Part shown: positions 1 through 59,654 of the stretch, one piece after another | Numbering within the stretch: the stretch's first letter is position 1 | How the letters are laid out: each line of letters opens with the position of its first letter | From: Thermodesulfobacteriales bacterium | Lineage (GTDB): Bacteria > Desulfobacterota > Thermodesulfobacteria > Thermodesulfobacteriales > Thermodesulfatatoraceae | Length of the DNA: 59,654 nucleotides | Assembly: GCA_026988575.1 (NCBI GenBank) | Contig: JALSKZ010000032.1 | Coordinates: 1 to 59,654 of the forward strand | Direction of reading: 5' to 3' | Notes under the pieces: generated by a model | Databases searched by the model: none | What the model was told of the DNA's origin: nothing | Seen by the model: only the letters and a program-made list of their open reading frames with translations | Translations under genes and position numbers: made by a program

Positions 1-681
1 GCCTATGCTGAATGGCTCATCTTGGCGGTGGTGGGGCTTACCCTAGCCTATAAAATAAACCTGGCCTTTTTTCTTTCCGCCCTCTGGTTATGGATTATGG
101 GCTTTTTCTACAATGTGCCCCCCTTTCGCACCAAAGACGTCCCCTATTTAGATGTTCTTAGCGAAGCGGTAAACAACCCCATAAGGCTCTTTTTGGGCTG
201 GTTTTGCCTTATCCCCAACAAAATCCCGCCCCTTTCGCTGGTACTTGCCTACTGGATGGCTGGCGCCTTTTTTATGGCCACCAAAAGGCTTGCTGAGTAC
301 CGCATGATAAATAACGCAACAATTGCCGCCAAATACCGCAAATCCTTTGGCTACTATGACGAAGAAAAGCTCATTATCAGCATCTTTTACTACGCCCTTT
401 TTTGTGCCTTTTTCCTGGGCATCTTTATCGTTAGATACCACCTGGAACTGATTTTGTGTGTGCCGCTCTTTGCGGGATTCTTTGCCTACTACTTAAAGAT
501 CGGCTTTCGGGAAAACAGCCCGGTACAAAATCCCGAACACCTTTACAGGGAAGTGGGCTTGATGCTTTATCTCGGAATTTGCTTTGTGGCCTTTGTCTTT
601 CTGCTCTTTGTGAAAATTCCTGTGCTTTACGAAATATTTAGAGTAGAACCAAGCTCTATTAAACCACTCTGGGAGTTTTAA
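1..681 (+). CDS. UbiA-family prenyltransferase, 5' truncated by window edge
   Basis: Membrane protein of the UbiA superfamily, which moves a prenyl chain or a polyprenyl-phosphate-linked group to an acceptor at the membrane. The reading frame is open to base 1, so the N-terminus and the first Asp-rich motif lie outside the window; a TTG at 22 is only an internal codon. The second family motif is visible in the first third: Y-N-V-P-P-F-R followed by KDVPYLDVL with two spaced Asp residues, then NNPIRLFLGW. Several hydrophobic segments follow. The stop is one base before the start of the next gene, so the two are probably co-transcribed. UbiA membership is seen in the motif; the acceptor (quinone ring, sugar phosphate or other) cannot be told. 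The asparagine-synthetase-like neighbour suggests glycan or lipid modification rather than quinone synthesis (inference). Confidence 0.7.
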   Translation, partial: AYAEWLILAVVGLTLAYKINLAFFLSALWLWIMGFFYNVPPFRTKDVPYLDVLSEAVNNPIRLFLGWFCLIPNKIPPLSLVLAYWMAGAFFMATKRLAEYRMINNATIAAKYRKSFGYYDEEKLIISIFYYALFCAFFLGIFIVRYHLELILCVPLFAGFFAYYLKIGFRENSPVQNPEHLYREVGLMLYLGICFVAFVFLLFVKIPVLYEIFRVEPSSIKPLWEF

Positions 682-682
682 C

Positions 683-2491
683 ATGCCAGGTCTTTTGGGA
701 TTAATCGCCAAAGATGGCAAAATAAACGCAAACGAATTTTCCAAAATGGCCCAGGCCCTAAGGCATAAAGATACTTACACCTTGTTTGAACAAAAGGAAA
801 AGGCCTTTGCCCTTGGTTTTGTCTCAAATAACGCCTTTGCCCTGTCGCCTCAGCCTCTTAAAAACGAAAACGCTCTCTTATTTTTTGACGGGGAGATTTA
901 TGATAACAATGGCGATATCCCCGATGATGAATTCTTTTTAAAGGCTTATCTTTCCCGGAAAAATTTTGACTTTTTAAAAGACCTTGAGGGCATTTTTTCC
1001 TTTTGCCTCTGGGATAAAAGCAAAGACACCATCTACGTAGGTGTTGATAAGTTTGGCCTAAAGCATATTTTCTATGCTGACCTGCCCGAGAGCTTTCTCT
1101 TTGCCGCAGAGCTTAAGGCCTTTACCCGGCATAGCAATTTCCCCAAAGACTTAGACTTTTTAACCCTTGCCGAGCTTTTTCATTTCGGCTTTGCCCTTGG
1201 TGAGGGTACCTTATTTGAAAGGGCCAAGCTTTTACCAAACGCCACCATCCTGGCCTATAACTTGAGGGAAAAAAGCTTTGGTCTCACTAAATACTGGGAC
1301 GAAAAAGGGCTTTTTACACCGCGCGGCGGGCACAAGAGGCTTCCCTACCAGGAAATTTGCCTTCTTTTTGGCCAAGCAGTACAAAAAAGGGCCCGGCCCA
1401 AAGACCGCCTTGGCCTTTCTATTTCAGGGGGCCTTGATTCAAGAAGCATCCTTGCCGCTTTAGGCGAAAAGGCAAGGGGGCTTCCCTCATACACCCTTGG
1501 GCTTCCAGGTTGCCAGGACGAACGGCTTGCGTTTCGTCTGGCCCAGGCCATGGGGACCAAGCATAAATTTGTCCCCATAACCGAAGAGACCTTAAAGAAT
1601 TTTCTCTCCCTTGCCCGCACGCTGATTTATTTTAGCGATGGGTTTTACTTTCCCCATGAATCAACGGAAAAAACTGCTCTTGATTATTTTGAGCGGGCTG
1701 ATTTTCGCATACTCATGAGAGGCCACGGGGGCGAGCTTGTCAAGTGTGCCCTTGCCTTTCCGGTTCAGGTTGATAAGGCCGTATCTTCAGCGCCTACCCC
1801 TACGCTCTTAGCAGAAATTTTGTTCCGCAAGACAAACCTGGTGCTTTGTGATTTCCCAGGGGAGGCCCTTTTCCAAAACAAAGAATTGCGCGCCTCTTAC
1901 CAGGCGCTTTCTAAAACCTGCCTTAATTTTGTAAAGGCTTATTACGACGATTACCTGCCTGAAGACGTCTTCATGCTCTTTTATTTGAAAGAATATATTC
2001 ACCGCCAGGCGGTAGCCTCGCTAAATATTTTTCGCACCGAGATAGAATGCAGCATCCCTTTTCTGGATAGCAGGTTCTTAAGGCAGGCCTTTTTGCTGCC
2101 CCCGCATTTAAGATACGATGGCCAGATACAAAAGGCCATTGTCAAACACTTTGCGCCGCCCTTGGTAAAGATTCCCGACTCCAATACCGGGGCCCCTTTA
2201 GATGCCGGAAAACTCAGGCTTTTTCTCATTGATAAGTTTAATGCCGTTCTCAAGCGCTTAAGTATCCCTGGTTTTCGGCATTACACCGAGTTTGACAGAT
2301 GGCAGCGTAAGTATTTTCGCCAAGGCATTGAAAAGGTCATTTTTAACCGCAGAATCTTAGAAAGGGGACTTTTTCAAGAAAAGGCCTTAAAAGAGATTTT
2401 TGACCTTCATATTTACGGGAAGAGGAATTACGCCCGCCTCTTAGGGACCATCGTGGGTATTGAACTCTGGTTCAGGGACTTTTACGACTAG
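683..2491 (+). CDS. Asparagine synthetase-like protein lacking the glutaminase Cys
   Basis: 602 residues in the two-domain layout of AsnB: an N-terminal class-II glutamine amidotransferase fold (about 1-190, with DGEIYD in place of the usual NGEIYN) and a C-terminal ATP-pyrophosphatase synthetase domain whose PP-loop SGGLDSR lies near residue 248. In true AsnB the residue after the initiator Met is the catalytic Cys; here the protein begins MPGLLG, so Cys is replaced by Pro and glutamine hydrolysis is not expected. The PP-loop is intact, so ATP-dependent activation of a carboxylate and use of free ammonia or another amine is possible. Start ATG follows the upstream stop by one base. Similar Cys-less paralogs occur in natural-product and exopolysaccharide loci; the substrate here is unknown. 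Confidence 0.75.
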   Translation: MPGLLGLIAKDGKINANEFSKMAQALRHKDTYTLFEQKEKAFALGFVSNNAFALSPQPLKNENALLFFDGEIYDNNGDIPDDEFFLKAYLSRKNFDFLKDLEGIFSFCLWDKSKDTIYVGVDKFGLKHIFYADLPESFLFAAELKAFTRHSNFPKDLDFLTLAELFHFGFALGEGTLFERAKLLPNATILAYNLREKSFGLTKYWDEKGLFTPRGGHKRLPYQEICLLFGQAVQKRARPKDRLGLSISGGLDSRSILAALGEKARGLPSYTLGLPGCQDERLAFRLAQAMGTKHKFVPITEETLKNFLSLARTLIYFSDGFYFPHESTEKTALDYFERADFRILMRGHGGELVKCALAFPVQVDKAVSSAPTPTLLAEILFRKTNLVLCDFPGEALFQNKELRASYQALSKTCLNFVKAYYDDYLPEDVFMLFYLKEYIHRQAVASLNIFRTEIECSIPFLDSRFLRQAFLLPPHLRYDGQIQKAIVKHFAPPLVKIPDSNTGAPLDAGKLRLFLIDKFNAVLKRLSIPGFRHYTEFDRWQRKYFRQGIEKVIFNRRILERGLFQEKALKEIFDLHIYGKRNYARLLGTIVGIELWFRDFYD

Positions 2492-2587
2492 AGGGATTTT
2501 AAGGGGCTTTTTATACGCCTTTTCTCGGCTGTTTCCTTATCCCAGAGAGTAGGGTAATTTTTTCCCAAAAAAACATGGAGGCCCTTC

Positions 2588-5500
2588 ATGGCGGACTTTG
2601 TTCACCTCCATTTACATACCGAGTGGAGTTTACTTGATGGGGCCATCAGGCTACGGGATCTTTTTCCGCAGGCTCAAGAATATGGGTATCAGGCCTTGGC
2701 CATTACCGATCATGGTACGTTGTACGGACTTATTCACTTTTATGAACAGGCCTTGGCCTCGGGTATCAAGCCTATTTTGGGGTGTGAGGTATATGTGGCC
2801 CCAGGGTCTCGTTATGATAGAGTGGCCAAGAGTGCTCATGAAGCAGGGTTTCACCTGGTGTTGCTATGCGAAAACGAGAAAGGCTATAAAAATCTCTTAC
2901 GCCTGGTTACCTTGGCCCATTTTGAGGGCTTTTACTGGAAGCCCCGGGTAGATAAAGAATTGTTGGCCCAATATAACGAGGGGCTTATTGCCCTTTCGGC
3001 CTGTTTGCACGGTGAGGTACCGGCGGCCATATTGAGAGGCCAAATGGACAAGGCCCGGGCCCTGGCCGAAGAATACGCCCGCATTTTTCCAGGACGCTTT
3101 TATCTTGAGCTTCAAGAAAATGATCTTCCAGAGCAGAAAGAAGTAAATCAAGCCTTGGTAGAGTTGGCCAGGGAATTGGGACTTCCCTTGGTGGCCACCA
3201 ATGACTGTCATTATCTACGTGCCGAAGATACCAAAGTACATGATGTGCTTCTTTGTATACAGACCAACAAGACAGTCCATGACGAGAACCGTTTGCGTTT
3301 TTCCACCGACAAGCTTTATTTTGCCTCTCCTCAGGAGATGGTAGAACGTTTTGCCTGGTGCCCAGAGGCCATAGAAAATACACTAGAGATTGCTAAAAGG
3401 TGTAACGTTAAAATTGAGCTGGGCCAAAACCATTTTCCCAAATATCCCATTGAGCCAGGCCGCACCTACGAAGAGGTCTTTGAGGAAAAGGCCCGGGCTG
3501 GTTTTGAACGTCGGTTGGCCGAACTAAAGAAATTTCCTGGGCTTGCTGCCTCTGAAGATGAATATCGCCAGCGCCTGGAATACGAACTGGAGATTATCAA
3601 AAATAAGGGCTTTGCCAGTTATTTTTTAGTGGTCGCCGACTTTATTTCCTGGGCCAAAAAACAAAAGATTCCCGTGGGCCCTGGCCGTGGTTCAGCCGCG
3701 GGCTCTCTTGTGGCCTACGCCATGGGTATCACCAACTTAGATCCCATCCGTTATGGTCTTCTCTTTGAGAGATTCTTAAATGTAGAGCGAAAAAGCCTTC
3801 CGGATATCGATGTAGACTTCTGCATGCGGCGCCGAGAAGAAGTGATCCACTACGTGCGTCAGCGTTATGGAGGAGAAGAATACGTGGCCCAGATTGCTAC
3901 TTTTGGCCAGATGAAGGCCCGCGCCGTGGTCCGTGATGTGGGGCGGGCTTTGGGCTTTTCTTATCCAGAGGTCGATAAAATTGCCAAACTTATCCCCGAG
4001 ACGGTTTCTACTTTAGATAAAGCCCTGGTTGAAGAACCCCGCCTGCGGGAATTAGTAGAAAGAGATCAGCGTATAGCTGAATTAATAGCCATCGCCAGGG
4101 CCCTAGAGGGCTTGCCCCGACATTCTTCTACCCATGCTGCCGGGGTGGTAATAGCTGACGCCCCCCTTACTCAATATTGCCCCCTTATGAAGGGTGACGC
4201 CAACGAAATAGTTACCCAATTTGATATGAAGGCCGTAGAACGAGTTGGCCTCATAAAATTTGACTTTTTGGGTCTCAAGACCTTGACCATTATTGACCAT
4301 ACCCTGCGTCTGATTAAAAAGCATCACGGCGTAGAACTTGACTTGGAAAATCTACCTCTCGATGACGAAAAGACGTATGCGCTTTTGCGGAAAGGAGATA
4401 CCGACGGGGTGTTCCAGTTAGAATCTTCCGGGATGAAAGATCTGCTCATTCGTATGCAACCCTCGGAATTCAGTGACCTTATTGCTATTTTGGCCCTTTA
4501 CCGTCCTGGGCCCCTGGAATCGGGTATGGTTGACCAATTCATAAAGGCCAAACACGGAGAAGTAGAAGTCTCCTACCTTTTGCCCGAGCTAGAACCCATT
4601 CTCAAAGAGACCTACGGCGTAATCGTTTATCAGGAACAGGTCATGAAAATTGCCCAGGCCCTAGCTGGTTATAGTCTGGGAGAAGCCGATATCCTGCGTC
4701 GGGCCATGGGCAAAAAGAAACCAGAAGTCATGGCCGCCCAAAGAGAGCGTTTCGTATCGGGAGCAGTCAAACGCGGCATTCCCCAAGATAAGGCAGAGCA
4801 GATCTTCGATTTGATGGCCAAATTTGCCCGCTACGGTTTCAATAAAAGTCATTCTACAGCCTACGCCTTGGTGGCTTACCAAACGGCCTATTTAAAGGCC
4901 CATTATCCTTTGTGTTTCATGACGGCCCTCCTCTCCTACGAAATGGAAAAGGTAGACCAAGTCGTCAAATACGTACACGTGTGTAGGCACATGGGTATTG
5001 ATATCTTGCCCCCAGACGTGAACGAAAGTGATATAGCCTTTACCATTACCGGGGATAAGATCCGTTTTGGCCTGGCCGCGGTAAAAAACGTGGGCGAAGG
5101 GGCCATAGAAGAAATATTAAAGGCGCGCCGAGAAGGGGGGCCTTTTAAGTCCCTAGAAGACTTTTGTCTGCGCGTAGACCTGAAAAAAGTAAACCGCAGA
5201 GTCATAGAAGCCCTCATAAAGAGCGGGGCCATGGATTCTTTGGGCGCTACCAGGGCCTCGCTTATCCAGGTGTTAGATGAAATGCTCGATTGGGTACAAA
5301 GCCGTCGCCGGGATCGTGAAAGGGGCCAGGCCTCTATCTTTGATGTGGTAGTCCAAAACACTCCTGCCTCAAGTCCCGTACAGATTCCTGATCTACCCGA
5401 ATGGTCAACCACCTTAAAACTGGCTTTTGAAAAGGAGGCCTTGGGTTTTTATATAAGCGGTCACCCCCTGGAGCCATACAAAAAGTGGCTTGCTTACCTA

Positions 5501-6046
5501 ACCCCTTACACGATTGCCAACTTAGAAAGACTTTCTGACCGCACCAAAGTGGCGCTGGGTGCGGCGGTGGCAGGGCTTAAAGTCATTAATACCCGTAAAG
5601 GCGAACGTATGGCCTTTGTAAAACTGGAAGATGGCGAAGACACTATAGAAATGATAGTGTTTCCTGACCTCTATAAAAAAGTAGTTGAGCTCTTAGAGAC
5701 CAAAGGCCTAATCTTTGTGGTGGGCACCTTTGAACGAGATGAAAGGGGAAGCAAAATAGTGGCCCACCAAATAGTCCCTCTAGAAGAAGCCCAAACCGTG
5801 GCGCGGGGTCAGGTAGAATTAGTCCTAAACGGCGAGGAGGTCCGTAGAGAACAGCTAGAGGCCTTAAAGAACCTGTTGGCCACGAGCAGAGGAAATTTTC
5901 CAGTAACATTGCGCCTAAATTTTAAAGAGGGCGAAGTGGCCATAGACCTGTCGAGAGATTTTCAAATAGAACCCCGTCAAGAATTGGGCCGGGCCTTGGA
6001 AGATCTCTTTGGAAAAGTCTCTCTTCACATAAATCTCGACCTATAG
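2588..6046 (+). CDS. dnaE: DNA polymerase III subunit alpha
   Basis: Catalytic subunit of the replicative DNA polymerase. The N-terminal PHP domain starts with FVHLHLHTEWSLLDG; the C-family polymerase core carries the metal-binding Asp motif PDIDVDF near residue 405; helix-hairpin-helix and OB-fold regions follow in the last third (OB-like segment near residues 990-1070). Length of 1152 residues is normal for DnaE1. Start ATG is preceded by a Shine-Dalgarno-like GGAGG about 8 bases upstream. The 96-base gap before it separates it from the asparagine-synthetase-like gene. Nothing unusual in the coding sequence. Confidence 0.97.
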   Translation: MADFVHLHLHTEWSLLDGAIRLRDLFPQAQEYGYQALAITDHGTLYGLIHFYEQALASGIKPILGCEVYVAPGSRYDRVAKSAHEAGFHLVLLCENEKGYKNLLRLVTLAHFEGFYWKPRVDKELLAQYNEGLIALSACLHGEVPAAILRGQMDKARALAEEYARIFPGRFYLELQENDLPEQKEVNQALVELARELGLPLVATNDCHYLRAEDTKVHDVLLCIQTNKTVHDENRLRFSTDKLYFASPQEMVERFAWCPEAIENTLEIAKRCNVKIELGQNHFPKYPIEPGRTYEEVFEEKARAGFERRLAELKKFPGLAASEDEYRQRLEYELEIIKNKGFASYFLVVADFISWAKKQKIPVGPGRGSAAGSLVAYAMGITNLDPIRYGLLFERFLNVERKSLPDIDVDFCMRRREEVIHYVRQRYGGEEYVAQIATFGQMKARAVVRDVGRALGFSYPEVDKIAKLIPETVSTLDKALVEEPRLRELVERDQRIAELIAIARALEGLPRHSSTHAAGVVIADAPLTQYCPLMKGDANEIVTQFDMKAVERVGLIKFDFLGLKTLTIIDHTLRLIKKHHGVELDLENLPLDDEKTYALLRKGDTDGVFQLESSGMKDLLIRMQPSEFSDLIAILALYRPGPLESGMVDQFIKAKHGEVEVSYLLPELEPILKETYGVIVYQEQVMKIAQALAGYSLGEADILRRAMGKKKPEVMAAQRERFVSGAVKRGIPQDKAEQIFDLMAKFARYGFNKSHSTAYALVAYQTAYLKAHYPLCFMTALLSYEMEKVDQVVKYVHVCRHMGIDILPPDVNESDIAFTITGDKIRFGLAAVKNVGEGAIEEILKARREGGPFKSLEDFCLRVDLKKVNRRVIEALIKSGAMDSLGATRASLIQVLDEMLDWVQSRRRDRERGQASIFDVVVQNTPASSPVQIPDLPEWSTTLKLAFEKEALGFYISGHPLEPYKKWLAYLTPYTIANLERLSDRTKVALGAAVAGLKVINTRKGERMAFVKLEDGEDTIEMIVFPDLYKKVVELLETKGLIFVVGTFERDERGSKIVAHQIVPLEEAQTVARGQVELVLNGEEVRREQLEALKNLLATSRGNFPVTLRLNFKEGEVAIDLSRDFQIEPRQELGRALEDLFGKVSLHINLDL

Positions 6047-6117
6047 ATCGTATTGAAACGCTTGAAAAGGCTTTTAAGTTTTCTTTAAATCTCCTCCGAT
6101 TTATAAATAAAATCTAT

Positions 6118-6146
6118 TTGACTTATTGATATTCTTCAATTATTTA
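6118..6146 (+). promoter_or_regulatory. Candidate sigma-70 promoter for the double-cubane operon
   Basis: The region after dnaE is AT-rich. TTGACT (6118-6123) matches the -35 hexamer at 5 of 6; 17 bases later TATTTA (6141-6146) is a weak -10. A start of transcription near 6153 would lie upstream of the GTG at 6180 but downstream of the TTG at 6126, which supports the later translation start. Only inspection, no experimental support. Confidence 0.4.
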
Positions 6147-6179
6147 AGCCTACGTCCTAAAAGGGTTAGGAGGTTTGGT

Positions 6180-7445
6180 GTGGGTTATGAATCCCTTTGG
6201 CAAAAATTAGGTCTAGATCTAGAGGCCCACGAGGGCCTACTAAATGGTCTTGGCAAGGTCTACGAACAGGTCTTTTTGGCGCAGAAAAATAGGCCTCAGG
6301 CCATGGAATACTTTGATCAGGTAGTGGGAAGTATTCATGGAGCGCGGGTTGAAGAGCTCTTTAAGGCCAAGGAAGAGTCTCGTCTGGTGGTAGGTACCTT
6401 TTGCGTCTTTGTTCCAGAAGAAATTGTATGGGCGGTAAACGGCATATGTGTGGGGCTTTGTGCTGGTGCCGAAGTAGGTTTTGAGCAAGCTGAAGAATTA
6501 TTACCCCGCAATCTCTGTGCCCTTATTAAGGCCTTTTTTGGTTTTAAGCTGGCGCGGGTATGTCCGTATGTGGAGATCTGCGACTTTTTGGTGGGAGAGA
6601 CCACTTGTGACGGCAAAAAGAAGGCCTACGAGATATTTAATTCATTAAAAAAGACCTATGTAATGCATGTGCCGCAAAAGAAAGATGAGGAAAGCTTAAA
6701 GTTGTGGCTAAATGAGGTAAGGCGTTTCAAGGAAGAAATAGAAAGGGCTTCGGGTAGAGAAATTTCTGTAGCCGAACTAAAAGAGGCCATTGAGCTTATC
6801 AATCGCCGCAGAGAGGCCTTAAATCGTCTGAATGAGCTGCGTCGCGCTGATCCGCCTCCTATCTCTGGTTTAGATACTTTGCTCATCAACCAAATCGCCT
6901 TTTACGATGATCCGGTACGCTTTACCACTAAGGTGAATGAATTATGTAGCGAGTTAGAAGAGCGGGTCAAAAAAGGCCAGGGAGTCTGTCCGAAGGGCAC
7001 ACCTAGAATTATTGTTTCTGGTTGTCCTATGGCCATCCCCAACTGGAAGATACCTTATATCATAGAATCTGCAGGGGCCGTAATTGTGGGCGAAGAATCC
7101 TGTGTAGGTCGTCGTAATACTAGAAATCTCGTCGAGGTTTCTTCCTCCACCGTAGATGGCCTCGTAGAAAATATAGCCAATAGATACATGGGAATAGATT
7201 GTGCTATTTTTACGCCTAATGTAGAGCGAGCCGAAAACCTGAAAGAGATGGTTTCAGAATTGTCTGCTCAAGGGGTAGTTCATTATAGTCTGAAATTCTG
7301 TGACCCCTATACCATCGAAGTTCACCACATGGATAACGCGGTATCTTCCTTGGTGCCCACACTCAGAATCGAAACGGACTATAGTCAAGAAGATATGGAA
7401 CAATTACGTACTAGAATAGAGGCGTTTCTCGAACTATTGAAATGA
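6180..7445 (+). CDS. Double-cubane cluster protein (HgdB/BcrBC-like, 2-hydroxyacyl-CoA dehydratase superfamily)
   Basis: 421 residues. Related to the subunits of 2-hydroxyacyl-CoA dehydratases but with the features of double-cubane cluster proteins, a family in which an 8Fe-9S cluster carries out very low-potential reductions (acetylene reduction was shown for a Carboxydothermus member). Visible cysteines: C128 and C134 in CPYVEICDF, C143 in GETTCDG, C282 in SGCPM, C308 in GEESCVGRR; the SGCPM/EESC signature is typical of this subfamily. Start: GTG at 6180 has AGGAGG ending 6 bases upstream; a TTG at 6126 in the same frame has no ribosome-binding site. The stop overlaps the start of the activase gene (ATGA). 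The physiological substrate is unknown; no CoA-transferase or second dehydratase subunit is adjacent, which argues against classic hydroxyacyl-CoA dehydration. Confidence 0.8.
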   Translation: MGYESLWQKLGLDLEAHEGLLNGLGKVYEQVFLAQKNRPQAMEYFDQVVGSIHGARVEELFKAKEESRLVVGTFCVFVPEEIVWAVNGICVGLCAGAEVGFEQAEELLPRNLCALIKAFFGFKLARVCPYVEICDFLVGETTCDGKKKAYEIFNSLKKTYVMHVPQKKDEESLKLWLNEVRRFKEEIERASGREISVAELKEAIELINRRREALNRLNELRRADPPPISGLDTLLINQIAFYDDPVRFTTKVNELCSELEERVKKGQGVCPKGTPRIIVSGCPMAIPNWKIPYIIESAGAVIVGEESCVGRRNTRNLVEVSSSTVDGLVENIANRYMGIDCAIFTPNVERAENLKEMVSELSAQGVVHYSLKFCDPYTIEVHHMDNAVSSLVPTLRIETDYSQEDMEQLRTRIEAFLELLK

Positions 7446-8242
7446 TAATAGTCGGCATTGATATTGGTTCTCGTTCTATAAAAAGCGTGGTCTTAAAAGA
7501 CGGGGTCTTAGAGGCGACTACATGTATAGAGACTACGTATGAACCCAAAGAACAAATAAGGCAATTATTATCTGGTCTACAATACGATTGTTTAGTAGCC
7601 ACGGGTTACGGACGTTATTTGGTTCGTGACGACTTTGGGGCCGAAGTAATCACCGAAATCAAGGCCCATGCCTTGGGGGTGCGTTATTTCTTTCCAGAGG
7701 CGCGCACTATATTAGATATTGGGGGACAAGACACCAAGGCCATAGCCCTTTCTCCAGAAGGTACTGTGGTTCGGTTTGAGATGAATGATCGTTGTGCGGC
7801 AGGTACAGGTCGCTTCCTTGAGGTTATGGCCCGGGCCTTGGGGGTTGAGATTGCAGGACTTGCGGACTTGGCCTTGGCGTCCTCAGAGGCCGCACCCATT
7901 AGCTCTCTCTGTACGGTGTTTGCAGAAAGTGAGGTCATAGGCCTTATCAGCCGTGGTCAAAGGCGAGAGATCATTGCCAAGGGTATAATCCTTTCCATTG
8001 CCAAGCGATCTACGGCCCTGCTTAAGAGGGTAGGCCTTCAGGCCCCGGTAGTTTTCACCGGAGGCGTGGCCTTAAACAAGGCCCTAGTGGAGACCTTGGA
8101 GAGACTTTTAAATCTCTCTTTATGGGTCCCTAGAGAGCCCCAAATTACCGGAGCCCTTGGAGCGGCTTTATCAGTCTGGAACACCAGGGCCGGGTTAGGG
8201 AGCCGGTGCTCCCCCAGGGCTGCAAACCCTGAGGAGCCCTGA
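7442..8242 (+). CDS. Acyl-CoA dehydratase activase-type ATPase (BadF/BadG/BcrA/BcrD family), DCCP reductase
   Basis: 266 residues of the ASKHA-fold ATPase family that uses ATP hydrolysis and a bridging 4Fe-4S cluster to inject one electron into a partner such as HgdB or a double-cubane protein. Motifs: phosphate-1 loop GIDIGSRSIKS, DIGGQDTKAI, C118 in NDRCAAGTGRF and C157 in SSLCTVFAE (the two Cys that hold the dimer-bridging cluster), and the GGVALN adenosine motif. Start ATG overlaps the stop of the partner gene, so expression is coupled. The protein is expected to end soon after GALGAALSVWN; the last roughly 18 codons and the stop lie inside the selC-like tRNA gene, so the C-terminal tail is encoded by tRNA sequence. 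Confidence 0.88.
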   Translation: MIIVGIDIGSRSIKSVVLKDGVLEATTCIETTYEPKEQIRQLLSGLQYDCLVATGYGRYLVRDDFGAEVITEIKAHALGVRYFFPEARTILDIGGQDTKAIALSPEGTVVRFEMNDRCAAGTGRFLEVMARALGVEIAGLADLALASSEAAPISSLCTVFAESEVIGLISRGQRREIIAKGIILSIAKRSTALLKRVGLQAPVVFTGGVALNKALVETLERLLNLSLWVPREPQITGALGAALSVWNTRAGLGSRCSPRAANPEEP

Positions 8243-8280
8243 AAAAGGGACTTGGTTGGTTCAACTCCAACCCCGGCCTT
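8187..8280 (+). tRNA. tRNASec-shaped tRNA with GCA anticodon (selC*-like tRNA-Cys)
   Basis: Cloverleaf drawn by hand. Acceptor: 8188-8194 pairs with 8272-8278 (7 Watson-Crick pairs), with a possible eighth G-U pair 8187/8279. D arm: six-pair stem 8198-8203/8208-8213 closing a four-base CGGT loop, a hallmark of bacterial tRNASec. Anticodon stem CAGGG/CCCTG (8215-8219/8227-8231) with loop CTGCAAA; anticodon GCA at 8222-8224 reads UGC (Cys), not the UCA of selC. A long variable arm lies at 8232-8254 (stem 8237-8240/8246-8249, extendable with one bulge). T stem 8255-8259/8267-8271 with loop TTCAACT. The discriminator is T by either pairing, the CysRS identity base. CCA is not encoded, unlike the other two tRNAs here. 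Minor tRNA-Cys species mimicking tRNASec are known in deltaproteobacteria; this appears to be one, overlapping the activase CDS by 56 bases. Confidence 0.88.
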
Positions 8281-8283
8281 TAT

Positions 8284-9297
8284 TTACAAATAAATTATTT
8301 TTTCGCCGCTCAGGACAGCTATTTCACCCGGATATAATATAAGGGGTTTTACTTGTCGTTTAAGGGCCTCACGCTTAAATAACCGGGGAGGTGCATCAAT
8401 AGATTCATCCCCTAGGCGGTAGGCCCCCCAGTGGATAGGCAAAGTCCACCGGGCCCCTAACTCTTGGGCTACTAAGACTGCCTCTTGCGGGTTCATATGA
8501 AAGGGGGCCATGAGCCAGCGAGGCAAAAAGGCCCCGCAGGGGAGTAAAGCCAGATCAAAAGGGCCAAAATGGGCTCCTATTTCGCGAAAACCAAAGTAAT
8601 AGCCGGTATCACCCCCAAAAAATAGCTTAAATCCCGGGACTTCTACCAGATAGCCACACCACAGGGCCAGATTAGTATCCAGAAGGCCTCTTTTGGACCA
8701 GTGCTGTACAGGAAGGGCGATTATACGCACTCCGTGGATAATTTGTTCATCAAACCAGTCAAGCTCTAATATATTGTTTTTGCCCCAAAAATAGCGAGAC
8801 GTGCCCAGAGGTACGATTATTTTTGGGTCTCCCCTCAGGCGGGCAAGGGCTCGACGACTCAAATGGTCTCTGTGGGCATGGCTTATCAACACTAGGTCTG
8901 GGGGAGGAAGTCTTTCGGGGGAAATAGGGGGAGGGGTTAGGCGCTTTACTACACCAGCAATGTTTTCAAATATGGGATCAAAAAGGATGTTCTTACCCTC
9001 TAGACGAAGCCAAACCGTACCATGCCCAAGAAAGCTTACAAGTGGCCCCTCATGGGTGCCCAGGAGCTCCGGATCGGGCCTGTATACCGGAACAATGCTG
9101 CGTTGACGTTCGCGTACATGGGAGATCTTCCACTTGATAATTTCACGGAGCACAGGGGCCTCTTGAGACAACCAGGGATTGATAAAGCCCCGTCTAGTAT
9201 GGTGCCGACGGTCTTTTGCCAGCTCTAACAGACTATATTGGCCTGCGTTTATTACTTTTTTGGGACCGAAGTATTGATGGAAATATTTAATAGACAT
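8284..9297 (-). CDS. Metallo-beta-lactamase-fold hydrolase (UlaG/NAPE-PLD-like)
   Basis: 337 residues. The N-terminal part leads into a beta-lactamase-fold core that starts LVSFLGHGTVWLRLEG, with the metal site motif SHAHRDHLS in the middle and further His and Asp residues in LPVQHWSKRG, FFGGDTGYY and LPIHWGAYRLG. This arrangement is that of the MBL subgroup containing N-acyl-phosphatidylethanolamine phospholipase D and UlaG-like lactonases. There is no clear signal peptide, so it is probably cytoplasmic. It is a single gene with its own promoter and runs convergently into the selC-like tRNA, ending 3 bases away from it. The substrate cannot be predicted. Confidence 0.82.
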   Translation of the reverse strand: MSIKYFHQYFGPKKVINAGQYSLLELAKDRRHHTRRGFINPWLSQEAPVLREIIKWKISHVRERQRSIVPVYRPDPELLGTHEGPLVSFLGHGTVWLRLEGKNILFDPIFENIAGVVKRLTPPPISPERLPPPDLVLISHAHRDHLSRRALARLRGDPKIIVPLGTSRYFWGKNNILELDWFDEQIIHGVRIIALPVQHWSKRGLLDTNLALWCGYLVEVPGFKLFFGGDTGYYFGFREIGAHFGPFDLALLPCGAFLPRWLMAPFHMNPQEAVLVAQELGARWTLPIHWGAYRLGDESIDAPPRLFKREALKRQVKPLILYPGEIAVLSGEKIIYL

Positions 9298-9380
9298 GGA
9301 GAAAATTTAACCTGAATTACCTCTCCAGCATATATTTTGGGCCTCATAAATTGTAATTTTTTGCACTCTTTCAGTCTTTA

Positions 9381-9410
9381 ATTTTAAAGATCTCGTTAGA
9401 TCCATGCCAA
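9381..9410 (-). promoter_or_regulatory. Promoter of the MBL-fold hydrolase gene
   Basis: On the minus strand TTGGCA (9410-9405, 5 of 6 to consensus) is separated by 18 bases from TAAAAT (9386-9381, 5 of 6). Transcription from about 9375 would give a leader of roughly 80 bases before the ATG at 9297. Confidence 0.55.
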
Positions 9411-9414
9411 ATGC

Positions 9415-9452
9415 TAAGAAAATCAAAAGATGTTAAGAAAATCAAAAGATGT
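9415..9452. repeat. Tandem direct repeat, 2 x 19 bp
   Basis: The 19-mer TAAGAAAATCAAAAGATGT occurs twice head to tail (9415-9433 and 9434-9452) without a mismatch. It sits directly upstream of the -35 hexamer of the hydrolase promoter, the position of an UP element or activator site. Confidence 0.9.
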
Positions 9453-9591
9453 AAAAGTAGCAAATATGGGGCCATGAAAAGGCCTTAGGCAAGAGTTTAT
9501 TCGTGTAGTTGGGGCTAGGTTTACTTTCCCTAGGCGTTAAAGGGCTTCCTATAAGCAGCCAAAAGGGCAGAGTCCTTAGCCAGATAAGCGG

Positions 9592-9620
9592 TTGACAGGG
9601 GGCGTATTTCAGGTTATCAA
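9592..9620 (+). promoter_or_regulatory. Promoter of tRNA-Ala
   Basis: A perfect TTGACA (9592-9597), a 17-base spacer and TATCAA (9615-9620). The predicted start of transcription lies about 7 bases before the mature 5' end of the tRNA. Confidence 0.7.
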
Positions 9621-9633
9621 AGGGGAAAAACAA

Positions 9634-9709
9634 GGGGCCGTAGCTCAGTTGGGAGAGCGCGTGAATGGCATTCACGAGGTCGAGGGTTCGAGTCCCTCCG
9701 GCTCCACCA
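9634..9709 (+). tRNA. tRNA-Ala (anticodon GGC)
   Basis: Canonical cloverleaf: acceptor GGGGCCG pairs with CGGCTCC (one G-U), anticodon stem CGTGA/TCACG with loop ATGGCAT and anticodon GGC at 9667-9669, T loop TTCGAGT. Discriminator A and CCA are encoded in the DNA (9706-9709). Confidence 0.97.
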
Positions 9710-9732
9710 GAATGGTGAGGCTTTAAAAATAT

Positions 9733-9933
9733 ATGTCCCGCCCAGAAGTGGTGAAAAATCTCAATCAAGATCGTCAAACAGCGCGTTTATCCCAAAAAGA
9801 CGAATTGGTCTTAAAGGTTACCAAAGAAATCGTCATTAAATTTATAGAAATGGGTCGTTGTTCCCCGGCTTCCTTTGAAGAGGTCTTTCGTTTGGTTTTT
9901 TGTACCATCAAAAATACTATTCAAGAAGATTAG
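9733..9933 (+). CDS. Small conserved protein of unknown function
   Basis: 66 residues, no signal peptide or membrane segment, mostly predicted helical, with the segment LSQKDELVLKVTKEIVIKF followed by a hydrophobic C-terminal helix ending in TIKNTIQED. I recognise similar short proteins in deltaproteobacteria and relatives but no function is known to me. ATG at 9733 is preceded by a GGTGAGG about 12 bases upstream, rather far for a good ribosome-binding site. It follows tRNA-Ala by 23 bases and could be read from the same transcript; the methyltransferase gene begins 12 bases after it. Confidence 0.6.
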   Translation: MSRPEVVKNLNQDRQTARLSQKDELVLKVTKEIVIKFIEMGRCSPASFEEVFRLVFCTIKNTIQED

Positions 9934-9945
9934 TCCCTTTGGGCC

Positions 9946-10449
9946 GTGTTACTGGGTAAGGCCTGTTTTGACCTCCAAGGATTTTCCCTGGTGGCTATAT
10001 TTGATGCAAAAGGAAGGCTTTGGCACCTTCAATTCGGTCTTCATCCTGCGCCGGTTTTCTTGAAGCGTTTGAAGAAAAAAGATTTTCCTTGGATAATCCC
10101 CCCTGAACTGCTTTTCTCTCTTAAAGAAGCGCTGTGTCAATACTTTGAGCAGCAGGCCCCCTTTGTTTCTTTCCCTTATTTCTTGCTGGCTACCAGCTTT
10201 GAACGAAAAGTGCTTCAGGTAGTGCGTCAAATTCCTTACGGCCAGGTTCGTACTTACCGTTGGGTTGCTCAACAATTAGGCCAACCCGGGGCTGTAAGGG
10301 CGGTGGGCCAGGCCTTGGCTAGGAATCCACTGCCTTTACTGTTTCCGTGCCATCGGGTGATAGGCAAAAAAGACCTCGGGGGATTTTCAGCCGGCATTCT
10401 GCTCAAAAAACGCCTTTTAAGGGGAGAAGGTCTTCTCTTTGACTCTTAG
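9946..10449 (+). CDS. ogt: Methylated-DNA--protein-cysteine S-methyltransferase
   Basis: 167 residues. Suicidal repair of O6-alkylguanine in DNA. The C-terminal half has the DNA-binding helix region (YRWVAQQLGQPGAVRAVGQA) and the active-site PCHRV motif with its acceptor Cys, followed by GGFSAG, all standard for Ogt/MGMT. The N-terminal ribonuclease-like domain is short but complete. The GTG start at 9946 is the most upstream in frame; no strong Shine-Dalgarno is seen, so the exact start is uncertain. The gene ends about 95 bases before the flagellar sigma-54 promoter. Confidence 0.9.
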   Translation: MLLGKACFDLQGFSLVAIFDAKGRLWHLQFGLHPAPVFLKRLKKKDFPWIIPPELLFSLKEALCQYFEQQAPFVSFPYFLLATSFERKVLQVVRQIPYGQVRTYRWVAQQLGQPGAVRAVGQALARNPLPLLFPCHRVIGKKDLGGFSAGILLKKRLLRGEGLLFDS

Positions 10450-10543
10450 TTGAGGCTTGTCAAAAGCTTGACACCCCCTTTGAAACCCTTTGGTAAAGCA
10501 GTCTTTTACGCCTCTTTTGATCTAAAAACGATCTGTATTTGTC

Positions 10544-10559
10544 TGGCATTTACCTTGCA
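10544..10559 (+). promoter_or_regulatory. Sigma-54 (-24/-12) promoter of the flagellar operon
   Basis: TGGCATTTACCTTGCA matches the sigma-54 consensus TGGCAC-N5-TTGCA with the GG and GC elements at exactly the required spacing. Transcription would begin near 10571, just upstream of the Shine-Dalgarno and ATG of fliL. This is seen in the sequence; use of sigma-54 for class II flagellar genes is known in many Gram-negative bacteria. It also decides against the longer fliL reading frame beginning at 10539, which would start inside the promoter. Confidence 0.75.
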
Positions 10560-10586
10560 AAAAGGCTCTTGCTCGAGGAGGTCCTC

Positions 10587-11066
10587 ATGGCAGAAAAGGC
10601 AGAGGCTCAAGAAAAAAAGGGTGGTGGCAAAAAAAAGCTCCTTTTCTTAATTATCATAGGGCTCGTACTTTTGGGAGGTATAGGCGGCGGGGCCTACTTC
10701 TTTTTATTTGCTAAAAGCCCCCCTCCAGAGGAAGAGGCCCCGCCTAAGCCTAAGGAGCCGGCGGTAGGGCCCTTTTTGCAACTTGATCCTTTTATTGTTA
10801 ACCTGGCTGACCCCACCGGGCAACGCTACCTCAGGGTTAAAATCACCCTAGAGTTTTATAATAACGAGGTCTACAACCAGGCCAACGAACGTATACCCCA
10901 GATCAATGACGCCATAATTATGGTCCTTTCCAGCAAGACGGTAGAAGAAGTCCTTTCTCCTGAGGGCAAAATGGAGTTGCGCATGGAGCTTTTGCGCAAA
11001 CTAAACGACTTACTAGGCCCACATTCGGTTAAAAACATCTATTTTACGCAATTTGTGGTGCAATAA
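10587..11066 (+). CDS. fliL: Flagellar basal body-associated protein FliL
   Basis: 159 residues from ATG 10587, chosen because GAGGAGG lies 5 bases upstream and the sigma-54 site lies inside any longer frame. Short basic cytoplasmic N-terminus, one transmembrane helix (LLFLIIIGLVLLGGIGGGAYF), a Pro/Glu-rich linker, then the periplasmic FliL domain that ends with the typical VKNIYFTQFVVQ. FliL surrounds the stators and stabilises torque generation. First gene of the flagellar operon; fliM begins 2 bases after its stop. Confidence 0.93.
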   Translation: MAEKAEAQEKKGGGKKKLLFLIIIGLVLLGGIGGGAYFFLFAKSPPPEEEAPPKPKEPAVGPFLQLDPFIVNLADPTGQRYLRVKITLEFYNNEVYNQANERIPQINDAIIMVLSSKTVEEVLSPEGKMELRMELLRKLNDLLGPHSVKNIYFTQFVVQ

Positions 11067-11068
11067 AT

Positions 11069-12046
11069 ATGAGCGAAATACTTTCTCAGGAAGAAATAGA
11101 CGCCTTATTGAGTGGGATCGACGAAGGGGCCGTAGACACCACACCGCAAAAGTCCCCCTATAGTGAGGAGGACATAAAACCCTTTGACTTTCGCAACTAT
11201 ACTATCGCGGCCCGTTTAAAGATGCCCGGCCTGGAGGTAGTAAACGACTATTTCGGGCGAGGGTTTCGTAGCACACTGTCTTCCATGCTCCGCGAAGTGG
11301 TAGATGTAGTGGCTTTACCCATAAAGCTGGAACGCTTTAAAGACTTTTTAAATCGTATACCAGTGCCTACTTCGCTACACCTCTTTCGCCTGGAACCATT
11401 ACGAGGCCAATGTCTTCTAAACCTGGAGAGCCGCTTGGTCTTTGCCTTTGTAGAACGTTTTTTAGGTGGTTCTGGCCGCCGGATGACCAAAGTAGAGGGA
11501 AGAGAATTCACCCCCATTGAACAACGGTTGATACGTCGGGTGATAGAGGCTGCTTTAGTGGAGCTGGAAAAGGCCTGGCGGGGCATACACCCGGTAAAAC
11601 CACAATACGTCCGCAGTGAAATCAACCCCCAATTTGCCCGGGTCCTGCAACCCGACGAAACCGTAGTGGTCTGTTCTTTTAACCTAGAATTAGAAGACCT
11701 AAGAGGCGAACTCCTCATATGCTATGGTTTGGGCACCCTGCAACCCGTAAAGGCCAAACTTTATTCTCCCTTTCAGAGCGAAGAGGACGCCGATCCTTAC
11801 TGGCGTCAACAATTAGAAGACATTATTCGCTCTGTGCTGGTGGAGTTGGTAGTCCCTTTAGGAGCAGCCACTGTCTCGGGCAAGGAAGTCCTTGAGCTCG
11901 CTGTAGACGACATCATCCAATTGGACACCCCGGTGGATGAACCCCTACCGGTATATGTACAAGGGATCAAAAAAATATTGGGCGAGCTTGGCGTTTACCG
12001 AGGGCACAAGGCCCTTAAAGTCGTAGATCTGATTAGTGAGGGATAG
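11069..12046 (+). CDS. fliM: Flagellar motor switch protein FliM
   Basis: 325 residues. C-ring switch protein that binds CheY-P and sets rotation sense. The N-terminal CheY-binding peptide is visible as LSQEEIDALLSG, followed by the CheC-like middle domain and a C-terminal SpoA domain that ends near the C-terminus. Length is standard. It is followed by fliN after 3 bases, as in most flagellar operons. Confidence 0.97.
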   Translation: MSEILSQEEIDALLSGIDEGAVDTTPQKSPYSEEDIKPFDFRNYTIAARLKMPGLEVVNDYFGRGFRSTLSSMLREVVDVVALPIKLERFKDFLNRIPVPTSLHLFRLEPLRGQCLLNLESRLVFAFVERFLGGSGRRMTKVEGREFTPIEQRLIRRVIEAALVELEKAWRGIHPVKPQYVRSEINPQFARVLQPDETVVVCSFNLELEDLRGELLICYGLGTLQPVKAKLYSPFQSEEDADPYWRQQLEDIIRSVLVELVVPLGAATVSGKEVLELAVDDIIQLDTPVDEPLPVYVQGIKKILGELGVYRGHKALKVVDLISEG

Positions 12047-12049
12047 CCT

Positions 12050-12613
12050 ATGGCAGATGAGATAAAACAGGACGAAATAGACCAACTCCTAGAAGGTAAT
12101 CAACAAGAAGTACCTAAGGAAAGCGAGCAGGAAGGGGAAAAGCCTCAAGAGGACTCTGCCCCAGAGGGAGAGGCCTCTTCTCAGGAAGGCTCCTCCTCGG
12201 AAGAGGATCTATTGGCCCAGTGGGAAGAGGCCTTAAAAGAGGCCAAGGAAGCAGAAGGACAAAAGGAAGAGGGCCCTTCGGGGACAGATGTCGCGGCCGA
12301 AAAACCCAAATTTGAGGAATTTTCCACGGATAAAGGGGGAAACGGTGCCCATCCGAGCCTCGACTTTATATTGGACATTCCGCTGGAGATTTCTGTGGAA
12401 GTAGGCCGGTCTAAAATGATCATAAACGATCTCCTCAAACTCACCCAGGGGTCCATTATAGAGCTTAACAAGCTTGCCGGAGAGCCAGCAGAGATCTATG
12501 TCAACCAGCGTCTTATGGCTCGAGGCGAAATAGTAGTAGTGAACGACCGGTTTGCCGTCCGACTCACCGAGATCATTTCACCACAAGAACGCGTAAGGCA
12601 ATTGGGATCATGA
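12050..12613 (+). CDS. fliN: Flagellar motor switch protein FliN with acidic N-terminal extension
   Basis: 187 residues, longer than the roughly 100-140 of ordinary FliN. The last 80 residues are the SpoA domain (LDIPLEISVEVGRSKM ... ITEIISPQERVRQLG). Before it comes a very acidic, Ser/Glu-rich, probably disordered stretch (about 15-95). The extreme N-terminus, DEIKQDEIDQLLEG, is a near copy of the CheY-P-binding EIDxLL peptide of FliM. Such a peptide on FliN-type proteins is known from FliY; here there is no CheC-like middle domain. Its stop overlaps the fliO start by 4 bases. Confidence 0.93.
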   Translation: MADEIKQDEIDQLLEGNQQEVPKESEQEGEKPQEDSAPEGEASSQEGSSSEEDLLAQWEEALKEAKEAEGQKEEGPSGTDVAAEKPKFEEFSTDKGGNGAHPSLDFILDIPLEISVEVGRSKMIINDLLKLTQGSIIELNKLAGEPAEIYVNQRLMARGEIVVVNDRFAVRLTEIISPQERVRQLGS

Positions 12614-12888
12614 AGGGATTGAGTGTTTATCTACAGGTACTGGGTATGGCTTTGGCCCTTTGTGGGCTTTTGCTCTTAGGGGCGTGGCTAATGCGCCGCT
12701 TGAGGGGGTTGCAAAACCAAAGGTCTTCAGAGCTTATCCAGATTAAGGGCATAAAGCCCATCAGTTATAAGGCTCACTTGGTTTTAATAGAAGTGATGGG
12801 GCACCATCTGCTCATTGGCGTAGGGGAGTCTGGACCTCGCTTGCTTTGCCAGCTGGAGGAGAAAAAAGATGCGCAAACTACTTCTTAG
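12610..12888 (+). CDS. fliO: Flagellar biosynthetic protein FliO
   Basis: 92 residues with one N-terminal membrane helix (VLGMALALCGLLLLGAWLM) and a small cytoplasmic beta domain containing HHLLIGVGE, the form typical of FliO, which helps assemble the FliP ring of the export gate. Sequence conservation of FliO is always low, so the call rests on position between fliN and fliP, size and topology. It overlaps both neighbours. Confidence 0.85.
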   Translation: MKGLSVYLQVLGMALALCGLLLLGAWLMRRLRGLQNQRSSELIQIKGIKPISYKAHLVLIEVMGHHLLIGVGESGPRLLCQLEEKKDAQTTS

Positions 12889-13612
12889 TACATCTTTTTT
12901 GTTGGTCCCCCAACAGGTCTGGGCGGTAACCATCCCTACGGTAAAAGTGGGTCTTACTAATACCAACAATCCCCATCAGGTAGCGGCGGCCTTACAGATA
13001 CTGCTCCTTTTGACGGTGCTATCGGTGGCCCCGGCCCTACTCCTTATGGTCACTTCCTTTACCCGCTTGGCGGTGGTCTTTTCCCTCCTCCGCCATGCCT
13101 TGGGTACCCAGCAAACCCCACCAACCCAAATACTTTTGGCTTTGGCCCTCTTTCTTACGTTTTTTATCATGTCTCCGGTCTTTTCCAGGGCCTATAACCA
13201 GGGGATTAAACCCTATTTAGATGGTGAGATAGACGAGTATGAACTCTTTCAATCGGTAAGTAAACCCTTTAAGGAATTTATGCTCCATAATACCCGGGAA
13301 AAAGATCTGGCCCTTATGGTCAAGCTCTCCGGGGAAAAACGTCCTCTCACCCCTGAGGATGTAAGTATGGTGAGCCTTATCCCGGCTTTTATGATAAGCG
13401 AACTGCGTACGGCTTTTGAGATAGGTTTTCTCCTTTATATCCCCTTTCTCATCATAGATATGGTGGTGGCCAGTGTGCTCTTGTCCATGGGCATGATGAT
13501 GTTACCCCCGGTGATGGTCTCTCTGCCTCTCAAATTACTGCTTTTTGTCTTGGTAGACGGTTGGAATATCTTGATTGGTTCTTTGGTACGTAGTTTTGGG
13601 ATAGGAGGTTGA
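12869..13612 (+). CDS. fliP: Flagellar type III export protein FliP
   Basis: 247 residues. Cleavable-type signal sequence at the N-terminus (KLLLSTSFLLVPQQVWA), then the FliP core with conserved blocks LLMVTSFTRLAVVFSLLR, GTQQTPPTQIL and MGMMMLPPVMVSLP, forming the pentameric export gate with FliQ and FliR. The start lies 20 bases inside fliO, a common coupling. Ends 1 base before fliQ. Confidence 0.97.
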   Translation: MRKLLLSTSFLLVPQQVWAVTIPTVKVGLTNTNNPHQVAAALQILLLLTVLSVAPALLLMVTSFTRLAVVFSLLRHALGTQQTPPTQILLALALFLTFFIMSPVFSRAYNQGIKPYLDGEIDEYELFQSVSKPFKEFMLHNTREKDLALMVKLSGEKRPLTPEDVSMVSLIPAFMISELRTAFEIGFLLYIPFLIIDMVVASVLLSMGMMMLPPVMVSLPLKLLLFVLVDGWNILIGSLVRSFGIGG

Positions 13613-13613
13613 G

Positions 13614-13883
13614 ATGACCGAGACTACAGTGGTGGGACTAGCTAGACAGGCTGTAGAGCTAACGCTTCTTATTTCCATGCCCATGTTACTGACAGGCCTG
13701 ATTATCGGGCTCATAGTGAGTATATTTCAGGCCGTAACGCAAATCCAAGAAATGACCCTTACCTTTGTGCCCAAAATAGTAGCTGTGTTCCTGGCCCTTT
13801 TGCTCTCTTTTCCTTGGATGATGCACAAGCTATTGGCCTTTACCCAACAGCTGATTTTGGGGATTCCGGGGTACATAAAATGA
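13614..13883 (+). CDS. fliQ: Flagellar type III export protein FliQ
   Basis: 89 residues with two membrane helices and the family block LIVSIFQAVTQIQEMTLTFVP. Component of the helical export gate. The stop overlaps the fliR ATG (ATGA). Confidence 0.97.
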   Translation: MTETTVVGLARQAVELTLLISMPMLLTGLIIGLIVSIFQAVTQIQEMTLTFVPKIVAVFLALLLSFPWMMHKLLAFTQQLILGIPGYIK

Positions 13884-14662
13884 CCGATCTTTACACCTAT
13901 TTATGGACAAACGCGGCTGCCTTTTCGCTGGTTCTGGTGCGGGTAAGTACGCTCTTTTTCTTTTTACCTATTTTTGGAGTAATTACTCCCTTTCCCATAA
14001 AGGCGGGGATATGCCTTGTTTTGACCTTAATATTTACCCCTTTGGTGGTTGGTCGAGTCTCTATGCCTACAGATATTTGGAATTTCTTTTTGCTCTTGGT
14101 TCCCGAGGCCCTTTTGGGGATGAGTATGGGCCTTTTAGTCCGGATTATATTTGCTGGTGTACAGCTTGGCGGACAACTGCTTGGTTTTCAGATGGGTTTT
14201 GGAGTGGCGGAAGTGATCGACCCGGTTACCGGGGCCCAGGCACCGGTGCTTTCGCAGATGGCCTATCTCATAACCCTTTTGCTCTTTCTAGTCTTAAATA
14301 TTCACCATTATTTTTTACTGGCTCTAGGGGAAGGTTTTAGACTTTTGCCCCCGGGTTTACTCAAACTGTCTCCCTCTTTCTTTTTAGAATTGGCTCGCCA
14401 GGGAGAAATATTATTTCGCTTATCTTTACGTATTTTGGCCCCGGTACTGGCTATTCTTCTGCTGCTACAAATTGCCTTTGGCATAATTTGTCGTTTTGTG
14501 CCCCAGATCAACATAATGATCGTGAGTTTCCCCTTAACTATCGGGGTAGGGCTGTTCTTTTTTGGCCTCACTCTAGAGTTGCTCGGTAAGGTCTTAAATC
14601 CGGCCTTTGGTAGGGCTGTAGAACAGTTGCCCTACGTGCTTAAGGCCTTTGGAGGCGGTTAG
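13880..14662 (+). CDS. fliR: Flagellar type III export protein FliR
   Basis: 260 residues from ATG 13880, which overlaps the fliQ stop; a longer frame from 13814 would run inside fliQ and is not needed. Polytopic membrane protein with the FliR blocks LVLVRVSTLFFFLPIFG, QLGGQLLGFQMGFGVAEVIDP and the late VPQINIMIVSFPL. Completes the FliPQR gate. Its stop overlaps the GTG start of flhB. Confidence 0.96.
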   Translation: MTDLYTYLWTNAAAFSLVLVRVSTLFFFLPIFGVITPFPIKAGICLVLTLIFTPLVVGRVSMPTDIWNFFLLLVPEALLGMSMGLLVRIIFAGVQLGGQLLGFQMGFGVAEVIDPVTGAQAPVLSQMAYLITLLLFLVLNIHHYFLLALGEGFRLLPPGLLKLSPSFFLELARQGEILFRLSLRILAPVLAILLLLQIAFGIICRFVPQINIMIVSFPLTIGVGLFFFGLTLELLGKVLNPAFGRAVEQLPYVLKAFGGG

Positions 14663-15723
14663 TGGCTGAGGAATCTTTGCAGGAAAAGACAGAAGAGCCT
14701 ACGCCGCGAAGACGTGAAGAGGCACGAAAGCGCGGTCAGGTGGCCAAAAGCCGCGAAATAGCCGCGGTGGCCGTGCTGTCAGGGGGGCTTTTCTCTTTTC
14801 TCCTGGCCGGAGGATTTATTTATACTCAGCTGGTTCACAATATGATCTACTTCTTACGGTTGCCTTATTTGAACTTTGACCTCCAGCTGGTTCAAAATAT
14901 TCTCTATACGGCTAGTAAATTTGCCCTCTTGGCCTTGCTCCCGGTAGTGGCTGCGGTCACCATAGCCTCTTTCCTTTCCCTATTTTTGCAGGTCCAAGGA
15001 GTGGTGGCCTGGGAAGCCCTAAGTCCCAAAGGGGAGCGCATAAACCCTCTTGAAGGTTTCAAACGGCTATTTTCCATCCCTTCTTTTGTGGAACTTATTA
15101 AGTCCCTCTTGAAGATCATTTTAATCTCCTTTGTGGCTTATTTAGTAATCAAAAAAGACGAGACCAAGGTACTCTTACTCCTAGATGAATCTGTGGAACA
15201 GATAGCTCGAGAAATCTTCATTTACGCCCGCGTGCTCGTTTCAAAGACCATCATAGCTCTCTTAGCCCTTGCGGTCCTGGACTTTATTTTCCAGCGTTGG
15301 GAAACGGAACGCCACCTCCGTATGAGTCGTGAAGAGCTGAAAGAAGAGCTAAAGCAAACCGAAGGAGATCCATGGGTTAAGGCCCGCATCAGGCAAATAC
15401 AGAGGGCTATGGCCCAGAAACGCATGATGGCCGAAGTACCCAAGGCCGACGTGATCATCACCAATCCTCAGCACCTGGCGGTGGCCCTAAAATACGAATT
15501 GGGTGAAATGCCGGCTCCCCAGGTAGTGGCCAAGGGAGCGGACTATATAGCCCAGCGTATTCGGGAAATTGCCCAAAAAAACAATGTTCCTGTGGTGGAA
15601 AATCCACCTTTGGCCCGGGCCCTTTACCAGGTAGAGGTGGGAGAATTCATTCCTGCCGAACTCTATCAGGCCGTGGCCGAAGTACTGGCTTACGTTTACA
15701 AGCTCAAAGGGAAGGTACATTAA
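14662..15723 (+). CDS. flhB: Flagellar export switch protein FlhB
   Basis: 353 residues. N-terminal EKTEEPTPRRREEARKRGQV is the FlhB signature, followed by four membrane helices and the cytoplasmic domain. FlhB cleaves itself between Asn and Pro of an NPTH motif to switch export from rod/hook to filament substrates. Here residues 268-271 read NPQH: the scissile Asn-Pro and the His remain but Thr is Gln. Start GTG at 14662 overlaps the fliR stop. Four bases separate the end from flhA. Confidence 0.96.
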   Translation: MAEESLQEKTEEPTPRRREEARKRGQVAKSREIAAVAVLSGGLFSFLLAGGFIYTQLVHNMIYFLRLPYLNFDLQLVQNILYTASKFALLALLPVVAAVTIASFLSLFLQVQGVVAWEALSPKGERINPLEGFKRLFSIPSFVELIKSLLKIILISFVAYLVIKKDETKVLLLLDESVEQIAREIFIYARVLVSKTIIALLALAVLDFIFQRWETERHLRMSREELKEELKQTEGDPWVKARIRQIQRAMAQKRMMAEVPKADVIITNPQHLAVALKYELGEMPAPQVVAKGADYIAQRIREIAQKNNVPVVENPPLARALYQVEVGEFIPAELYQAVAEVLAYVYKLKGKVH

Positions 15724-17814
15724 ATGGCCGAGCGAGCACTTCCTGCACCAAATAAATTTGCTCTGGAACCCACCAATTTGGTGGTTGCCGCAGGGGTAGT
15801 AGGCGTCCTAACCATTATGGTCATTCCCTTGCCCCGTTATCTGATGGATCTTCTGCTTTCTATGAGCTTTACCATTGCCTTATCTATCCTATTGATGTCC
15901 ATGTACATAAACAGGCCCCTTGATTTTACGGCCTTTCCGTCCTTATTGTTAATAACCACCCTATTCAGACTCTCTCTCAATGTGGCCTCTACACGACTTA
16001 TCCTGCTACATGGCCACGAAGGTCCCTTGGCTGCCGGCCAGGTAATCAAGAGTTTTGGTCAATTTGTGGTGGGAGGCAACTACGTAGTAGGGGCCATTGT
16101 GTTCTCTATATTGGTAATCATAAATTTTGTGGTCATTACCAAGGGTGCTGGTCGCATAGCCGAAGTAGCGGCCCGTTTTACTTTGGACGCTATGCCAGGC
16201 AAACAGATGGCCATTGATGCCGACCTAAATGCTGGTCTAATAGATGAGGCCGAGGCCCGCAGACGCCGAGAAGAGATCGCTAGAGAGGCCGAGTTTTACG
16301 GGGCCATGGACGGGGCCAGCAAGTTTGTGCGTGGTGAGGCCATAGCTGGTCTCATCATAATGGCCATCAATGTAATTGGCGGGCTTATAATTGGCACTGT
16401 ACAAAAGGGGCTTTCTATCGGCCAGGCTGCACATTCCTATACCCTCCTTACCATTGGAGACGGTTTGGTATCTCAGATTCCGGCCCTTATTGTCTCCACC
16501 TCAGCGGGTATCATTGTCTCCCGGGCAGCGGCAGAATCTAGTATGGGCAAGGATTTTGCCAAACAGTTTGCCCTAAGGCCTGAAGCACTGGCCCTTTCCG
16601 CCCTGATTATCTTTATCTTTGGTCTTATGCCAGGGCTTCCCACGCTGCCCTTTAGTTTTTTTGCCCTACTAATGGGGGCCTTGGCCTACGTGGCCTACCG
16701 CGCTCGTCCCAACATTCTTGAACCAGAGGAAGAAAGTGAAAAAACTCCCTCCGATGAGGGGACTTCTCCTTCAGAATCGGTAGAAGATCTATTAGTTGTA
16801 GATGTTTTAGAATTGGAAGTAGGTTATGCCCTCATCTCTTTAGTAGACGAGACCCAGGGAGGAGATCTACTTGAGCGTATCCGAAACTTGCGGCGCCAAT
16901 TTGCCCTGGAAACAGGCCTTATTGTGCCGCCCCTCCACGTGCGCGACAACTTACAGCTTAGACCAGGGGAGTATGTGATCCTCGTAAAAGGTGTTGAGGT
17001 GGCCCGGGCCGAACTTATGCCAGGCCATTATCTGGCCATGGATCCCGGAGACGTGAAGAGAAAAATAGAAGGTATTCCTACCAAAGAGCCTGCCTTTGGG
17101 CTTCCTGCCTTATGGATTACCGAAGAACAAAAAGAGGAGGCCGAACTTGCGGGCTATACTGTGGTAGACCTGGCCACCGTAATCGTTACCCACCTAGCCG
17201 AGGTCATAAAAACCCATGCAGATGAATTATTGGGACGTCAAGAGGTGCAAAGGCTCTTAGACAGCCTGGCCAAGAATTTCCCCAAAGCTGTAGAAGAATG
17301 TCTGTCGGTAGTAAACCTGGGTACGGTACAAAAGGTATTACAAAACCTAGTACGGGAGCAAGTCTCTATCCGTGACCTCCTTACCATTGTAGAAACCATA
17401 GCCGACTACGGTTCCAATATAAAAGACCCAGAAGTACTTACCGAATACGTTCGTCAGCGCTTAAGCCGGGTCATTGTACGACCTTACCTCACCCCGGAAG
17501 GAAAGCTTTATGCCGTGGCTGTGGGAGAAGATATAGAAGAAGTCCTAAGGCGTCATTTGCAACGTTCTGACCAAGGGACCTTTCTGAGTCTTGATCCTAA
17601 GGTAGGCAGTCGCGTAGTAGCCGCCCTTTCTCAGGCAGCGGATCGTCTAGTAAGCACGGGTTTAACCCCGGTGTTTTTGACTTCTCCGGTAATTCGCCGT
17701 CATTTGAGGCGTTTGATAGAGCGGTCTTTGTCTCAAGTAGCCGTGCTTTCCCACGCCGAAATACCTCCCCAAATCGAAGTAGAAATAGTGGAAACGGTGA
17801 GGATTAGCGGATGA
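15724..17814 (+). CDS. flhA: Flagellar export protein FlhA
   Basis: 696 residues. N-terminal membrane domain with the FHIPEP signature region (FPSLLLITTLFRLSLNVAS) and a large cytoplasmic domain that forms the nonameric docking ring for export chaperones. Length and order after flhB are standard. Its stop overlaps the start of flhF by 4 bases. Confidence 0.97.
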   Translation: MAERALPAPNKFALEPTNLVVAAGVVGVLTIMVIPLPRYLMDLLLSMSFTIALSILLMSMYINRPLDFTAFPSLLLITTLFRLSLNVASTRLILLHGHEGPLAAGQVIKSFGQFVVGGNYVVGAIVFSILVIINFVVITKGAGRIAEVAARFTLDAMPGKQMAIDADLNAGLIDEAEARRRREEIAREAEFYGAMDGASKFVRGEAIAGLIIMAINVIGGLIIGTVQKGLSIGQAAHSYTLLTIGDGLVSQIPALIVSTSAGIIVSRAAAESSMGKDFAKQFALRPEALALSALIIFIFGLMPGLPTLPFSFFALLMGALAYVAYRARPNILEPEEESEKTPSDEGTSPSESVEDLLVVDVLELEVGYALISLVDETQGGDLLERIRNLRRQFALETGLIVPPLHVRDNLQLRPGEYVILVKGVEVARAELMPGHYLAMDPGDVKRKIEGIPTKEPAFGLPALWITEEQKEEAELAGYTVVDLATVIVTHLAEVIKTHADELLGRQEVQRLLDSLAKNFPKAVEECLSVVNLGTVQKVLQNLVREQVSIRDLLTIVETIADYGSNIKDPEVLTEYVRQRLSRVIVRPYLTPEGKLYAVAVGEDIEEVLRRHLQRSDQGTFLSLDPKVGSRVVAALSQAADRLVSTGLTPVFLTSPVIRRHLRRLIERSLSQVAVLSHAEIPPQIEVEIVETVRISG

Positions 17815-18827
17815 AGGTACAAAAATTTAGGGCTAAGACCAGTATGCAAGCCCTGGCCCAGGTAAAAGAGGCCCTGGGCGAAGAGGCCGTTATTCTCTCC
17901 TCTAAGCGGGTCAAAGAGGGGAGTTCGTGGGTCTACGAAATTACCGCGGCCATTGATATAGACCCGCCGCTTCAGGATTGTAAGGTCCGCGAACCCGAAG
18001 GGTTTTCGACCCTATTGAGAGAGATAGAACACATTAAAGAAATGTTAACACGGCTGGATGGTTCGTTACGCCCTAAAAGTTCTTTTTATTACCATCTCTT
18101 GGCTCAAGAAATTCCGCCTAGAGTTCTTAGCCTCTTTAGTAATAACGGCCATCTAGAACCAGAGAGTTTTTTGAAACTGTTACCCCAGCACATCAGCCGC
18201 AAGGTAGGGCTTTGTGAGTTCCCGCGCGTTCAATTTTTTGTAGGGCAGGGAGGGGTAGGTAAGACTACCTCGGCGGTAAAATTGGCTGCCCGTTATATGT
18301 ACCAAGGGCATCGTATAGCCCTTATTTCCCTAGATACCGTACGTATTGGAGCCAGGGAACAAATAGAAAGATTTGCCCACATTTTGGAAATACCACTATT
18401 TTTCGTACGTAAGGATCACGAGCTAGTCAAAACCATTGCCGAGCTTGAGCAATACGACTACATCTTAATAGATACTCCCGCCCTGGGGGCCTTTTTCCCC
18501 CCCACCAGGCTTCTACGTCTACTGCAAGGGCTTAACGAGGCAGGTTTACACCTGGTCATACGTGCTCCCGAATCACCTTCGGTGGCCTTTTCTTTGCTTG
18601 AAAAATTAAAGGGTCTAACCCTTGTTTCGCTAATTCTCACCCACAGCGAGTCACTTACCTTAGGGGGGCCTTTATTTTGGATACTTTCCCCCCATGTACC
18701 CCCTGTAAGTTTTATCTCTACTGGAGAACGGGTGCCAGAAGATTTCGAACGTGCTACTTCTAGGCGTCTTTTAGGACTCCTTTTGCGTAATCTTGAGTTG
18801 GAGAGGGACAAATGTACCAAGACTTAA
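17811..18827 (+). CDS. flhF: Flagellar GTPase FlhF with degenerate G motifs
   Basis: 338 residues, shorter than many FlhF. SRP-type GTPase that places and counts polar flagella together with FlhG. The P-loop GQGGVGKTT (from G145) and the ISLDTVRIGAREQIERFA block are present. However the G3 motif, normally DTAGR, reads DTPALG (D221), and the G4 motif, normally TKLDE, is replaced by LTHSESL around residue 275. The N-terminal B domain (MKVQKFRAKTSMQALAQVKE) is intact. Position between flhA and flhG makes the identity safe; GTP specificity and hydrolysis may be altered (inference). Confidence 0.9.
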   Translation: MKVQKFRAKTSMQALAQVKEALGEEAVILSSKRVKEGSSWVYEITAAIDIDPPLQDCKVREPEGFSTLLREIEHIKEMLTRLDGSLRPKSSFYYHLLAQEIPPRVLSLFSNNGHLEPESFLKLLPQHISRKVGLCEFPRVQFFVGQGGVGKTTSAVKLAARYMYQGHRIALISLDTVRIGAREQIERFAHILEIPLFFVRKDHELVKTIAELEQYDYILIDTPALGAFFPPTRLLRLLQGLNEAGLHLVIRAPESPSVAFSLLEKLKGLTLVSLILTHSESLTLGGPLFWILSPHVPPVSFISTGERVPEDFERATSRRLLGLLLRNLELERDKCTKT

Positions 18828-19663
18828 TGATCCACAAGCCCAAATTACAAGGACCCAATTTTCCTCAAGTGTGGGCCATTTCCAGTGGGAAAGGCGGGGT
18901 AGGGAAGACCAATCTGGCTGTTAATCTGGCTATTGCCTGGCAAAAATTGGGCTACAGGGTCTTGCTCTTTGATGGTGATTTGGGTCTGGCCAACGTGGAT
19001 GTCCTCCTAGGGATCTGCCCGCAAGAAAACATCTTGCAGGTCTTTGAAGGCAAACGATCTTTAAAAGACCTTTTAATAAAGGGCCCCCATGGTCTTTTGA
19101 TCCTGCCGGCCAGCTCAGGGGTGACCAGACTTACCCATTTAAACGAAAGGCAAAAATTGCGCTTACTTGAAGAATTTGAGGATTTAGAAGAAGAAGTCGA
19201 TATTGTTATCTTGGATACACCCGCAGGAATTTCCGAAAATGTGCTCTATTTCAACATGGCTTCACAAGAAAGGATTCTGGTAGTGACCCCAGAACCTACT
19301 TCTATAACCGATGCGTACGCCCTTATAAAGGTGCTTTGTCAACGCTATGCGGTAAAGAACTTTCATCTGGTGGTCAATCGGGCCCAACATATTGGTCAAG
19401 GACGGCAGGTTTATAGCCAGTTGGTAAAGGTGATTGAGAAATTTCTGGGGGGTGTATCGTTAAACTTACTGGGCATTTTGCCCCTGGATCCCGTGGTAAC
19501 CAGGGCGGTAAGAGCGCAACAACCCTTTTTAGATCTATATCCCCAGGCCCGGATTAGTCAGTCTGTACGTCTTTTGGCCCAAGAATTAATTGCTCTGGAT
19601 GGTCACCCCATGGACGGGGGACTTAAATTTTTTGCACGAAAAATAATGGGGGTAGCACGATGA
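18812..19663 (+). CDS. flhG: MinD-like flagellar number regulator FlhG (FleN)
   Basis: 283 residues, ParA/MinD ATPase with the deviant Walker A SGKGGVGKTN, LLFDGDLGLANVDVLLG and the Walker B region VDIVILDTPAGIS. FlhG regulates flagellar number by acting on FlhF GTPase and often on the flagellar master regulator. It overlaps flhF by 16 bases. A C-terminal amphipathic membrane-binding helix is plausible around LKFFARKIMGV. Confidence 0.94.
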   Translation: MYQDLMIHKPKLQGPNFPQVWAISSGKGGVGKTNLAVNLAIAWQKLGYRVLLFDGDLGLANVDVLLGICPQENILQVFEGKRSLKDLLIKGPHGLLILPASSGVTRLTHLNERQKLRLLEEFEDLEEEVDIVILDTPAGISENVLYFNMASQERILVVTPEPTSITDAYALIKVLCQRYAVKNFHLVVNRAQHIGQGRQVYSQLVKVIEKFLGGVSLNLLGILPLDPVVTRAVRAQQPFLDLYPQARISQSVRLLAQELIALDGHPMDGGLKFFARKIMGVAR

Positions 19664-19701
19664 AAAACGGAGCCGCTTTGTTAAAGGAAAGGGAGGTCCC
19701 T

Positions 19702-20457
19702 ATGGGTAAGGAAAAGTCCCAAAGCCTTGATTTACAAAAGAGGAACGAACTCATCATTAAATATGCACCACTAATAAAATACGTAGCTAGTCGTCTGGCC
19801 ATGCGTTTGCCTCCCAATGTAGACGTAAACGACCTCATTAGCGCGGGAGTTATGGGCCTCATTGATGCCCTAAATCGCTATGATCCCTCGCGTAATATTC
19901 AATTTAAGACCTTTGCCGAATTTAGGATCAGGGGAGCCATGCTTGATGAACTGCGCTCCATGGATTGGGTACCACGTTCGGTACGAAAAAAGGCTACTCT
20001 GCTGGAAAAGACCTACGCCGAATTAGAGCAAAAATTGGGACGCCCTGCCGAAGATGACGAAGTGGCCGAGGCCTTGGGTTTATCTATAGATGAGTTTTAC
20101 CGTATGCTTGAGGAAACCAGAGGGGTCTCCTTTATTGATATCGAGACGATCAGGCGCAAAATCCCTGATCTAAACGAAGACGATATCTTTGACCTCATCG
20201 TAGACCCAAAACAAAAAGATCCGTTTGAAGATACCAAGATAAGTGAATTACGCGATATATTGGCCCAAGCTATAGATGAACTCCCAGAAAAGGAAAAGCT
20301 GGTGGTAAGCCTATACTACTACGAAGGCCTAACCATGCGCGAGATAGGAGAGATATTGGGTTACACAGAGAGCCGTATTTCACAACTCCATAGCAAGGCT
20401 ATCATGCGCTTGCGGGCCAAAATTCGCGATTATTTCCAGGGTTTCTTTGAGGCTTAG
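19702..20457 (+). CDS. fliA: RNA polymerase sigma factor FliA (sigma-28)
   Basis: 251 residues from ATG 19702, which has GGGAGG 5 bases upstream; an in-frame ATG at 19660 overlapping flhG would add 14 non-conserved residues. Region 2 reads KTFAEFRIRGAMLDELRSMD and is followed by WVPRSVR; region 4 carries the helix-turn-helix YYEGLTMREIGEILGYTES. It directs late flagellar and chemotaxis genes; a matching sigma-28 site lies immediately downstream before cheY. Confidence 0.96.
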   Translation: MGKEKSQSLDLQKRNELIIKYAPLIKYVASRLAMRLPPNVDVNDLISAGVMGLIDALNRYDPSRNIQFKTFAEFRIRGAMLDELRSMDWVPRSVRKKATLLEKTYAELEQKLGRPAEDDEVAEALGLSIDEFYRMLEETRGVSFIDIETIRRKIPDLNEDDIFDLIVDPKQKDPFEDTKISELRDILAQAIDELPEKEKLVVSLYYYEGLTMREIGEILGYTESRISQLHSKAIMRLRAKIRDYFQGFFEA

Positions 20458-20481
20458 GCTTTAAGCGATCTCGGCCGATAT
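20455..20481 (+). promoter_or_regulatory. Sigma-28 (FliA) promoter before cheY
   Basis: TAGGCTTT (20455-20462), an 11-base spacer and GCCGATAT (20474-20481) match the sigma-28 consensus TAAAGTTT-N11-GCCGATAA at 5 of 8 and 7 of 8 positions. It starts in the last codon of fliA and would drive cheY and the auxiliary genes independently of the sigma-54 transcript. Confidence 0.65.
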
Positions 20482-20511
20482 AAAAATAAAACCTACACAG
20501 GAGGCTCACAT

Positions 20512-20895
20512 ATGGGGTTTGATCCAGGGAGCATGAAGGTGTTGGTGGTGGATGATTTTGCCACTATGCGACGTATTATAAAGAACATATTATTGCAGCT
20601 TGGGTTTAAAAATATCATCGAAGCCGACGACGGGACTACCGCCTGGGAGATCTTAAATAAAGAAAAGGTTGATCTTATTATTTCGGATTGGAATATGCCC
20701 AAAATGCCTGGTATAGAACTCTTAAAAAAAGTCAGGGCCGACGAGCGGCTAAAGGACACCCCATTTCTTATGGTTACGGCCGAGGCCCAAAAGGAAAATA
20801 TCGTTGAGGCCGTAAAATACCGGGTGAGTCAGTATATTGTAAAACCTTTTACCCCAGAGACGCTACAAGAAAAACTAAAAAAGATCTTTGGTTAA
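20512..20895 (+). CDS. cheY: Chemotaxis response regulator CheY
   Basis: 127 residues, single receiver domain. Acidic pocket VDD at 13-15, phospho-acceptor D59 in IISDWNMPKM, switch Thr at 89 (MVTAEA) and Lys 111 (IVKPF) are all present, so it should be fully phosphorylatable. AGGAGG precedes the ATG. The location directly after fliA and behind a sigma-28 site fits a motor-binding CheY acting on FliM. Confidence 0.93.
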   Translation: MGFDPGSMKVLVVDDFATMRRIIKNILLQLGFKNIIEADDGTTAWEILNKEKVDLIISDWNMPKMPGIELLKKVRADERLKDTPFLMVTAEAQKENIVEAVKYRVSQYIVKPFTPETLQEKLKKIFG

Positions 20896-20906
20896 AGAAT
20901 TAACAC

Positions 20907-21845
20907 GTGCCTGAAGAACAAAAAAAAGACCCAACAGAATTAGAAAAAGCTGACGGTAATCTCGAAAAGGAAGAGAATATTGAGGAAAAAAAGGAGGCCG
21001 ATGACCTCCAAGAAGAAGCTCATAACTCCGAAGATGACCCCCTTGCCGATTTAATGCCCGAAGAGGATCCAGAGCAAGGGGAGCCAGAAGGGCCAGCGGA
21101 TTCTTTGGCTTCTCCCCCAGAAGGAGAAGCCGAGCAAGAAGACGACTTAGACCATAATATTGAGGAAACATCGCCCGAAAACGAGCCTTCAGACGACCTC
21201 CTGGCCTCTTTGTTAGAAGAAGAGGCAGAAGATAGTCAGGAGGAGGAAGAACTTGCCTCCCAAAGAGATGATTCCTCCACTGAAGGGGCCGAAGCCCATG
21301 CGGAAAAATCTAGCCCCCCTGGAGAAGAAGCAGAGGCAGAAAAGGGTAAGATAGCCTTTTTAGCCCCTTTAGTAGGGATATTTTTGGTCTTTATAGCCTT
21401 GATAGGTGGTGTCATAGTCCTTTGGCGGCTCTGGCACCTACCTGTAATCTTACCTAAAAAGGCCCAAGTACCTAAGAAAAAGGAGGTCAGTACGCCGAAA
21501 GTACAACCCCCTTTGGTGGTGGCTCCCATTGTTCCTGAGCGTAAGCTCCTGATATTGGACAACTTTCTTATTCCCTACCAGCGTGAAAACGGCGATTATG
21601 CCTTTGTAAAAAGTAAAATTCTACTATACTTTAGTGACGATAAGTCCTTTTTAAGGGTACAAAAAGACATTACTCTTTGGCGCGAACAGGTCTATCAAGT
21701 CCTTAAAAATATTCCCTTATATGTATGGCAAGATCCTAAAGGGAAAGATGTGGTGCGTAAGCAACTATTATCTTATTTAAAAAAAGTTCGCCCTGATGGT
21801 ATAGTACCTGTAGATTTGGAGGTAGCAGGCTATATCCTTGATTGA
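20907..21845 (+). CDS. Membrane protein with acidic N-terminus and FliL-like periplasmic domain
   Basis: 312 residues from GTG 20907. About 145 N-terminal residues are extremely rich in Glu, Asp and Ser and probably disordered; then one membrane helix (LAPLVGIFLVFIALIGGVIVL), a Lys/Pro linker and an approximately 100-residue C-terminal domain. That domain (LLILDNFLIPYQ ... SFLRVQKDITLW ... GKDVVRKQLLSYL) follows the FliL pattern of strands and helices, though divergent. I infer a second FliL-like protein, perhaps for stator stabilisation, consistent with its place in the motility cluster. It could also be an unrelated flagellar accessory protein. Confidence 0.65.
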   Translation: MPEEQKKDPTELEKADGNLEKEENIEEKKEADDLQEEAHNSEDDPLADLMPEEDPEQGEPEGPADSLASPPEGEAEQEDDLDHNIEETSPENEPSDDLLASLLEEEAEDSQEEEELASQRDDSSTEGAEAHAEKSSPPGEEAEAEKGKIAFLAPLVGIFLVFIALIGGVIVLWRLWHLPVILPKKAQVPKKKEVSTPKVQPPLVVAPIVPERKLLILDNFLIPYQRENGDYAFVKSKILLYFSDDKSFLRVQKDITLWREQVYQVLKNIPLYVWQDPKGKDVVRKQLLSYLKKVRPDGIVPVDLEVAGYILD

Positions 21846-21853
21846 GGGGTAAA

Positions 21854-22036
21854 ATGCCCGAAGATATAAAGGCCCCAAACAAGATAATGCCTATTATGTT
21901 AAGGTCTGCCGCGGTGGGAGAAAGAAACCCTAGACGCGAGAGAAAGTTTAAAAAGCCAGGGGCCCCAAGAAAAGCAAAGTCTACCAAAACTCCCAAAGAC
22001 CAAAAAATTGGGCGTTACCTCGATATTAAGGTATAA
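21854..22036 (+). CDS. Small basic protein of unknown function
   Basis: 60 residues, strongly basic (RRERKFKK, RKAKSTKTPKDQK), no membrane segment. ATG 21854 lies 8 bases after the stop of the previous gene with TGAGGGG upstream; a TTG at 21842 in frame overlaps that stop and is less likely. The stop is one base before the ATG of the next gene, so the frame is embedded in tight coupling, which supports expression. I do not recognise the family; sandwiched between motility genes it is probably an accessory of the same system. Confidence 0.55.
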   Translation: MPEDIKAPNKIMPIMLRSAAVGERNPRRERKFKKPGAPRKAKSTKTPKDQKIGRYLDIKV

Positions 22037-22037
22037 A

Positions 22038-22403
22038 ATGGACATAGGGTTACTCTTACTTATACAGTCGATATTTGATCTCTTCTTGTTGATCTTGGTC
22101 CTGGCCCTCTATCGGCAAGTACGGAGATTGAGGGATTTGCCCCTGGAAGAAACCATTAGGCGCTTAGAAGAGGCCCATCGTCTCTGGGGCAATGTGGCCC
22201 AGAAGCTAGAAGATTATAGTAAAGAGCAGGTACCTGATCAGGGGGCTCCCTCAGATAGTGGACTAAGCCCCAAAATCAAAAAAGAAATATACCAATTGGC
22301 GGCCAAGGGTCTTTCTGCACCAGAAATTGCCGAAAAGCTGGGACTTCAAGAGGCCGAGGTAACGCTTTTGTTATCCCTTAAGGCCCAAAAGAAGCCATGG
22401 TAA
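22038..22403 (+). CDS. DUF2802-like membrane-anchored helix-turn-helix protein
   Basis: 121 residues from ATG 22038. An N-terminal membrane helix (LLLLIQSIFDLFLLILVLAL) leads into a short coiled-coil-like region and a C-terminal helix-turn-helix, QLAAKGLSAPEIAEKLGLQE. This is the architecture of DUF2802 proteins, which sit in flagellar/chemotaxis clusters of proteobacteria. A frame extension back to 22008 would overlap the previous gene. Its stop overlaps the start of the next gene by 7 bases. Function unknown; family call is from architecture and context. Confidence 0.6.
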   Translation: MDIGLLLLIQSIFDLFLLILVLALYRQVRRLRDLPLEETIRRLEEAHRLWGNVAQKLEDYSKEQVPDQGAPSDSGLSPKIKKEIYQLAAKGLSAPEIAEKLGLQEAEVTLLLSLKAQKKPW

Positions 22404-23245
22404 TAAATAAAGTATCTTTACCTTTTTCGGTTCGCCTTTTAGGCGACGACCTGGGCAACCTCCTAGAGAGGCCTGGTAAAGTATTAGAGGCTAAAGTGGA
22501 GACTATTTCAGGGAGATTAATCACCCTTTTGATTGGTGATCAGCGTCTTGAAGCCTTACTTTCAGCCGAAGTATCGGCCAGGGCCCTCAAACCAGGACGG
22601 TTTGTGCGTCTAAAAGTATTAACCAAAGGCCCTCCAGCGGTATTGTCGCTGATGCACGTCCCTCCAGAGGAAGGAACTAAAGGCCCTGCAGAAGTCATAA
22701 AACAACTTCTCATGCTATTGACCGCCCCCAAAAATGCTGTTTCGTCCAATCTTGTCCCGTCTGAAAAATCGTTTTTACCCCCTTTGGTACTAAAGGCCCT
22801 GGTAGATATAAGCTCCTCCAAACCTGGTAAGGACCTCAAAGAGCAGGGAAAAACGCAGGGAAAAACGCAAGGAAATAGGCCAGAAGGACCTCTCACCCTG
22901 TTAACCCGGTTGTGGGAGGCGGGGGTGTTTTTTCTACCGTTTTCCTTTCCCGATTCCATTTCTTGGGCAACCTTGGAAGAAGACCATAGCGAAGATTCTA
23001 CAGGGGGGCGTTCTTTTCGCCTGAGGCTTTTTCTTTCTCGTTTGGGGGCCTTAGAAGTAATATTTTCCCTGTTCCAGGATAAGCTCCATGTCCGGATATA
23101 CACCGCTCAAAATGACACTTTGTCCCTAATAAAAGACCATATTCCGCGCCTTTATCAGGGGTTACGTTTGTGTTACCCCGAAGTAAAACTAGATTTGGGA
23201 CTTATGGAAACCCCTCCGGGGAGCCTTTTAGTGCGGGAGGGATAA
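22397..23245 (+). CDS. FliK-like flagellar hook-length control C-terminal domain protein
   Basis: 282 residues. The N-terminal 80 residues form a small beta-rich region (LEAKVETISGRLITLLIGDQ ... FVRLKVL). The middle is low complexity and includes an in-frame 12-base tandem duplication giving GKTQGKTQ (22843-22866). The last 80 residues resemble the FliK C-terminal (Flg_hook) domain: FLSRLGALEVIFSL, LHVRIYTAQ, LIKDHIPRLYQGL. FliK measures the hook and triggers the FlhB switch. This protein is smaller than usual FliK, so a paralog or another Flg_hook-domain protein is possible. Confidence 0.6.
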   Translation: MVINKVSLPFSVRLLGDDLGNLLERPGKVLEAKVETISGRLITLLIGDQRLEALLSAEVSARALKPGRFVRLKVLTKGPPAVLSLMHVPPEEGTKGPAEVIKQLLMLLTAPKNAVSSNLVPSEKSFLPPLVLKALVDISSSKPGKDLKEQGKTQGKTQGNRPEGPLTLLTRLWEAGVFFLPFSFPDSISWATLEEDHSEDSTGGRSFRLRLFLSRLGALEVIFSLFQDKLHVRIYTAQNDTLSLIKDHIPRLYQGLRLCYPEVKLDLGLMETPPGSLLVREG

Positions 23246-23631
23246 TGTCGGAAAGTCCTCTAAAGTGGTTTCAAGAAGCTTGCGCCGATCTAAAAAAGGC
23301 CGAAACCATGCTAAAACAAGACCCAGATTTGGCTGCTTTCCTGGCTTGGCAGTCTGCCCGAAAGGCACTTAAGGCCTTGGAAAAAAAATCTGGCAAGAGG
23401 GTTTCTACCTCTTCGTTGGCGGAGATCTTGGAGAGTTTTCCCGAGGGAAAGCTGGCTGGCAAACCGGTACGTGACGCAGCCAAGTATTTAGATCTATTTA
23501 AGGGTCTGGCCCGACACAACGATCTTTTTAGCTCAGGCCTTACTCTTGGCCCTTTGGGCCCAGGGGACGCACGACGCCTTATAGACGCCGCGCGTTTGAT
23601 CTTGAACTTTCTGGAGCACCGTATCGTTTAA
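23245..23631 (+). CDS. HEPN-domain protein
   Basis: 128 residues from ATG 23245, whose first base is the last base of the preceding TAA stop. Helical protein with the HEPN pattern WFQEACADLKKAETML, AWQSARKALKALEKKSG and ARHNDLFSSG; no clear RxxxxH ribonuclease motif is seen, so it is probably a binding-type HEPN. HEPN proteins often pair with a minimal nucleotidyltransferase, but none is adjacent; here it closes the motility tail. It ends 3 bases from the convergent alaS. Confidence 0.72.
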   Translation: MSESPLKWFQEACADLKKAETMLKQDPDLAAFLAWQSARKALKALEKKSGKRVSTSSLAEILESFPEGKLAGKPVRDAAKYLDLFKGLARHNDLFSSGLTLGPLGPGDARRLIDAARLILNFLEHRIV

Positions 23632-23634
23632 CAC

Positions 23635-26280
23635 CTAGTCAAGCATAAGGTTTATTAACTCGTAGACCTCTTCCAGGGCTTGAGACAGCTTTTCGGTACG
23701 GGGTGCACCGCCCTGGGCCATATCTGGTCTACCTCCACCACGTCCTCCCAACCGCTGGGCTAGATCCGCCATAATCTTGCCGGCATGTAACTTCTCCGTG
23801 AGATCTTTGGTTACCATGACCAATAGATGGGCCTTATTTTGGATCACCGCCCCCAAGACGACTACCCCGCTGCCCAAGCGCTGGCGCAAGACATCTCCCA
23901 TTTCGCGCAAGGTTTTGGCCTCGGGGGCCTCTACTTCTGCCGCCAAGACCTTTATCCCTTTTATTTCCTTTACCTTATCTAAAACCGTCTCTAGGCCTCC
24001 CCGGGCTAGTTGCCGTTTCAGCTTTTCTATCTCTTGTTGTTGAGCCTTGATCTGTTTTAAGAGGGTGTCTAAGCGTTTTTCCACTTCGTGGGGGGCCACC
24101 TTTAGTTTAAGGGCCAGGGCTTTCTGTTGCCCTTCTAAATGGTGTACATACTTTACTGCTGGTTTTCCCGCCACGGCTTCAATACGTCTAACGCCGGCCT
24201 GTATACTACTATCGGAGACGATCTTAAAAAAACCTATGTCTCCTGAACGTAATACGTGCGTACCTCCACATAATTCCAAGGAAAAATCTCCTATCTTTAC
24301 CACCCGCACCTTCTCTCCGTATTTTTCTCCAAAAAGGGCCATAGCCCCCAGGGCCATAGCCTCCTTGAGGGGCAAGATCATGGTCTCTACCGGTATATTT
24401 TCCCGGATAATTTCGTTAACCCGGTCTTCTAAGGCGAAGATATCTTCCTGTTTTAGGGACTCAAAGTGGGTAAAATCAAAACGCAGACGGTCTGGGGCCA
24501 CTAGGGAACCGGCCTGGTGTACGTGTTCCCCAAGGAGTTCGCGTAAGGCCGCGTGGAGTAGATGGGTAGCGGTGTGGTGGCGGGCAATGGCCTTTCGGCG
24601 CTGGGCATCCACCAACAGACGTACCGTATCCCCTACCTTAAGGCTACCCTGGGTTATTCTGAGTCGGTGTACAAACAAGTCCCCTATACGTTTGGTGTCG
24701 GTGACCTCGGCCTGCCCCTGCGGGACAAGGACTTGCCCGGTATCTCCCACTTGGCCGCCAGCCTCCCCGTAAAAGGGTGTGCGTGAAAAAACAGCTTCGG
24801 CCTCTTGCCCTTCCGTAACCTCTTCTACACTTTCTCCTTTAGAGACCAAGGCCAAGATTTGAGCTTCGGTCTCTAAAGTGTCGTAACCTACAAATTCTTT
24901 CCCCAGGCCTTGGTCTAACAGGTCTTGGAATATCTGGGGGGCCTTATCCAGAGTTCCCTTCCAGTGTTGACGGCTGCGTTGTCGCTGACGGGCCATTTCT
25001 TTTTCAAAGCCAGCCATATCCAAGGAAAAACCCCTTTCTAAGGCCAGGTCACGTACGATATCGTAAGGGAATCCGTAGGTATCGTAGAGTTTGAAGATAA
25101 AATCTCCCGGCAGGATCCGTTGCCCTTTTTTTTCCAAATGTTTTAATCCTTCTTCTAGATACGAAAGCCCACGTTCCAAAGTCTCTCTAAAACGTTCTTC
25201 TTCAATCTGTAAGACCTTGGCTATGGTTTCACGTGCGCGAACGAGCTCGGGATACACGTCTCCCATATCTTCTACCACGGTAAGACCGGTTTCGTGCAAA
25301 AAGGGCCTTTCTAAGCCTAAGCTACGACCAAAACGTACGGCGCGACGGATAATACGACGTAATACATAGCCCCGGCCCTCATTAGAGGGTAATACACCGT
25401 CGGCCAGGAGAAAGGCTGCCGCTCTAGAATGATCGGCTATTACCCGAAAGGCAATGGTGGTCTTTTGGTCTTGGTGGTAGGCCCTGCCGGTAAGCTGGCT
25501 AATTTTTTTCATCAGGGCCTTAAATAGGTCGGTATCAAAATTGGTGGGTACTCCTTGTAAGGTGGCGGTAATGCGTTCAAGCCCCATACCGGTATCAATA
25601 CAAGGGCGGGGTAGGGGGTGCAGGGTCCCTTTTTCATCCCTTTCATATTGCATAAACACCAGATTCCAGAGCTCTAAATACCGATCACAATCACATCCCA
25701 CCCGGCAATCTGGCCTTCCACAGCCCACTTCTGGTCCTTGGTCAAAGATAATTTCCGAACATGGCCCACAAGGTCCGGTATCGCCCATGGCCCAAAAATT
25801 GTCTTTTTCTCCTAAACGGACAATACGCCTTTCCGAAAGCCCGGAGATCTTTTTCCATAAGGCAGCTGCTTCATCGTCATCACGAAACACCGTTACATAA
25901 AGACGTTCTATTGGCAGTTCTAGTTCCTTGGTAAGAAATTCCCAGGCGAAGAAGATGGCCTCTTCTTTAAAATAGTCTCCAAAGGAGAAATTACCTAGCA
26001 TTTCAAAAAAGGTATGGTGGCGGGCGGTATAGCCTACGTTTTCCAGGTCATTGTGTTTTCCCCCGGCCCGCACACATTTTTGACAAGAAGCCGCCCGGGT
26101 ATAAGAGCGTTTTTCCTGCCCGAGGAAGACCTTTTTGAACTGAACCATACCAGCATTAGTAAAGAGTAACGTAGGATCATCGGCTGGTACTAGAGGGGAA
26201 CTAGGGACTATCTCGTGTCCATGCCGGGCAAAATAGTCCAAAAATAATTGCCTTACTTCTTTGCCCTTAAGTTTCTTCAC
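23635..26280 (-). CDS. alaS: Alanyl-tRNA synthetase
   Basis: 881 residues from GTG 26280, chosen because AAGGAGG lies 5 bases upstream; a longer frame adds a non-conserved peptide that coincides with the intergenic hairpin. Class II synthetase core (FTNAGMVQFKKVFLGQE, RHHTFFEMLGNFSFGDYF), tRNA-binding helices, an editing domain with HTATHLLHAALRELLG and CGGTHV, and a C-terminal C-Ala domain ending GGGRPDMAQGG. Charges the tRNA-Ala species such as the one at 9634. Downstream of leuB in the same direction. Confidence 0.97.
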   Translation of the reverse strand: MKKLKGKEVRQLFLDYFARHGHEIVPSSPLVPADDPTLLFTNAGMVQFKKVFLGQEKRSYTRAASCQKCVRAGGKHNDLENVGYTARHHTFFEMLGNFSFGDYFKEEAIFFAWEFLTKELELPIERLYVTVFRDDDEAAALWKKISGLSERRIVRLGEKDNFWAMGDTGPCGPCSEIIFDQGPEVGCGRPDCRVGCDCDRYLELWNLVFMQYERDEKGTLHPLPRPCIDTGMGLERITATLQGVPTNFDTDLFKALMKKISQLTGRAYHQDQKTTIAFRVIADHSRAAAFLLADGVLPSNEGRGYVLRRIIRRAVRFGRSLGLERPFLHETGLTVVEDMGDVYPELVRARETIAKVLQIEEERFRETLERGLSYLEEGLKHLEKKGQRILPGDFIFKLYDTYGFPYDIVRDLALERGFSLDMAGFEKEMARQRQRSRQHWKGTLDKAPQIFQDLLDQGLGKEFVGYDTLETEAQILALVSKGESVEEVTEGQEAEAVFSRTPFYGEAGGQVGDTGQVLVPQGQAEVTDTKRIGDLFVHRLRITQGSLKVGDTVRLLVDAQRRKAIARHHTATHLLHAALRELLGEHVHQAGSLVAPDRLRFDFTHFESLKQEDIFALEDRVNEIIRENIPVETMILPLKEAMALGAMALFGEKYGEKVRVVKIGDFSLELCGGTHVLRSGDIGFFKIVSDSSIQAGVRRIEAVAGKPAVKYVHHLEGQQKALALKLKVAPHEVEKRLDTLLKQIKAQQQEIEKLKRQLARGGLETVLDKVKEIKGIKVLAAEVEAPEAKTLREMGDVLRQRLGSGVVVLGAVIQNKAHLLVMVTKDLTEKLHAGKIMADLAQRLGGRGGGRPDMAQGGAPRTEKLSQALEEVYELINLMLD

Positions 26281-26302
26281 CTGGGCCTCCTTATTTTTAG
26301 GT

Positions 26303-26419
26303 TTATTGATCAGATAGATCGAGGAAGGGGGCGGCGCTGGCTCTTTTCGCAAGTTGAGCTTCGGCCTCCAGGGCCGGAGCGATGTCTCCGGCCTGAGGCT
26401 TTTCTTGTACTGAGGACAT
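26303..26419 (-). CDS. Possible 38-residue ORF coupled to leuB
   Basis: On the minus strand an ATG at 26419 shares its A with the leuB stop (TAATG) and opens 38 codons to TAA at 26305-26303, 22 bases before the alaS start. The peptide begins MSSVQEKPQAGD and has no recognisable motif. A stable hairpin (26372-26393) lies within it. It could be a leader peptide acting on alaS, or chance. Confidence 0.3.
   Translation of the reverse strand: MSSVQEKPQAGDIAPALEAEAQLAKRASAAPFLDLSDQ
26372..26393 (-). promoter_or_regulatory. Hairpin between leuB and alaS
   Basis: Perfect 8-base inverted repeat GGCCGGAG / CTCCGGCC with a 6-base loop. There is no T-run on the minus-strand side, so it is not a normal terminator for leuB; it may be an mRNA processing, stability or control element upstream of alaS. 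Confidence 0.45.
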
Positions 26420-27501
26420 TAAAGCTCTACCCCTTTGCTGGTATAATCAGCCACTAAATCTCCTACTTCGGTAGTGGAATAACCCATCTTGCCGGCAGCT
26501 AGACTCTTTAGGTGGTCTCGACATACCTTGATTACCGCATTTTCTATGGCCTTGGCGGCCTCTTCTTCACCCAAATGTTCAAGCATCATCATCCCCGCAC
26601 AAATGGCGGCCAGGGGGTTAATGACGTTTTTACCTGTATATTTAGGTGCAGAACCCCCGATGGGTTCAAACATGGAAACTCCTTGGGGATTTATATTGCC
26701 TCCAGCGGCTATGCCCATCCCCCCTTGGATAATGGCTCCCAAGTCGGTAATGATGTCACCAAACATATTGTCGGTAACAATCACGTCGAACCACTCGGGA
26801 TTTTTGACAAACCACATACAAGTGGCGTCTACGTGGGCATAGGAAGTCTTTACATCGGGATACTCCTTGGCTACCTCGTAAAAGGTGCGTTCCCAAAGGT
26901 TGAAGGCATAAGTAAGCACGTTAGTCTTTCCTACCAGGGTGAGTTCCTTTTTCTTGTTTCGTTTACGACAAAGCTCAAAGGCAAATCTCAGACAACGTTC
27001 TACCCCAAAGCGGGTATTTATCGATTCTTGAATGGCTACCTCGTGAGGGGTGCCCTTGCGCAAAAAGCCCCCTCCTCCTGCATAAAGACCTTCGGTGTTT
27101 TCTCTAACCACTACAAAATCTATGTCTTCGGGACCCTTGTCCTTTAGAGGAGTCCACACTCCAGGGTAAAGTTTTATGGGACGCAAGTTTATGTATTGGT
27201 CCAGTTCAAATCGGATGCGTAAAAGGATCTCTTTCTCCAGTATGCCCGGGGGAACATCTGGGTGGCCTATGGCCCCTAAATAAATGACATCATGCCTTTT
27301 GAGTTCTTCAATGCCCCCCTCTGGAATTGTTTCTTTGGTTTGGAGATAGCGCTCTCCTCCCCAGTCAAAATAGGTATAGTCTAGCTTAAAGCCAAACCGC
27401 TCTGCCGCCGCGTTTAAGACTTTTACCCCCTCGCGTATAACCTCAGGCCCGGTGCCGTCACCAGGTATAACAGCTATCTTATAAACTTTATCTTGATTCA
27501 T
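26419..27501 (-). CDS. leuB: 3-isopropylmalate dehydrogenase
   Basis: 360 residues from ATG 27501 (AAGGAGG 7 bases upstream). NAD-dependent beta-decarboxylating dehydrogenase: PGDGTGPEV at the N-terminus, VVVRENTEGLYAG, the metal-binding VTDNMFGDIITDLGA and the NAD-site EPIGGSAPKYTGKNVINP. Its job is the third step of leucine biosynthesis. The family also contains tartrate/malate and homoisocitrate dehydrogenases, and no other leu gene is adjacent, so the substrate assignment is probable rather than certain. The gene starts a short operon with alaS behind its own promoter. Confidence 0.8.
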   Translation of the reverse strand: MNQDKVYKIAVIPGDGTGPEVIREGVKVLNAAAERFGFKLDYTYFDWGGERYLQTKETIPEGGIEELKRHDVIYLGAIGHPDVPPGILEKEILLRIRFELDQYINLRPIKLYPGVWTPLKDKGPEDIDFVVVRENTEGLYAGGGGFLRKGTPHEVAIQESINTRFGVERCLRFAFELCRKRNKKKELTLVGKTNVLTYAFNLWERTFYEVAKEYPDVKTSYAHVDATCMWFVKNPEWFDVIVTDNMFGDIITDLGAIIQGGMGIAAGGNINPQGVSMFEPIGGSAPKYTGKNVINPLAAICAGMMMLEHLGEEEAAKAIENAVIKVCRDHLKSLAAGKMGYSTTEVGDLVADYTSKGVEL

Positions 27502-27531
27502 GACCGCCTCCTTCATAATCTGGTGTTTTTT

Positions 27532-27560
27532 CCTATAGTAGGAGATTATTTTCTACGCAA
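27532..27560 (-). promoter_or_regulatory. Candidate promoter of the leuB-alaS operon
   Basis: Minus strand TTGCGT (27560-27555), a 17-base spacer and TATAGG (27537-27532). It lies just downstream of the pilC terminator, where a new transcription unit must begin. Confidence 0.45.
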
Positions 27561-27573
27561 GGTGGTTGATAGA

Positions 27574-27599
27574 CAAAAAAAGCCCCACTTTCGTGGGGC
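27574..27599 (-). terminator. Rho-independent terminator after pilC
   Basis: On the minus strand a 7-base stem GCCCCAC/GTGGGGC with a four-base loop is followed directly by seven T residues, 18 bases after the pilC stop. It closes the long minus-strand gene train. Confidence 0.9.
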
Positions 27600-27616
27600 G
27601 GGAAGGAGGAGGGCTG

Positions 27617-28825
27617 CTACGAACCGGCGACAATGTCACCCATTTTAAATATCGGCAAATAGAGCGAAATTATTATCCCGCCGATTACGGCCCCTAAAAA
27701 GACTATTAATACAGGCTCGATTAATTGCGACATGCCGTCTACCACGTTGTCTACTTCCTCTTCGAAAAAATCGGCCACTTTGTGCAACATCTTCTCTAGG
27801 ACCCCGGTACTTTCACCTACCGAAACCATCTGGATGACCATGTGGGGGAAAATTCCGCTTTTGGCTAGTGGTTCGGCAATAGACTGCCCTTCCTGTATGC
27901 TTTTGCGAATGTCGTTTATGGCCTGTTCCACAACGACATTACCAGCTGTACGCGCTGCAATACGTAAGGCATCCAAAATAGATACGCCACTGCTGATAAG
28001 GGTACCCAAGGTACGGGAAAAACGGGCTACTGCTACCTTACGAAACAGGTTTCCAAAGATAGGTAGCCGCAGGAGGACTTGGTCTATGTGCCGGCGTCCA
28101 CGTTCTGTGCGGTAATACCGTTTGAGCAAAAATATGATCGTTATAACCAGGCCTACTCCTACCAAAAAATACTTTTTTACGAAACGACTCATCTGGATCA
28201 CTATCAGGGTGGGCAAGGGCAGGGCCTGCCCCATATCGGAAAACATCTTTTCAAAAGAAGGGATGACAAAGACCATAATGATGCCCAATACAATGGTCGT
28301 AACCGCTACAATTACGGCGGGGTAAATCATGGCCTTTTTTACCTTGGCCTTTAGGGCAAGGTTTTTTTCCATATACGTGGCCAGTCTCGACAAGGTGGCG
28401 TCTAAATTACCACTGGCCTCGCCTGCTTGAACCATATAGTAGTAAAAGTTGTCGAATATCTTGGGGTACTGGTGAATAGCTTCGGCGAAAGGGGAACCCT
28501 CTTCAATGGAATTTTTAATCTTTATAAGCACGTCACGGAAGTAGGGGTTTTTTTGTTGCAAAGCAAGAGACTCTAGGGCCTGAACTAAAGATAGACCGGC
28601 CTCTAACATGGTGGCTAGCTGGCGGGTAAATACCACCAATTCTTTGGCCTTTACCTTTTTGCGCTGAAAAACAAAGAGACCTTTTTGTTCTTTAGACTTG
28701 ATCTTTAAGGGGGTGATCTTTTGTCTAGAGAGCTTTATCTGAACAGTACGTTCATCAGGGGCCTCTAAAGTCCCCTTGCGTACTTCTCCTGCTGGTGTAC
28801 GACCAACCCACTCAAATACGGGCAT
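27617..28825 (-). CDS. pilC: Type IV pilus inner-membrane assembly protein PilC
   Basis: 402 residues, GspF/PilC family. An N-terminal PilC-type segment (MPVFEWVGRTPAGEVRKGTL) is followed by two repeated T2SSF domains (around 70-195 and 270-395) and three membrane helices; LATMLEAGLSLVQALESLA and LGTLISSGVSILDALRIA are the repeated signature. It anchors the pilus motor ATPases in the membrane. It is separated from the pilT pair by 13 kb, being last in the ftsE-to-pilC train. The ribosome-binding site is inside a hairpin (see 28830-28877). Confidence 0.93.
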   Translation of the reverse strand: MPVFEWVGRTPAGEVRKGTLEAPDERTVQIKLSRQKITPLKIKSKEQKGLFVFQRKKVKAKELVVFTRQLATMLEAGLSLVQALESLALQQKNPYFRDVLIKIKNSIEEGSPFAEAIHQYPKIFDNFYYYMVQAGEASGNLDATLSRLATYMEKNLALKAKVKKAMIYPAVIVAVTTIVLGIIMVFVIPSFEKMFSDMGQALPLPTLIVIQMSRFVKKYFLVGVGLVITIIFLLKRYYRTERGRRHIDQVLLRLPIFGNLFRKVAVARFSRTLGTLISSGVSILDALRIAARTAGNVVVEQAINDIRKSIQEGQSIAEPLAKSGIFPHMVIQMVSVGESTGVLEKMLHKVADFFEEEVDNVVDGMSQLIEPVLIVFLGAVIGGIIISLYLPIFKMGDIVAGS

Positions 28826-28829
28826 AAGG

Positions 28830-28877
28830 CTTCCCCTTCGCTTTTTGTTAAGTATTTCGGCATCGGCGAAGGGGAAG
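28830..28877 (-). promoter_or_regulatory. Hairpin sequestering the pilC ribosome-binding site
   Basis: A perfect 12-base inverted repeat (CTTCCCCTTCGC at 28830-28841 and its complement at 28866-28877) with a 24-base loop fills the gap between guaB and pilC. In the transcript the 3' arm contains the only Shine-Dalgarno-like sequence, 4 bases before the pilC ATG, so folding would hide it. No T-run follows. Confidence 0.6.
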
Positions 28878-28885
28878 TTAAAACC

Positions 28886-30370
<1,485 letters not shown>

Positions 30371-30396
30371 TTAAAAAATTTTTCTAAACTTTTGAT

Positions 30397-31599
30397 TTAA
30401 GCGAGTTCAGCAGAGCTCTTTATTAGGTACCACAGAAGCCCTTCAAGAAAACCCGCTTCACTTACGGTTAGAATCGGTATATTTAGGATGTCCATTACGG
30501 TGGTGAAGATCAAAAGGCCAGGCAGAATAATATCTTCGCGACCGGCTTCCATACCCTTTAACAATAGCCGCTCTTTGGTACTAAGAGCAGCCAGCTTTTG
30601 GACCATAGACTTCAAATCGTCTATTTTGAGCTGATGGCCATGGGTACGTTCGGGGCAATAAGTCTCCAGCCCCAAATCCAGACTGGCTAAACAAGAAACC
30701 GTTCCTCCAGTACCCACAAGGATTTTGGCCCCTCTAAAGGGAAAAAGATGGGCTTCAAGTTCTTCTTTTAAGAATTCCTCTACCTGGTTAATTTCCCCTT
30801 CTAAGGGGGGATCGTGGGCCAGAAATTGATCTCTAAGCCTTACGGCCCCTATGGGTAAACTTTTCCATTGGGAAATATTCTGGTCCTTTCCCAAGATAAA
30901 TTCGGTACTGCCGCCCCCTACATCAACTATCAATATTGGTTCATCGTTGTGGGCCAAGGTCTCTTTGACCCCCAAAAAGGTGGTCTTTGCCTCTTGCTCA
31001 GGACTAAATACCTCTATCTTTATCCCTAATTCCTTTTCTGCCTTCTCGATAAACAAAGAGGCATTAGAAGCCTCTCTTAAGGCGGCTGTACCAGCGGCTA
31101 TGTATTGTTTTACCGACAAGCGGGACATTTCGTTGACTAGTTCCGCCAGGCTTTCCAACCCTCTCTTGATGGCCTGCGAAGATAGTTGGCCAGACTGGGC
31201 AAGGCCTTCGGCCAGACGAACATTGTGGCGTCGTCTGACAAGCATCCGCAGGCCTTGGGGCCCGGGCTTGCCTATTAAAAGACGAAAGGTTTGCGAACCC
31301 AAGTCTAAGGCCCCATAAGGGGGCTGGTTTAAACGTTCTTTGATATCTTTGCCAGGTTTGAAAATAATACGTTTGCGCGGAGGTAACTTGCGAACTTCTT
31401 TTGTCTTTGGATTAGTAAAGATTCTTTCTCTTTGTTGACGCAAGAAGAACCGGCCAAAACCTCTAATCTCTATCCGGTTTCCTTCTATTAGAGAAAGCGT
31501 TAGCTTTTCGAATAGTAGATCTACTAGATATTCCAGATCTCTTTTACGAAAATCCGGAAAATAAAGGGCCAAACGGTTTACTAAATCCTTTTTAACCAT
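30397..31599 (-). CDS. Fusion of IHF-beta/HU-type DNA-binding domain and Ppx/GppA phosphatase
   Basis: 400 residues in one continuous frame. Residues 1-91 are a complete HU/IHF subunit closest to IHF-beta: RIEIRGFGRF in the beta saddle, the minor-groove intercalating Pro arm in NPKTKEV, and the family C-terminus FKPGKDIKERL. After only about four residues the Ppx/GppA exopolyphosphatase/pppGpp phosphohydrolase domain begins: GALDLGSQTFRLLIG, AAGTAALREASN, VDVGGGSTEFILG, and GTGGTVSCLASL, filling the rest. Ppx-type proteins hydrolyse polyphosphate or convert pppGpp. The position after rpsA and sppA is where ihfB (himD) stands in many proteobacteria, so this gene occupies the ihfB slot. The fusion is what is unusual. 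GTP/polyP specificity is not predictable. Confidence 0.88.
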   Translation of the reverse strand: MVKKDLVNRLALYFPDFRKRDLEYLVDLLFEKLTLSLIEGNRIEIRGFGRFFLRQQRERIFTNPKTKEVRKLPPRKRIIFKPGKDIKERLNQPPYGALDLGSQTFRLLIGKPGPQGLRMLVRRRHNVRLAEGLAQSGQLSSQAIKRGLESLAELVNEMSRLSVKQYIAAGTAALREASNASLFIEKAEKELGIKIEVFSPEQEAKTTFLGVKETLAHNDEPILIVDVGGGSTEFILGKDQNISQWKSLPIGAVRLRDQFLAHDPPLEGEINQVEEFLKEELEAHLFPFRGAKILVGTGGTVSCLASLDLGLETYCPERTHGHQLKIDDLKSMVQKLAALSTKERLLLKGMEAGREDIILPGLLIFTTVMDILNIPILTVSEAGFLEGLLWYLIKSSAELA

Positions 31600-31601
31600 G
31601 A

Positions 31602-32480
31602 CTAATGGCCAATGAATGATAGATAAAGAGGCGCAAAATAAAGACTAAGGGCCTCACTTCTAAAGTCTTCCCCTAATATCCGTCGTACAAGACTCCTGTC
31701 GCGAGACGGATAGACCAAGGTCGGACGCTGTTTGAGCCCGGCCAGATCAGAGGCCACCCTTACCGCCTTCTCAAAATTGCCCAACTCATCAATAAGCCCG
31801 TATTCCAAGGCCTTTCTACCGGTAAAGACGCGGCCATCAGCAAATTGTAGTACTTTCTGGCGTGGCAAGTGACGCGAAGACACTATGGCCTCCACGAATT
31901 GCCGGTAAATATCTTCGATAGTGCTCATAAGGATCTTTTTCTCAGCCGGGGTAAGGGGCCTAAATATGGAACCAGCATCTTTATACGGACCACTCTTCAA
32001 GACCGTGGCCTGCACTCCCAAGCGTTCGAGGAGTTTCTGGAGGTTTGGTACCTGCATCATGACCCCGATACTACCGGTAAGCGTACCAGGCATAGCCAAA
32101 ATTTTCGTGGCGCCAAGGGCCGCGTAAAGGCCACCTGAGGCCGCTACCGAGCCCATGGAAACTACCACTGGTTTTACGCTGCGGGCCTCTTTTATGGCCT
32201 CATAAATCTCCTGGGCCGCACCTACTGTACCCCCAGGGCTGTCAATACGTACTAAAATGGCCTTTACGTCCTGGTCTTCTTTAAAGTCTTCCAGATCCTT
32301 TAAGATCCTATCACTGGAAGATATAACCCCTACTATCTTTACTACCCCGATTTTAGGGCCGGAGTATATATCGGGTTTACCATGCCAAAGGAGGAAAATT
32401 CCCAGCACAAAGAGTATGAATAATACCAGGAAAAAGCCTCCCAAAAAGGCTAAACCTGTAATAACCGGATTACGAGACAC
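31602..32480 (-). CDS. sppA: Signal peptide peptidase SppA
   Basis: 292 residues, short (36K-type) SppA. One N-terminal membrane helix (ITGLAFLGGFFLVLFILFVL), then the ClpP-like fold with the nucleophile Ser in MGSVAASGG and the likely general-base Lys in LKSGPYKDAGS. It degrades remnant signal peptides in the membrane. GTG start with AAAGAGG upstream; 14 bases after rpsA. Confidence 0.93.
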   Translation of the reverse strand: MSRNPVITGLAFLGGFFLVLFILFVLGIFLLWHGKPDIYSGPKIGVVKIVGVISSSDRILKDLEDFKEDQDVKAILVRIDSPGGTVGAAQEIYEAIKEARSVKPVVVSMGSVAASGGLYAALGATKILAMPGTLTGSIGVMMQVPNLQKLLERLGVQATVLKSGPYKDAGSIFRPLTPAEKKILMSTIEDIYRQFVEAIVSSRHLPRQKVLQFADGRVFTGRKALEYGLIDELGNFEKAVRVASDLAGLKQRPTLVYPSRDRSLVRRILGEDFRSEALSLYFAPLYLSFIGH

Positions 32481-32494
32481 CTCTTTGACCTACA

Positions 32495-34195
32495 CTACTT
32501 CTTTTCGGAAGCTAATTGCTCTCTTAATACCGCTCCCAGGGTTATACCAGGCCCTTTTTGTTCCTTGCTAAATTCTTTGTAATGACGTTTTTCTTCGTCT
32601 TCCTTGAGTTTTTTAATCGAAAGTCCCAACCGGCGGTTTTCTGGCTCTACTTTTATTACCTTGGCCTGGACTTCTTGTCCTGGTTCGTAAAGCCCTACCG
32701 GTGTTTTAATCTTCTTATCCGAGACTTCCGACACGTGGATCAGCCCCTCCACCCCTTCTTCAAGCTCTACAAATATGCCAAAATCGGTCACGTTGGATAC
32801 CTTACCCGAGACTACAGAACCTATAGGATACTTTTCCGGCACAGACTCCCACGGATCAGGGGTTAACTGTTTAATCCCCAGGGCCAACCGCTCGCGCTCT
32901 CGATCTATTTTTAAGACCACGGCTTGGACTACATCTCCCGGCTTATAACGCTCTTCGGGATGTTTTATTCGTCCCCACGATAGATCGGATACGTGAATAA
33001 ACCCGTCTATACCCTCCATAACCTCCACGAAAATACCAAAATCGGTAACAGTCTTTACCGGGGCCTCAATTACGGTACCCTCGGAAAATTGTTCGGTTAG
33101 TACATCCCACGGATTGGGTTCCACTTGACGGAGACTAAGGGAAATGCGTCTGTTCTCTTCATCGATACCGATAACTACCACTTCTACTACGTCTCCTTCG
33201 GAAAGGACATCCTTAGGATGCCTTATCCTTTTTGTCCAAGAGAGCTCGGATACATGAATAAGCCCCTCGACTCCAGGCTCAAGCTCCACAAAGGCTCCAA
33301 AATCAGTAAGGGAGACCACCTTGCCCTGCACTTTAGCCCCTAGAGGGTATTTTTCCCCTATATTTTCCCATGGATCCGGTGTCAGTTGTTTTACTCCCAG
33401 GGCAATCTTTTCTCTTTCGGGATTGTACTTGATTACCTTTACCTTAATACGATCGCCCACCTTGAAGTAATTAGACGGGTGTTTTACACGCCCCCAAGAT
33501 ATATCTGAGACATGGAGAAGACCATCTACACCACCTAAATCCACAAACACCCCGTAATCAGTAATATTTTTGACTATTCCCTCGCGTACTTGCCCTTCTT
33601 CCAGGCTCTCCAAAAGACTCTTGCGCTGTTCTTCTTGTTCCTTTTCCAGGACCACTTTACGGGAGACGACTATATTATTTTTCTTACGGGAACAGTTAAT
33701 CACCGCCACTTTGATATGGGTGTTAATAATTTCTTCCGGATATTTAGGCGTCTTTAAAAAGGCCTGTGAAAAGGGCAAAAAGGCCCTGAGGCCCTGAATA
33801 TCTACGGCAAAACCACCTTTAATACGTTCTAAGACGTAAGCTTCAAGGAAGGCATTATCTTTGGCGGCCTTCTCTACGGTTTCCCAGGCCTTCTGTCGTT
33901 GTAAACGCCGATAAGAAAGCTTTACCAGACCATCAGGGGTGCGGAGGCGTTCTACCAATACCTGGACTTCATCTCCAGGCTGGACTCTTATTGTACCGTC
34001 TGGCCCCTTAAATTCACTTACCGGGACTACTCCTTCGCTTTTGTAGCCTATATCTATGATTACACTGTCTTCGTCCACGCGAATGACCTTTCCCGTGACC
34101 ACCTCCCCGCTGGATATGGTCTTGATTTCCTCGTCAAGGAGCTGGGCGAAATTCTCCTCGGCGAGTTTTTCGGTTTTTTCTGCCATGTTCTCCAT
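32495..34195 (-). CDS. rpsA: 30S ribosomal protein S1
   Basis: 566 residues from ATG 34195; a GGGGAGG lies about 9 bases upstream, and another ATG (34186) three codons later is also possible. Six S1 RNA-binding repeats are visible, the last four highly alike with cores such as ITDYGVFVDLGGVDGLLHV and VTDFGIFVELEEGVEGLIHV. S1 recruits mRNA to the ribosome. The order cmk-rpsA-sppA-ihfB is conserved in many Gram-negative bacteria. Confidence 0.96.
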   Translation of the reverse strand: MENMAEKTEKLAEENFAQLLDEEIKTISSGEVVTGKVIRVDEDSVIIDIGYKSEGVVPVSEFKGPDGTIRVQPGDEVQVLVERLRTPDGLVKLSYRRLQRQKAWETVEKAAKDNAFLEAYVLERIKGGFAVDIQGLRAFLPFSQAFLKTPKYPEEIINTHIKVAVINCSRKKNNIVVSRKVVLEKEQEEQRKSLLESLEEGQVREGIVKNITDYGVFVDLGGVDGLLHVSDISWGRVKHPSNYFKVGDRIKVKVIKYNPEREKIALGVKQLTPDPWENIGEKYPLGAKVQGKVVSLTDFGAFVELEPGVEGLIHVSELSWTKRIRHPKDVLSEGDVVEVVVIGIDEENRRISLSLRQVEPNPWDVLTEQFSEGTVIEAPVKTVTDFGIFVEVMEGIDGFIHVSDLSWGRIKHPEERYKPGDVVQAVVLKIDRERERLALGIKQLTPDPWESVPEKYPIGSVVSGKVSNVTDFGIFVELEEGVEGLIHVSEVSDKKIKTPVGLYEPGQEVQAKVIKVEPENRRLGLSIKKLKEDEEKRHYKEFSKEQKGPGITLGAVLREQLASEKK

Positions 34196-34243
34196 GTCTC
34201 CTAACCTCCCCAAAATTTGACTGCACCTTATACCAGAGGGAAC

Positions 34244-34969
34244 CTAAAAATTCAATGTATCCCTACTGGCTGGTAAGGGGCTAATACCCCTTTGTTTGGC
34301 GTAAAAATGTATCTTTTGAAGCATAAGATCCAAAACTTCCCTTAGGTCTAGACTTGAAGTATCAATAATAATAGCGCCTTTAGGGACCACCAAGGGCGCT
34401 ATCTTTCGATTTTGATCTTGTTTGTCTCTTTTTATTAGTTCCTCAAGGACTTGCTGATAGGTAACGTTAGCCCCTTGGGCAATAAGGTCATTATAACGCC
34501 GTTTGGCCCTTTCTTCAGGGCTAGCGGTGAGAAAAAATTTGACGTCTGCTTCAGGAAAGACCACACTGCCCATGTCTCGGCCCTCCGCCACTACCCCCCC
34601 TTCTAGGCCATAGGAGCGTTGGAGTCTTAAGAGCCAGGACCTAACACCTGGAATTTGAGCCACCACCGAAGACCATCGGTCTATTTCGGGGGTACGCAAA
34701 AAGGGGGTTACGTTGCGGCCGTTTAAGAAGACTTCTACCCCTTGAGCACCTTGTTTCAGGCGTAGATCAAGCCTCTCACACAGCTGCTCAATGGTTTCTT
34801 TATCGTTAGGATCTATTTGGGCCTCTTTGGCCCAGAGCCCTACGGCCCTATACATAGCCCCGGTATCTAGAAATAGATACCCAAGCTCTTGGGCCAGTCT
34901 TCGCCCGAGAGTGCTTTTTCCGGCCCCTGCTGGACCATCAATGGTAATTAGTAATCCCTTAGGCCCCAC
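34244..34969 (-). CDS. cmk: Cytidylate kinase
   Basis: 241 residues. Phosphorylates CMP/dCMP. P-loop DGPAGAGKSTLGRRLA, LFLDTGAMYRAVGLWA, and GRDMGSVVFPEADVKFFLTA are conserved. The GTG start lies 10 bases inside the end of hisC. Upstream of rpsA as in most Gram-negative genomes. Confidence 0.95.
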   Translation of the reverse strand: MGPKGLLITIDGPAGAGKSTLGRRLAQELGYLFLDTGAMYRAVGLWAKEAQIDPNDKETIEQLCERLDLRLKQGAQGVEVFLNGRNVTPFLRTPEIDRWSSVVAQIPGVRSWLLRLQRSYGLEGGVVAEGRDMGSVVFPEADVKFFLTASPEERAKRRYNDLIAQGANVTYQQVLEELIKRDKQDQNRKIAPLVVPKGAIIIDTSSLDLREVLDLMLQKIHFYAKQRGISPLPASRDTLNF

Positions 34970-36053
34970 TAATTACCTCCGAAAGGAGCTCTATAAAACG
35001 TTGATTTTCGGCGGGTAGGCCCACGGTCACACGAATAAAGGTGGGTAGCCCATAGGCCTCCAGACAGCGAATGATCACCCCTTGACGCAAAAGGGCCTCG
35101 TATATGGGACGAGCAGGACGATTTAGATCAACCAAGAGGAAATTGCTCTGCGAGGGGTAGGGCCGACAGCCAAGCTTCTCAAACGCTTCAACCAGAAAAT
35201 CTAGCCCCTGCCATACAAGCTGTTGGACTTTTTTAAGGTATTCTTTATCTTCAAGGCTGGCGCAAGCAGCACAGAGGGCCAGTTTATTTACGTTAAAAGG
35301 CTGGCGTATGGTATTTAATACATCGGCTAGCGCTTCGTGCATGAGACCATAGCCTATGCGCAAACCGGCCAGACCAAAGGCCTTGGAAAAGGTACGCAAG
35401 GTCACTACTGTGGGTTGATGATATATAAATGATAACCCCTTGGCCACTTGAGGGTCTCTTACAAATTCTCCGTAGGCCTCATCCAAAACTACTACTACAT
35501 CAGGGGGTAAATCCCTGAGCCAGGAAGCAAACTCGTGGTGATAGATAATACTCCCTGTAGGGTTGTGGGGGTTATCTAAGAAGATGATCCGTGTTTTTTC
35601 GGTTACTAGTTGGGCCATGGCCCCTAAATCATGGTGGAAATCTTTTAAGGGTAGGGTTTTGATCAGGACGCCGCTGGCCGCGGCAAACTTTTCATACATC
35701 AAAAAAGAAGGTTTGCTCACGATTATTTCTTCATCTTCTCTTACAAGACACCGGAGGAGGAGATCAATAATCTCGTTTGATCCGTTGCCCAAGACTACTT
35801 GTTCTGGCCCCCTGAGACCAAAGCGTTGGGCCAACTTTTGGCGCAATTCTATACCAGAGGCCTCGGGATAGCGGTGTAGCTCTTTAAGGCCCCTTTTTAT
35901 CGCCTCTATAGCCTTTGGAGAGGGCCCTAAAGGATTTTCGTTGGAAGCAAGTTTTATAATGGGCCCCTTAATCCCTAACTCACGCCTGAGCTCTTCGATG
36001 GGTTTTCCTGGTGGGTAGGGACTAAGGCCTTTCAGATAAGACTTTATTTTCAT
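34959..36053 (-). CDS. hisC: Histidinol-phosphate aminotransferase
   Basis: 364 residues, fold-type I PLP aminotransferase. Substrate-side motif LASNENPLGPSPKA, DNPHNPTGSI, VVLDEAYGEF, the PLP Lys in RTFSKAFGLAGLRIGYG, and C-terminal IRVTVG. HisC makes L-histidinol phosphate; some members also act on aromatic amino acids. It is an isolated his gene here, joined by overlap to cmk. Confidence 0.92.
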   Translation of the reverse strand: MKIKSYLKGLSPYPPGKPIEELRRELGIKGPIIKLASNENPLGPSPKAIEAIKRGLKELHRYPEASGIELRQKLAQRFGLRGPEQVVLGNGSNEIIDLLLRCLVREDEEIIVSKPSFLMYEKFAAASGVLIKTLPLKDFHHDLGAMAQLVTEKTRIIFLDNPHNPTGSIIYHHEFASWLRDLPPDVVVVLDEAYGEFVRDPQVAKGLSFIYHQPTVVTLRTFSKAFGLAGLRIGYGLMHEALADVLNTIRQPFNVNKLALCAACASLEDKEYLKKVQQLVWQGLDFLVEAFEKLGCRPYPSQSNFLLVDLNRPARPIYEALLRQGVIIRCLEAYGLPTFIRVTVGLPAENQRFIELLSEVISGA

Positions 36054-36094
36054 AGGTGCCTATTAAACCGAGATCGAAAATTTGGCAAGGGGGT

Positions 36095-36964
36095 TTAAGG
36101 TCTTTCGAGCAAGATACTTACCGGTACCAAGCGCACTTTTTGGCCAAGCCAGGCCCTTTCTCGGCGCAGGATATGTAGGGTTTGTGTATGTGGATGCCCG
36201 ATCACTACCACTCTGCCCTGCCTTTGGGCTAGCTTGAGAGCCCTTTTGAGTTGTTTGCACACTTCTTGCGGGGAAAGATTGTGGTCTAAAAAGACCTGGC
36301 GAACGGCATAGGGCAAACCCAGGCTACGGGCTATTTGGGGCACAAGGCTTTTTTTAGTGGTACGGCTGTCCACGTAAAAGAGCCCTTCTTGTTTTACTTC
36401 TTCAAGTACCCAACGGGTATGCTCGTAATTTTCGGTAAAAAGGGAACCCATGTGATGATTTACACCCACTGCGTAAGGTACAGCAAGAATGGCTTGGCGC
36501 ACCAAATATTTGGTCTGTCTCTCAGATAAGCTAAGCCTTATAAGACCCGGAGTAGACCTATGGCTTTGGGCCTCTAAGGGCAGATGTACCAGGACTTCAT
36601 AGCCGTATTGGTGGGCCTCTTTAGCTAGCTTTTGCGTATACGGGGCGTAGGGCAAAAAGGCAAAGGTCAAGGGTAACTTGAGATCAAAAAATTTTTTTTC
36701 CAAACGGGGGTTTTGTCCCATGTCGTCAATGATAATGGCCATAAGGGGCTTTTTAGACTCAGGCTTTTTTTCTGGTAAAATTGTCTTTTTAGGGGGAAAA
36801 GATTTAACTCTAGGGCCTCTGTCAGGAGGAATTGGGGAAGGAGGTCTTACCACTACCGGGCGTAAGACCCAAAGGGCGACCATCAAGGTGACTATCAAAA
36901 ATAAAAACCACAGGGCCCACCCCAGGGGTGAAGGGGTGGGCCTTTTCTTTCGACGCGGCATCAA
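36095..36964 (-). CDS. Divergent polysaccharide deacetylase (DUF610/YibQ)
   Basis: 289 residues. N-terminal membrane anchor (WALWFLFLIVTLMVALWVL), a Pro-rich linker, and a periplasmic NodB-like fold: MAIIIDDMGQNP, FAFLPYAPYT, VLVHLPLEAQ, VNHHMGSLFT and VVIGHPHTQT. Asp and His residues of the metal site are present. The family regularly stands beside envC and ctpA, as here, pointing to peptidoglycan or envelope polysaccharide remodelling; activity is unproven for most members. Its start overlaps the ctpA stop. Confidence 0.88.
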   Translation of the reverse strand: MMPRRKKRPTPSPLGWALWFLFLIVTLMVALWVLRPVVVRPPSPIPPDRGPRVKSFPPKKTILPEKKPESKKPLMAIIIDDMGQNPRLEKKFFDLKLPLTFAFLPYAPYTQKLAKEAHQYGYEVLVHLPLEAQSHRSTPGLIRLSLSERQTKYLVRQAILAVPYAVGVNHHMGSLFTENYEHTRWVLEEVKQEGLFYVDSRTTKKSLVPQIARSLGLPYAVRQVFLDHNLSPQEVCKQLKRALKLAQRQGRVVVIGHPHTQTLHILRRERAWLGQKVRLVPVSILLERP

Positions 36965-38313
36965 TCAAACTTAAGGACCTTAAATCTCTGCCAACTCTTT
37001 AGGATCTGGAAGGCCTCTTGGAATTGGCTGTCGTATTGAAAACGTTGTTTGATCTGTTCTTCTTCTTTTAAGACCTTGGCGTTGGTCTCCTGGGGTTTTT
37101 GTTGTTTTGAGGACTGATTGTTCTTAAGGTGGTGCTGTAGATCTTTTTCCCTGATAATGCGCCTCTTTTCGGCCTTTTTTAGGCATTCCGGATCAAGAAG
37201 AGGTACTACAATGTCGGGCTCTATTCCCTTGGCCTGAATGGAGCGTCCACTTGGTGTGTAATACTGAGCGGTGGTAATACGTACGGCTGAGCCATCCGGT
37301 AGCGGAATTATCGTTTGCACAGATCCTTTGCCAAAAGTCCTGGTCCCCACCAAAATAGCCCGGTGTTGGTCCTGTAAGGCCCCGGCTACAATTTCTGAGG
37401 CCGAGGCACTACCTTCATTCACCAAGACTACAATAGGGTAGGGATGTTTGCGTTTGTTGGGAGTAGCCTCAAAACGAAGATTTTGTTGTTTAATACGTCC
37501 CTTGGTGTACACAATAAGACCCTTATCTAAAAATTCATCTGCCACTTTTACCGCAGCATCCAAAAGCCCCCCTGGATTATTGCGTAAATCAATAATAATC
37601 CCTTTGAGGGGTTTGTTTTCTTTTTCAAGTTTGGCAAGGCCTTTTACCAGCTCGTTAGGAGTCTTTTCCTGAAAGTTGGTAATCCGTATGTAACCATAAC
37701 CTGGTTCGATAGTATAAGCATGTACGCTCATGATAGGAATCACATCGCGTACCAGGGTAATATCTTTTAATTCGTTCCATCCCTTACGCAGGATAGATAT
37801 CGTAACCTTGGTCCCCTTAGGGCCCCTTAATAGTTTTACGGCTTCAATAAGGCTCATTCCTTTGGTGGGCTTTCCGTTTATTTTTAAAATTTTATCTCCT
37901 GGCTTAAGTCCTGCCTTCCAGGCCGGAGTCCCTTCAATAGGGGCCACCACGGTAAGAATCCCGTCGCGGATGGTGATCTCTATGCCTATACCGGTAAAAC
38001 TGCCCTTGGTCTCGATTTGTAATTCCTTGTAGTCGTCAGGGGTCAAGAAAGAAGAATGGGGGTCAAGATTGGAGAGCATTCCTTGAATGGCGCCGTAGAT
38101 TAATTCCTTTGGGGTTACCGGATTTACGTAACTGCGCTGGACCAGATCAAGTACCTCGGAAAAGAGTTTCAATTCTTTATAAAGGTCTTGTTGGTCGTTA
38201 GAGGCTGCCGAAACAGGCAGACTAGCCCTTACCAAAAGCCCCAAGACAAAAGCCCCTATAAAAAGGGCCACCAAGAACAAAGGTGAACGGAATCTTTTGC
38301 ATCCCTTATCCAT
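36961..38313 (-). CDS. ctpA: Carboxy-terminal processing protease (S41, CtpA/Prc family)
   Basis: 450 residues. N-terminal hydrophobic signal/anchor, a PDZ domain (around 95-175 with GLKPGDKILKINGKPT) and the S41 core: DLRNNPGGLLDAAV, catalytic Ser in NEGSASASEIVAGAL and Lys in RTFGKGSVQT. A basic, Gln-rich C-terminal tail follows. Periplasmic processing protease, often one that controls peptidoglycan hydrolases; its place next to an EnvC-like gene fits. Confidence 0.94.
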   Translation of the reverse strand: MDKGCKRFRSPLFLVALFIGAFVLGLLVRASLPVSAASNDQQDLYKELKLFSEVLDLVQRSYVNPVTPKELIYGAIQGMLSNLDPHSSFLTPDDYKELQIETKGSFTGIGIEITIRDGILTVVAPIEGTPAWKAGLKPGDKILKINGKPTKGMSLIEAVKLLRGPKGTKVTISILRKGWNELKDITLVRDVIPIMSVHAYTIEPGYGYIRITNFQEKTPNELVKGLAKLEKENKPLKGIIIDLRNNPGGLLDAAVKVADEFLDKGLIVYTKGRIKQQNLRFEATPNKRKHPYPIVVLVNEGSASASEIVAGALQDQHRAILVGTRTFGKGSVQTIIPLPDGSAVRITTAQYYTPSGRSIQAKGIEPDIVVPLLDPECLKKAEKRRIIREKDLQHHLKNNQSSKQQKPQETNAKVLKEEEQIKQRFQYDSQFQEAFQILKSWQRFKVLKFD

Positions 38314-38317
38314 AATT

Positions 38318-39487
38318 TCACCTCAAAAAGTGTAATTTAGCTGTATCAAGCCAGTCTAATGGGTTTTGGGCAGTATTACGAAAACGTAATTCATAATATA
38401 CCCCGGCTTCACCAAAAGGGATCTCACCCACTTCACCCAGGATCTCTCCTGCTTTTACGATATCTCCTGGGCTTACTTCCACCTTACCCAGTCCTCCAAT
38501 AACAGACAAGAAATCGTAACCATGATTTAGAAATAATGTAAGCCCTTGCCCCTTGATAATGCTTATTTTTACCACTTCTCCGACATAGGGGGCCCTTACC
38601 GGAGTACCTGCTGGGGCCGCAATAAAGATGCCGGGCTGAAATATCTTCTGGTTGGTGACTGGATCGATAAAGAAACCAAATAGCCGCTTTACGACCCCTT
38701 GAACCGGGGGGAGTATAAACCCCTTGGCCTGGTAAAGGGGGGCCCAAGTCTTTTCTTTTTTGAGCTTCTCAAGGGTCGAGGTGGTGGTTTCTAATCGTTG
38801 CTGGGTAGATTGTAGTTCCTGGCTAAGTTTTTGGATGGTAGTGTAGGCCTTAACCATATTTTCTAAGGTTTCACGATAAAGGGTAATGTTTTGGCGCACC
38901 TCGGCCAAAAGGGTTTCCTTTTGGGCACGCAAGGCCTTTAGACTCTTTATTTCTTGTTCTTTTTGTCTCTTTAGGAGGGCAAGCTTGGTCTTTTCGGTCT
39001 TCAATAAGCTCTTTTGGCGTAGAAGAGATTTTCTCTTTTGGCGTAGTGAACGAGCCAAGTTCTGGTCGTGGGCCAAAAGTATTTGAAAATAAGCAGTGCG
39101 ACGCAGAGTGGTTGATATGTCTGAAGGGGTAAAAAGGAGGTTTAGCCATCCCAAACGGCCAGTGGTGGCCAAGGCCAGGAGACGCTTTTCAAAAACAGCT
39201 TGAAGCTGTTTGAGCTGGTTATCAGTATTCGCTATTGCTTGCTTTAAGGCCCTTAAGGCCAATTCTTTCCGGGCAATCTCTTCCTGGAGTCTTTCTATCT
39301 CTTGTCTCTTAGCCTCTATTTTCTGGGCCAACACTTCCAGTTCTTGTAATATATCCCGTTCTTTCTGGGCAGATTGGGCCAAAAGGGCCTTTTCTTTCTC
39401 TATTTCGGTCTGGAGATCTAGCCCCAAACAACGTGACCCTAGTAACGTAAAAAGCGTCGCGAGGCCCAATATGAACCATTTAGACAA
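38318..39487 (-). CDS. envC: EnvC-like murein hydrolase activator (degenerate LytM)
   Basis: 389 residues from a TTG codon; signal peptide at the N-terminus (FILGLATLFTLLGSRCLG), a long coiled coil (about 22-250) and a C-terminal LytM/M23 fold. The zinc ligands of active M23 enzymes are missing: FQPGIFIAA where HxGxDI is expected, SVIGGLG where YAHL is expected, GVYYELRF where HLHFEIR is expected. As in EnvC of E. coli the domain should not cut peptidoglycan but activate an amidase when FtsEX signals. It overlaps ftsX by 49 bases. No amidase gene lies in the window. Confidence 0.9.
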   Translation of the reverse strand: MSKWFILGLATLFTLLGSRCLGLDLQTEIEKEKALLAQSAQKERDILQELEVLAQKIEAKRQEIERLQEEIARKELALRALKQAIANTDNQLKQLQAVFEKRLLALATTGRLGWLNLLFTPSDISTTLRRTAYFQILLAHDQNLARSLRQKRKSLLRQKSLLKTEKTKLALLKRQKEQEIKSLKALRAQKETLLAEVRQNITLYRETLENMVKAYTTIQKLSQELQSTQQRLETTTSTLEKLKKEKTWAPLYQAKGFILPPVQGVVKRLFGFFIDPVTNQKIFQPGIFIAAPAGTPVRAPYVGEVVKISIIKGQGLTLFLNHGYDFLSVIGGLGKVEVSPGDIVKAGEILGEVGEIPFGEAGVYYELRFRNTAQNPLDWLDTAKLHFLR

Positions 39488-40317
39488 AGTAATACCACTC
39501 CTCCAGCCAGGATAAGGATTTCTTTAGGTCCGAAAAAGGAAATCTGGACGGTAATACCGGGAAAAATACCCTCTAGGGCCTGGGTTAGGTAGAGGTGGAT
39601 GACCCACAAGATCAACAGAGAACCCCCCGTGGCCAGGAGGGCCTGGATAAAGGCCAAAAGGAGGACAGGCCCTTGGATAAATCCAGCCGTGGCGCCCACC
39701 AACGAAAGTATCTCGAGTTCTTCTTGTCGCTGAAGGAGGACCAGGCGCACAGTGGCGGCGGCAATAAACAAAGTGGCTCCCCCAAGTAACCCCAGACCAG
39801 TCAGAGACAAGATCTCTAAAAAGCGCTTTAAACCCGCCAGGCGTTCAAGCCAGCTCTTGGCGTATTGGACCTTAAAAACATGGGGGTCTCTTTTTATTTC
39901 TTCGGCCATACGGGGTAACGCATACAAAACGGAAAAGGGCCTTTTAAAGGATACCTCAAGTAAAGGAGGTAAAAAGTCTGGACTCACCCCAGCAAGGAGA
40001 TCTTGGTCTTCAAAGAGCTTTTGCAGATCTTTAAGTACCTTTTGCGAATTTATATAGCTGACTTTGGCTACTTCAGGTAGCTTTTCCAACTCTTTAACCA
40101 GGTTCTGACACTCTTTTAGATCAGTACCGGGTCTTAGATAGACATTTAGCACCAGTTCGCGGGCCAAGTGATTCGTAAAGTCTTCCAAGTTTACGTACAA
40201 CAGGACAAAAAAGGAAAAAATAGTAAGGCTTAAGGTAATGGTAAGGGTAGACATTAGGTAAAGAGGGGAGGCACTGGTCAATTCACGCCATGTTCGGCGT
40301 ATCAAATTTTTGATCAC
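39439..40317 (-). CDS. ftsX: Cell division ABC transporter permease FtsX
   Basis: 292 residues, four membrane helices with a large periplasmic loop after the first (about 45-165), the loop that contacts EnvC-type activators. C-terminal region contains LVGATAGFIQGPVLLLAFIQ as in FtsX. Four bases overlap ftsE. Confidence 0.94.
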   Translation of the reverse strand: MIKNLIRRTWRELTSASPLYLMSTLTITLSLTIFSFFVLLYVNLEDFTNHLARELVLNVYLRPGTDLKECQNLVKELEKLPEVAKVSYINSQKVLKDLQKLFEDQDLLAGVSPDFLPPLLEVSFKRPFSVLYALPRMAEEIKRDPHVFKVQYAKSWLERLAGLKRFLEILSLTGLGLLGGATLFIAAATVRLVLLQRQEELEILSLVGATAGFIQGPVLLLAFIQALLATGGSLLILWVIHLYLTQALEGIFPGITVQISFFGPKEILILAGGVVLLCLNGSYWASRRFLRY

Positions 40318-40979
40318 GGGTTAAGTAACCTCCCTTGATCTAATACCAGGACACGTTGATGTCGGTCCACAAAAAGGGCCTGGTCATGGGTGGCCAAGAT
40401 CACTGTTGTGCCCTGAGCAACCAAATCCTCAAAAAGGTTCATAACTTCTTCGGTACGCTTTGCATCTAGGTTTCCTGTAGGTTCGTCAGCCAGGAGTAGT
40501 TTGGGTTTATTGACCACGGCCCGGGCCAAGGCCACCCGCTGTTTTTCTCCCCCGGACAACTCTTTGGCCAGCTGTCTCTCTCTACCTGAGAGGCCAACAG
40601 CTTCAAGGATATCCAGGACTCTCTTTTTGATTTCTCCTGTGCTAAGGCCTAATATCTCTAAGGCCAGGGCCACGTTTTCAAACACAGTCCGACTCTCTAG
40701 CAGCTTGAAGTCTTGAAATACTACCCCCATGCGTCTACGCAAAAAGGGAACCTCTCGACGCGAAAGTTGAGAAAGGGCCTTGTCTTGAAAATAGATCTCT
40801 CCCGTAGTGGGTTTTTCCGCCCGAAATAAAAGTTTTAAAAGGGTACTTTTACCTGCGCCACTGGGACCGGTGATAAACAGCAATTCCCCTTTTTCCACGG
40901 CAAAAGAGACTTCATCTAGGGCCTTTATATTGGGTTCGTATATTTTAGTTACCCGCTCGACCCGTAAAATATAGTCCAT
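40314..40979 (-). CDS. ftsE: Cell division ATP-binding protein FtsE
   Basis: 221 residues from ATG 40979 (CGAGGAG close upstream); a longer frame begins with a non-conserved peptide. ABC ATPase: Walker A TGPSGAGKSTLLKLLFRAEK, Q-loop VVFQDFKLLE, signature LSGGEKQRVALARAVV, Walker B LLLADEPTGNLD. With FtsX it couples septation to periplasmic wall hydrolysis through EnvC. First gene of the minus-strand train. Confidence 0.96.
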   Translation of the reverse strand: MDYILRVERVTKIYEPNIKALDEVSFAVEKGELLFITGPSGAGKSTLLKLLFRAEKPTTGEIYFQDKALSQLSRREVPFLRRRMGVVFQDFKLLESRTVFENVALALEILGLSTGEIKKRVLDILEAVGLSGRERQLAKELSGGEKQRVALARAVVNKPKLLLADEPTGNLDAKRTEEVMNLFEDLVAQGTTVILATHDQALFVDRHQRVLVLDQGRLLNP

Positions 40980-41041
40980 AACTCCTCGATTATAAGAAGG
41001 CAATTTTATTTGGGCAATCCGTAACCCTTTTTAAGCAATAA

Positions 41042-41057
41042 AATCGGCCTGCCGATT
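41042..41057. promoter_or_regulatory. Palindrome in the ftsE-pilT intergenic region
   Basis: Perfect inverted repeat AATCGGC-CT-GCCGATT, centred about 36 bases before the pilT start and 70 bases from ftsE. The right half also contains GCCGATTA, close to a sigma-28 -10 element, but the corresponding -35 (TAAGCAAT at 11 bases) is poor. It could be an operator for either gene. Confidence 0.5.
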
Positions 41058-41085
41058 ACTTTCAATGAATTAAAAAGGAGGAAGC

Positions 41086-42177
41086 ATGGCTAAAATTGAT
41101 GCCTTTTTAAAATTGATGGTAGAAAGCGGGGCCTCTGATTTACATATGACCGCGGGCAATCCTCCTATTCTGCGTCTCCACGGTGACCTACAACGGATAA
41201 AATATAAAGTACTGGAAAACGACGAGCTAAAGGCCATGCTCTATGAAATTACCCCTGAAGAACGTATACGCGTCTTTGAAGAGACAGGTGACGTAGATTT
41301 TGGGTTCGAATTGCCAGGGTTGGCCCGCTTCCGTGTCAATATGTTTCAACAAAAAAATGGCATAGGGGCGGTCTTTAGGCTCATCCCCAGTAAGGTAAAA
41401 ACCGCCGAGGAACTGGGGCTTCCACCCATAATAACCAAATTGGCCATGTTGCCCAAGGGGTTGGTCTTAGTAACCGGGCCCACCGGGTCAGGTAAATCTA
41501 CGACCCTGGCCGCTATCATAGATTACGCCAACCGCAACCGACAAGACCACATTCTTACCATCGAAGACCCCATAGAATTTGTGCACCAGTCTCGGGGGTG
41601 TTTGGTAAACCAGCGTGAGGTAGGCATCCATACTCAAAGTTTTGCCAGCGCCCTACGGTCTGCCCTTCGTGAAGACCCAGATATCATTCTGGTTGGTGAA
41701 ATGCGCGATTTAGAAACCATTGCCCTGGCCATAGAGGCCGCCATGACTGGTCATTTAGTCCTGTCTACCTTACACACTATAAACGCCTCCAAAACCGTAG
41801 ATCGTATCGTAGAGATCTTTCCCCACCAACAGCAGCCCCAAATTCGGTCTACTTTGGCCGATGCCTTAAGGGCTGTGGTATCCCAAACCTTGTTTAAACG
41901 TATAGATAGGCCTGGGCGCGTAGTGGCCTTTGAGATATTAATTGCTACCCCAGCAGCTCGTAACCTAATCCGAGAGGGCAAGACCTATCAAATTCCCTCG
42001 GTGATTCAGACCGGGCGTAAATACGGCATGATTAGCCTGGATGATTCCATAATGGAACTCTTAAAGAAGGGGCTTATTAGTCCGGAAGAGGCCTTAAATA
42101 AGGCGGTGGACAAGGGAAGATTCTTACCCTTTGTCAAACAAGCCGAAACAGCCGATTTCACCGAGGTGATCGCATGA
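41086..42177 (+). CDS. pilT: Type IV pilus retraction ATPase PilT
   Basis: 363 residues. Hexameric retraction motor. N-terminal PAS-like domain with SGASDLHMTAGNPPILR, Walker A TGPTGSGKSTTLAAIID, Asp box ILTIEDPIEFVH, Walker B ILVGEMRD and His box GHLVLSTLHTINA, then the C-terminal REIAEIL-equivalent helices. AAAGGAGG precedes the ATG. It overlaps the second PilT-like gene by 4 bases. Confidence 0.96.
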   Translation: MAKIDAFLKLMVESGASDLHMTAGNPPILRLHGDLQRIKYKVLENDELKAMLYEITPEERIRVFEETGDVDFGFELPGLARFRVNMFQQKNGIGAVFRLIPSKVKTAEELGLPPIITKLAMLPKGLVLVTGPTGSGKSTTLAAIIDYANRNRQDHILTIEDPIEFVHQSRGCLVNQREVGIHTQSFASALRSALREDPDIILVGEMRDLETIALAIEAAMTGHLVLSTLHTINASKTVDRIVEIFPHQQQPQIRSTLADALRAVVSQTLFKRIDRPGRVVAFEILIATPAARNLIREGKTYQIPSVIQTGRKYGMISLDDSIMELLKKGLISPEEALNKAVDKGRFLPFVKQAETADFTEVIA

Positions 42178-43349
42178 TAAGGCCCACGGAAGTAGCTATA
42201 TTAATCGGGACCATGGCCAAGGCCCGACCACGTATCAGTGACCTAATCTTTACCCCCTCAAGGCCCCTTCAAGTAGCCGCCGATGGACAATTATACCCGG
42301 TAGATGTCCCTACCTTTCCCATCAAGGAATTGACCCCTTTTCAAACCGAGGTATTGTCTTTGGCCCTTATTGGTAATCAACCAAGGCTACTAAGAGACCT
42401 TCTACTCCATGGTTCAGCGGACTTTTCCTACCATTTACCCGACGGGACTCGTTTCCGTGTAAACGTATTTTCCCGCCAGGGCACTTATAGCATTGTGATG
42501 CGCAAACTCTCCTCCCGTCCGCCACGTATAAAGGACCTAGGCCTGCCTGAGGCCTGTTATCTGATGGCCAAAGAGAAGGCCGGTATAATTTTGGTAACCG
42601 GGGCCACAGGCCAGGGTAAGACCACCACCCTGGCGGCTATATTAGAAGAGATCAATCATCAAGAACCTTTACACATCGTTACCCTGGAAGATCCTGTCGA
42701 ATACATCCACACACCAGTAAAGGCCACCTTCAACCAGAGAGAATTGGGTACAGATTTTGATACCTTTGCCCACGGCTTACGTGCGGCTTTGAGACAGGCT
42801 CCACACATTATCTTGGTGGGGGAAATACGCGACCGTGAGACCATGGAAATTGCCTTGGCGGCAGCAGAAACAGGACATCTGGTATTTTCTACCATGCACA
42901 CTATAGGGGCCTCCAATACAGTAAACCGCATTTTGGGTTTTTTTAACATTGACGAAGAAAGACAGATCCGCTTACGTCTTGCCGACACCGTAAGATGGAT
43001 AGTAGGGCAAAAGCTCATCCCTAAAAAAGACGGGGGTCGCGTGGCCATATTTGAGATCCTTTTCAACAATATACGTAGCAAAGAAACCATCGTGAAGGGC
43101 GAAGACGAAACGAGAAACTTTTACGATATCATGAGTAAGGGTTCTCCCTACCATATGCAGACCTTTGATCAGCATCTTCTACGCCTTTACGAAGAAGGGA
43201 TAATAAGTGAAGAAACGGCCCTGGCTTATTGTACGCGCCGGGATATTGTGGGCCGCGGTATAGACATAATAAAGACAAAGAGGGGCGAAAAGACCAGTGA
43301 TCTAGACGAATTAAACCTAGAAATAGAACACTCTGATTTAAGGAGATAG
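42174..43349 (+). CDS. PilT/PilU-type pilus ATPase paralog
   Basis: 391 residues. A second retraction-type ATPase in tandem with pilT. Walker A TGATGQGKTTTLAAILEEIN, Asp box VTLEDPVEYIHTP, Walker B LVGEIRDRETMEIAL, His box GHLVFSTMHTIGASN. The N-terminus lacks the SDLH motif in its usual form (RISDLIFTPSRPLQ instead) and the C-terminus has an extra segment. PilU in pseudomonads stands in this position and helps PilT against high force; whether this is an ortholog of PilU or a separate duplication is not decidable by eye. Confidence 0.88.
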   Translation: MIRPTEVAILIGTMAKARPRISDLIFTPSRPLQVAADGQLYPVDVPTFPIKELTPFQTEVLSLALIGNQPRLLRDLLLHGSADFSYHLPDGTRFRVNVFSRQGTYSIVMRKLSSRPPRIKDLGLPEACYLMAKEKAGIILVTGATGQGKTTTLAAILEEINHQEPLHIVTLEDPVEYIHTPVKATFNQRELGTDFDTFAHGLRAALRQAPHIILVGEIRDRETMEIALAAAETGHLVFSTMHTIGASNTVNRILGFFNIDEERQIRLRLADTVRWIVGQKLIPKKDGGRVAIFEILFNNIRSKETIVKGEDETRNFYDIMSKGSPYHMQTFDQHLLRLYEEGIISEETALAYCTRRDIVGRGIDIIKTKRGEKTSDLDELNLEIEHSDLRR

Positions 43350-43351
43350 TC

Positions 43352-43945
43352 GTGGTTGAGGCCAGGTGTACAAAGTGTGGTAAACGTTATCGCTTAAAAG
43401 GTGACCCAGAGGCCATGCATTTTCTGTCTCTTCCCTGTCCTGAGTGCGGCGGCCCTCTAGAGGCCGTACAAAATGCACCTGCTTCAGAACCTCTTTTAGA
43501 AGACTTCTTATTAGATCGTCCTTTGGCCTTAATCTTCTGGGATATCAGTGCGGAAAAGGCCCCCTTTTTACAGGCCTTAAACCGGCTGGGGTTTGAATCC
43601 CGTATTGTCAAACAGCCTTCTCATTTGGCCCAGTGGTTACGCTTTCATACCCCGGCGTTGTTTATTTTGGTTTGCGAAGATTTCTCCCAGGCCCATTTAT
43701 TATTGCAGACCCTAAATCGCCTTCCCTTAAGCGAAAGACGGGAAATTTTTACCATCTGGATCTCCCCTAAGGTCCGTACCATGGACCCCCGCCTGGCCCT
43801 CCTTCACAGTATACACCTGGTGATCAACACCAGTGATCTACCTCGCTTTCCAGAAGTTTTCGAAAAGGCCCGCAAGCTTTGGGAAGGCTTTTACAGCCCC
43901 TTTAAAAAGGCTCAAGAATCCTTAGCCCAGGAAAGACATCTTTAA
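43352..43945 (+). CDS. Zinc-ribbon protein of unknown function
   Basis: 197 residues from GTG 43352, 2 bases after the pilT-like stop. N-terminal zinc ribbon CTKCGKRYRL ... CPECGG (about 6-38), then an alpha/beta region of receiver-like appearance (PLALIFWDISAEKAPFLQAL, TPALFILVCEDFSQA). No phospho-acceptor site is evident. Co-transcription with the pilus ATPases suggests a regulatory or adaptor role in pilus motility (inference). I do not recognise the family. Confidence 0.7.
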   Translation: MVEARCTKCGKRYRLKGDPEAMHFLSLPCPECGGPLEAVQNAPASEPLLEDFLLDRPLALIFWDISAEKAPFLQALNRLGFESRIVKQPSHLAQWLRFHTPALFILVCEDFSQAHLLLQTLNRLPLSERREIFTIWISPKVRTMDPRLALLHSIHLVINTSDLPRFPEVFEKARKLWEGFYSPFKKAQESLAQERHL

Positions 43946-44008
43946 AAAGTCTTGCCTTTCCCTCAATAAGACTTTAAGTGTAGAGCAAAAGCACAAAAGG
44001 AGGTGGGC

Positions 44009-44887
44009 ATGTACCACGTACGCAAGGCAGTGCTCCCTGTAGCTGGCCTAGGAACGCGCTTTCTCCCTGCCACCAAGGCCATCCCCAAGGAGATGCTTAC
44101 GGTGGTTGATAGACCAACTATCCAGTACATAGTAGAGGAAGCGGTGGCTTCAGGTGTGCGTCAGGTAGTATTGGTCACCGCGGCGGGCAAAGAGGCTATA
44201 GCCAATCACTTTGACTATTCCTATGAGCTTGAGGCCTATCTTCAGGCCAAGGGGAAAAGAGATTTGTTAGAAGAGGTTCAACGGGTAACTAGCCTTATCG
44301 AAGACATTGTCACTGTTCGTCAGAAAAAACCCTTGGGTTTGGGACACGCCGTTTACGTCACCCGCCACGTAGTAGGACGTGAACCCTTTGCCGTACTCTT
44401 AGGTGATGATTTGGTAGATGCCGAGCCTCCGTGTTTAAAGCAAATGCTCCAGGTCTTCTCAGAGTTCAAAGGTCCAGTATTGGCTGTGCAACGAGTTCCC
44501 AAAGAGGAGGTCCATCGCTACGGCATAGTGGTGGGGGAAAAAGTAGGAGACCGGGTTTACCGGGTACGGGACCTTAGGGAAAAACCACGCCCCGAAGAGG
44601 TGGATTCAGATCTCGCCATAATAGGACGCTATATCCTTATCCCGGAAATATACGATTATTTGGCCCAGACTAAGCCCGGCGTAGGAGGAGAGATCCAGCT
44701 TACCGATGCCCTGGCTGCCTTAAAAGACGACCATCCGGTTTATGCTTACGAATTTGAGGGCACTAGATACGATGCCGGAGATAAATTTGGCTTCATGCAA
44801 GCGGTGATTACCTTTGCCCTGAAACACCCCGAATTAGGTCCCCGTTTTCGTCAATATCTAAAAGAATTAAGCCAAAAACTCTCATAA
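44009..44887 (+). CDS. galU: UTP--glucose-1-phosphate uridylyltransferase
   Basis: 292 residues from ATG 44009; AAAGGAGG ends 5 bases upstream (a GTG at 44003 would overlap that site). GalU signature at the N-terminus: KAVLPVAGLGTRFLPATKAI, PKEMLTVVDRPTIQYIVEEA, then LLGDDLVDAE and GGEIQLTDALAAL. Makes UDP-glucose for envelope polysaccharides. Separated from the zinc-ribbon gene by 63 bases. Confidence 0.96.
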   Translation: MYHVRKAVLPVAGLGTRFLPATKAIPKEMLTVVDRPTIQYIVEEAVASGVRQVVLVTAAGKEAIANHFDYSYELEAYLQAKGKRDLLEEVQRVTSLIEDIVTVRQKKPLGLGHAVYVTRHVVGREPFAVLLGDDLVDAEPPCLKQMLQVFSEFKGPVLAVQRVPKEEVHRYGIVVGEKVGDRVYRVRDLREKPRPEEVDSDLAIIGRYILIPEIYDYLAQTKPGVGGEIQLTDALAALKDDHPVYAYEFEGTRYDAGDKFGFMQAVITFALKHPELGPRFRQYLKELSQKLS

Positions 44888-44888
44888 T

Positions 44889-46790
44889 ATGTCTGGTATA
44901 AGACCCGAGGAGGCTTCATGGGCAGTGGAGGTCATTGTCCCACTGCCCCTTGCCCCTCTTACCTATTGTTATCCCTTTCCTATTGAACCAGGGGTTAGAG
45001 TGATAGTTTCGGTACAAAAGAGGACCCTGGTCGGGATAGTACGAAGGTCCTATCCCCTGGACCAACCCGTTAGTGGATTAAAGGCCGTGGAAAAAATTTT
45101 GGAAGACTTCCCGCTGGTCCCCAAAGACTTGTTAGCCTTTTTGGAATGGGTAGCAGACTATTATTTTTATCCCCTGGGCAAGGTATTAAAGACGGCCTTA
45201 CCCCCCTTTTTTTGGCGTCGACCAGGTCCGAGGACCAAACCGTTACCCCCTCCTCAAGGTCCCCAAAAAGGAGAGACAGAGGAGCCTTTAGGGCCCAGGG
45301 TAGAGGTTTACGCCCAACTGGGCTACTTGAAGCGACTTGATCATTATATTGAAGCCGCTACTTCGGTGCTTGCCAAGGGGCAAAGTGTGCTCTTTTTGGT
45401 CCCCGAGATCGTTGATTTTGAACGAATTTACCAAGGACTAAGTAAGGTCTTTGGCGCAAATATTTTCCCCTACGCAAGCCACCTTCCGGCAGGTAAACGT
45501 AAACAGACCTGGTTAGCTGCCCTTTCTTCTCCCCCGGCGGTCTTTTTAGGCCTTAAGAGTGCGGTCTTTTTACCCTTAAGGCCTGGCCTCATTATTGTAG
45601 AAAAGGAGGCCTCTGGGGCCTATGGGCAAGAAGAAGGTCTTTTATACCAGGCCAGGAATCTGGCCCTGGTGCGGGCCCAAAGGGCCAAGGCCAAAATAAT
45701 TTTAGGAGGAGCTCTACCTTCGGTAAGTAGTTTTTATCGCGTTTTGACGGGACAGTATATTTTGACCAAAACCAGAACTACCCCCGAAAAAAGACCCCGC
45801 GTAAACATCATCGATCTGTCTTCCCAGCGAGGATATCTATCTAAAAACCTTTTAAATGCCCTTAAAATCACCTTAGGACATGGTCAAAAGGCCTTACTAT
45901 TTTTAAATCGTCGGGGCTTTGCTCCGGTATTAAGGTGTGAAAATTGTGGCTACGTCTGGAGATGCCCTAAGTGTGATTTTGCCCTAACTTATCACCGCCA
46001 AGAGGATGCACTCCGCTGTCATCTTTGTGGATTATCTCTGCCGGCTCTCCCCCTTTGCCCTGAATGCGGCCAGGAGAAAGTCCATTTTCTTGGCGCCGGG
46101 ACAGAAAGGCTTCAAGACGTGCTTTTGCGCTTGTTCCCGGGAGTCAACATCTTGCGGGTAGACCACGAGACAGCCGGGACTCCCAAAAAGTTGGCCTCCA
46201 TACGAAAGAGGCTGCCCTTGGCCGAAATTATCATAGGCACCCGTCTTATCCGACGCTTGGGTCCTATTTCCTCCCTAGGATTAATTGGTGTTGTCTTAGC
46301 CGACAAAGGCCTCCATTTTCCGGATTACCGGGCTCCTGAACGTACCCTGGAGATCCTTATCGACCTTTATGAAGCGTTACCTCCCCAGGGACGTTTTATC
46401 CTCCAGACTTTTTTACCGGAACACTATGTCATACAAGCCTTTGCGCGGAAAAAATTTGAGCTCTTTTTGACAGAAGAACTAAAAAGACGAAAAAGTCTAA
46501 ATTTCCCCCCTTTTTCACGCTTGTTTCTCCTGGAGTTGCAGGGCAGAGACCCCCAAAAAGTAGAAGAAGCGGCCTTTAAGGTCCAAGCCCTTTTAGAAGG
46601 CCAAGGGCCAGAAATATTAGGCCCTAGCCCGGCGCCTTTTTATCATATTAAGGGTTTTTACCGATGGATGATTTTGTTAAAACACAAACGTTTGGTGGTT
46701 CTCCAGGAGACGATAAAGAAAATAGCAGATTCCTTGGCGTATAAGGGGGTGAAACTCCTAATTTTTCCGGATCCAGGAGAGATCCTTTAA
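44889..46790 (+). CDS. priA: Primosomal protein N' (PriA), helicase motifs degenerate
   Basis: 633 residues against about 730-820 for active PriA. The N-terminal 3'-DNA-binding and winged-helix regions and the zinc domain are recognisable; the zinc cysteines run CENCGYVWRCPKC ... CHLCG ... CPECG at about 353-405. The helicase motifs are lost: no Walker A (GVTGSGKTE absent; the area reads RVEVYAQLGYLKR), DEEH is EKEA, SATPS is GALPS, and the GRAGR of motif VI is missing near LYEALPPQGR. It should still bind forked DNA and partner proteins but not hydrolyse ATP. ATP-dead PriA is known in Deinococcus. It starts 1 base after galU. Confidence 0.88.
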   Translation: MSGIRPEEASWAVEVIVPLPLAPLTYCYPFPIEPGVRVIVSVQKRTLVGIVRRSYPLDQPVSGLKAVEKILEDFPLVPKDLLAFLEWVADYYFYPLGKVLKTALPPFFWRRPGPRTKPLPPPQGPQKGETEEPLGPRVEVYAQLGYLKRLDHYIEAATSVLAKGQSVLFLVPEIVDFERIYQGLSKVFGANIFPYASHLPAGKRKQTWLAALSSPPAVFLGLKSAVFLPLRPGLIIVEKEASGAYGQEEGLLYQARNLALVRAQRAKAKIILGGALPSVSSFYRVLTGQYILTKTRTTPEKRPRVNIIDLSSQRGYLSKNLLNALKITLGHGQKALLFLNRRGFAPVLRCENCGYVWRCPKCDFALTYHRQEDALRCHLCGLSLPALPLCPECGQEKVHFLGAGTERLQDVLLRLFPGVNILRVDHETAGTPKKLASIRKRLPLAEIIIGTRLIRRLGPISSLGLIGVVLADKGLHFPDYRAPERTLEILIDLYEALPPQGRFILQTFLPEHYVIQAFARKKFELFLTEELKRRKSLNFPPFSRLFLLELQGRDPQKVEEAAFKVQALLEGQGPEILGPSPAPFYHIKGFYRWMILLKHKRLVVLQETIKKIADSLAYKGVKLLIFPDPGEIL

Positions 46791-46805
46791 TCTTGTCAAA
46801 GGCAA

Positions 46806-46834
46806 TTCATATCAGTAAGATGCAATAGTATAAT
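46806..46834 (+). promoter_or_regulatory. Sigma-70 promoter of the ClpX-like gene
   Basis: TTCATA (46806-46811), a 17-base spacer and a perfect TATAAT (46829-46834). Transcription would start near 46841, after the in-frame ATG at 46836, which supports translation from ATG 46914. Confidence 0.6.
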
Positions 46835-46913
46835 TATGGATGATGATAAAATTTTACCTTCTTACAGGCACTATAGAAATAGAACCAAACGCAATTCCTA
46901 TACAGGAGAAAAT

Positions 46914-48557
46914 ATGGTTGCACCTCGTTTAGGGTCCTCTCCTCGTTCTCCGTCAAGGTCAGCCAAACAGGCCCTTATTAATTTTGACCTCAAGCCCGAG
47001 GAACTCGAGGCCTACCTGGACGAATATGTGGTGGGCCAACAAGAAGCCAAGGCGGTTTTAGCCACCAAGATGTGTACCCATTTCCACCGGGTACGTTACA
47101 TGCTTGAGCGCGGAGGGCGTTTCCAAGACACTGGCTTTGTTAAAAACAATATCATTATGCTTGGGCCCACAGGGGTAGGGAAGACCTATCTGGTAAAATT
47201 AGTGGCCAATCGTCTGGGAGTTCCCTTTGTAAAGGGAGACGCCACCAAATTTAGTGAAACAGGTTATGTAGGTGGCGATGTAGAGGACTTGATTCGTGAT
47301 TTGGTCCACGAAGCCGACGGTGATATAGAGCGCGCCCGCTTTGGGATTGTCTACCTGGACGAAATAGACAAGATAGCCTCCAGTCAAAATTTTATTGGGC
47401 CCGATGTATCTCGAACCGGAGTCCAACGGGCCTTATTAAAACCGCTTGAAGAGACCGAAGTAGACCTAAAAGTGCCTCATGATCCGGTAAGTCAGCTAGA
47501 GGCTATCGAATACTACCGGCGTACAGGCCAGCGCAAGCGTCAAACTATAAATACACGCTACATACTATTTGTGGTAAGTGGGGCCTTTAATGGTCTGGAA
47601 GAAATAGTGAAAAAAAGACTACATAAACAGGGCTTAGGGTTTATTGCTGAAGTAGAATCTAAAAAAGAAATGCAGGTAAATTATCTTCGTTTTGTGCGGG
47701 CCGAAGACCTGATTGCTTATGGTTTTGAGTCGGAATTTGTAGGGCGGTTACCGGTAATAACGGTCTTAGACCCATTGACGATAGAGGAGCTTTACCTTAT
47801 TTTGTGCAATCCCAACAGCACGGTAATCATCAACAAAAAACGCGATTTTAAGGCTTACGGAATTGACCTAGTGTTTGAGAACGAGGCCTTGCACTTGATA
47901 GCCGAACGGGCGGAAAAGGAACGTACCGGGGCCCGGGCCCTGACGCGGGTCTTAGAGCGGGCGCTTATTCCCTTTGAAAAACGTCTCCCTTCGCTAAACG
48001 CCTCTTTTTTGGTGGTAACCAAGGATTTAGTAGAGGATCCCCAGGGGGTATTGGCCACCATTGAAACAAACCCAGGTTCTCCTGAGCTTCTGGCCCGTTA
48101 TAAAAAGGCCGTAGAGGAGGAACAGGAGCGGATACGTCAGTTTATTCTCGGTCGGGAGAAAATATTTTCCCGTGCCTACAGTTTAAAGCTTACCCCCTCG
48201 CGGGTTGATATAGCCATCCAAATACATCGTCGCGAAGATCTGGATTTACATCAGGCGGTGGAAGAATTATCCTTGCTGTTGCGCCAAGTTAAAAATTACG
48301 AACGGAGCTTTGAACGTCGGACAGGCTTTAAAATAACTTTTTCGGAAGAAGCCGTAGATAAAATTTTACAACACATCTTACAAATAGAGCAGGGGGTGTA
48401 TGCGTATTGCGAACGTATATTGAATCTCCTGGAATATGGCCTTCGTTTATTACACGAACGCACCGGTCAGAGTCGGTTTATGATCCCTCCCGAGGCCATC
48501 GATTCTCCAGAGGTCTATCTGAATCGTCTAGTGCGCCGGACTTACACCAGCAATTAA
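46914..48557 (+). CDS. ClpX-like AAA+ ATPase without zinc domain, with C-terminal extension
   Basis: 547 residues from ATG 46914 (ACAGGAG 5 bases upstream; the ATG at 46836 lies before the predicted transcription start). The AAA+ core is ClpX-like: LDEYVVGQQEAKAVLA, Walker A GPTGVGKT, DATKFSETGYVGGDVEDLI, Walker B IVYLDEIDKIA, RTGVQRALLKPLEETEV, and sensor-2 ERTGARALTRVLERAL. The N-terminal zinc-binding domain of ClpX is absent and roughly 160 residues are added after the small AAA domain, with a long helical segment (YSLKLTPSRVDIAIQIHRRE). The IGF loop for ClpP binding is not evident. Probably an unfoldase or remodeller independent of ClpP (inference). Confidence 0.82.
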   Translation: MVAPRLGSSPRSPSRSAKQALINFDLKPEELEAYLDEYVVGQQEAKAVLATKMCTHFHRVRYMLERGGRFQDTGFVKNNIIMLGPTGVGKTYLVKLVANRLGVPFVKGDATKFSETGYVGGDVEDLIRDLVHEADGDIERARFGIVYLDEIDKIASSQNFIGPDVSRTGVQRALLKPLEETEVDLKVPHDPVSQLEAIEYYRRTGQRKRQTINTRYILFVVSGAFNGLEEIVKKRLHKQGLGFIAEVESKKEMQVNYLRFVRAEDLIAYGFESEFVGRLPVITVLDPLTIEELYLILCNPNSTVIINKKRDFKAYGIDLVFENEALHLIAERAEKERTGARALTRVLERALIPFEKRLPSLNASFLVVTKDLVEDPQGVLATIETNPGSPELLARYKKAVEEEQERIRQFILGREKIFSRAYSLKLTPSRVDIAIQIHRREDLDLHQAVEELSLLLRQVKNYERSFERRTGFKITFSEEAVDKILQHILQIEQGVYAYCERILNLLEYGLRLLHERTGQSRFMIPPEAIDSPEVYLNRLVRRTYTSN

Positions 48558-48562
48558 GGCCT

Positions 48563-48940
48563 ATGGGTAAAAAAATACTCCTTGCGGTAGCCAAAGCCCT
48601 GGCCCTAGATCTGGAAAAAATGGTCCGCCAATGGGGTTTTGATATCCTTAAGGCCCACGACGGCCAAGAGGTATTTGAGCTGGCGCAGGAAGAACGCCCG
48701 GTACTTATTATCCTTGAACGCAACCTGCCTGTACTAGACGGGATGTCGGTAACAGTGCTTCTAAAGGATCATCCCGACACCAAAAGCATTCCTATTGTGG
48801 CCATCTGTGAGGGGCGGTGCGCGCAAGACCAAGAAAAGGCCCGCGATGCAGGCTGTGATGCCTATCTCAGTAGACCGGTTAATTCAGGCGAATTAAAGTC
48901 CATTATTACGAAATTTTTGTCCAGTGAGGTGGCGACGTGA
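48563..48940 (+). CDS. Pseudo-receiver domain protein (phospho-acceptor Asp replaced by Glu)
   Basis: 125 residues, a lone CheY-like fold beginning MGKKILLAVAKALALDLEKM. Compared with active receivers, the acidic pair after strand 1 is missing (LLAVAKA), the phospho-acceptor site reads LIILERNLPVLDG with E52 in place of Asp, the switch Thr is absent (VAICEG) and the conserved Lys is R104 (YLSRP). It cannot be phosphorylated in the usual way; Glu at the acceptor position may lock an active-like conformation. ATG follows the ClpX-like stop by 5 bases and the stop overlaps the ahbC GTG start. Confidence 0.82.
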   Translation: MGKKILLAVAKALALDLEKMVRQWGFDILKAHDGQEVFELAQEERPVLIILERNLPVLDGMSVTVLLKDHPDTKSIPIVAICEGRCAQDQEKARDAGCDAYLSRPVNSGELKSIITKFLSSEVAT

Positions 48941-50121
48941 TTGGTATTTCTAAACTTTATTGTGGGACGATAGAGGCATCTGATCCTTTGCGTTACGGCC
49001 GTAAGGCCAAAGATCTTCCTTCACATCTGCTACAGTTTTCTAAAGATAAAAAGCCTGTGGTGGTATGGAACGTTACCAAACGGTGCAATTTACGTTGTAT
49101 CCACTGCTACGCCCAGGCAACGTCTCAGGCCGAACCCGACGAACTTACCACCAAAGAGGGAATGACTCTACTTGAAGATCTGGCCCAATTTGGTTGTCCT
49201 GTAGTGCTTTTTTCCGGTGGAGAACCCTTAATGAGGGAAGACATATTAGATCTTATCCACAAGGCCGTATCATTGGGTATGCGTGCCGTACTCTCTACCA
49301 ACGGAATCCTCATAGACAGGGCCTTAGCCAAAGAGCTCAAAAAACTAGGGCTTTCTTACGTAGGCATTAGTATAGACGGCCTTGAAGAGGTACACGACCG
49401 CTTCCGCGGGGTGAAGGGGGCCTTTGTCAAGGCCATGGAGGCGGTGGAAAATTGTCAGGCCGAAGGCATGAAGGTGGGGCTGCGTTTTACCATAAACCGC
49501 TTAAATGCCAAAGAGATACCAGCGGTATTTGATCTAGTAGAAGAGAGAAAAATTCCCCGTATATGTTTCTACCATTTGGTTTACGCCGGTAGAGGTACAA
49601 AGCTCATGGAAGAAGATCTAAATCACGAAGAGACCCGGTATTGGGTAGACTATATCATTGATCGCACCAAAGAGATACACGATAAAGGTCTAAAACCCGA
49701 AGTACTCACGGTGGATAACCACGCCGACGGGCCCTATCTCTATCTGCGTATGAAAAGAGAGGGCAATCCCCGGGCCGAGGAAGTCCTTGCCTTATTACGT
49801 ATGAACGGGGGAAACAATTCTGGAGTTGGTATCGGTTGTGTATCCTGGGACGGTAAAGTCCATGCGGATCAGTTTTGGCGGCATTATTCCTTTGGCAACG
49901 TCCGGGAACGTCCTTTTAGTGAGATCTGGATGGACACCAGCGACCCTCTTATGGCCAAACTAAAAGAAAAGCACAAACACGTAAAGGGGCGTTGTGCGCA
50001 GTGTCGTTTCCTAGACTGTTGCGCAGGGAACTTCCGTGTCCGGGCAGAGGCCGCCACGGGAGATATTTGGGCTCCGGATCCGGCCTGTTACCTTACCGAC
50101 GAAGAAATAGGAATAGCCTAA
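48937..50121 (+). CDS. ahbC: 12,18-didecarboxysiroheme deacetylase (AhbC-like radical SAM/SPASM protein)
   Basis: 394 residues. The N-terminus GISKLYCGTIEASDPLRYGR and the radical-SAM cluster motif NVTKRCNLRCIHCYAQA are those of AhbC. FSGGEPLMRED follows, and a C-terminal SPASM-type set of cysteines (CVSWDG ... CAQCRFLDCCAGN ... CYL) can hold auxiliary Fe-S clusters. AhbC removes acetate side chains from didecarboxysiroheme in the alternative heme route of sulfate reducers and archaea. GTG start overlaps the previous stop. No other ahb gene is in the window. NirJ-type or AhbD paralogs are the main alternatives, less likely from the N-terminus. Confidence 0.82.
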   Translation: MIGISKLYCGTIEASDPLRYGRKAKDLPSHLLQFSKDKKPVVVWNVTKRCNLRCIHCYAQATSQAEPDELTTKEGMTLLEDLAQFGCPVVLFSGGEPLMREDILDLIHKAVSLGMRAVLSTNGILIDRALAKELKKLGLSYVGISIDGLEEVHDRFRGVKGAFVKAMEAVENCQAEGMKVGLRFTINRLNAKEIPAVFDLVEERKIPRICFYHLVYAGRGTKLMEEDLNHEETRYWVDYIIDRTKEIHDKGLKPEVLTVDNHADGPYLYLRMKREGNPRAEEVLALLRMNGGNNSGVGIGCVSWDGKVHADQFWRHYSFGNVRERPFSEIWMDTSDPLMAKLKEKHKHVKGRCAQCRFLDCCAGNFRVRAEAATGDIWAPDPACYLTDEEIGIA

Positions 50122-50133
50122 GGGAGGTGTAAA

Positions 50134-50739
50134 GTGGGCAAGATTAAGAGGGCGCTTATAAGCGTAACCGACAAGACCGGCATAGCCGAATTCGCTAAGG
50201 CCTTATACGAAATGGGAGTAGAAATTATCTCTACCGGAGGCACGGCCCGGGTAATCCGGGAGGCAGGGATCCCCGTGATCGACGTATCCGAAGTGACTGG
50301 GTTTCCCGAAATGCTTGACGGCCGGGTAAAGACCCTACACCCCAAAATTCACGGTGGGATTTTGGCTATCCGGACTAACCCCACTCATATGGAACAACTT
50401 TCGCAACACGAAATAAAGCCTATAGACCTGGTGGTAGTAAATCTTTACGCCTTTGAAAAGACGGTGGCCCAAGGGGCCTCTTTGGCCGAGGCCATAGAAA
50501 ATATCGACATTGGTGGCCCCACCTTGCTCCGGGCAGCGGCCAAAAATTTTAAAGACGTAACGGTGGTTGTAGACCCTGCCGATTACGATAAGGTCCTGGA
50601 AGAAATGCGTAAGAATGAAGGGCAGACCTCTCTGGCCACCCGCTTTGTCTTGGCCCGGAAGGTCTTTGAGACCACAAGTCGTTACGATACGGCTATTGCC
50701 GAGTATTTAAAGAGTGTTGATCCTGCGGGCCTGACTTAA
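50134..50739 (+). CDS. purH: Stand-alone IMP cyclohydrolase (PurH N-terminal domain)
   Basis: 201 residues covering only the IMP cyclohydrolase (MGS-like) half of Pur[59 protein letters not shown], and [17 protein letters not shown]. The roughly 300-residue AICAR transformylase domain is absent and does not follow downstream. The stop is clean and conserved length of the domain is complete, so this is a genuine single-domain form rather than a truncation. Formylation of AICAR must be done by a separate protein elsewhere. GTG start with GGGAGGTG upstream. Confidence 0.93.
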
Positions 50740-50760
50740 TTTTAGGACCTATTTTTAGAC

Positions 50761-51432
50761 ATGATATGTATCTCCATCGTGGAAAAAGACCTAGAAGTAG
50801 CCCTTACGGCCTTGAAAAAGGCCCAAGGGGTGGCCGATTGGGTAGAGATCCGTTTGGACGCCTTGGAAAAGCCTTGTATAAAACCCTTTATAGAACACTC
50901 TGCTCTACCTCTTCTTTTTACCTTTCGTGACCGAACCGAAGGGGGATTAAAAGAGACCGATCTCTCAGAGCGCCTCCTTTTTCTGGAAGAAGCCCTGGAA
51001 AAGGGGGCGCAAATGGTAGATATCGAACTTAGGGCCGGCAAAAAGGCCTTTTTGAGGCTGAAAAGAAAGTGTACCTCCGGTCAGAGGGTGCTGGTTTCCT
51101 ACCACGATTTTCAAGCTACTCCCCCTTTGAGTGAATTAAGATCCGTTTTCGAGGAAATGTTAGAGTTAGGAGCCCCTATGGGCAAGATTGTCACCACCGC
51201 CCACAAGCGTGAAGACAATTTTATTCCTCTTTTTCTCCTGTATGAGGCTCAAAAAAAGGGTTTTTCCCTGATAAGTTTTGCCATGGGCCCTATAGGGAAG
51301 GTCTCCCGCGCCCTTGCTCCCCTTCTGGGAGCTCCCTTTACTTATGCCTCGTTAACAGGCTATGCTAAAGCAGCACCAGGCCAAATTTCGGCCTTTGAGT
51401 TGCGCAAGATTTGGGCCTCTTTGCAAGCATAA
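50761..51432 (+). CDS. aroD: Type I 3-dehydroquinate dehydratase
   Basis: 223 residues, TIM barrel. VEIRLDALE, LFTFRDRTEGG and the Schiff-base Lys in GKIVTTAHKRED, plus the active-site His in VSYHDFQATPP. Third step of the shikimate pathway. ATG 21 bases after purH. First of the aro group here. Confidence 0.95.
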   Translation: MICISIVEKDLEVALTALKKAQGVADWVEIRLDALEKPCIKPFIEHSALPLLFTFRDRTEGGLKETDLSERLLFLEEALEKGAQMVDIELRAGKKAFLRLKRKCTSGQRVLVSYHDFQATPPLSELRSVFEEMLELGAPMGKIVTTAHKREDNFIPLFLLYEAQKKGFSLISFAMGPIGKVSRALAPLLGAPFTYASLTGYAKAAPGQISAFELRKIWASLQA

Positions 51433-51435
51433 TTT

Positions 51436-52692
51436 TTGGGGCATATCTTGATCTGGCTAGAGACTTTTAAACATTTCATACTGGTATTGGCCCTGTCTTT
51501 TCTCATTGGTATAGAACGTGAAGAGGTACGACACCGGGAAAGTGGTCCCCACCGACCCCTTTATTTTGGTGGGGTAAGGACTTTCCCCCTTATTGGTCTG
51601 CTAGGTATTGTGCTTTATCTTATCGATCCCGGAAGACTCATACCCTACATAGTTGGTCTGGTCTGTCTTTCGGTTTTGTTAAGCCTACATTACTCTTCCA
51701 AATTAGAATGCGGACGGGGAGGCATTACCACAGAAATTTCCGCCCTCCTCACTTATACTTTGGGGCCCATTGTGATAGCCAAACCTGTTTGGTGGCCTGT
51801 GGGGCTTACGGTAATTACTGTTTTGTTACTCCACTCCAAACCGGCTTTGCATTCTTTTAGCCGCAAGATCCCCCAAGAAGAAGTTTATACCGCGGCCAAG
51901 TTTTTGATCCTGATTGGCATAATTTTACCCCTCTTGCCCAAACAAAAGATTCCCTTTTTAGAGATAAGCCCCTATCAAATTTGGCTGGCGGTGGTGGCTG
52001 TCTCTTCCATCTCTTACATTAGCTATATCATCCAGACCTACATCTTCCCGCGCAAGGGACTTTTTTGGTCGGGATTTTTAGGCGGCATATATTCCTCTAC
52101 AGCCACCACGGTAGTCCTAGCAAAGAGGGTGGCTGGGACAAAGTCTATAGGGCCTATAGTGCTGGCTACCGGGGCCATGTACCTCCGGCTATTAGCCCTG
52201 GTTTCTTTTTTTAGTCTCCAATTGGCCCTGACTCTAGGTGTACCTTTTCTCATAGCTTCCTTAACGGCTATCCTCTTTGCCTTTGTTATGTATAGGCTTT
52301 CTCATCTAAGGTCTTCGGAGGATCTCCTGGAAAGTCCCCAAAACCCCTTAGAGATTATTACCGCCTTGGTCTTTGCCCTGGTTTTTGTAATGGTGGTGGC
52401 CCTTACGCGATGGGTACTCTACCACTATGGTCAAAAAGGGCTTAACTTCTTGGCCGGGATAATAGGCTTTGTAGATATAGATCCCTTTGTCTTAGGCATA
52501 GTGCAGGGGAAATATCACGCCGTTAGTCTCCTGGAACTAAAAAAGGCCATAGTCTTGGCCTCGATAAGTAACAACTTTGCCAAAGCTTTCTACGCCATGA
52601 TCTTTGGTGGCTGGAGGGTAGGGGTGGCGGTCTTGGGGGCCCTAGCTGGTATTTCTCTCTTGGTGTGGCTAAGTACAGTTTTAATAGGCTAG
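51436..52692 (+). CDS. MgtC/SapB and DUF4010 domain membrane protein
   Basis: 418 residues, about ten to twelve membrane helices. The N-terminal third matches MgtC/SapB (ALSFLIGIEREEVRHRE ... GGVRTFPLIGLLGIVLY) and the C-terminal part DUF4010 (LGGIYSSTATTVVLAKR, VDIDPFVLG). Transporter-like proteins of unknown substrate, sometimes linked to Mg or envelope stress. TTG at 51436 is 3 bases after aroD; another TTG at 51448 is equally possible. Its insertion between aroD and aroE is probably operon convenience rather than function. Confidence 0.8.
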   Translation: MGHILIWLETFKHFILVLALSFLIGIEREEVRHRESGPHRPLYFGGVRTFPLIGLLGIVLYLIDPGRLIPYIVGLVCLSVLLSLHYSSKLECGRGGITTEISALLTYTLGPIVIAKPVWWPVGLTVITVLLLHSKPALHSFSRKIPQEEVYTAAKFLILIGIILPLLPKQKIPFLEISPYQIWLAVVAVSSISYISYIIQTYIFPRKGLFWSGFLGGIYSSTATTVVLAKRVAGTKSIGPIVLATGAMYLRLLALVSFFSLQLALTLGVPFLIASLTAILFAFVMYRLSHLRSSEDLLESPQNPLEIITALVFALVFVMVVALTRWVLYHYGQKGLNFLAGIIGFVDIDPFVLGIVQGKYHAVSLLELKKAIVLASISNNFAKAFYAMIFGGWRVGVAVLGALAGISLLVWLSTVLIG

Positions 52693-52740
52693 CCTCCCTT
52701 ATACCTTTTCTTTTTTTATTGCTCGATTAAAATCCTTTTT

Positions 52741-53565
52741 ATGGACGTTTACGGAATCATTGGTTGGCCCGTAGCCCATTCCCTCTCACCGGCAATGCAC
52801 AATGCGGCCTTTAAGGCCTTAGGCCAGGAGGCTGTTTACGGTAAATTTCCGGTGGCCCCGGAAAGGCTTTCGGCAGCAGTAGAAGGCCTGAGGGCGTTGG
52901 GGATAAAGGGGGTCTCGGTAACCATACCCCACAAAGAGGCTGTAAGGTCCCTACTTCAAGATATCCACCAAGAGGCCCAAGAAATCGGGGCGGTGAACAC
53001 CATTTTAAATGATAACGGACGTTTAGTAGGCTTTAATACCGACTGGCAGGGCGCTCTCAGGGCCTTAGAAGAGCAAATATCCCTTAAAGGCAAGGAGGCC
53101 GTGGTATTAGGGGCCGGTGGGGCAGCACGGGCCGTGGTTTACGCCCTTAAAAAGGCTGGGGCTTTGGTCTGTATCTATAACCGTACCTTTACCAAGGCTC
53201 AAGAATTGGCCCTGACCTTTGGGGCCAAAGCCTTTGCCTGGGAGGCACTTTCTGAGGCAAGGGGGCACATACTCATAAACACCACCAGTGTAGGGTTAAA
53301 AGAAGATCGCTCTCCTGCCCCGGCCCAGATACTTTCTCGTTTTCAGGTGGTGATGGATATCGTATACACCCCCTTGGAGACCAGGCTTTTAAGGGAGGCC
53401 AAGGCCCAGGGTTGTAAGACGATAAGTGGTCTTAAGATGCTTGTTTACCAAGCTGTAGAGCAATTTTATCTCTGGCGCGGGTTAAGACCTGAGGCCCGAC
53501 TTTTAGAAGAGGCAGCCCTGGCGGCCCTGACCAAGGAGGAACGGCATGCAGAGCAAAGAAATTAG
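52741..53565 (+). CDS. aroE: Shikimate dehydrogenase (NADP+)
   Basis: 274 residues. YGIIGWPVAHSLSPAMHNAA (shikimate site), VTIPHKEAV with its catalytic Lys, GAVNTI, NAD(P) loop LGAGGAARAVVYAL and basic NRTFTKA favouring NADP, C-terminal DIVYTPLETRLL. Overlaps aroA by 20 bases. Confidence 0.96.
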   Translation: MDVYGIIGWPVAHSLSPAMHNAAFKALGQEAVYGKFPVAPERLSAAVEGLRALGIKGVSVTIPHKEAVRSLLQDIHQEAQEIGAVNTILNDNGRLVGFNTDWQGALRALEEQISLKGKEAVVLGAGGAARAVVYALKKAGALVCIYNRTFTKAQELALTFGAKAFAWEALSEARGHILINTTSVGLKEDRSPAPAQILSRFQVVMDIVYTPLETRLLREAKAQGCKTISGLKMLVYQAVEQFYLWRGLRPEARLLEEAALAALTKEERHAEQRN

Positions 53566-54820
53566 GCCCCTTAACCGGGCATTAGCAGCCAAGGTTAAGG
53601 TACCAGGTTCGAAGAGTATTACCCAACGAGCCCTCATTTGTGCCGCCTTGGCCGATGGTACAAGTACCCTTAAGGGGGCCTTACAAAGTGAAGACCCTAC
53701 CTTGCTGATCCAAGCCCTGGAAAAGGCCGGGGTCCAAATCACTGTAGAAGAAGACGCCTTTGTGGTCAAAGGTGTGGGAGGGAGGCCTATTTTACAGGGC
53801 GCAGAGGTCTATCTGGGCAATAACGGTACTGGTACAAGGTTTTTTACCGCTTTTTCCTCCCTGGGTTCAGGAAAACCATTAATTCTAACGGGGACGAAGC
53901 GTCTTTGCGAACGCCCGATAGAACCCCTGGTCCGGGCCCTGACTACTTGGGGCGCAAAGATTCGCTATCTCGGTCAAGAAGGCTTTTTGCCCTTAGAGAT
54001 CGCCGGAGGAGGACTTGCCGGAGGGGGGGTAAGGCTTGAAGTGGCCAAAAGCAGTCAATTCCTCTCGGCCTTGTTACTAGTGGGGCCTTATACCCAAATA
54101 CCTGCGGAAATACATCTGACCAGTCCCTTGGTGTCTCGGCCTTACATAGACCTGACCATTGCGGTGATGAAAGACTTTGGGGTGGTGGTCCAAGAAAGAG
54201 AAGGGATCTTTTTTGTACCTAAAGATACTTATACCCCGCGGGAATACTATATTGAAGGAGACGCCTCTAGCGCTTCATATTTCTTGGCCGCGGCGGCCTT
54301 GGTAGGGGGGTCGGTTACCGTGACCAATCTCCCCCAGCAATCTAAGCAAGGAGACGCAGCCTTTGCGGGCATTCTCTCCCGGATGGGTTGTGTAGTCTCT
54401 TACACCAACGGGGTTACCGTAAGTAGAAACCCCTCGGTTCCCCTAAAGGGGATAGATATAAACATGGGACGCACTCCCGATTTGGTCCCTACCCTTGCGG
54501 TGGTAGCGGCCAAGGCCCGCGGACGCACTTTTATTAGGGGGGTGCCTCACCTGCGTTATAAAGAAACGGATCGTCTCAAGGCCGTGGCCACCGAGCTTGC
54601 CCAAATGGGTGTCTCTGTTACCGAGCTTCAAGACGGGCTTATTATTGAAGGCCAGCCAGAATTAAAAGCCACCGAGGTAGAAACCTATGACGATCACCGC
54701 ATAGCCATGGCTTTTGCGGTGCTGGGTCTGGTGGTACCAGGCCTTCGCCTTCGTAACCCCGACTGTGTTAAAAAATCTTTTCCTCACTTTTGGGAGGTCT
54801 TTGAGACGCTTTATGCCTAA
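53546..54820 (+). CDS. aroA: 3-phosphoshikimate 1-carboxyvinyltransferase (EPSP synthase)
   Basis: 424 residues. KVPGSKSITQRALICAALAD, the PEP-site NNGTGTRFFTAFSSLG, KSSQFLSALLLVGPY, DLVPTLAVVAAKARG and DDHRIAMAFAVLGL are all conserved. The NNGTGTR loop is of the type often seen in class II enzymes. Overlaps both aroE and aroK. Confidence 0.96.
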   Translation: MQSKEIRPLNRALAAKVKVPGSKSITQRALICAALADGTSTLKGALQSEDPTLLIQALEKAGVQITVEEDAFVVKGVGGRPILQGAEVYLGNNGTGTRFFTAFSSLGSGKPLILTGTKRLCERPIEPLVRALTTWGAKIRYLGQEGFLPLEIAGGGLAGGGVRLEVAKSSQFLSALLLVGPYTQIPAEIHLTSPLVSRPYIDLTIAVMKDFGVVVQEREGIFFVPKDTYTPREYYIEGDASSASYFLAAAALVGGSVTVTNLPQQSKQGDAAFAGILSRMGCVVSYTNGVTVSRNPSVPLKGIDINMGRTPDLVPTLAVVAAKARGRTFIRGVPHLRYKETDRLKAVATELAQMGVSVTELQDGLIIEGQPELKATEVETYDDHRIAMAFAVLGLVVPGLRLRNPDCVKKSFPHFWEVFETLYA

Positions 54821-55349
54821 AGAGAGGGTAATACTCATTGGTTTTCGAGCCACAGGTAAGACGACTATAGGTCAACTTTTGGCCCAAAGACTAGAATGGC
54901 CCTTTGTGGACCTAGACCACCTAATTCAAGAACAGCTTGGCCAGAGTATTGCCGAAATTGTACAGCAAAGGGGTTGGGCTTATTTTAGAGAAAGGGAAAG
55001 AGAGGCCTTGGAGGCCTTAAGCTTTAGCAAACCGATGGTCTTGGCCTGTGGTGGAGGGGCGGTTTTGCACCAAAAGGAGCTGGAAAACTTGGCTAAAGAC
55101 AGCTTAGTGGTTTGGCTAAAAGCCCCTGTAGAAGTCATACGAAGACGCCTCCAGGCCGACCAAAAGACAAAGACCCAAAGGCCCTCTCTTACCAACAAGG
55201 GGCTTTGGGAAGAACTGGAAGCCCTACTAGACCAGCGCACCCCTCTTTACCAGCACTTTGCCCATTTAATAGTAGATACAGCCGAGCTCTTGCCGGAAGA
55301 GGCGGTTGAGCTTATTGAAAAGTCTCTCCGGCAAAGGGCCCTGGCCTAA
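54813..55349 (+). CDS. aroK: Shikimate kinase
   Basis: 178 residues from ATG 54813, overlapping the aroA stop; a longer frame within aroA is not needed. P-loop GFRATGKTTIGQLLAQRL, DLDHLIQE, REREREALEAL, and the GGGAV loop are conserved. Phosphorylates shikimate at O3. Last of the aroE-aroA-aroK overlap chain. Confidence 0.95.
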   Translation: MPKERVILIGFRATGKTTIGQLLAQRLEWPFVDLDHLIQEQLGQSIAEIVQQRGWAYFREREREALEALSFSKPMVLACGGGAVLHQKELENLAKDSLVVWLKAPVEVIRRRLQADQKTKTQRPSLTNKGLWEELEALLDQRTPLYQHFAHLIVDTAELLPEEAVELIEKSLRQRALA

Positions 55350-55361
55350 AGATGCAAAGCC

Positions 55362-56984
55362 ATGCCCGGTTTTGAGCTTAGAGAACTGGCTTCAGCACCC
55401 CTGGTAACTATATCTTTAAAAGCTACTTTAAAAGAGGCCCAAGAGGTTTTTCGGCGTTCAGGCCTACGGGCCTTGGTGGTCGTAGACCAAAAGGGTCTAT
55501 TAGCGGGAATTTTAGAAAGGATTGTCCTGGAAAAGGCCCTCTCTTTTGGCCTAGAAGAAAAGGTAGAAGGGATAACAGACCCCGAACCACCATTCTTAGA
55601 GGCCAATTCTTTAGACCAGGATCTAGAGCAAATAAAATATTGGGGTTCACCTTGTCCTCTCATTGTTGTTGGGGAAGGGAAAAGGCCCTTAGGGGTCTTA
55701 AGGCCTTTAGATCTTTTGTGTATGCCGTTTAAAAAGCCCGCCTACATGCACCATTTAGAAAAGGAGCCCCCTTGGCGCGTAAAAACCATCCTGAAAGAGG
55801 TGGCTGAAGTGGCAACTGCTCTGGGGGTTAAGGTCTTTTTAGTGGGGGGCGGAGTCAGGGACCTGCTGTGGGGAAAGGAGGCCTTTTTTGATCTCGATTT
55901 TGTGGTCTCGGCCAAGGCCAAAGATATGGCCGAAAAGGTGGCCCGGGCATTAGGGGGAAAAGTGACGGCGCACTCCCTGTTTCAGACCTTCAAAGTGACC
56001 CTGGGCCAAGGGGAAATCCTCGACATCGCCCAGAGCAGGTGGGAATATTACGAGGCCCCGGCAAGGCTGCCTAAAGTCTTTCCTGGCCCCCTTTATCTAG
56101 ACTTGTTACGACGCGATTTTACCATAAATGCCCTGGCCTTGGCTTTAAATGGGGCGTACAAAGGCCAAATTATAGACTTTTTAGGGGGGATAAGAGACCT
56201 AAAACAACGGCGTCTACGGGTGCATCATCCCTTAAGTTTTGTAGATGATCCTACCCGCCTATTCAGGGCAGCTCGTTACACCATTCGCTTTGGGCTAACG
56301 CCAGGGCCTTGTTTTTATAAGGCCTTGGCGCTGGCCAAACGTTACGCCTGTCTTAGGCTCCTTAGTCCGGCCCGTATCCAGCGCGAACTAGAACGTGTCT
56401 TGGAAGAAGTAAACCCCCAAGAGACCTTAAGTTACCTTTATGACCTGGGTGTCTTTGCGGAGATCTGCGGGGGCCCAAAAAACAAGGGCAAGGTCCCTTT
56501 GGAGCTTTTTTTTAACCTGGTTGAGGGGTTGCCTATTTCTCCCAAAGATATCCTGCAGGGGTTGGCCTTGATCTTTGAAGATCAGGGACCTAATTGGGTT
56601 AAATTATTTGATTTTCCCCCAAATAGGGCCCAGGCCTTACAGAAAGAGCTATATAGGGCCCGAGACGAGGTAAAAAAAATACTGCACCACCGGCGTCTTA
56701 GTAAAAAGGTCTCCTGGCTGGAGAGCTTGTCTCTTCCGGTCATATTGGTATTGGCGGTCAGGGAACCCATGGTCCAAGGACTTGTACGCGATTATCTTTT
56801 GCGCTTGAAAAATATTAAGCCTACCCTTACGGGCAAAGACTTAAAGGCCATGGGGATAAGGCCTGGCCCCCAAATAGGTCAAATTTTAAGACGACTACGG
56901 CAAGCCCGCTTAGACGGCGAGGTATCTTCGGTAGAAGAAGAAAAAAAACTAATCCAAAAGGAGTTCGCCCATGTTTTTTCCTGA
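55362..56984 (+). CDS. CBS-domain tRNA nucleotidyltransferase/poly(A) polymerase family protein
   Basis: 540 residues. A CBS pair (about 1-120) is joined to a class-II CCA-adding/poly(A) polymerase: FLVGGGVRDLLWG, catalytic FDLDFVVS, LRRDFTINALALAL, DDPTRLFRAARYTIRFGL. Many relatives carry an additional N-terminal DHH phosphoesterase domain in front of CBS; that is missing here. Such enzymes add A only or the full CCA; which one is not predictable. At least one tRNA in this window (8187-8280) needs CCA added. Overlaps the site-2 protease gene by 14 bases. Confidence 0.88.
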   Translation: MPGFELRELASAPLVTISLKATLKEAQEVFRRSGLRALVVVDQKGLLAGILERIVLEKALSFGLEEKVEGITDPEPPFLEANSLDQDLEQIKYWGSPCPLIVVGEGKRPLGVLRPLDLLCMPFKKPAYMHHLEKEPPWRVKTILKEVAEVATALGVKVFLVGGGVRDLLWGKEAFFDLDFVVSAKAKDMAEKVARALGGKVTAHSLFQTFKVTLGQGEILDIAQSRWEYYEAPARLPKVFPGPLYLDLLRRDFTINALALALNGAYKGQIIDFLGGIRDLKQRRLRVHHPLSFVDDPTRLFRAARYTIRFGLTPGPCFYKALALAKRYACLRLLSPARIQRELERVLEEVNPQETLSYLYDLGVFAEICGGPKNKGKVPLELFFNLVEGLPISPKDILQGLALIFEDQGPNWVKLFDFPPNRAQALQKELYRARDEVKKILHHRRLSKKVSWLESLSLPVILVLAVREPMVQGLVRDYLLRLKNIKPTLTGKDLKAMGIRPGPQIGQILRRLRQARLDGEVSSVEEEKKLIQKEFAHVFS

Positions 56985-57624
56985 TTTGCGCATACTTACC
57001 ATTATGGCCGTTCCGCTTTTGGCCGCGGTTACCATACACGAGGTTTCCCACGGTGTAGTGGCCTATAAATTGGGAGACCCCACGGCCAAGCAGGCAGGGC
57101 GTTTGACTCTAAATCCCTTAAGACACCTGGATCTCTTTGGTACTTTGGCCTTTGTTATTACCCAGGCCATTGGTTGGGCCAAACCCGTCCCGGTTAACCC
57201 CTTAAATTTCAAAAACCCCAGGAGAGATATGATGTGGGTGGCCTTAGCCGGGCCTATATCCAATCTCCTCCTTGCGGTAGTATTTTCTCTATGCTTAAAG
57301 TTTGCGCCCTATCTACTCTATTTTCTGGGTTTTTTGGGCCAAAAAGCAGTACTATTTTTTGGACGGCCCTTAATTCTGATGTTTGCTCTTGGTATACAGC
57401 TAAACATTGGCCTGGCCGTCTTTAACCTCATTCCTATCCCTCCGCTGGATGGAGGTCGTATTCTGGCCGGTCTTCTCCCTCGGGATCTGGCCTATCAATA
57501 TATGCGCCTAGAACCCTATGGTTTTATTATTTTGCTCTTGCTCATCTTTACAGGTGTAGTGCAAAAAATTATACTCCCCGCTGTTATCTATCTTTCAGGC
57601 CTATTACACGGAGGGATAGTGTGA
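56971..57624 (+). CDS. Site-2 protease family membrane metalloprotease (M50)
   Basis: 217 residues, about five or six membrane helices. Zinc motif HEVSH (in TIHEVSHGVVAYKLGD) and the third ligand in NLIPIPPLDGGRIL define the M50 short family often placed before trpS in genomes. No PDZ domain. Substrate unknown. Stop overlaps the trpS GTG by 4 bases. Confidence 0.92.
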   Translation: MFFPDLRILTIMAVPLLAAVTIHEVSHGVVAYKLGDPTAKQAGRLTLNPLRHLDLFGTLAFVITQAIGWAKPVPVNPLNFKNPRRDMMWVALAGPISNLLLAVVFSLCLKFAPYLLYFLGFLGQKAVLFFGRPLILMFALGIQLNIGLAVFNLIPIPPLDGGRILAGLLPRDLAYQYMRLEPYGFIILLLLIFTGVVQKIILPAVIYLSGLLHGGIV

Positions 57625-58622
57625 AAGACAAGAGAGTGCTCAGCGGCATGAGGCCCACAGGCCCCCTACACTTAGGACATCTTCACGGTGTATTGGACAA
57701 CTGGCTACGTTTACAAGAACAATATCAGTGCTTTTATTTTGTAGCCGATTGGCACGCCCTTACCACCGAATATGAATCTCCCAAACGCATACCCACCTTT
57801 TCTAAAGAACTCCTCCTAGAATGGCTAACCGTGGGGCTTAATCCGGAAAAGAGCATTATTTTTATCCAGTCCGCCATAAAAGAACACGCCGAACTATATC
57901 TCTTGTTTGCTATGTTTACCCCGGTTTCTTGGCTTGAACGCAACCCCACTTATAAAGATATGATCCAAAATCTCCAACACAAAGATTTGGCCACTTACGG
58001 CTTTTTGGGCTACCCCGTATTACAGGCGGCCGATATCCTTATTTATAAGGCTCACCATGTGCCTGTAGGGGTAGATCAACTACCCCACCTGGAACTTACA
58101 CGTGAAATTGCGCGACGCTTTAACTTTCTTTATCAACAAGAGGTCTTCCCCTTACCTGAACCCCTGCTTTCTAAAGTGGCCAAGGTCCCCGGCCTAGACG
58201 GCCGCAAAATGAGCAAGAGTTACGGAAACGCCATTTTTTTAACCGACGATGAGGACACCATACGCCAAAAGATCCAAACCATGGTCACGGATACCCAAAG
58301 GCCCCGAAAGAGCGATCCTGGAGACCCCGAAAATCGCTGTGTGGCCTTCCAATTAATGCGGCTTTATTCTTCTCCTGAAGAATTGGCCGAAATTGTCGCT
58401 GAATGTAAAGCCGCCCGGCTTGGTTGTGTGGCTTGCAAAAAGTGTCTTGCTGAAAAGGTCGTTTCGGCCCTAAAACCCCTTTGGGAAAGGCGAAGCCAAA
58501 TAGAGGCTCAGCCCCATTTATTCGAAGAAATAATAATCTCGGGTAACGAAAAGGCCCGGTCCTTTGCCCGACAGACCCTGGAGGAAGCCAAAGAAGTACT
58601 GTTTGGAACTAAGTGGTATTGA
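57621..58622 (+). CDS. trpS: Tryptophanyl-tRNA synthetase with Fe-S-type cysteine motif
   Basis: 333 residues, class I. HIGH-equivalent GPLHLGHLHG and KMSKS in GRKMSKSYGN. Cysteines C240, C262, C269 and C272 follow the spacing C-x21-C-x6-C-x2-C, nearly the C-x22-C-x6-C-x2-C that holds a 4Fe-4S cluster near the anticodon-binding region of Thermotoga maritima TrpRS. Convergent with hemerythrin and overlapping it by 14 bases. Confidence 0.95.
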   Translation: MKDKRVLSGMRPTGPLHLGHLHGVLDNWLRLQEQYQCFYFVADWHALTTEYESPKRIPTFSKELLLEWLTVGLNPEKSIIFIQSAIKEHAELYLLFAMFTPVSWLERNPTYKDMIQNLQHKDLATYGFLGYPVLQAADILIYKAHHVPVGVDQLPHLELTREIARRFNFLYQQEVFPLPEPLLSKVAKVPGLDGRKMSKSYGNAIFLTDDEDTIRQKIQTMVTDTQRPRKSDPGDPENRCVAFQLMRLYSSPEELAEIVAECKAARLGCVACKKCLAEKVVSALKPLWERRSQIEAQPHLFEEIIISGNEKARSFARQTLEEAKEVLFGTKWY

Positions 58623-59007
58623 GCCAGCGCTTAATATCCAAATCTTGGTCTAAAATATGGTTAATAAGCCAGTTACGCAGAAAATCTAATAAATCGTACT
58701 TAGACACCTGTTTTTGCTCGTAACGTCTTTTAAATTCGAATACTTCGATGACTAAACGTTCATGCTCTTTTTGATGTCTTGGTAAATTAGGGTAGTTGAT
58801 AATTTTCATTAATTCTTCTTCATCACGAAAGTGATTTTCAGCATAATTAATGAGTTTGATCAGTATTTCGTCGATTATTTTATTTGGACAACCACTACAG
58901 ATTTTATAGTGTAAAAAATTTAACATCTTTACTAATTCTTGATGTTGCCGGTCAATTTTAGAGTTACCAAGGCAATAAGAAGACAACCATACCACAAAAT
59001 CTTCCAT
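58609..59007 (-). CDS. Bacteriohemerythrin
   Basis: 132 residues, four-helix oxygen-binding protein with a non-heme di-iron site. Ligand residues visible: DRQHQEL, NHFRDEEELM, RHQKEHERL and NHILDQDLD. The base composition is more AT-rich than the neighbours. In anaerobes such proteins bind O2 for protection, delivery or aerotaxis; no sensor domain is attached here. The 3' end overlaps trpS. Confidence 0.94.
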   Translation of the reverse strand: MEDFVVWLSSYCLGNSKIDRQHQELVKMLNFLHYKICSGCPNKIIDEILIKLINYAENHFRDEEELMKIINYPNLPRHQKEHERLVIEVFEFKRRYEQKQVSKYDLLDFLRNWLINHILDQDLDIKRWLNTT

Positions 59008-59146
59008 GATTTACCACCCCTTTACGTTATCCCCCTCGTTTTTTTTCATCGAACACCAGGGGATTTTCTTGAAAAAATTGTTTACGGGGCCTTGTCTATT
59101 TGACCGATTTTAGGTATGCATCCAACAAACACAAAAAGAGGCGGGC

Positions 59147-59356
59147 ATGCAGTGTAAGAGATTACGTTCTCTGGCGCGCGACTGGTACCAAAAAGTAAAA
59201 GAAGATGCCTTGGCTCCGGCACGGATGATGGAATTAATCTACCGTCATATAGAACATTGCCCGGTGTGTAAAGTAGATCCAGACTTACCGGAAGAACTCG
59301 AAAAGATACGCGAGTTTATCCGGGCACCAGAAATATCGCCCTCTAAAGAAGAATGA
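59147..59356 (+). CDS. Small cysteine-containing protein of unknown function
   Basis: 69 residues. One CxxC in RHIEHCPVCKVDPDLPEE; helical, no membrane segment. ATG has GAGGCGGGC upstream. Similar small proteins with a central HCPVC-type motif exist in Thermodesulfobacteria and relatives to my knowledge, without function. It stands alone, divergent from hemerythrin and followed by tRNA-Arg. Confidence 0.6.
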   Translation: MQCKRLRSLARDWYQKVKEDALAPARMMELIYRHIEHCPVCKVDPDLPEELEKIREFIRAPEISPSKEE

Positions 59357-59363
59357 GCTTGCC

Positions 59364-59392
59364 TTGTCTTCAATCTTGGATCAAAATTTAAG
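59364..59392 (+). promoter_or_regulatory. Candidate promoter of tRNA-Arg
   Basis: TTGTCT (59364-59369), a 17-base spacer and TTTAAG (59387-59392), each 4 of 6. The predicted start of transcription would be about 4 bases before the mature tRNA. Confidence 0.4.
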
Positions 59393-59402
59393 ACCAGCAG
59401 GT

Positions 59403-59479
59403 GCCCCCGTAGCTCAACCGGATAGAGCAGCGGCCTTCTAAGCCGTTGGTTGGGGGTTCGAGTCCTCCCGGGGGCGCCA
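59403..59479 (+). tRNA. tRNA-Arg (anticodon UCU)
   Basis: Acceptor GCCCCCG pairs with CGGGGGC; anticodon stem 59430-59434/59442-59446 with loop CTTCTAA and anticodon TCT at 59437-59439; T loop TTCGAGT. Discriminator G and CCA are encoded (59476-59479). Confidence 0.97.
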
Positions 59480-59654
59480 ATCTTTTCAAAATATAAATGT
59501 CCACCCTCCCACAATAGTTTTTCCTATCAAACGGCCAATATTTGGGGTTATAAGCTTATCATGCTGGCGATAGCAGGAGTTCATTTTAGTTCCCGGGCCT
59601 TGGAAAAGGTGTTTGAGGACACGAGGGGTCAAAAAGGCTAAATAAGGGCCTTAG

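Follow-up and report, generated by a model that had tools for sequence, protein, structure and literature searches.

We know of no physiological substrate assigned to the double-cubane-cluster proteins (DCCPs), and why cells have tRNAs that place Cys at Sec codons has, to our knowledge, only been guessed at. One such group is the selC* tRNA-Cys, also named tRNA-ReC, reportedly described in Mukai 2017 and Vargas-Rodriguez 2018. The class is covered by two reviews (PMC7609411 and PMC11415595). In D. nigrificans, and as a report for D. nigrificans only, the ReC tRNA brings Cys to UGA through SelB (PMC11415595). On the protein side, one paper describes DCCP as "provisionally linked to selenium metabolism" (PMC10418091), and another lists an activase and a 2-hydroxyglutaryl-CoA dehydratase subunit in its YedE/YedF association table (PMC5322559). 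DCCP's provisional selenium link and the selC*/ReC class are thus already known separately. We found no earlier report of a mutual linkage between the two in the literature, which was covered in part, so that a prior mention is possible.

Here, we describe a locus in which a DCCP gene, its activase and a ReC-type tRNA stand together. It lies in a stretch of 59,654 nucleotides (the window) from a heat-loving anaerobic bacterium of the Thermodesulfobacteriales. An earlier note, made from the letters of this DNA, had read the three genes as one unit and had offered cysteine supply, UGA recoding or sensing as speculative reasons for the association.

Results

The protein genes of the unit

The features of the unit are collected in Table 1. 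The activase start overlaps the DCCP stop by ATGA and the tRNA begins inside the second gene, just as the earlier note had it.

Table 1. Coordinates of the DCCP-activase-tRNA unit, numbered from the first base of the window.
Feature	Position	Strand	Remarks
Ribosome-binding site AGGAGG	6168..6173	+	just upstream of the GTG start
Double-cubane-cluster protein (DCCP) gene	6180..7445	+	GTG start, TGA 7443-7445, 421 aa
DCCP reductase/activase (BcrAD/BadFG ATPase family)	7442..8242	+	ATG 7442, TGA 8240-8242, 266 aa
Overlap of activase 3' end (last codons and stop) and tRNA	8188..8242	+	first 55 nt of the tRNA
selC*/ReC-type tRNA-Cys, anticodon GCA, U73	8188..8279	+	CCA not encoded

The first protein passes the curated equivalog model NF040772 (473.5 bits, cut-off 350), and its closest solved relatives are PDB 7yyl and 6eno, with homology over the full length (E ~1e-148). 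A reading as a subunit of a 2-hydroxyacyl-CoA dehydratase or benzoyl-CoA reductase was rejected, as the corresponding models scored far below their cut-offs (HadC 112 vs 700, BzdN 67 vs 454) and the unit holds a single HGD-D gene where a second subunit would be required. By sequence, the protein belongs to the DCCP family, as proposed before, and an [8Fe-9S] cluster and ATP-dependent low-potential reduction are predicted for it. The SGCPM/EESC signature from which this had first been argued stands in part: EESC is conserved in the crystallised DCCP, but the Cys of SGCPM is not (aligned tgTPq), so SGCPM is not a diagnostic signature. The second protein passes TIGR00241 (246.9 bits, cut-off 125.4), matches PDB 4eht and 7yyl_E, and has both cluster cysteines (NDRCAAGTG and SSLCTVFAE).

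Identity and structure of the tRNA

ARAGORN places a tRNA-Cys with anticodon GCA at 8187-8280, and the Rfam tRNA-Sec model RF01852 matches the same bases (61.7 bits, cut-off 47, E 4e-10), which bears out the description as a selC-like tRNA-Cys. Relatives that encode the CCA (G127, G077 and G132) anchor the 3' end and fix U73 at 8279, giving the mature boundaries of Table 1; for this reason, 8187 as base 1, which would give an 8/5 branch with G1.U72, was rejected. The D stem of 6 bp with its 4-nt loop and the long variable arm are both as in tRNA-Sec, and the acceptor/T branch pairs 7/5. The cloverleaf covaries across 12 relatives, with 98.2% of cells paired and a score of 0.361 vs 0.126 in shuffles, which puts the fold beyond chance, and the Sec-like D stem is conserved among these relatives. 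Two close relatives (G127 and G077) pair 8/5, and three tRNAs from other lineages (L061, L062 and L065) are readable as 8/4 with a bulged A.

A true tRNA-Sec identity was rejected, as such a tRNA would have UCA and G73 in place of the GCA and U73 found here, and the real selC, with anticodon UCA, lies elsewhere in the source genome (C1:253-345). From its sequence, the tRNA is a member of the known selC*/ReC tRNA-Cys class, with a Sec-like body, GCA, U73 and a true tRNA-Sec in the same genome, although it does not have the 8/4 branch with the A51a bulge. Two other ReC-type tRNAs (L204:7632-7721 and L185:4146-4235; G222) carry C before the GCA anticodon instead of the usual U33.

Could this be simply an extra tRNA-Cys that works on EF-Tu, has retained a Sec-like body, and through its place in the operon ties Cys decoding to the expression of a Cys-rich Fe-S protein? 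The anticodon and U73 fit such a tRNA, and the 7/5 branch is that of canonical tRNAs, so that ordinary EF-Tu could carry it and recognition by SelB is not assured. Also in its favor, the DCCP gene encodes 13 cysteines, 11 of them by TGT. However, an ordinary tRNA-Cys with encoded CCA is already present in the genome (on C76), the Sec-like D stem has been conserved, and in other lineages tRNAs of this type track SelB, and selenium genes in loci that have no DCCP (L181, L199, L203 and L207). We therefore regard this explanation as unlikely.

Recoding of the DCCP gene was a further suggestion of the earlier note. The window DCCP has no in-frame TGA, and no in-frame stop or UGA occurs in DCCP genes among the matches listed from the order and from 247 genomes of the phylum; DCCP itself is, thus, not a recoding target in these matches.

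Overlap of the activase and the tRNA

Since the final codons of the activase and its stop lie within the tRNA sequence, a cut by RNase P at the tRNA would deprive the activase message of its stop codon. There is no terminator-like site directly before the tRNA, and together with the overlap this suggests that DCCP, activase and tRNA are co-transcribed. A metallo-beta-lactamase-fold gene (8284-9297, minus strand) converges on the tRNA, its stop ~5 nt from the tRNA end.

The same arrangement could also point to a tRNA-shaped cis element in the 3'-terminal part of the activase mRNA, where cutting by RNase P or binding of SelB or CysRS would set activase expression by selenium or cysteine supply. 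The overlap and the missing terminator-like site would suit such an element, and in G138 (L192) the activase ORF likewise runs into the tRNA. On the other hand, the tRNA precedes DCCP in four genomes of the order (G018, G023, G029 and G032) and in other cases is encoded on the opposite strand or follows different genes, which means that no constant cis geometry has been maintained; moreover, several relatives encode the CCA, as expected of a working tRNA. A cis-regulatory role is, in our judgement, very improbable.

Selenium genes of the source genome

The source genome has one SelB, and hence no second SelB dedicated to the tRNA. Its SelD has one in-frame TGA and so contains Sec, and its YedF lies next to a gene resembling a cysteine desulfurase; a search for YedE in this genome found none. 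Within the window, no selenium genes lie near the unit, which stands alone there. In the order (39 SelD matches), SelD is of the Sec type, or unreadable at the start region, with or without the tRNA. A SelD target for UGA decoding is therefore consistent with the data but not diagnostic, and SelD provides no discriminator.

Linkage within the order

We surveyed 41 genomes of the order, screening for the tRNA with RF01852 at E<=1e-10 and with model R1 on DCCP loci. By these screens, six of the 41 genomes have the tRNA and in five (G000, G018, G023, G029 and G032) it adjoins DCCP-activase, a count biased towards linkage because RF01852 at this threshold missed two linked copies (G018 and G032) and may have missed unlinked ones too. 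DCCP is present in all six tRNA-bearing genomes compared with 10 of the 35 others (p 0.002). The link that the neighbourhood comparison was meant to examine is, thus, real, and it recurs in several other lineages.

The earlier note would have abandoned the link if relatives had the tRNA next to unrelated genes and the DCCP pair without it. Half of this was found: by the screens used, the tRNA is absent from 10 of the 16 DCCP genomes of the order, and G004 has DCCP and tRNA apart. Yet DCCP without the tRNA often adjoins SelD or other selenium genes. By matched coordinates, DCCP lies ~390 bp after SelD in G011, G012, G013, G015 (where the DCCP match is truncated), G016 and G024, and Thermodesulfobacterium thermophilum (L100) has SelD, DCCP, activase, a YedE-like transporter, a Se/S carrier (Se_S_carrier) and a Carb_kinase-like gene together. 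Altogether, 11 of the 16 DCCP genes of the order adjoin SelD or the tRNA. Because of these neighbours, selenium metabolism emerges as the common factor, and cysteine supply to a Cys-ligated cluster protein, as first imagined, is not supported.

Linkage in wider surveys

A protein-only scan of named genomes yielded 47 DCCP loci. With our own similarity thresholds, 12 of these have a selenium gene no more than 5 kb away, two of them (L095 and L098) on the weak evidence of a cysteine-desulfurase-like gene only; the other 35 have none. This is well above a rough expectation of 3-5%, which derives from gene counts and is not a measured background. Examples of neighbourhoods from the wider surveys are as follows. 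L061 has YedE, Se_S_carrier, DCCP, an FmdE-like gene, a second DCCP, activase, tRNA and SelB, and G084 is alike, with YedE, Se_S_carrier, two DCCPs, activase, tRNA and SelB. L065 has the order DCCP-activase-tRNA-SelB. In L067 and L079 the tRNA (in L079 with SelB) is divergent from DCCP-activase-SelD-YedF-cysteine desulfurase. L078 has a true tRNA-Sec, DCCP, activase, SelA and SelB, L080 has DCCP, activase, YedF and SelD, and G097 repeats the DCCP-activase-tRNA arrangement of the window. Among 14 control genomes, DCCP, selC and SelD occur together only in E. coli, where the DCCP/activase pair is yjiM/yjiL, and in M. jannaschii.

Several further observations came from these loci. The Se/S carrier and YedE are regularly joined by a protein that resembles Carb_kinase/NAD(P)H-hydrate dehydratase (L061:3624-4736, L100:10016-10861 and others), whose gene is a candidate selenium gene; the FmdE-domain protein of L061 (6283-7104) is flanked by the two DCCP genes of its selenium operon. 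Between the true tRNA-Sec and DCCP of L078, a second tRNA-like fold (4798-4866; R1 25.7 bits, E 0.04) has a Sec-like D arm and a T arm and lacks a proper anticodon loop. A canonical tRNA-Cys(GCA) lies ~0.2 kb downstream of a Methanosaeta DCCP (L099:7029-7100), a single case that may be due to chance.

We also approached the linkage from the tRNA, running a tRNA covariance model on the 247 phylum genomes and examining 40 matches with their surroundings; these matches were taken because they scored best, came second in their genome or lay close to a DCCP, and they are not a strictly random sample. DCCP, activase or selenium genes lie near 25 of 33 ReC-type tRNAs compared with none of seven true selC controls (p 3e-4), in two-by-two counts that, like those below and in the order, ignore shared ancestry. 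With SelB left out, whose linkage is already published, 18 of the 33 are still linked (p 0.011). For DCCP or activase only, the figure is 14 of 33 (p 0.075 against the seven controls), which is not significant alone. Coordinates give a sharper contrast: at least 14 ReC tRNAs lie within ~12 kb of DCCP on the same contig, and among the matches listed, compared by eye between two tables, no canonical-type tRNA does so, the nearest being a true selC at 13 kb (G084). No SelB gene was found beside window-type tRNAs. Applied to Bacillota, the model returned mainly true selC, and these data were left out of the statistics; the one clear ReC tRNA there (L264) is not accompanied by a selenium gene within 1.5 kb on either side.

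Could the pair and the tRNA have traveled together, by descent or by transfer of a selenium island, without any joint role? Four of the five linked genomes of the order belong to one genus (g7), and transfer of whole selenium traits has been proposed (PMC5322559). Against this, there are at least four distinct arrangements in several lineages (tRNA after the activase, before DCCP, divergent, or between DCCP and SelB), which imply repeated association. Linkage without function is, in our view, quite improbable.

Discussion

Our results favor selenium over cysteine supply as the reason for the DCCP-tRNA link. Our preferred explanation, which we hold to be somewhat more likely than not, is that DCCP, activase and tRNA together form a small module for selenium limitation, in which DCCP would mobilize selenium and the Cys-tRNA would fill Sec codons. 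DCCP with its ATP-driven activase would act as a low-potential reductase and in this way release selenium for use, for instance by bringing an oxidized or organic selenium compound closer to the selenide used by SelD; selenium as the substrate is proposed here from the gene neighbourhood. The tRNA would receive Cys from CysRS and, together with SelB, insert it at Sec (UGA) codons during shortages of Sec-tRNA; one possible target is the active-site UGA of this organism's SelD. Delivery of a 7/5 tRNA by SelB and decoding of UGA in this organism are inferred by analogy with D. nigrificans. Against the module speak the 35 of 47 DCCP loci with no selenium gene within 5 kb, the lack of selenium genes in the window and of YedE in the genome, and the absence of SelB beside window-type tRNAs. 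We propose that, because both activities would be useful under the same condition, DCCP-activase and tRNA share a transcription unit.

A more specific version, which we put forward tentatively and think rather less probable, is that DCCP serves specifically to mobilize selenium by reduction and forms, together with the ReC tRNA, one Sec/Cys switch. DCCP would supply Sec synthesis, and the tRNA, by inserting Cys, would allow selenoproteins to be made until selenium becomes available. If true, such a switch would give DCCP a physiological role and programmed Cys insertion at UGA a regulatory setting. Given the recurrent association with SelD, SelB, YedE, YedF and the Se/S carrier, the roles of DCCP and of the tRNA can both be addressed through one condition, selenium supply, in culturable Thermodesulfobacteria.

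Among known systems, the Carboxydothermus DCCP (PDB 6eno and 7yyl) belongs to the same equivalog family and also has an activase; the window DCCP differs in sharing a unit with a tRNA and in having relatives whose genomic context points to selenium. The window tRNA resembles the selC*/ReC class in its tRNA-Sec-like body, its Cys identity and its occurrence in an anaerobe with a true tRNA-Sec, and Thermodesulfobacteria are among the phyla reported for that class. On the other hand, the class is described as 8/4, whereas the window tRNA is 7/5 without the bulge, and its neighbours are DCCP and activase rather than selB* or cysS*. Finally, the YedE/YedF/DUF3343 neighbourhoods (PMC5322559) and the type 1 mlp clusters (PMC10418091) likewise contain DCCP/activase-type genes among selenium genes, but the accessible parts of these two papers do not mention a Cys-tRNA there, and the window unit, with its tRNA, stands apart from any such cluster.

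Follow-up and report, generated by a model that had tools for sequence, protein, structure and literature searches.

A tRNASec-like cysteine tRNA beside a double-cubane reductase and activase gene pair, and its recurrence among selenium genes

Introduction

The window analysed here, a 59,654-nt stretch of DNA from a Thermodesulfobacteriales bacterium, carries a tRNA gene that looks like tRNASec, bears a cysteine anticodon and overlaps the end of an activase gene. What is such a tRNA for, and does the overlap have a part in its function? An earlier note on the sequence had placed it among minor tRNA-Cys species that mimic tRNASec and had proposed that its processing cuts the operon mRNA, coupling the tRNA to a redox system. 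A rare class of this kind, selC* tRNACys, has been published (Mukai 2017, as reviewed in PMC7609411); its most striking feature is an 8/4 acceptor/T branch with a bulged A51a, the bulge itself being dispensable (PMC7609411). These tRNAs insert cysteine at selenocysteine (Sec) UGA codons, a role posited for selenium scarcity (PMC9437257, PMC7609411). The features of the locus are as follows.

6126-7445, + strand: double-cubane-cluster-containing anaerobic reductase, first gene of the pair (NF040772, 473.2 bits); its TTG start is uncertain
7442-8242, + strand: acyl-CoA dehydratase-type activase of the BadF/BcrA ATPase family (TIGR00241, 246.9 bits)
8188-8279, + strand: selC*-type (tRNASec-like) tRNA-Cys with GCA and U73 and without CCA (ARAGORN, Rfam, our own covariance model and covariation)
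8188-8242, + strand: region shared by the activase frame and the tRNA, not conserved in relatives
8222-8224, + strand: anticodon GCA (ARAGORN and sequence)
8279, + strand: discriminator U73, identical in all six closest sequences

A tRNASec-like cysteine tRNA with a conserved fold

ARAGORN called a tRNA-Cys(GCA) at 8187-8280, and the Rfam tRNA-Sec model (RF01852) matched positions 8188-8278 with 61.7 bits (E = 3.8e-10), above its gathering score of 47. Folded alone, the tRNA formed a cloverleaf of -48.2 kcal/mol (z -2.5). The traits first noticed by eye were borne out: a D stem of six pairs (GGGAGC/GCTCCC) with a CGGT loop, a long variable arm, a 5-bp anticodon stem with the cysteine anticodon in the loop CTGCAAA, a T at 8279, and no encoded CCA. 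The long acceptor branch that had been listed with them stood only in part. Acceptor and T stems together make 12 bp (7+5, or 6+6 in the minimum-free-energy fold), short of the 13 bp of tRNASec; the six close sequences carry A or T at position 8, facing C, and so lack the eighth acceptor pair that tRNASec has.

Our covariance model, built from these six sequences, scored the window's tRNA at 101 bits, level with its relatives, and recovered related tRNAs in other phyla, among which the type of branch varies. An alignment of 38 distinct related sequences had 93.6% of its pair cells paired and two-sided changes at 25 of the 28 pairs; because it had been made to fit the structure, the fairer comparison is with controls in which the partners were slid by one column, where 57-60% were paired. 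These results confirm that the selC* tRNA at 8188-8279 is a genuine tRNA whose fold is conserved with strong covariation.

With bacterial tRNASec (selC) the window's tRNA shares the 6-bp D stem, the 4-nt D loop, the long variable arm and the Rfam match, but differs in GCA for UCA, U73 for G73 and 12 bp for 13 bp. Since tRNASec identity calls for UCA (or a recoding variant) and the SerRS base G73, it was ruled out. The genome itself (G000) encodes a true tRNASec(UCA) with G73 and CCA (C1:253-345, 80.7 bits) and two ordinary tRNA-Cys(GCA), both with U73 and CCA, as well as one SelB and one CysRS; the co-occurrence with ordinary tRNA-Cys and SelB that had been proposed as a check was thus found in G000. 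The acceptor start GGC is common to selC* and the ordinary tRNA-Cys, and tRNASec starts with GGA. The CysRS frame (L055, G000:C36:35142-36518) has 774 aa, ~300 residues more than the cysS model.

We file the window's tRNA as a selC* tRNACys, a member with a variant branch, on the strength of its body, identity bases and genome context; the class named at the outset was the right one. With the published members, which occur in Thermodesulfobacteria and other anaerobes, it has in common a tRNASec-like body, U73, GCA and a normal tRNASec alongside, here together with ordinary tRNA-Cys. Unlike them it has 7+5 pairs and not a clean 8/4 branch with A51a, which we tolerate because the bulge is reported to be dispensable and the branch type varies in the related set, and it lies behind a double-cubane reductase/activase pair. 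It also lacks the SelB*/CysS* partner of the selC* tRNAs of Desulfobacterales and Syntrophobacterales, in which a second selB or cysS stands beside the tRNA; in G000 none was found there, and the single SelB and CysS lie on other contigs. The class has reportedly been named tRNAReC, by Vargas-Rodriguez in 2018.

Gene neighbourhoods of selC*

Both genes of the pair exceed the curated cut-offs of their models (350 for NF040772, 125 for TIGR00241), in agreement with the double-cubane activase proposed earlier as the tRNA's neighbour, and the reductase is the only one of its kind above cut-off in G000. Scanning the operon for promoters and terminators yielded no usable signal above chance.

Further selC* tRNAs were sought by tRNA sequence and fold, not by neighbourhood, in 30 relatives, in 395 genomes of the phylum and by a pattern scan of contigs (28 loci), and 26 selC* genomes, some of them incomplete assemblies, were examined further. 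The reductase or activase adjoins selC* in 8 of these 26, so the association between the tRNA and the double-cubane activase does recur. The tRNA stands ~28 nt upstream of the reductase start in G018, G023, G029 and G409, behind the activase in G000, G087 and G122, and behind the reductase in a spirochaete MAG (G414), where the reductase gene is apparently split between two contigs. Selenium genes (YedE, Se/S carrier, YedF) or genes of the same cluster adjoin selC* in eight others, and G122 (L094) has both kinds of neighbour, in the order activase-selC*-YedE-TusA-Se/S carrier. The arrangements include YedE-TusA-EF2568 desulfurase-Se/S carrier-selC*-YedF-SelD (G411), selC*-Se/S carrier-kinase-YedE-TusA (G067), YedE-selC*(UCA)-Se/S carrier-kinase with U73 (G271, L105), selC*-YedE-TusA (G050), YedE-Se/S carrier-kinase-selC* with a reductase ~3.6 kb further (G206), and YedE beside selC* in three Firmicutes (G415, G416, G417), some of the family labels resting on similarity searches with recovered proteins. 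SelB stands beside selC* in G419 and G420, as published for selB*. No reductase/activase, selenium-gene or SelB neighbour was found in the other 8 of the 26 (G004, G021, G117, G301, G410, G412, G413, G418).

At a chance of 0.8% per genome, adjacency in 16 of 26 genomes has P ~1e-27 and in 9 of 18 lineages P ~6e-15; the 0.8% (a generous figure) and the rough collapse to 18 lineages are our own approximations, and some of the genes counted were chosen only once the neighbours had been seen, so that the order of magnitude alone counts. Co-occurrence at the level of the genome says less. SelB was found in 25 of the 26 selC* genomes, and a second tRNASec, with UCA, in most of them; since SelB occurs in 89% of the phylum, its co-occurrence with selC* is uninformative there, and with the reductase in 33% of the phylum its co-occurrence is weak evidence, leaving only adjacency as informative. 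The linkage to the gene pair is thus real and recurs, but the genes that keep turning up beside the tRNA are selenium genes, and this speaks for selenium supply more than for redox in general.

Several observations on individual loci may be recorded here. Two selC*-like tRNAs carry UCA but U73 (L105 in G271, L108 in G301). In G411 (UASB270; L087, L163), where selC* lies in a full selenium cluster, a true UCA tRNASec is present and no SelB scored over threshold; given that tRNASec, we dropped the absence of SelB as evidence against SelB use, and it may be an assembly gap. In a Bacillota MAG (L085), a frame whose product looks by eye like a LysR-family regulator ends 69 nt before a selC*-like tRNA.

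An operator-like palindrome, TATTNCNGNAATA, precedes selC* exactly in L073, L079, L102 and L109 and with one mismatch in L103. It has the form T-N11-A, the spacing of LysR-type sites, and lies in the selC* promoter region; it is present in Thermosulfurimonas dismutans S95 too, although the reductase is missing there. Neither the window's reductase nor reductases lacking selC* have it upstream, and a shared regulon is not claimed.

The reductase and activase as selenium genes

The reductase/activase pair also keeps company with selenium genes at loci of its own. In four genomes of the same taxonomic order as G000 (L199-L202, in G013, G012, G016 and G011) selD lies directly upstream of reductase-activase, and no selC* was detected in these genomes; in L207 (G128) SelB follows the activase. 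Within the phylum, YedE, YedF, SelD or SelB lies within 1.5 kb in 8 of 30 reductase loci. An earlier trace of this connection is visible in the STRING table for YedE, YedF and DUF3343, where the partners include an activase and 2-hydroxyglutaryl-CoA dehydratase subunits (Lin 2015, PMC5322559). The same three families recur beside selC*, whereas the consulted passages of that paper make no mention of a tRNA-Cys, and of this set the window has no more than the reductase/activase part next to its tRNA.

Discussion

On balance, we regard the locus as one part of a selenium module, with the tRNA as cysteine fallback, in preference to a redox switch that cuts its own mRNA. We propose, with a probability of about 0.58, that the selC* tRNA-Cys serves as a cysteine fallback for Sec UGA codons and is co-expressed with selenium acquisition genes. 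We infer its expression, charging and delivery as follows. The tRNA would be co-transcribed with reductase-activase and processed out, CCA being added afterwards. The single CysRS would charge it with cysteine, as suggested by U73, GCA and the GGC acceptor start that it has in common with ordinary tRNA-Cys. SelB could then deliver it to UGA/SECIS, its body mimicking tRNASec, so that, as in published work on relatives, Cys would replace Sec when Sec-tRNA is scarce. The last element is comparative: the gene is found among genes of selenium metabolism, the reductase/activase pair being one component of such neighbourhoods, and these make co-expression with selenium acquisition genes the likely logic. 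Placement beside genes for selenium uptake and handling fits a fallback that is switched on with them.

The main difficulties for this reading are the 12-bp branch and the GCA anticodon, and the absence of SelB* and CysS* from G000 also counts against it. A 12-bp branch suits EF-Tu, and E. coli SelB prefers 13 bp (PMC10778597). GCA should pair with UGC/UGU and not with UGA, so that reading UGA would need tolerated mispairing. Such mispairing at UGA is said to be tolerated in a Desulfotomaculum relative, according to work by Vargas-Rodriguez in 2018. Nevertheless, comparison of the sequences favours UGA as the probable target over ordinary Cys decoding, since a UCA form with U73 occurs in an equivalent neighbourhood (G271). 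More tentatively, and with a good deal of doubt, the reductase/activase, YedE, YedF, Se/S carrier and SelD might form one selenium-supply module that carries its own Cys-fallback tRNA, a single programme for seeking selenium and reading Sec codons as Cys; further out, Cys-tRNA(selC*) might be a substrate of the module and not a decoder.

The same two difficulties would be no obstacle to a minor Cys isoacceptor that works with EF-Tu at UGC/UGU codons, in an operon without a tie to Sec: GCA, U73 and a branch of EF-Tu length are what such a tRNA would have. We nonetheless consider it unlikely, as two ordinary tRNA-Cys already cover UGC/UGU, covarying changes preserve the tRNASec body in different phyla, equivalent neighbourhoods also hold UCA forms, and the genes next to the tRNA are selenium genes. 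The misfit between anticodon and UGA, together with a close linkage that recurs with Se/S carrier, TusA, YedF, YedE, kinase-like and reductase genes, might instead speak for a role of Cys-tRNA(selC*) outside decoding, for example as a donor of the amino acid or of sulfur to an enzyme of a selenium/sulfur module; but none of the neighbours was recognisable as a candidate tRNA-using enzyme, and fallback decoding accounts for the linkage too, so that we find such a role quite improbable.

The overlap invites a third alternative, a cis switch in which excising the tRNA truncates the activase frame and sets the yield of tRNA against that of activase. The last 55 nt of the activase frame lie inside the tRNA (56 if position 8187 is counted, as in the earlier note), with the TGA stop in the variable arm. 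A model of this kind has been published for selC nested in or overlapping selB, where the tRNA likewise overlaps the 3' end of the frame and contains its stop (Mukai 2021, PMC8124441), but here the host gene is the activase and relatives do not share the overlap. It is absent in L073, L079, L102, L103, L076, L094 and L109: four relatives carry the tRNA upstream of the reductase, two have it abutting the activase stop, and T. dismutans S95 keeps the tRNA although no reductase was found. Moreover, the activase domain (PF01869, residues 4-243) ends before the tRNA, so cutting would spare the domain and lose the stop codon. Since the domain ends at residue 243 and the tRNA-encoded tail is not conserved, the overlap looks like the loss of an earlier stop and not like a conserved device. 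It is a local compaction rather than a mechanism; the cis switch is very improbable, and the earlier proposal that processing cuts the operon mRNA and so couples the tRNA to redox finds no support as a conserved design, the overlap being seen only here. Finally, a decayed or unexpressed copy is hardly credible in spite of the coding-frame overlap and the missing CCA (encoded by the tRNASec and both ordinary tRNA-Cys of G000), since all stems are intact, the score of 101 bits is as high as that of relatives, and the T arm, anticodon and U73 are kept.

A literature search that took in reviews of selC* but not the primary papers turned up none that links selC* tRNACys to YedE or to the reductase; as evidence of novelty this is weak. 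To our knowledge, double-cubane reductases have no known natural substrate, and the linkage to selC* offers a lead for them, namely selenium metabolism. As far as reviewed, selC* had a proposed role, the insertion of Cys at Sec codons in selenium shortage, but no natural regulatory context. Such a context is now offered by its recurrent position in clusters of selenium genes, which makes the proposed role testable in culturable anaerobes.

Follow-up and report, generated by a model that had tools for sequence, protein, structure and literature searches.

The minus strand of the window (the whole stretch of DNA that was analysed, 59,654 nucleotides) encodes, in a single uninterrupted open reading frame, a protein in which a full IHF-β subunit runs into a full two-domain Ppx/GppA phosphatase, and this fusion is kept across the order Thermodesulfobacteriales (Table 1). 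Each half clearly belongs to a known family, and the combination is, to our knowledge, undescribed in print; a search of open-access full text found no published description of an IHF-β–Ppx fusion, in agreement with the first-pass annotation, which knew of no described protein of this composition. Domain databases may list it. Judging from sequence comparison, we propose that the protein may be an IHF heterodimer subunit through which IHF carries an alarmone phosphatase, with or without allostery between the two modules, a reading that we consider about evenly poised between right and wrong.

Table 1. Positions of the ihfB-ppx fusion gene, its parts and its neighbours in the window.
Feature	Position	Strand	Remarks
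ihfB-ppx fusion gene	30397..31599	-	ATG start; 400 residues plus stop; kept across Thermodesulfobacteriales
IHF-β domain, residues 1-91	31327..31599	-	PF00216, tree and residue counts; E44, R46, F48, G49, N63 and P64 conserved
Linker QPP, residues 92-94	31318..31326	-	Model secondary structure; relatives without junction indels
Ppx/GppA two-domain phosphatase, residues 95-400	30400..31317	-	PF02541, nearest solved structures, invariance
Ppx/GppA motifs	DLGS 99-102, R106, E203, DVGGGSTE 226-233, GTGG 296-299, GREDI 353-357 (residues)		
sppA (signal peptide peptidase)	31602..32480	-	Upstream of the fusion; stop 2 bases before the fusion ATG
rpsA (ribosomal protein S1)	32495..34213	-	Marks the ihfB slot
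cmk (cytidylate kinase)	34244..34969	-	Gene neighbourhood
guaB (IMP dehydrogenase)	28886..30361	-	Downstream of the fusion

In the Pfam comparison, PF00216 is matched over its full length by residues 1 to 91 of the fusion (model positions 1-90, E = 1.5e-20), and PF02541 is matched by residues 114 to 392 (model positions 7-281 of 285, E = 1.4e-63), with both matches far above the curated cut-offs; the HU-HIG profile PF18291 reaches 18.3 bits against a cut-off of 26.2 and is thus below threshold. The two-domain Ppx is complete within residues 95 to 395. Alignment to solved structures and the model both start the Ppx fold at residue 95, which leaves a linker of about three residues; in the secondary structure of the model this linker lies between the last IHF helix (residues 84-90) and the first Ppx strand (residues 95-100). 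The AlphaFold model of the single chain, built with 21 fused homologues, has a mean pLDDT of 89.6 and a pTM of 0.80, with both folds intact. The reading frame, the Pfam matches and the model therefore agree with the original description of the protein as a full IHF-β and a full Ppx/GppA in one frame with a near-zero linker. An internal start that would yield free Ppx is not supported: in-frame ATG, GTG and TTG codons around the junction show no conservation, and most of them have no Shine-Dalgarno sequence.

The gene was correctly placed by the first-pass annotation in the ihfB slot after rpsA and sppA, and its downstream neighbour is guaB. Wherever flanks are present, fused loci all have the order sppA-[ihfB-ppx]-guaB-gspF, and the guaB linkage kept in these loci is also seen in some unfused outgroups. 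Of the 41 genomes of the order examined, 39 hold the locus, finished isolates among them, and the junction is crossed in one frame in every one: 36 encode the full-length fusion without interruption, two have it cut by contig ends with the junction still crossed, and one (G029) reads in one frame across the junction with a frameshift later inside the Ppx part, which is likely an assembly error in this MAG. The fusion was not found in the remaining two MAGs (G025 and G040), but the adjacent sppA is missing there too, so the locus is simply absent from those drafts, which does not point to a loss of the fusion. Named carriers include Thermodesulfatator autotrophicus, Thermosulfurimonas dismutans, Thermodesulfobacterium thermophilum, T. 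hveragerdense and T. hydrogeniphilum, and Caldimicrobium MAGs also carry the fusion; several of the fusion-bearing genomes are single contigs. In nearly all relatives the DLG motif lies 98 residues from the start methionine, there are no junction indels among relatives whose protein identity is about 38-55% through the order, and dN/dS in pairwise comparisons is low in both halves, at about 0.03-0.24. Separately, one draft (G036) has two different fusion genes (C12:32481-33662 and C16:13014-14192), which is probably a mixed bin (5% contamination), with true duplication as the alternative. At 8188-8278 on the plus strand, the window also has a tRNA that resembles selC but bears a Cys anticodon, scored by Rfam as the selenocysteine tRNA RF01852 (61.7 bits) and by ARAGORN as a 94-base tRNA with the anticodon GCA.

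When a junction profile was run on 395 genomes of the phylum, the 18 genomes from the order that were in this sample all matched over the full length, and the other 377 gave no such match. In 84,980 species genomes full junction matches came from the Thermodesulfobacteriales group only, in a scan that used the junction patterns of this fusion and would miss differently built fusions in other phyla. Outside the order, Ppx and IHF-β are separate genes close together in five genomes of the family f20, and the f20 locus that was read fully (G057) has the order hisC-cmk-rpsA-sppA-ihfB-(sua5-like gene, other strand)-ppx-guaB. In the rest of the phylum, ihfB lies after rpsA, in many cases with an intervening sppA, and a stand-alone ppx precedes guaB in two other Desulfobacterota (G049 and G056). 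In the Ppx tree, one branch with 100/100 support splits the fused domains from those of f20, and a clade of the fused domains is set apart from every stand-alone Ppx in the sample (92/86 support). Since f20 shares the gene order with two separate genes, the fusion appears to have arisen once, in place, and the simplest account is a single joining event between adjacent ihfB and ppx genes in an ancestor of the whole order. Relatives that have two separate genes here, which the first-pass annotation had named as evidence against its proposal, thus do occur outside the order, where they reveal the ancestral state, but not within it. A different arrangement was observed at two clostridial loci (L061 and L064, about 5875-9189), where an S1-domain gene separates an HU gene from a ppx gene about 2 kb away, constituting a distinct neighbourhood of HU and Ppx genes in Firmicutes.

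This history allows for a neutral fusion, in which adjacent genes lost the intervening stop and the two modules work independently as usual, IHF-β in DNA bending and Ppx on the cytosolic alarmone pool, joined for expression only. The pre-fusion order of two genes at the same locus in f20 is what would be expected of such an event, as is the presence of two domains that are complete and separately recognisable. Against it, the joint is unbroken through the whole order, with a 3-residue linker free of indels at about 38-55% protein identity, and because the linker is so short no IHF-β could be free of its enzyme of roughly 34 kDa, which would be a considerable constraint if the attachment were useless. 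We therefore regard neutral fusion as an unlikely explanation, though the most serious of the alternatives to an IHF that carries an alarmone phosphatase.

The nearest solved structures to the Ppx half are those of the Aquifex aeolicus Ppx/GppA (1t6d, 1t6c and 2j4r), with 1t6d and 1t6c as the top Foldseek matches (E about 1e-32, TM 0.84-0.90 by target). This enzyme is a two-domain ASKHA phosphatase with about 31% identity to the fusion over about 300 residues, and it shares with it the catalytic Glu, the GGGS loop and both Arg positions, but unlike the fusion it is stand-alone and has no DNA-binding domain. Residues E203, D226, GGG 228-230, S231, GG 298-299, R106 and R354 are conserved in the Ppx half, and by alignment Glu203, Arg106 and Arg354 of the fusion correspond to A. 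aeolicus Glu119, Arg22 and Arg267, which we take to be catalytic and ppGpp-contacting positions. The E. coli and H. pylori GppA/Ppx enzymes (6pbz, 6pc0-6pc3 and 1u6z) have domains I and II in common with the fusion; they have two more C-terminal domains that are absent in the fusion, and they too are without a DNA-binding domain. The A. aeolicus Ppx/GppA structure has been solved with ppGpp (Kristensen 2008, as cited in PMC3411833). A V. cholerae gppA mutant is complemented by GppA core residues 18-310 (PMC7552824), and the main evidence against pppGpp as a substrate is that the two short M. tuberculosis Ppx/GppA homologues showed no pppGpp hydrolysis (PMC3411833), so that the two-domain form is no guarantee of that activity.

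The source genome has no Ppx/GppA other than the fusion, and the same holds for nearly all genomes of the order, where any further Ppx/GppA matches are weak or partial or come from bins that are duplicated or mixed. PPK1 was found in none of the 41 order genomes by a search that was positive in seven control genomes, and PPK2 in none above the cut-off, with sub-cut-off partial matches in four; a RelA/SpoT gene is present, as a single copy, in 39 of the 41, and the two misses are drafts that are 70-72% complete. This distribution makes pppGpp a likelier substrate than polyphosphate, and the neighbouring guaB, a GTP-synthesis gene, may likewise point toward guanine nucleotides. Of the polyphosphate/pppGpp hydrolase first proposed, the polyphosphate part is accordingly weakened and the pppGpp part fares better, with pppGpp as the likely substrate of the Ppx half, as predicted from gene content. 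It is improbable, in our estimate, that the Ppx half acts instead on inorganic polyphosphate, which would make the protein a nucleoid-bound exopolyphosphatase. The Ppx/GppA family does include exopolyphosphatases, the two-domain Rv0496 of M. tuberculosis prefers short polyphosphate (PMC3411833), and an unrecognised synthase could supply polyphosphate in the order, but the lack of PPK1 and of above-threshold PPK2 matches in those genomes, the near-universal RSH gene, and the position of the fusion beside guaB, not ppk, all argue the other way.

The N-terminal half has the marks of a genuine IHF-β, as the first reading held, with slot, tree and specificity residues in agreement. In a tree of the HU family, the fused domains group with seven ihfB proteins from the rpsA-sppA slot of other Desulfobacterota (100/99 support) and apart from HU and IHF-α, in an alignment of only 92 columns that does not resolve the placing of E. 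coli IHFB, at the base of the slot-protein side. Residues E44 and R46, which we take from the E. coli literature to be the IHF-β specificity residues, are identical in 30 of 30 sequences, as are F48, G49 and the arm proline P64, and the arm Asn-Pro pair (N63 and P64) is invariant or nearly so. The fused IHF domain is basic, with a net charge of +3 to +15, but some arms in the Thermosulfurimonas group are only weakly basic, at net +1 to +4. With IhfB/HimD (PF00216) the fusion has in common the length, the fold, the slot after rpsA (with sppA in Desulfobacterota), E44 and R46, the arm proline, and an IhfA encoded at pheT; the difference is at the C terminus, which in E. coli IhfB stops at residue 94 and in the fusion runs into a 300-residue enzyme. 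HU-HIG proteins (PF18291) and tailed HU proteins such as mycobacterial HupB also consist of an HU-family domain and an extra segment, but those segments are non-enzymatic, unlike the Ppx of the fusion.

The predicted partner subunit is encoded separately. The IHF-α gene of the source genome lies in the order rplT-pheS-pheT-ihfA-merR, and in each genome of the order that was checked it is intact and adjoins pheT; the arrangement of ihfB by rpsA and ihfA by pheT is also that of E. coli and Salmonella (PMC8942017). The presence of this gene makes the suggested tethering of the phosphatase to an IHF-α heterodimer plausible. Only three HU-family genes, for HU, IhfA and the fusion, are present in G012 and G014, both of them complete genomes, so they contain no IHF-β without a phosphatase. 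The source genome has four HU-family genes in addition to the fusion, namely an HU gene, an IhfA gene and a divergent pair on the IhfA side of the tree, and a second, unfused IHF-β was sought among them and rejected, as none is in the rpsA slot. The two divergent IHF-like genes (L180 3914-4282, G000:C53; L182 1116-1418, G000:C21) are outside the pheT and rpsA slots and have partial counterparts in Thermodesulfatator.

HU-family domains are obligate dimers, and the Ppx of the fusion is a two-domain form without the C-terminal domains of the long enzymes, so one could imagine that the IHF-like domain has lost specific DNA binding and is a mere dimerisation or heat-stabilising module for Ppx. We consider this very unlikely, given that the DNA-contacting E44, R46 and arm Asn-Pro are invariant or nearly so, that the domain is basic, and that the smallest genomes hold no other IHF-β gene. 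Finally, a sequencing or assembly artefact through a lost stop or a frameshift between the IHF and Ppx parts, a concern for a source genome that is a draft of 88 contigs, can be dismissed for practical purposes, because the same reading frame is kept through the junction in 39 of 39 locus-holding genomes, single-contig ones included, with low dN/dS in both halves, which excludes chance or assembly error.

For an IHF that carries an alarmone phosphatase, the predicted mechanism is that IhfB-Ppx and IhfA, the product of a separate gene, would assemble into an IHF heterodimer, which would bind and bend DNA as usual with one phosphatase module per dimer. The Ppx module would remove the 5'-terminal phosphate of the pppGpp made by the single RelA/SpoT, forming ppGpp beside the bound DNA, and it may also bind (p)ppGpp. 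A further step, which we put forward more tentatively still than we would a neutral fusion, is that binding or hydrolysis of pppGpp in the Ppx domain alters the grip of IHF on DNA or its bending, so that the stringent signal would act directly through a nucleoid protein and not solely by way of RNA polymerase and enzymes. In enterobacteria, transcription of ihfA and ihfB responds to (p)ppGpp (PMC8942017); by analogy, the tie between IHF and (p)ppGpp, at the level of expression there, would be physical in the fusion.

In the Thermodesulfobacteriales, which are heat-loving and sulfate- or sulfur-metabolising, one protein is the only Ppx/GppA in nearly all genomes and, in the smallest, also the only IHF-β, an arrangement suggesting that the chromosome itself is where a starvation signal is processed. 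Fusions fixed through a whole order often indicate a real functional link, and here a global DNA-bending protein is linked with the family of enzymes responsible for the pppGpp/ppGpp ratio, in hosts apparently without polyphosphate kinase. The fusion may offer a simple system in which to test both the role of Ppx/GppA in bacteria that have no polyphosphate kinase and the direct action of alarmones on nucleoid structure, and the cultured heat-loving sources (Thermodesulfobacterium, Thermodesulfatator and Thermosulfurimonas) should ease purification of the protein.
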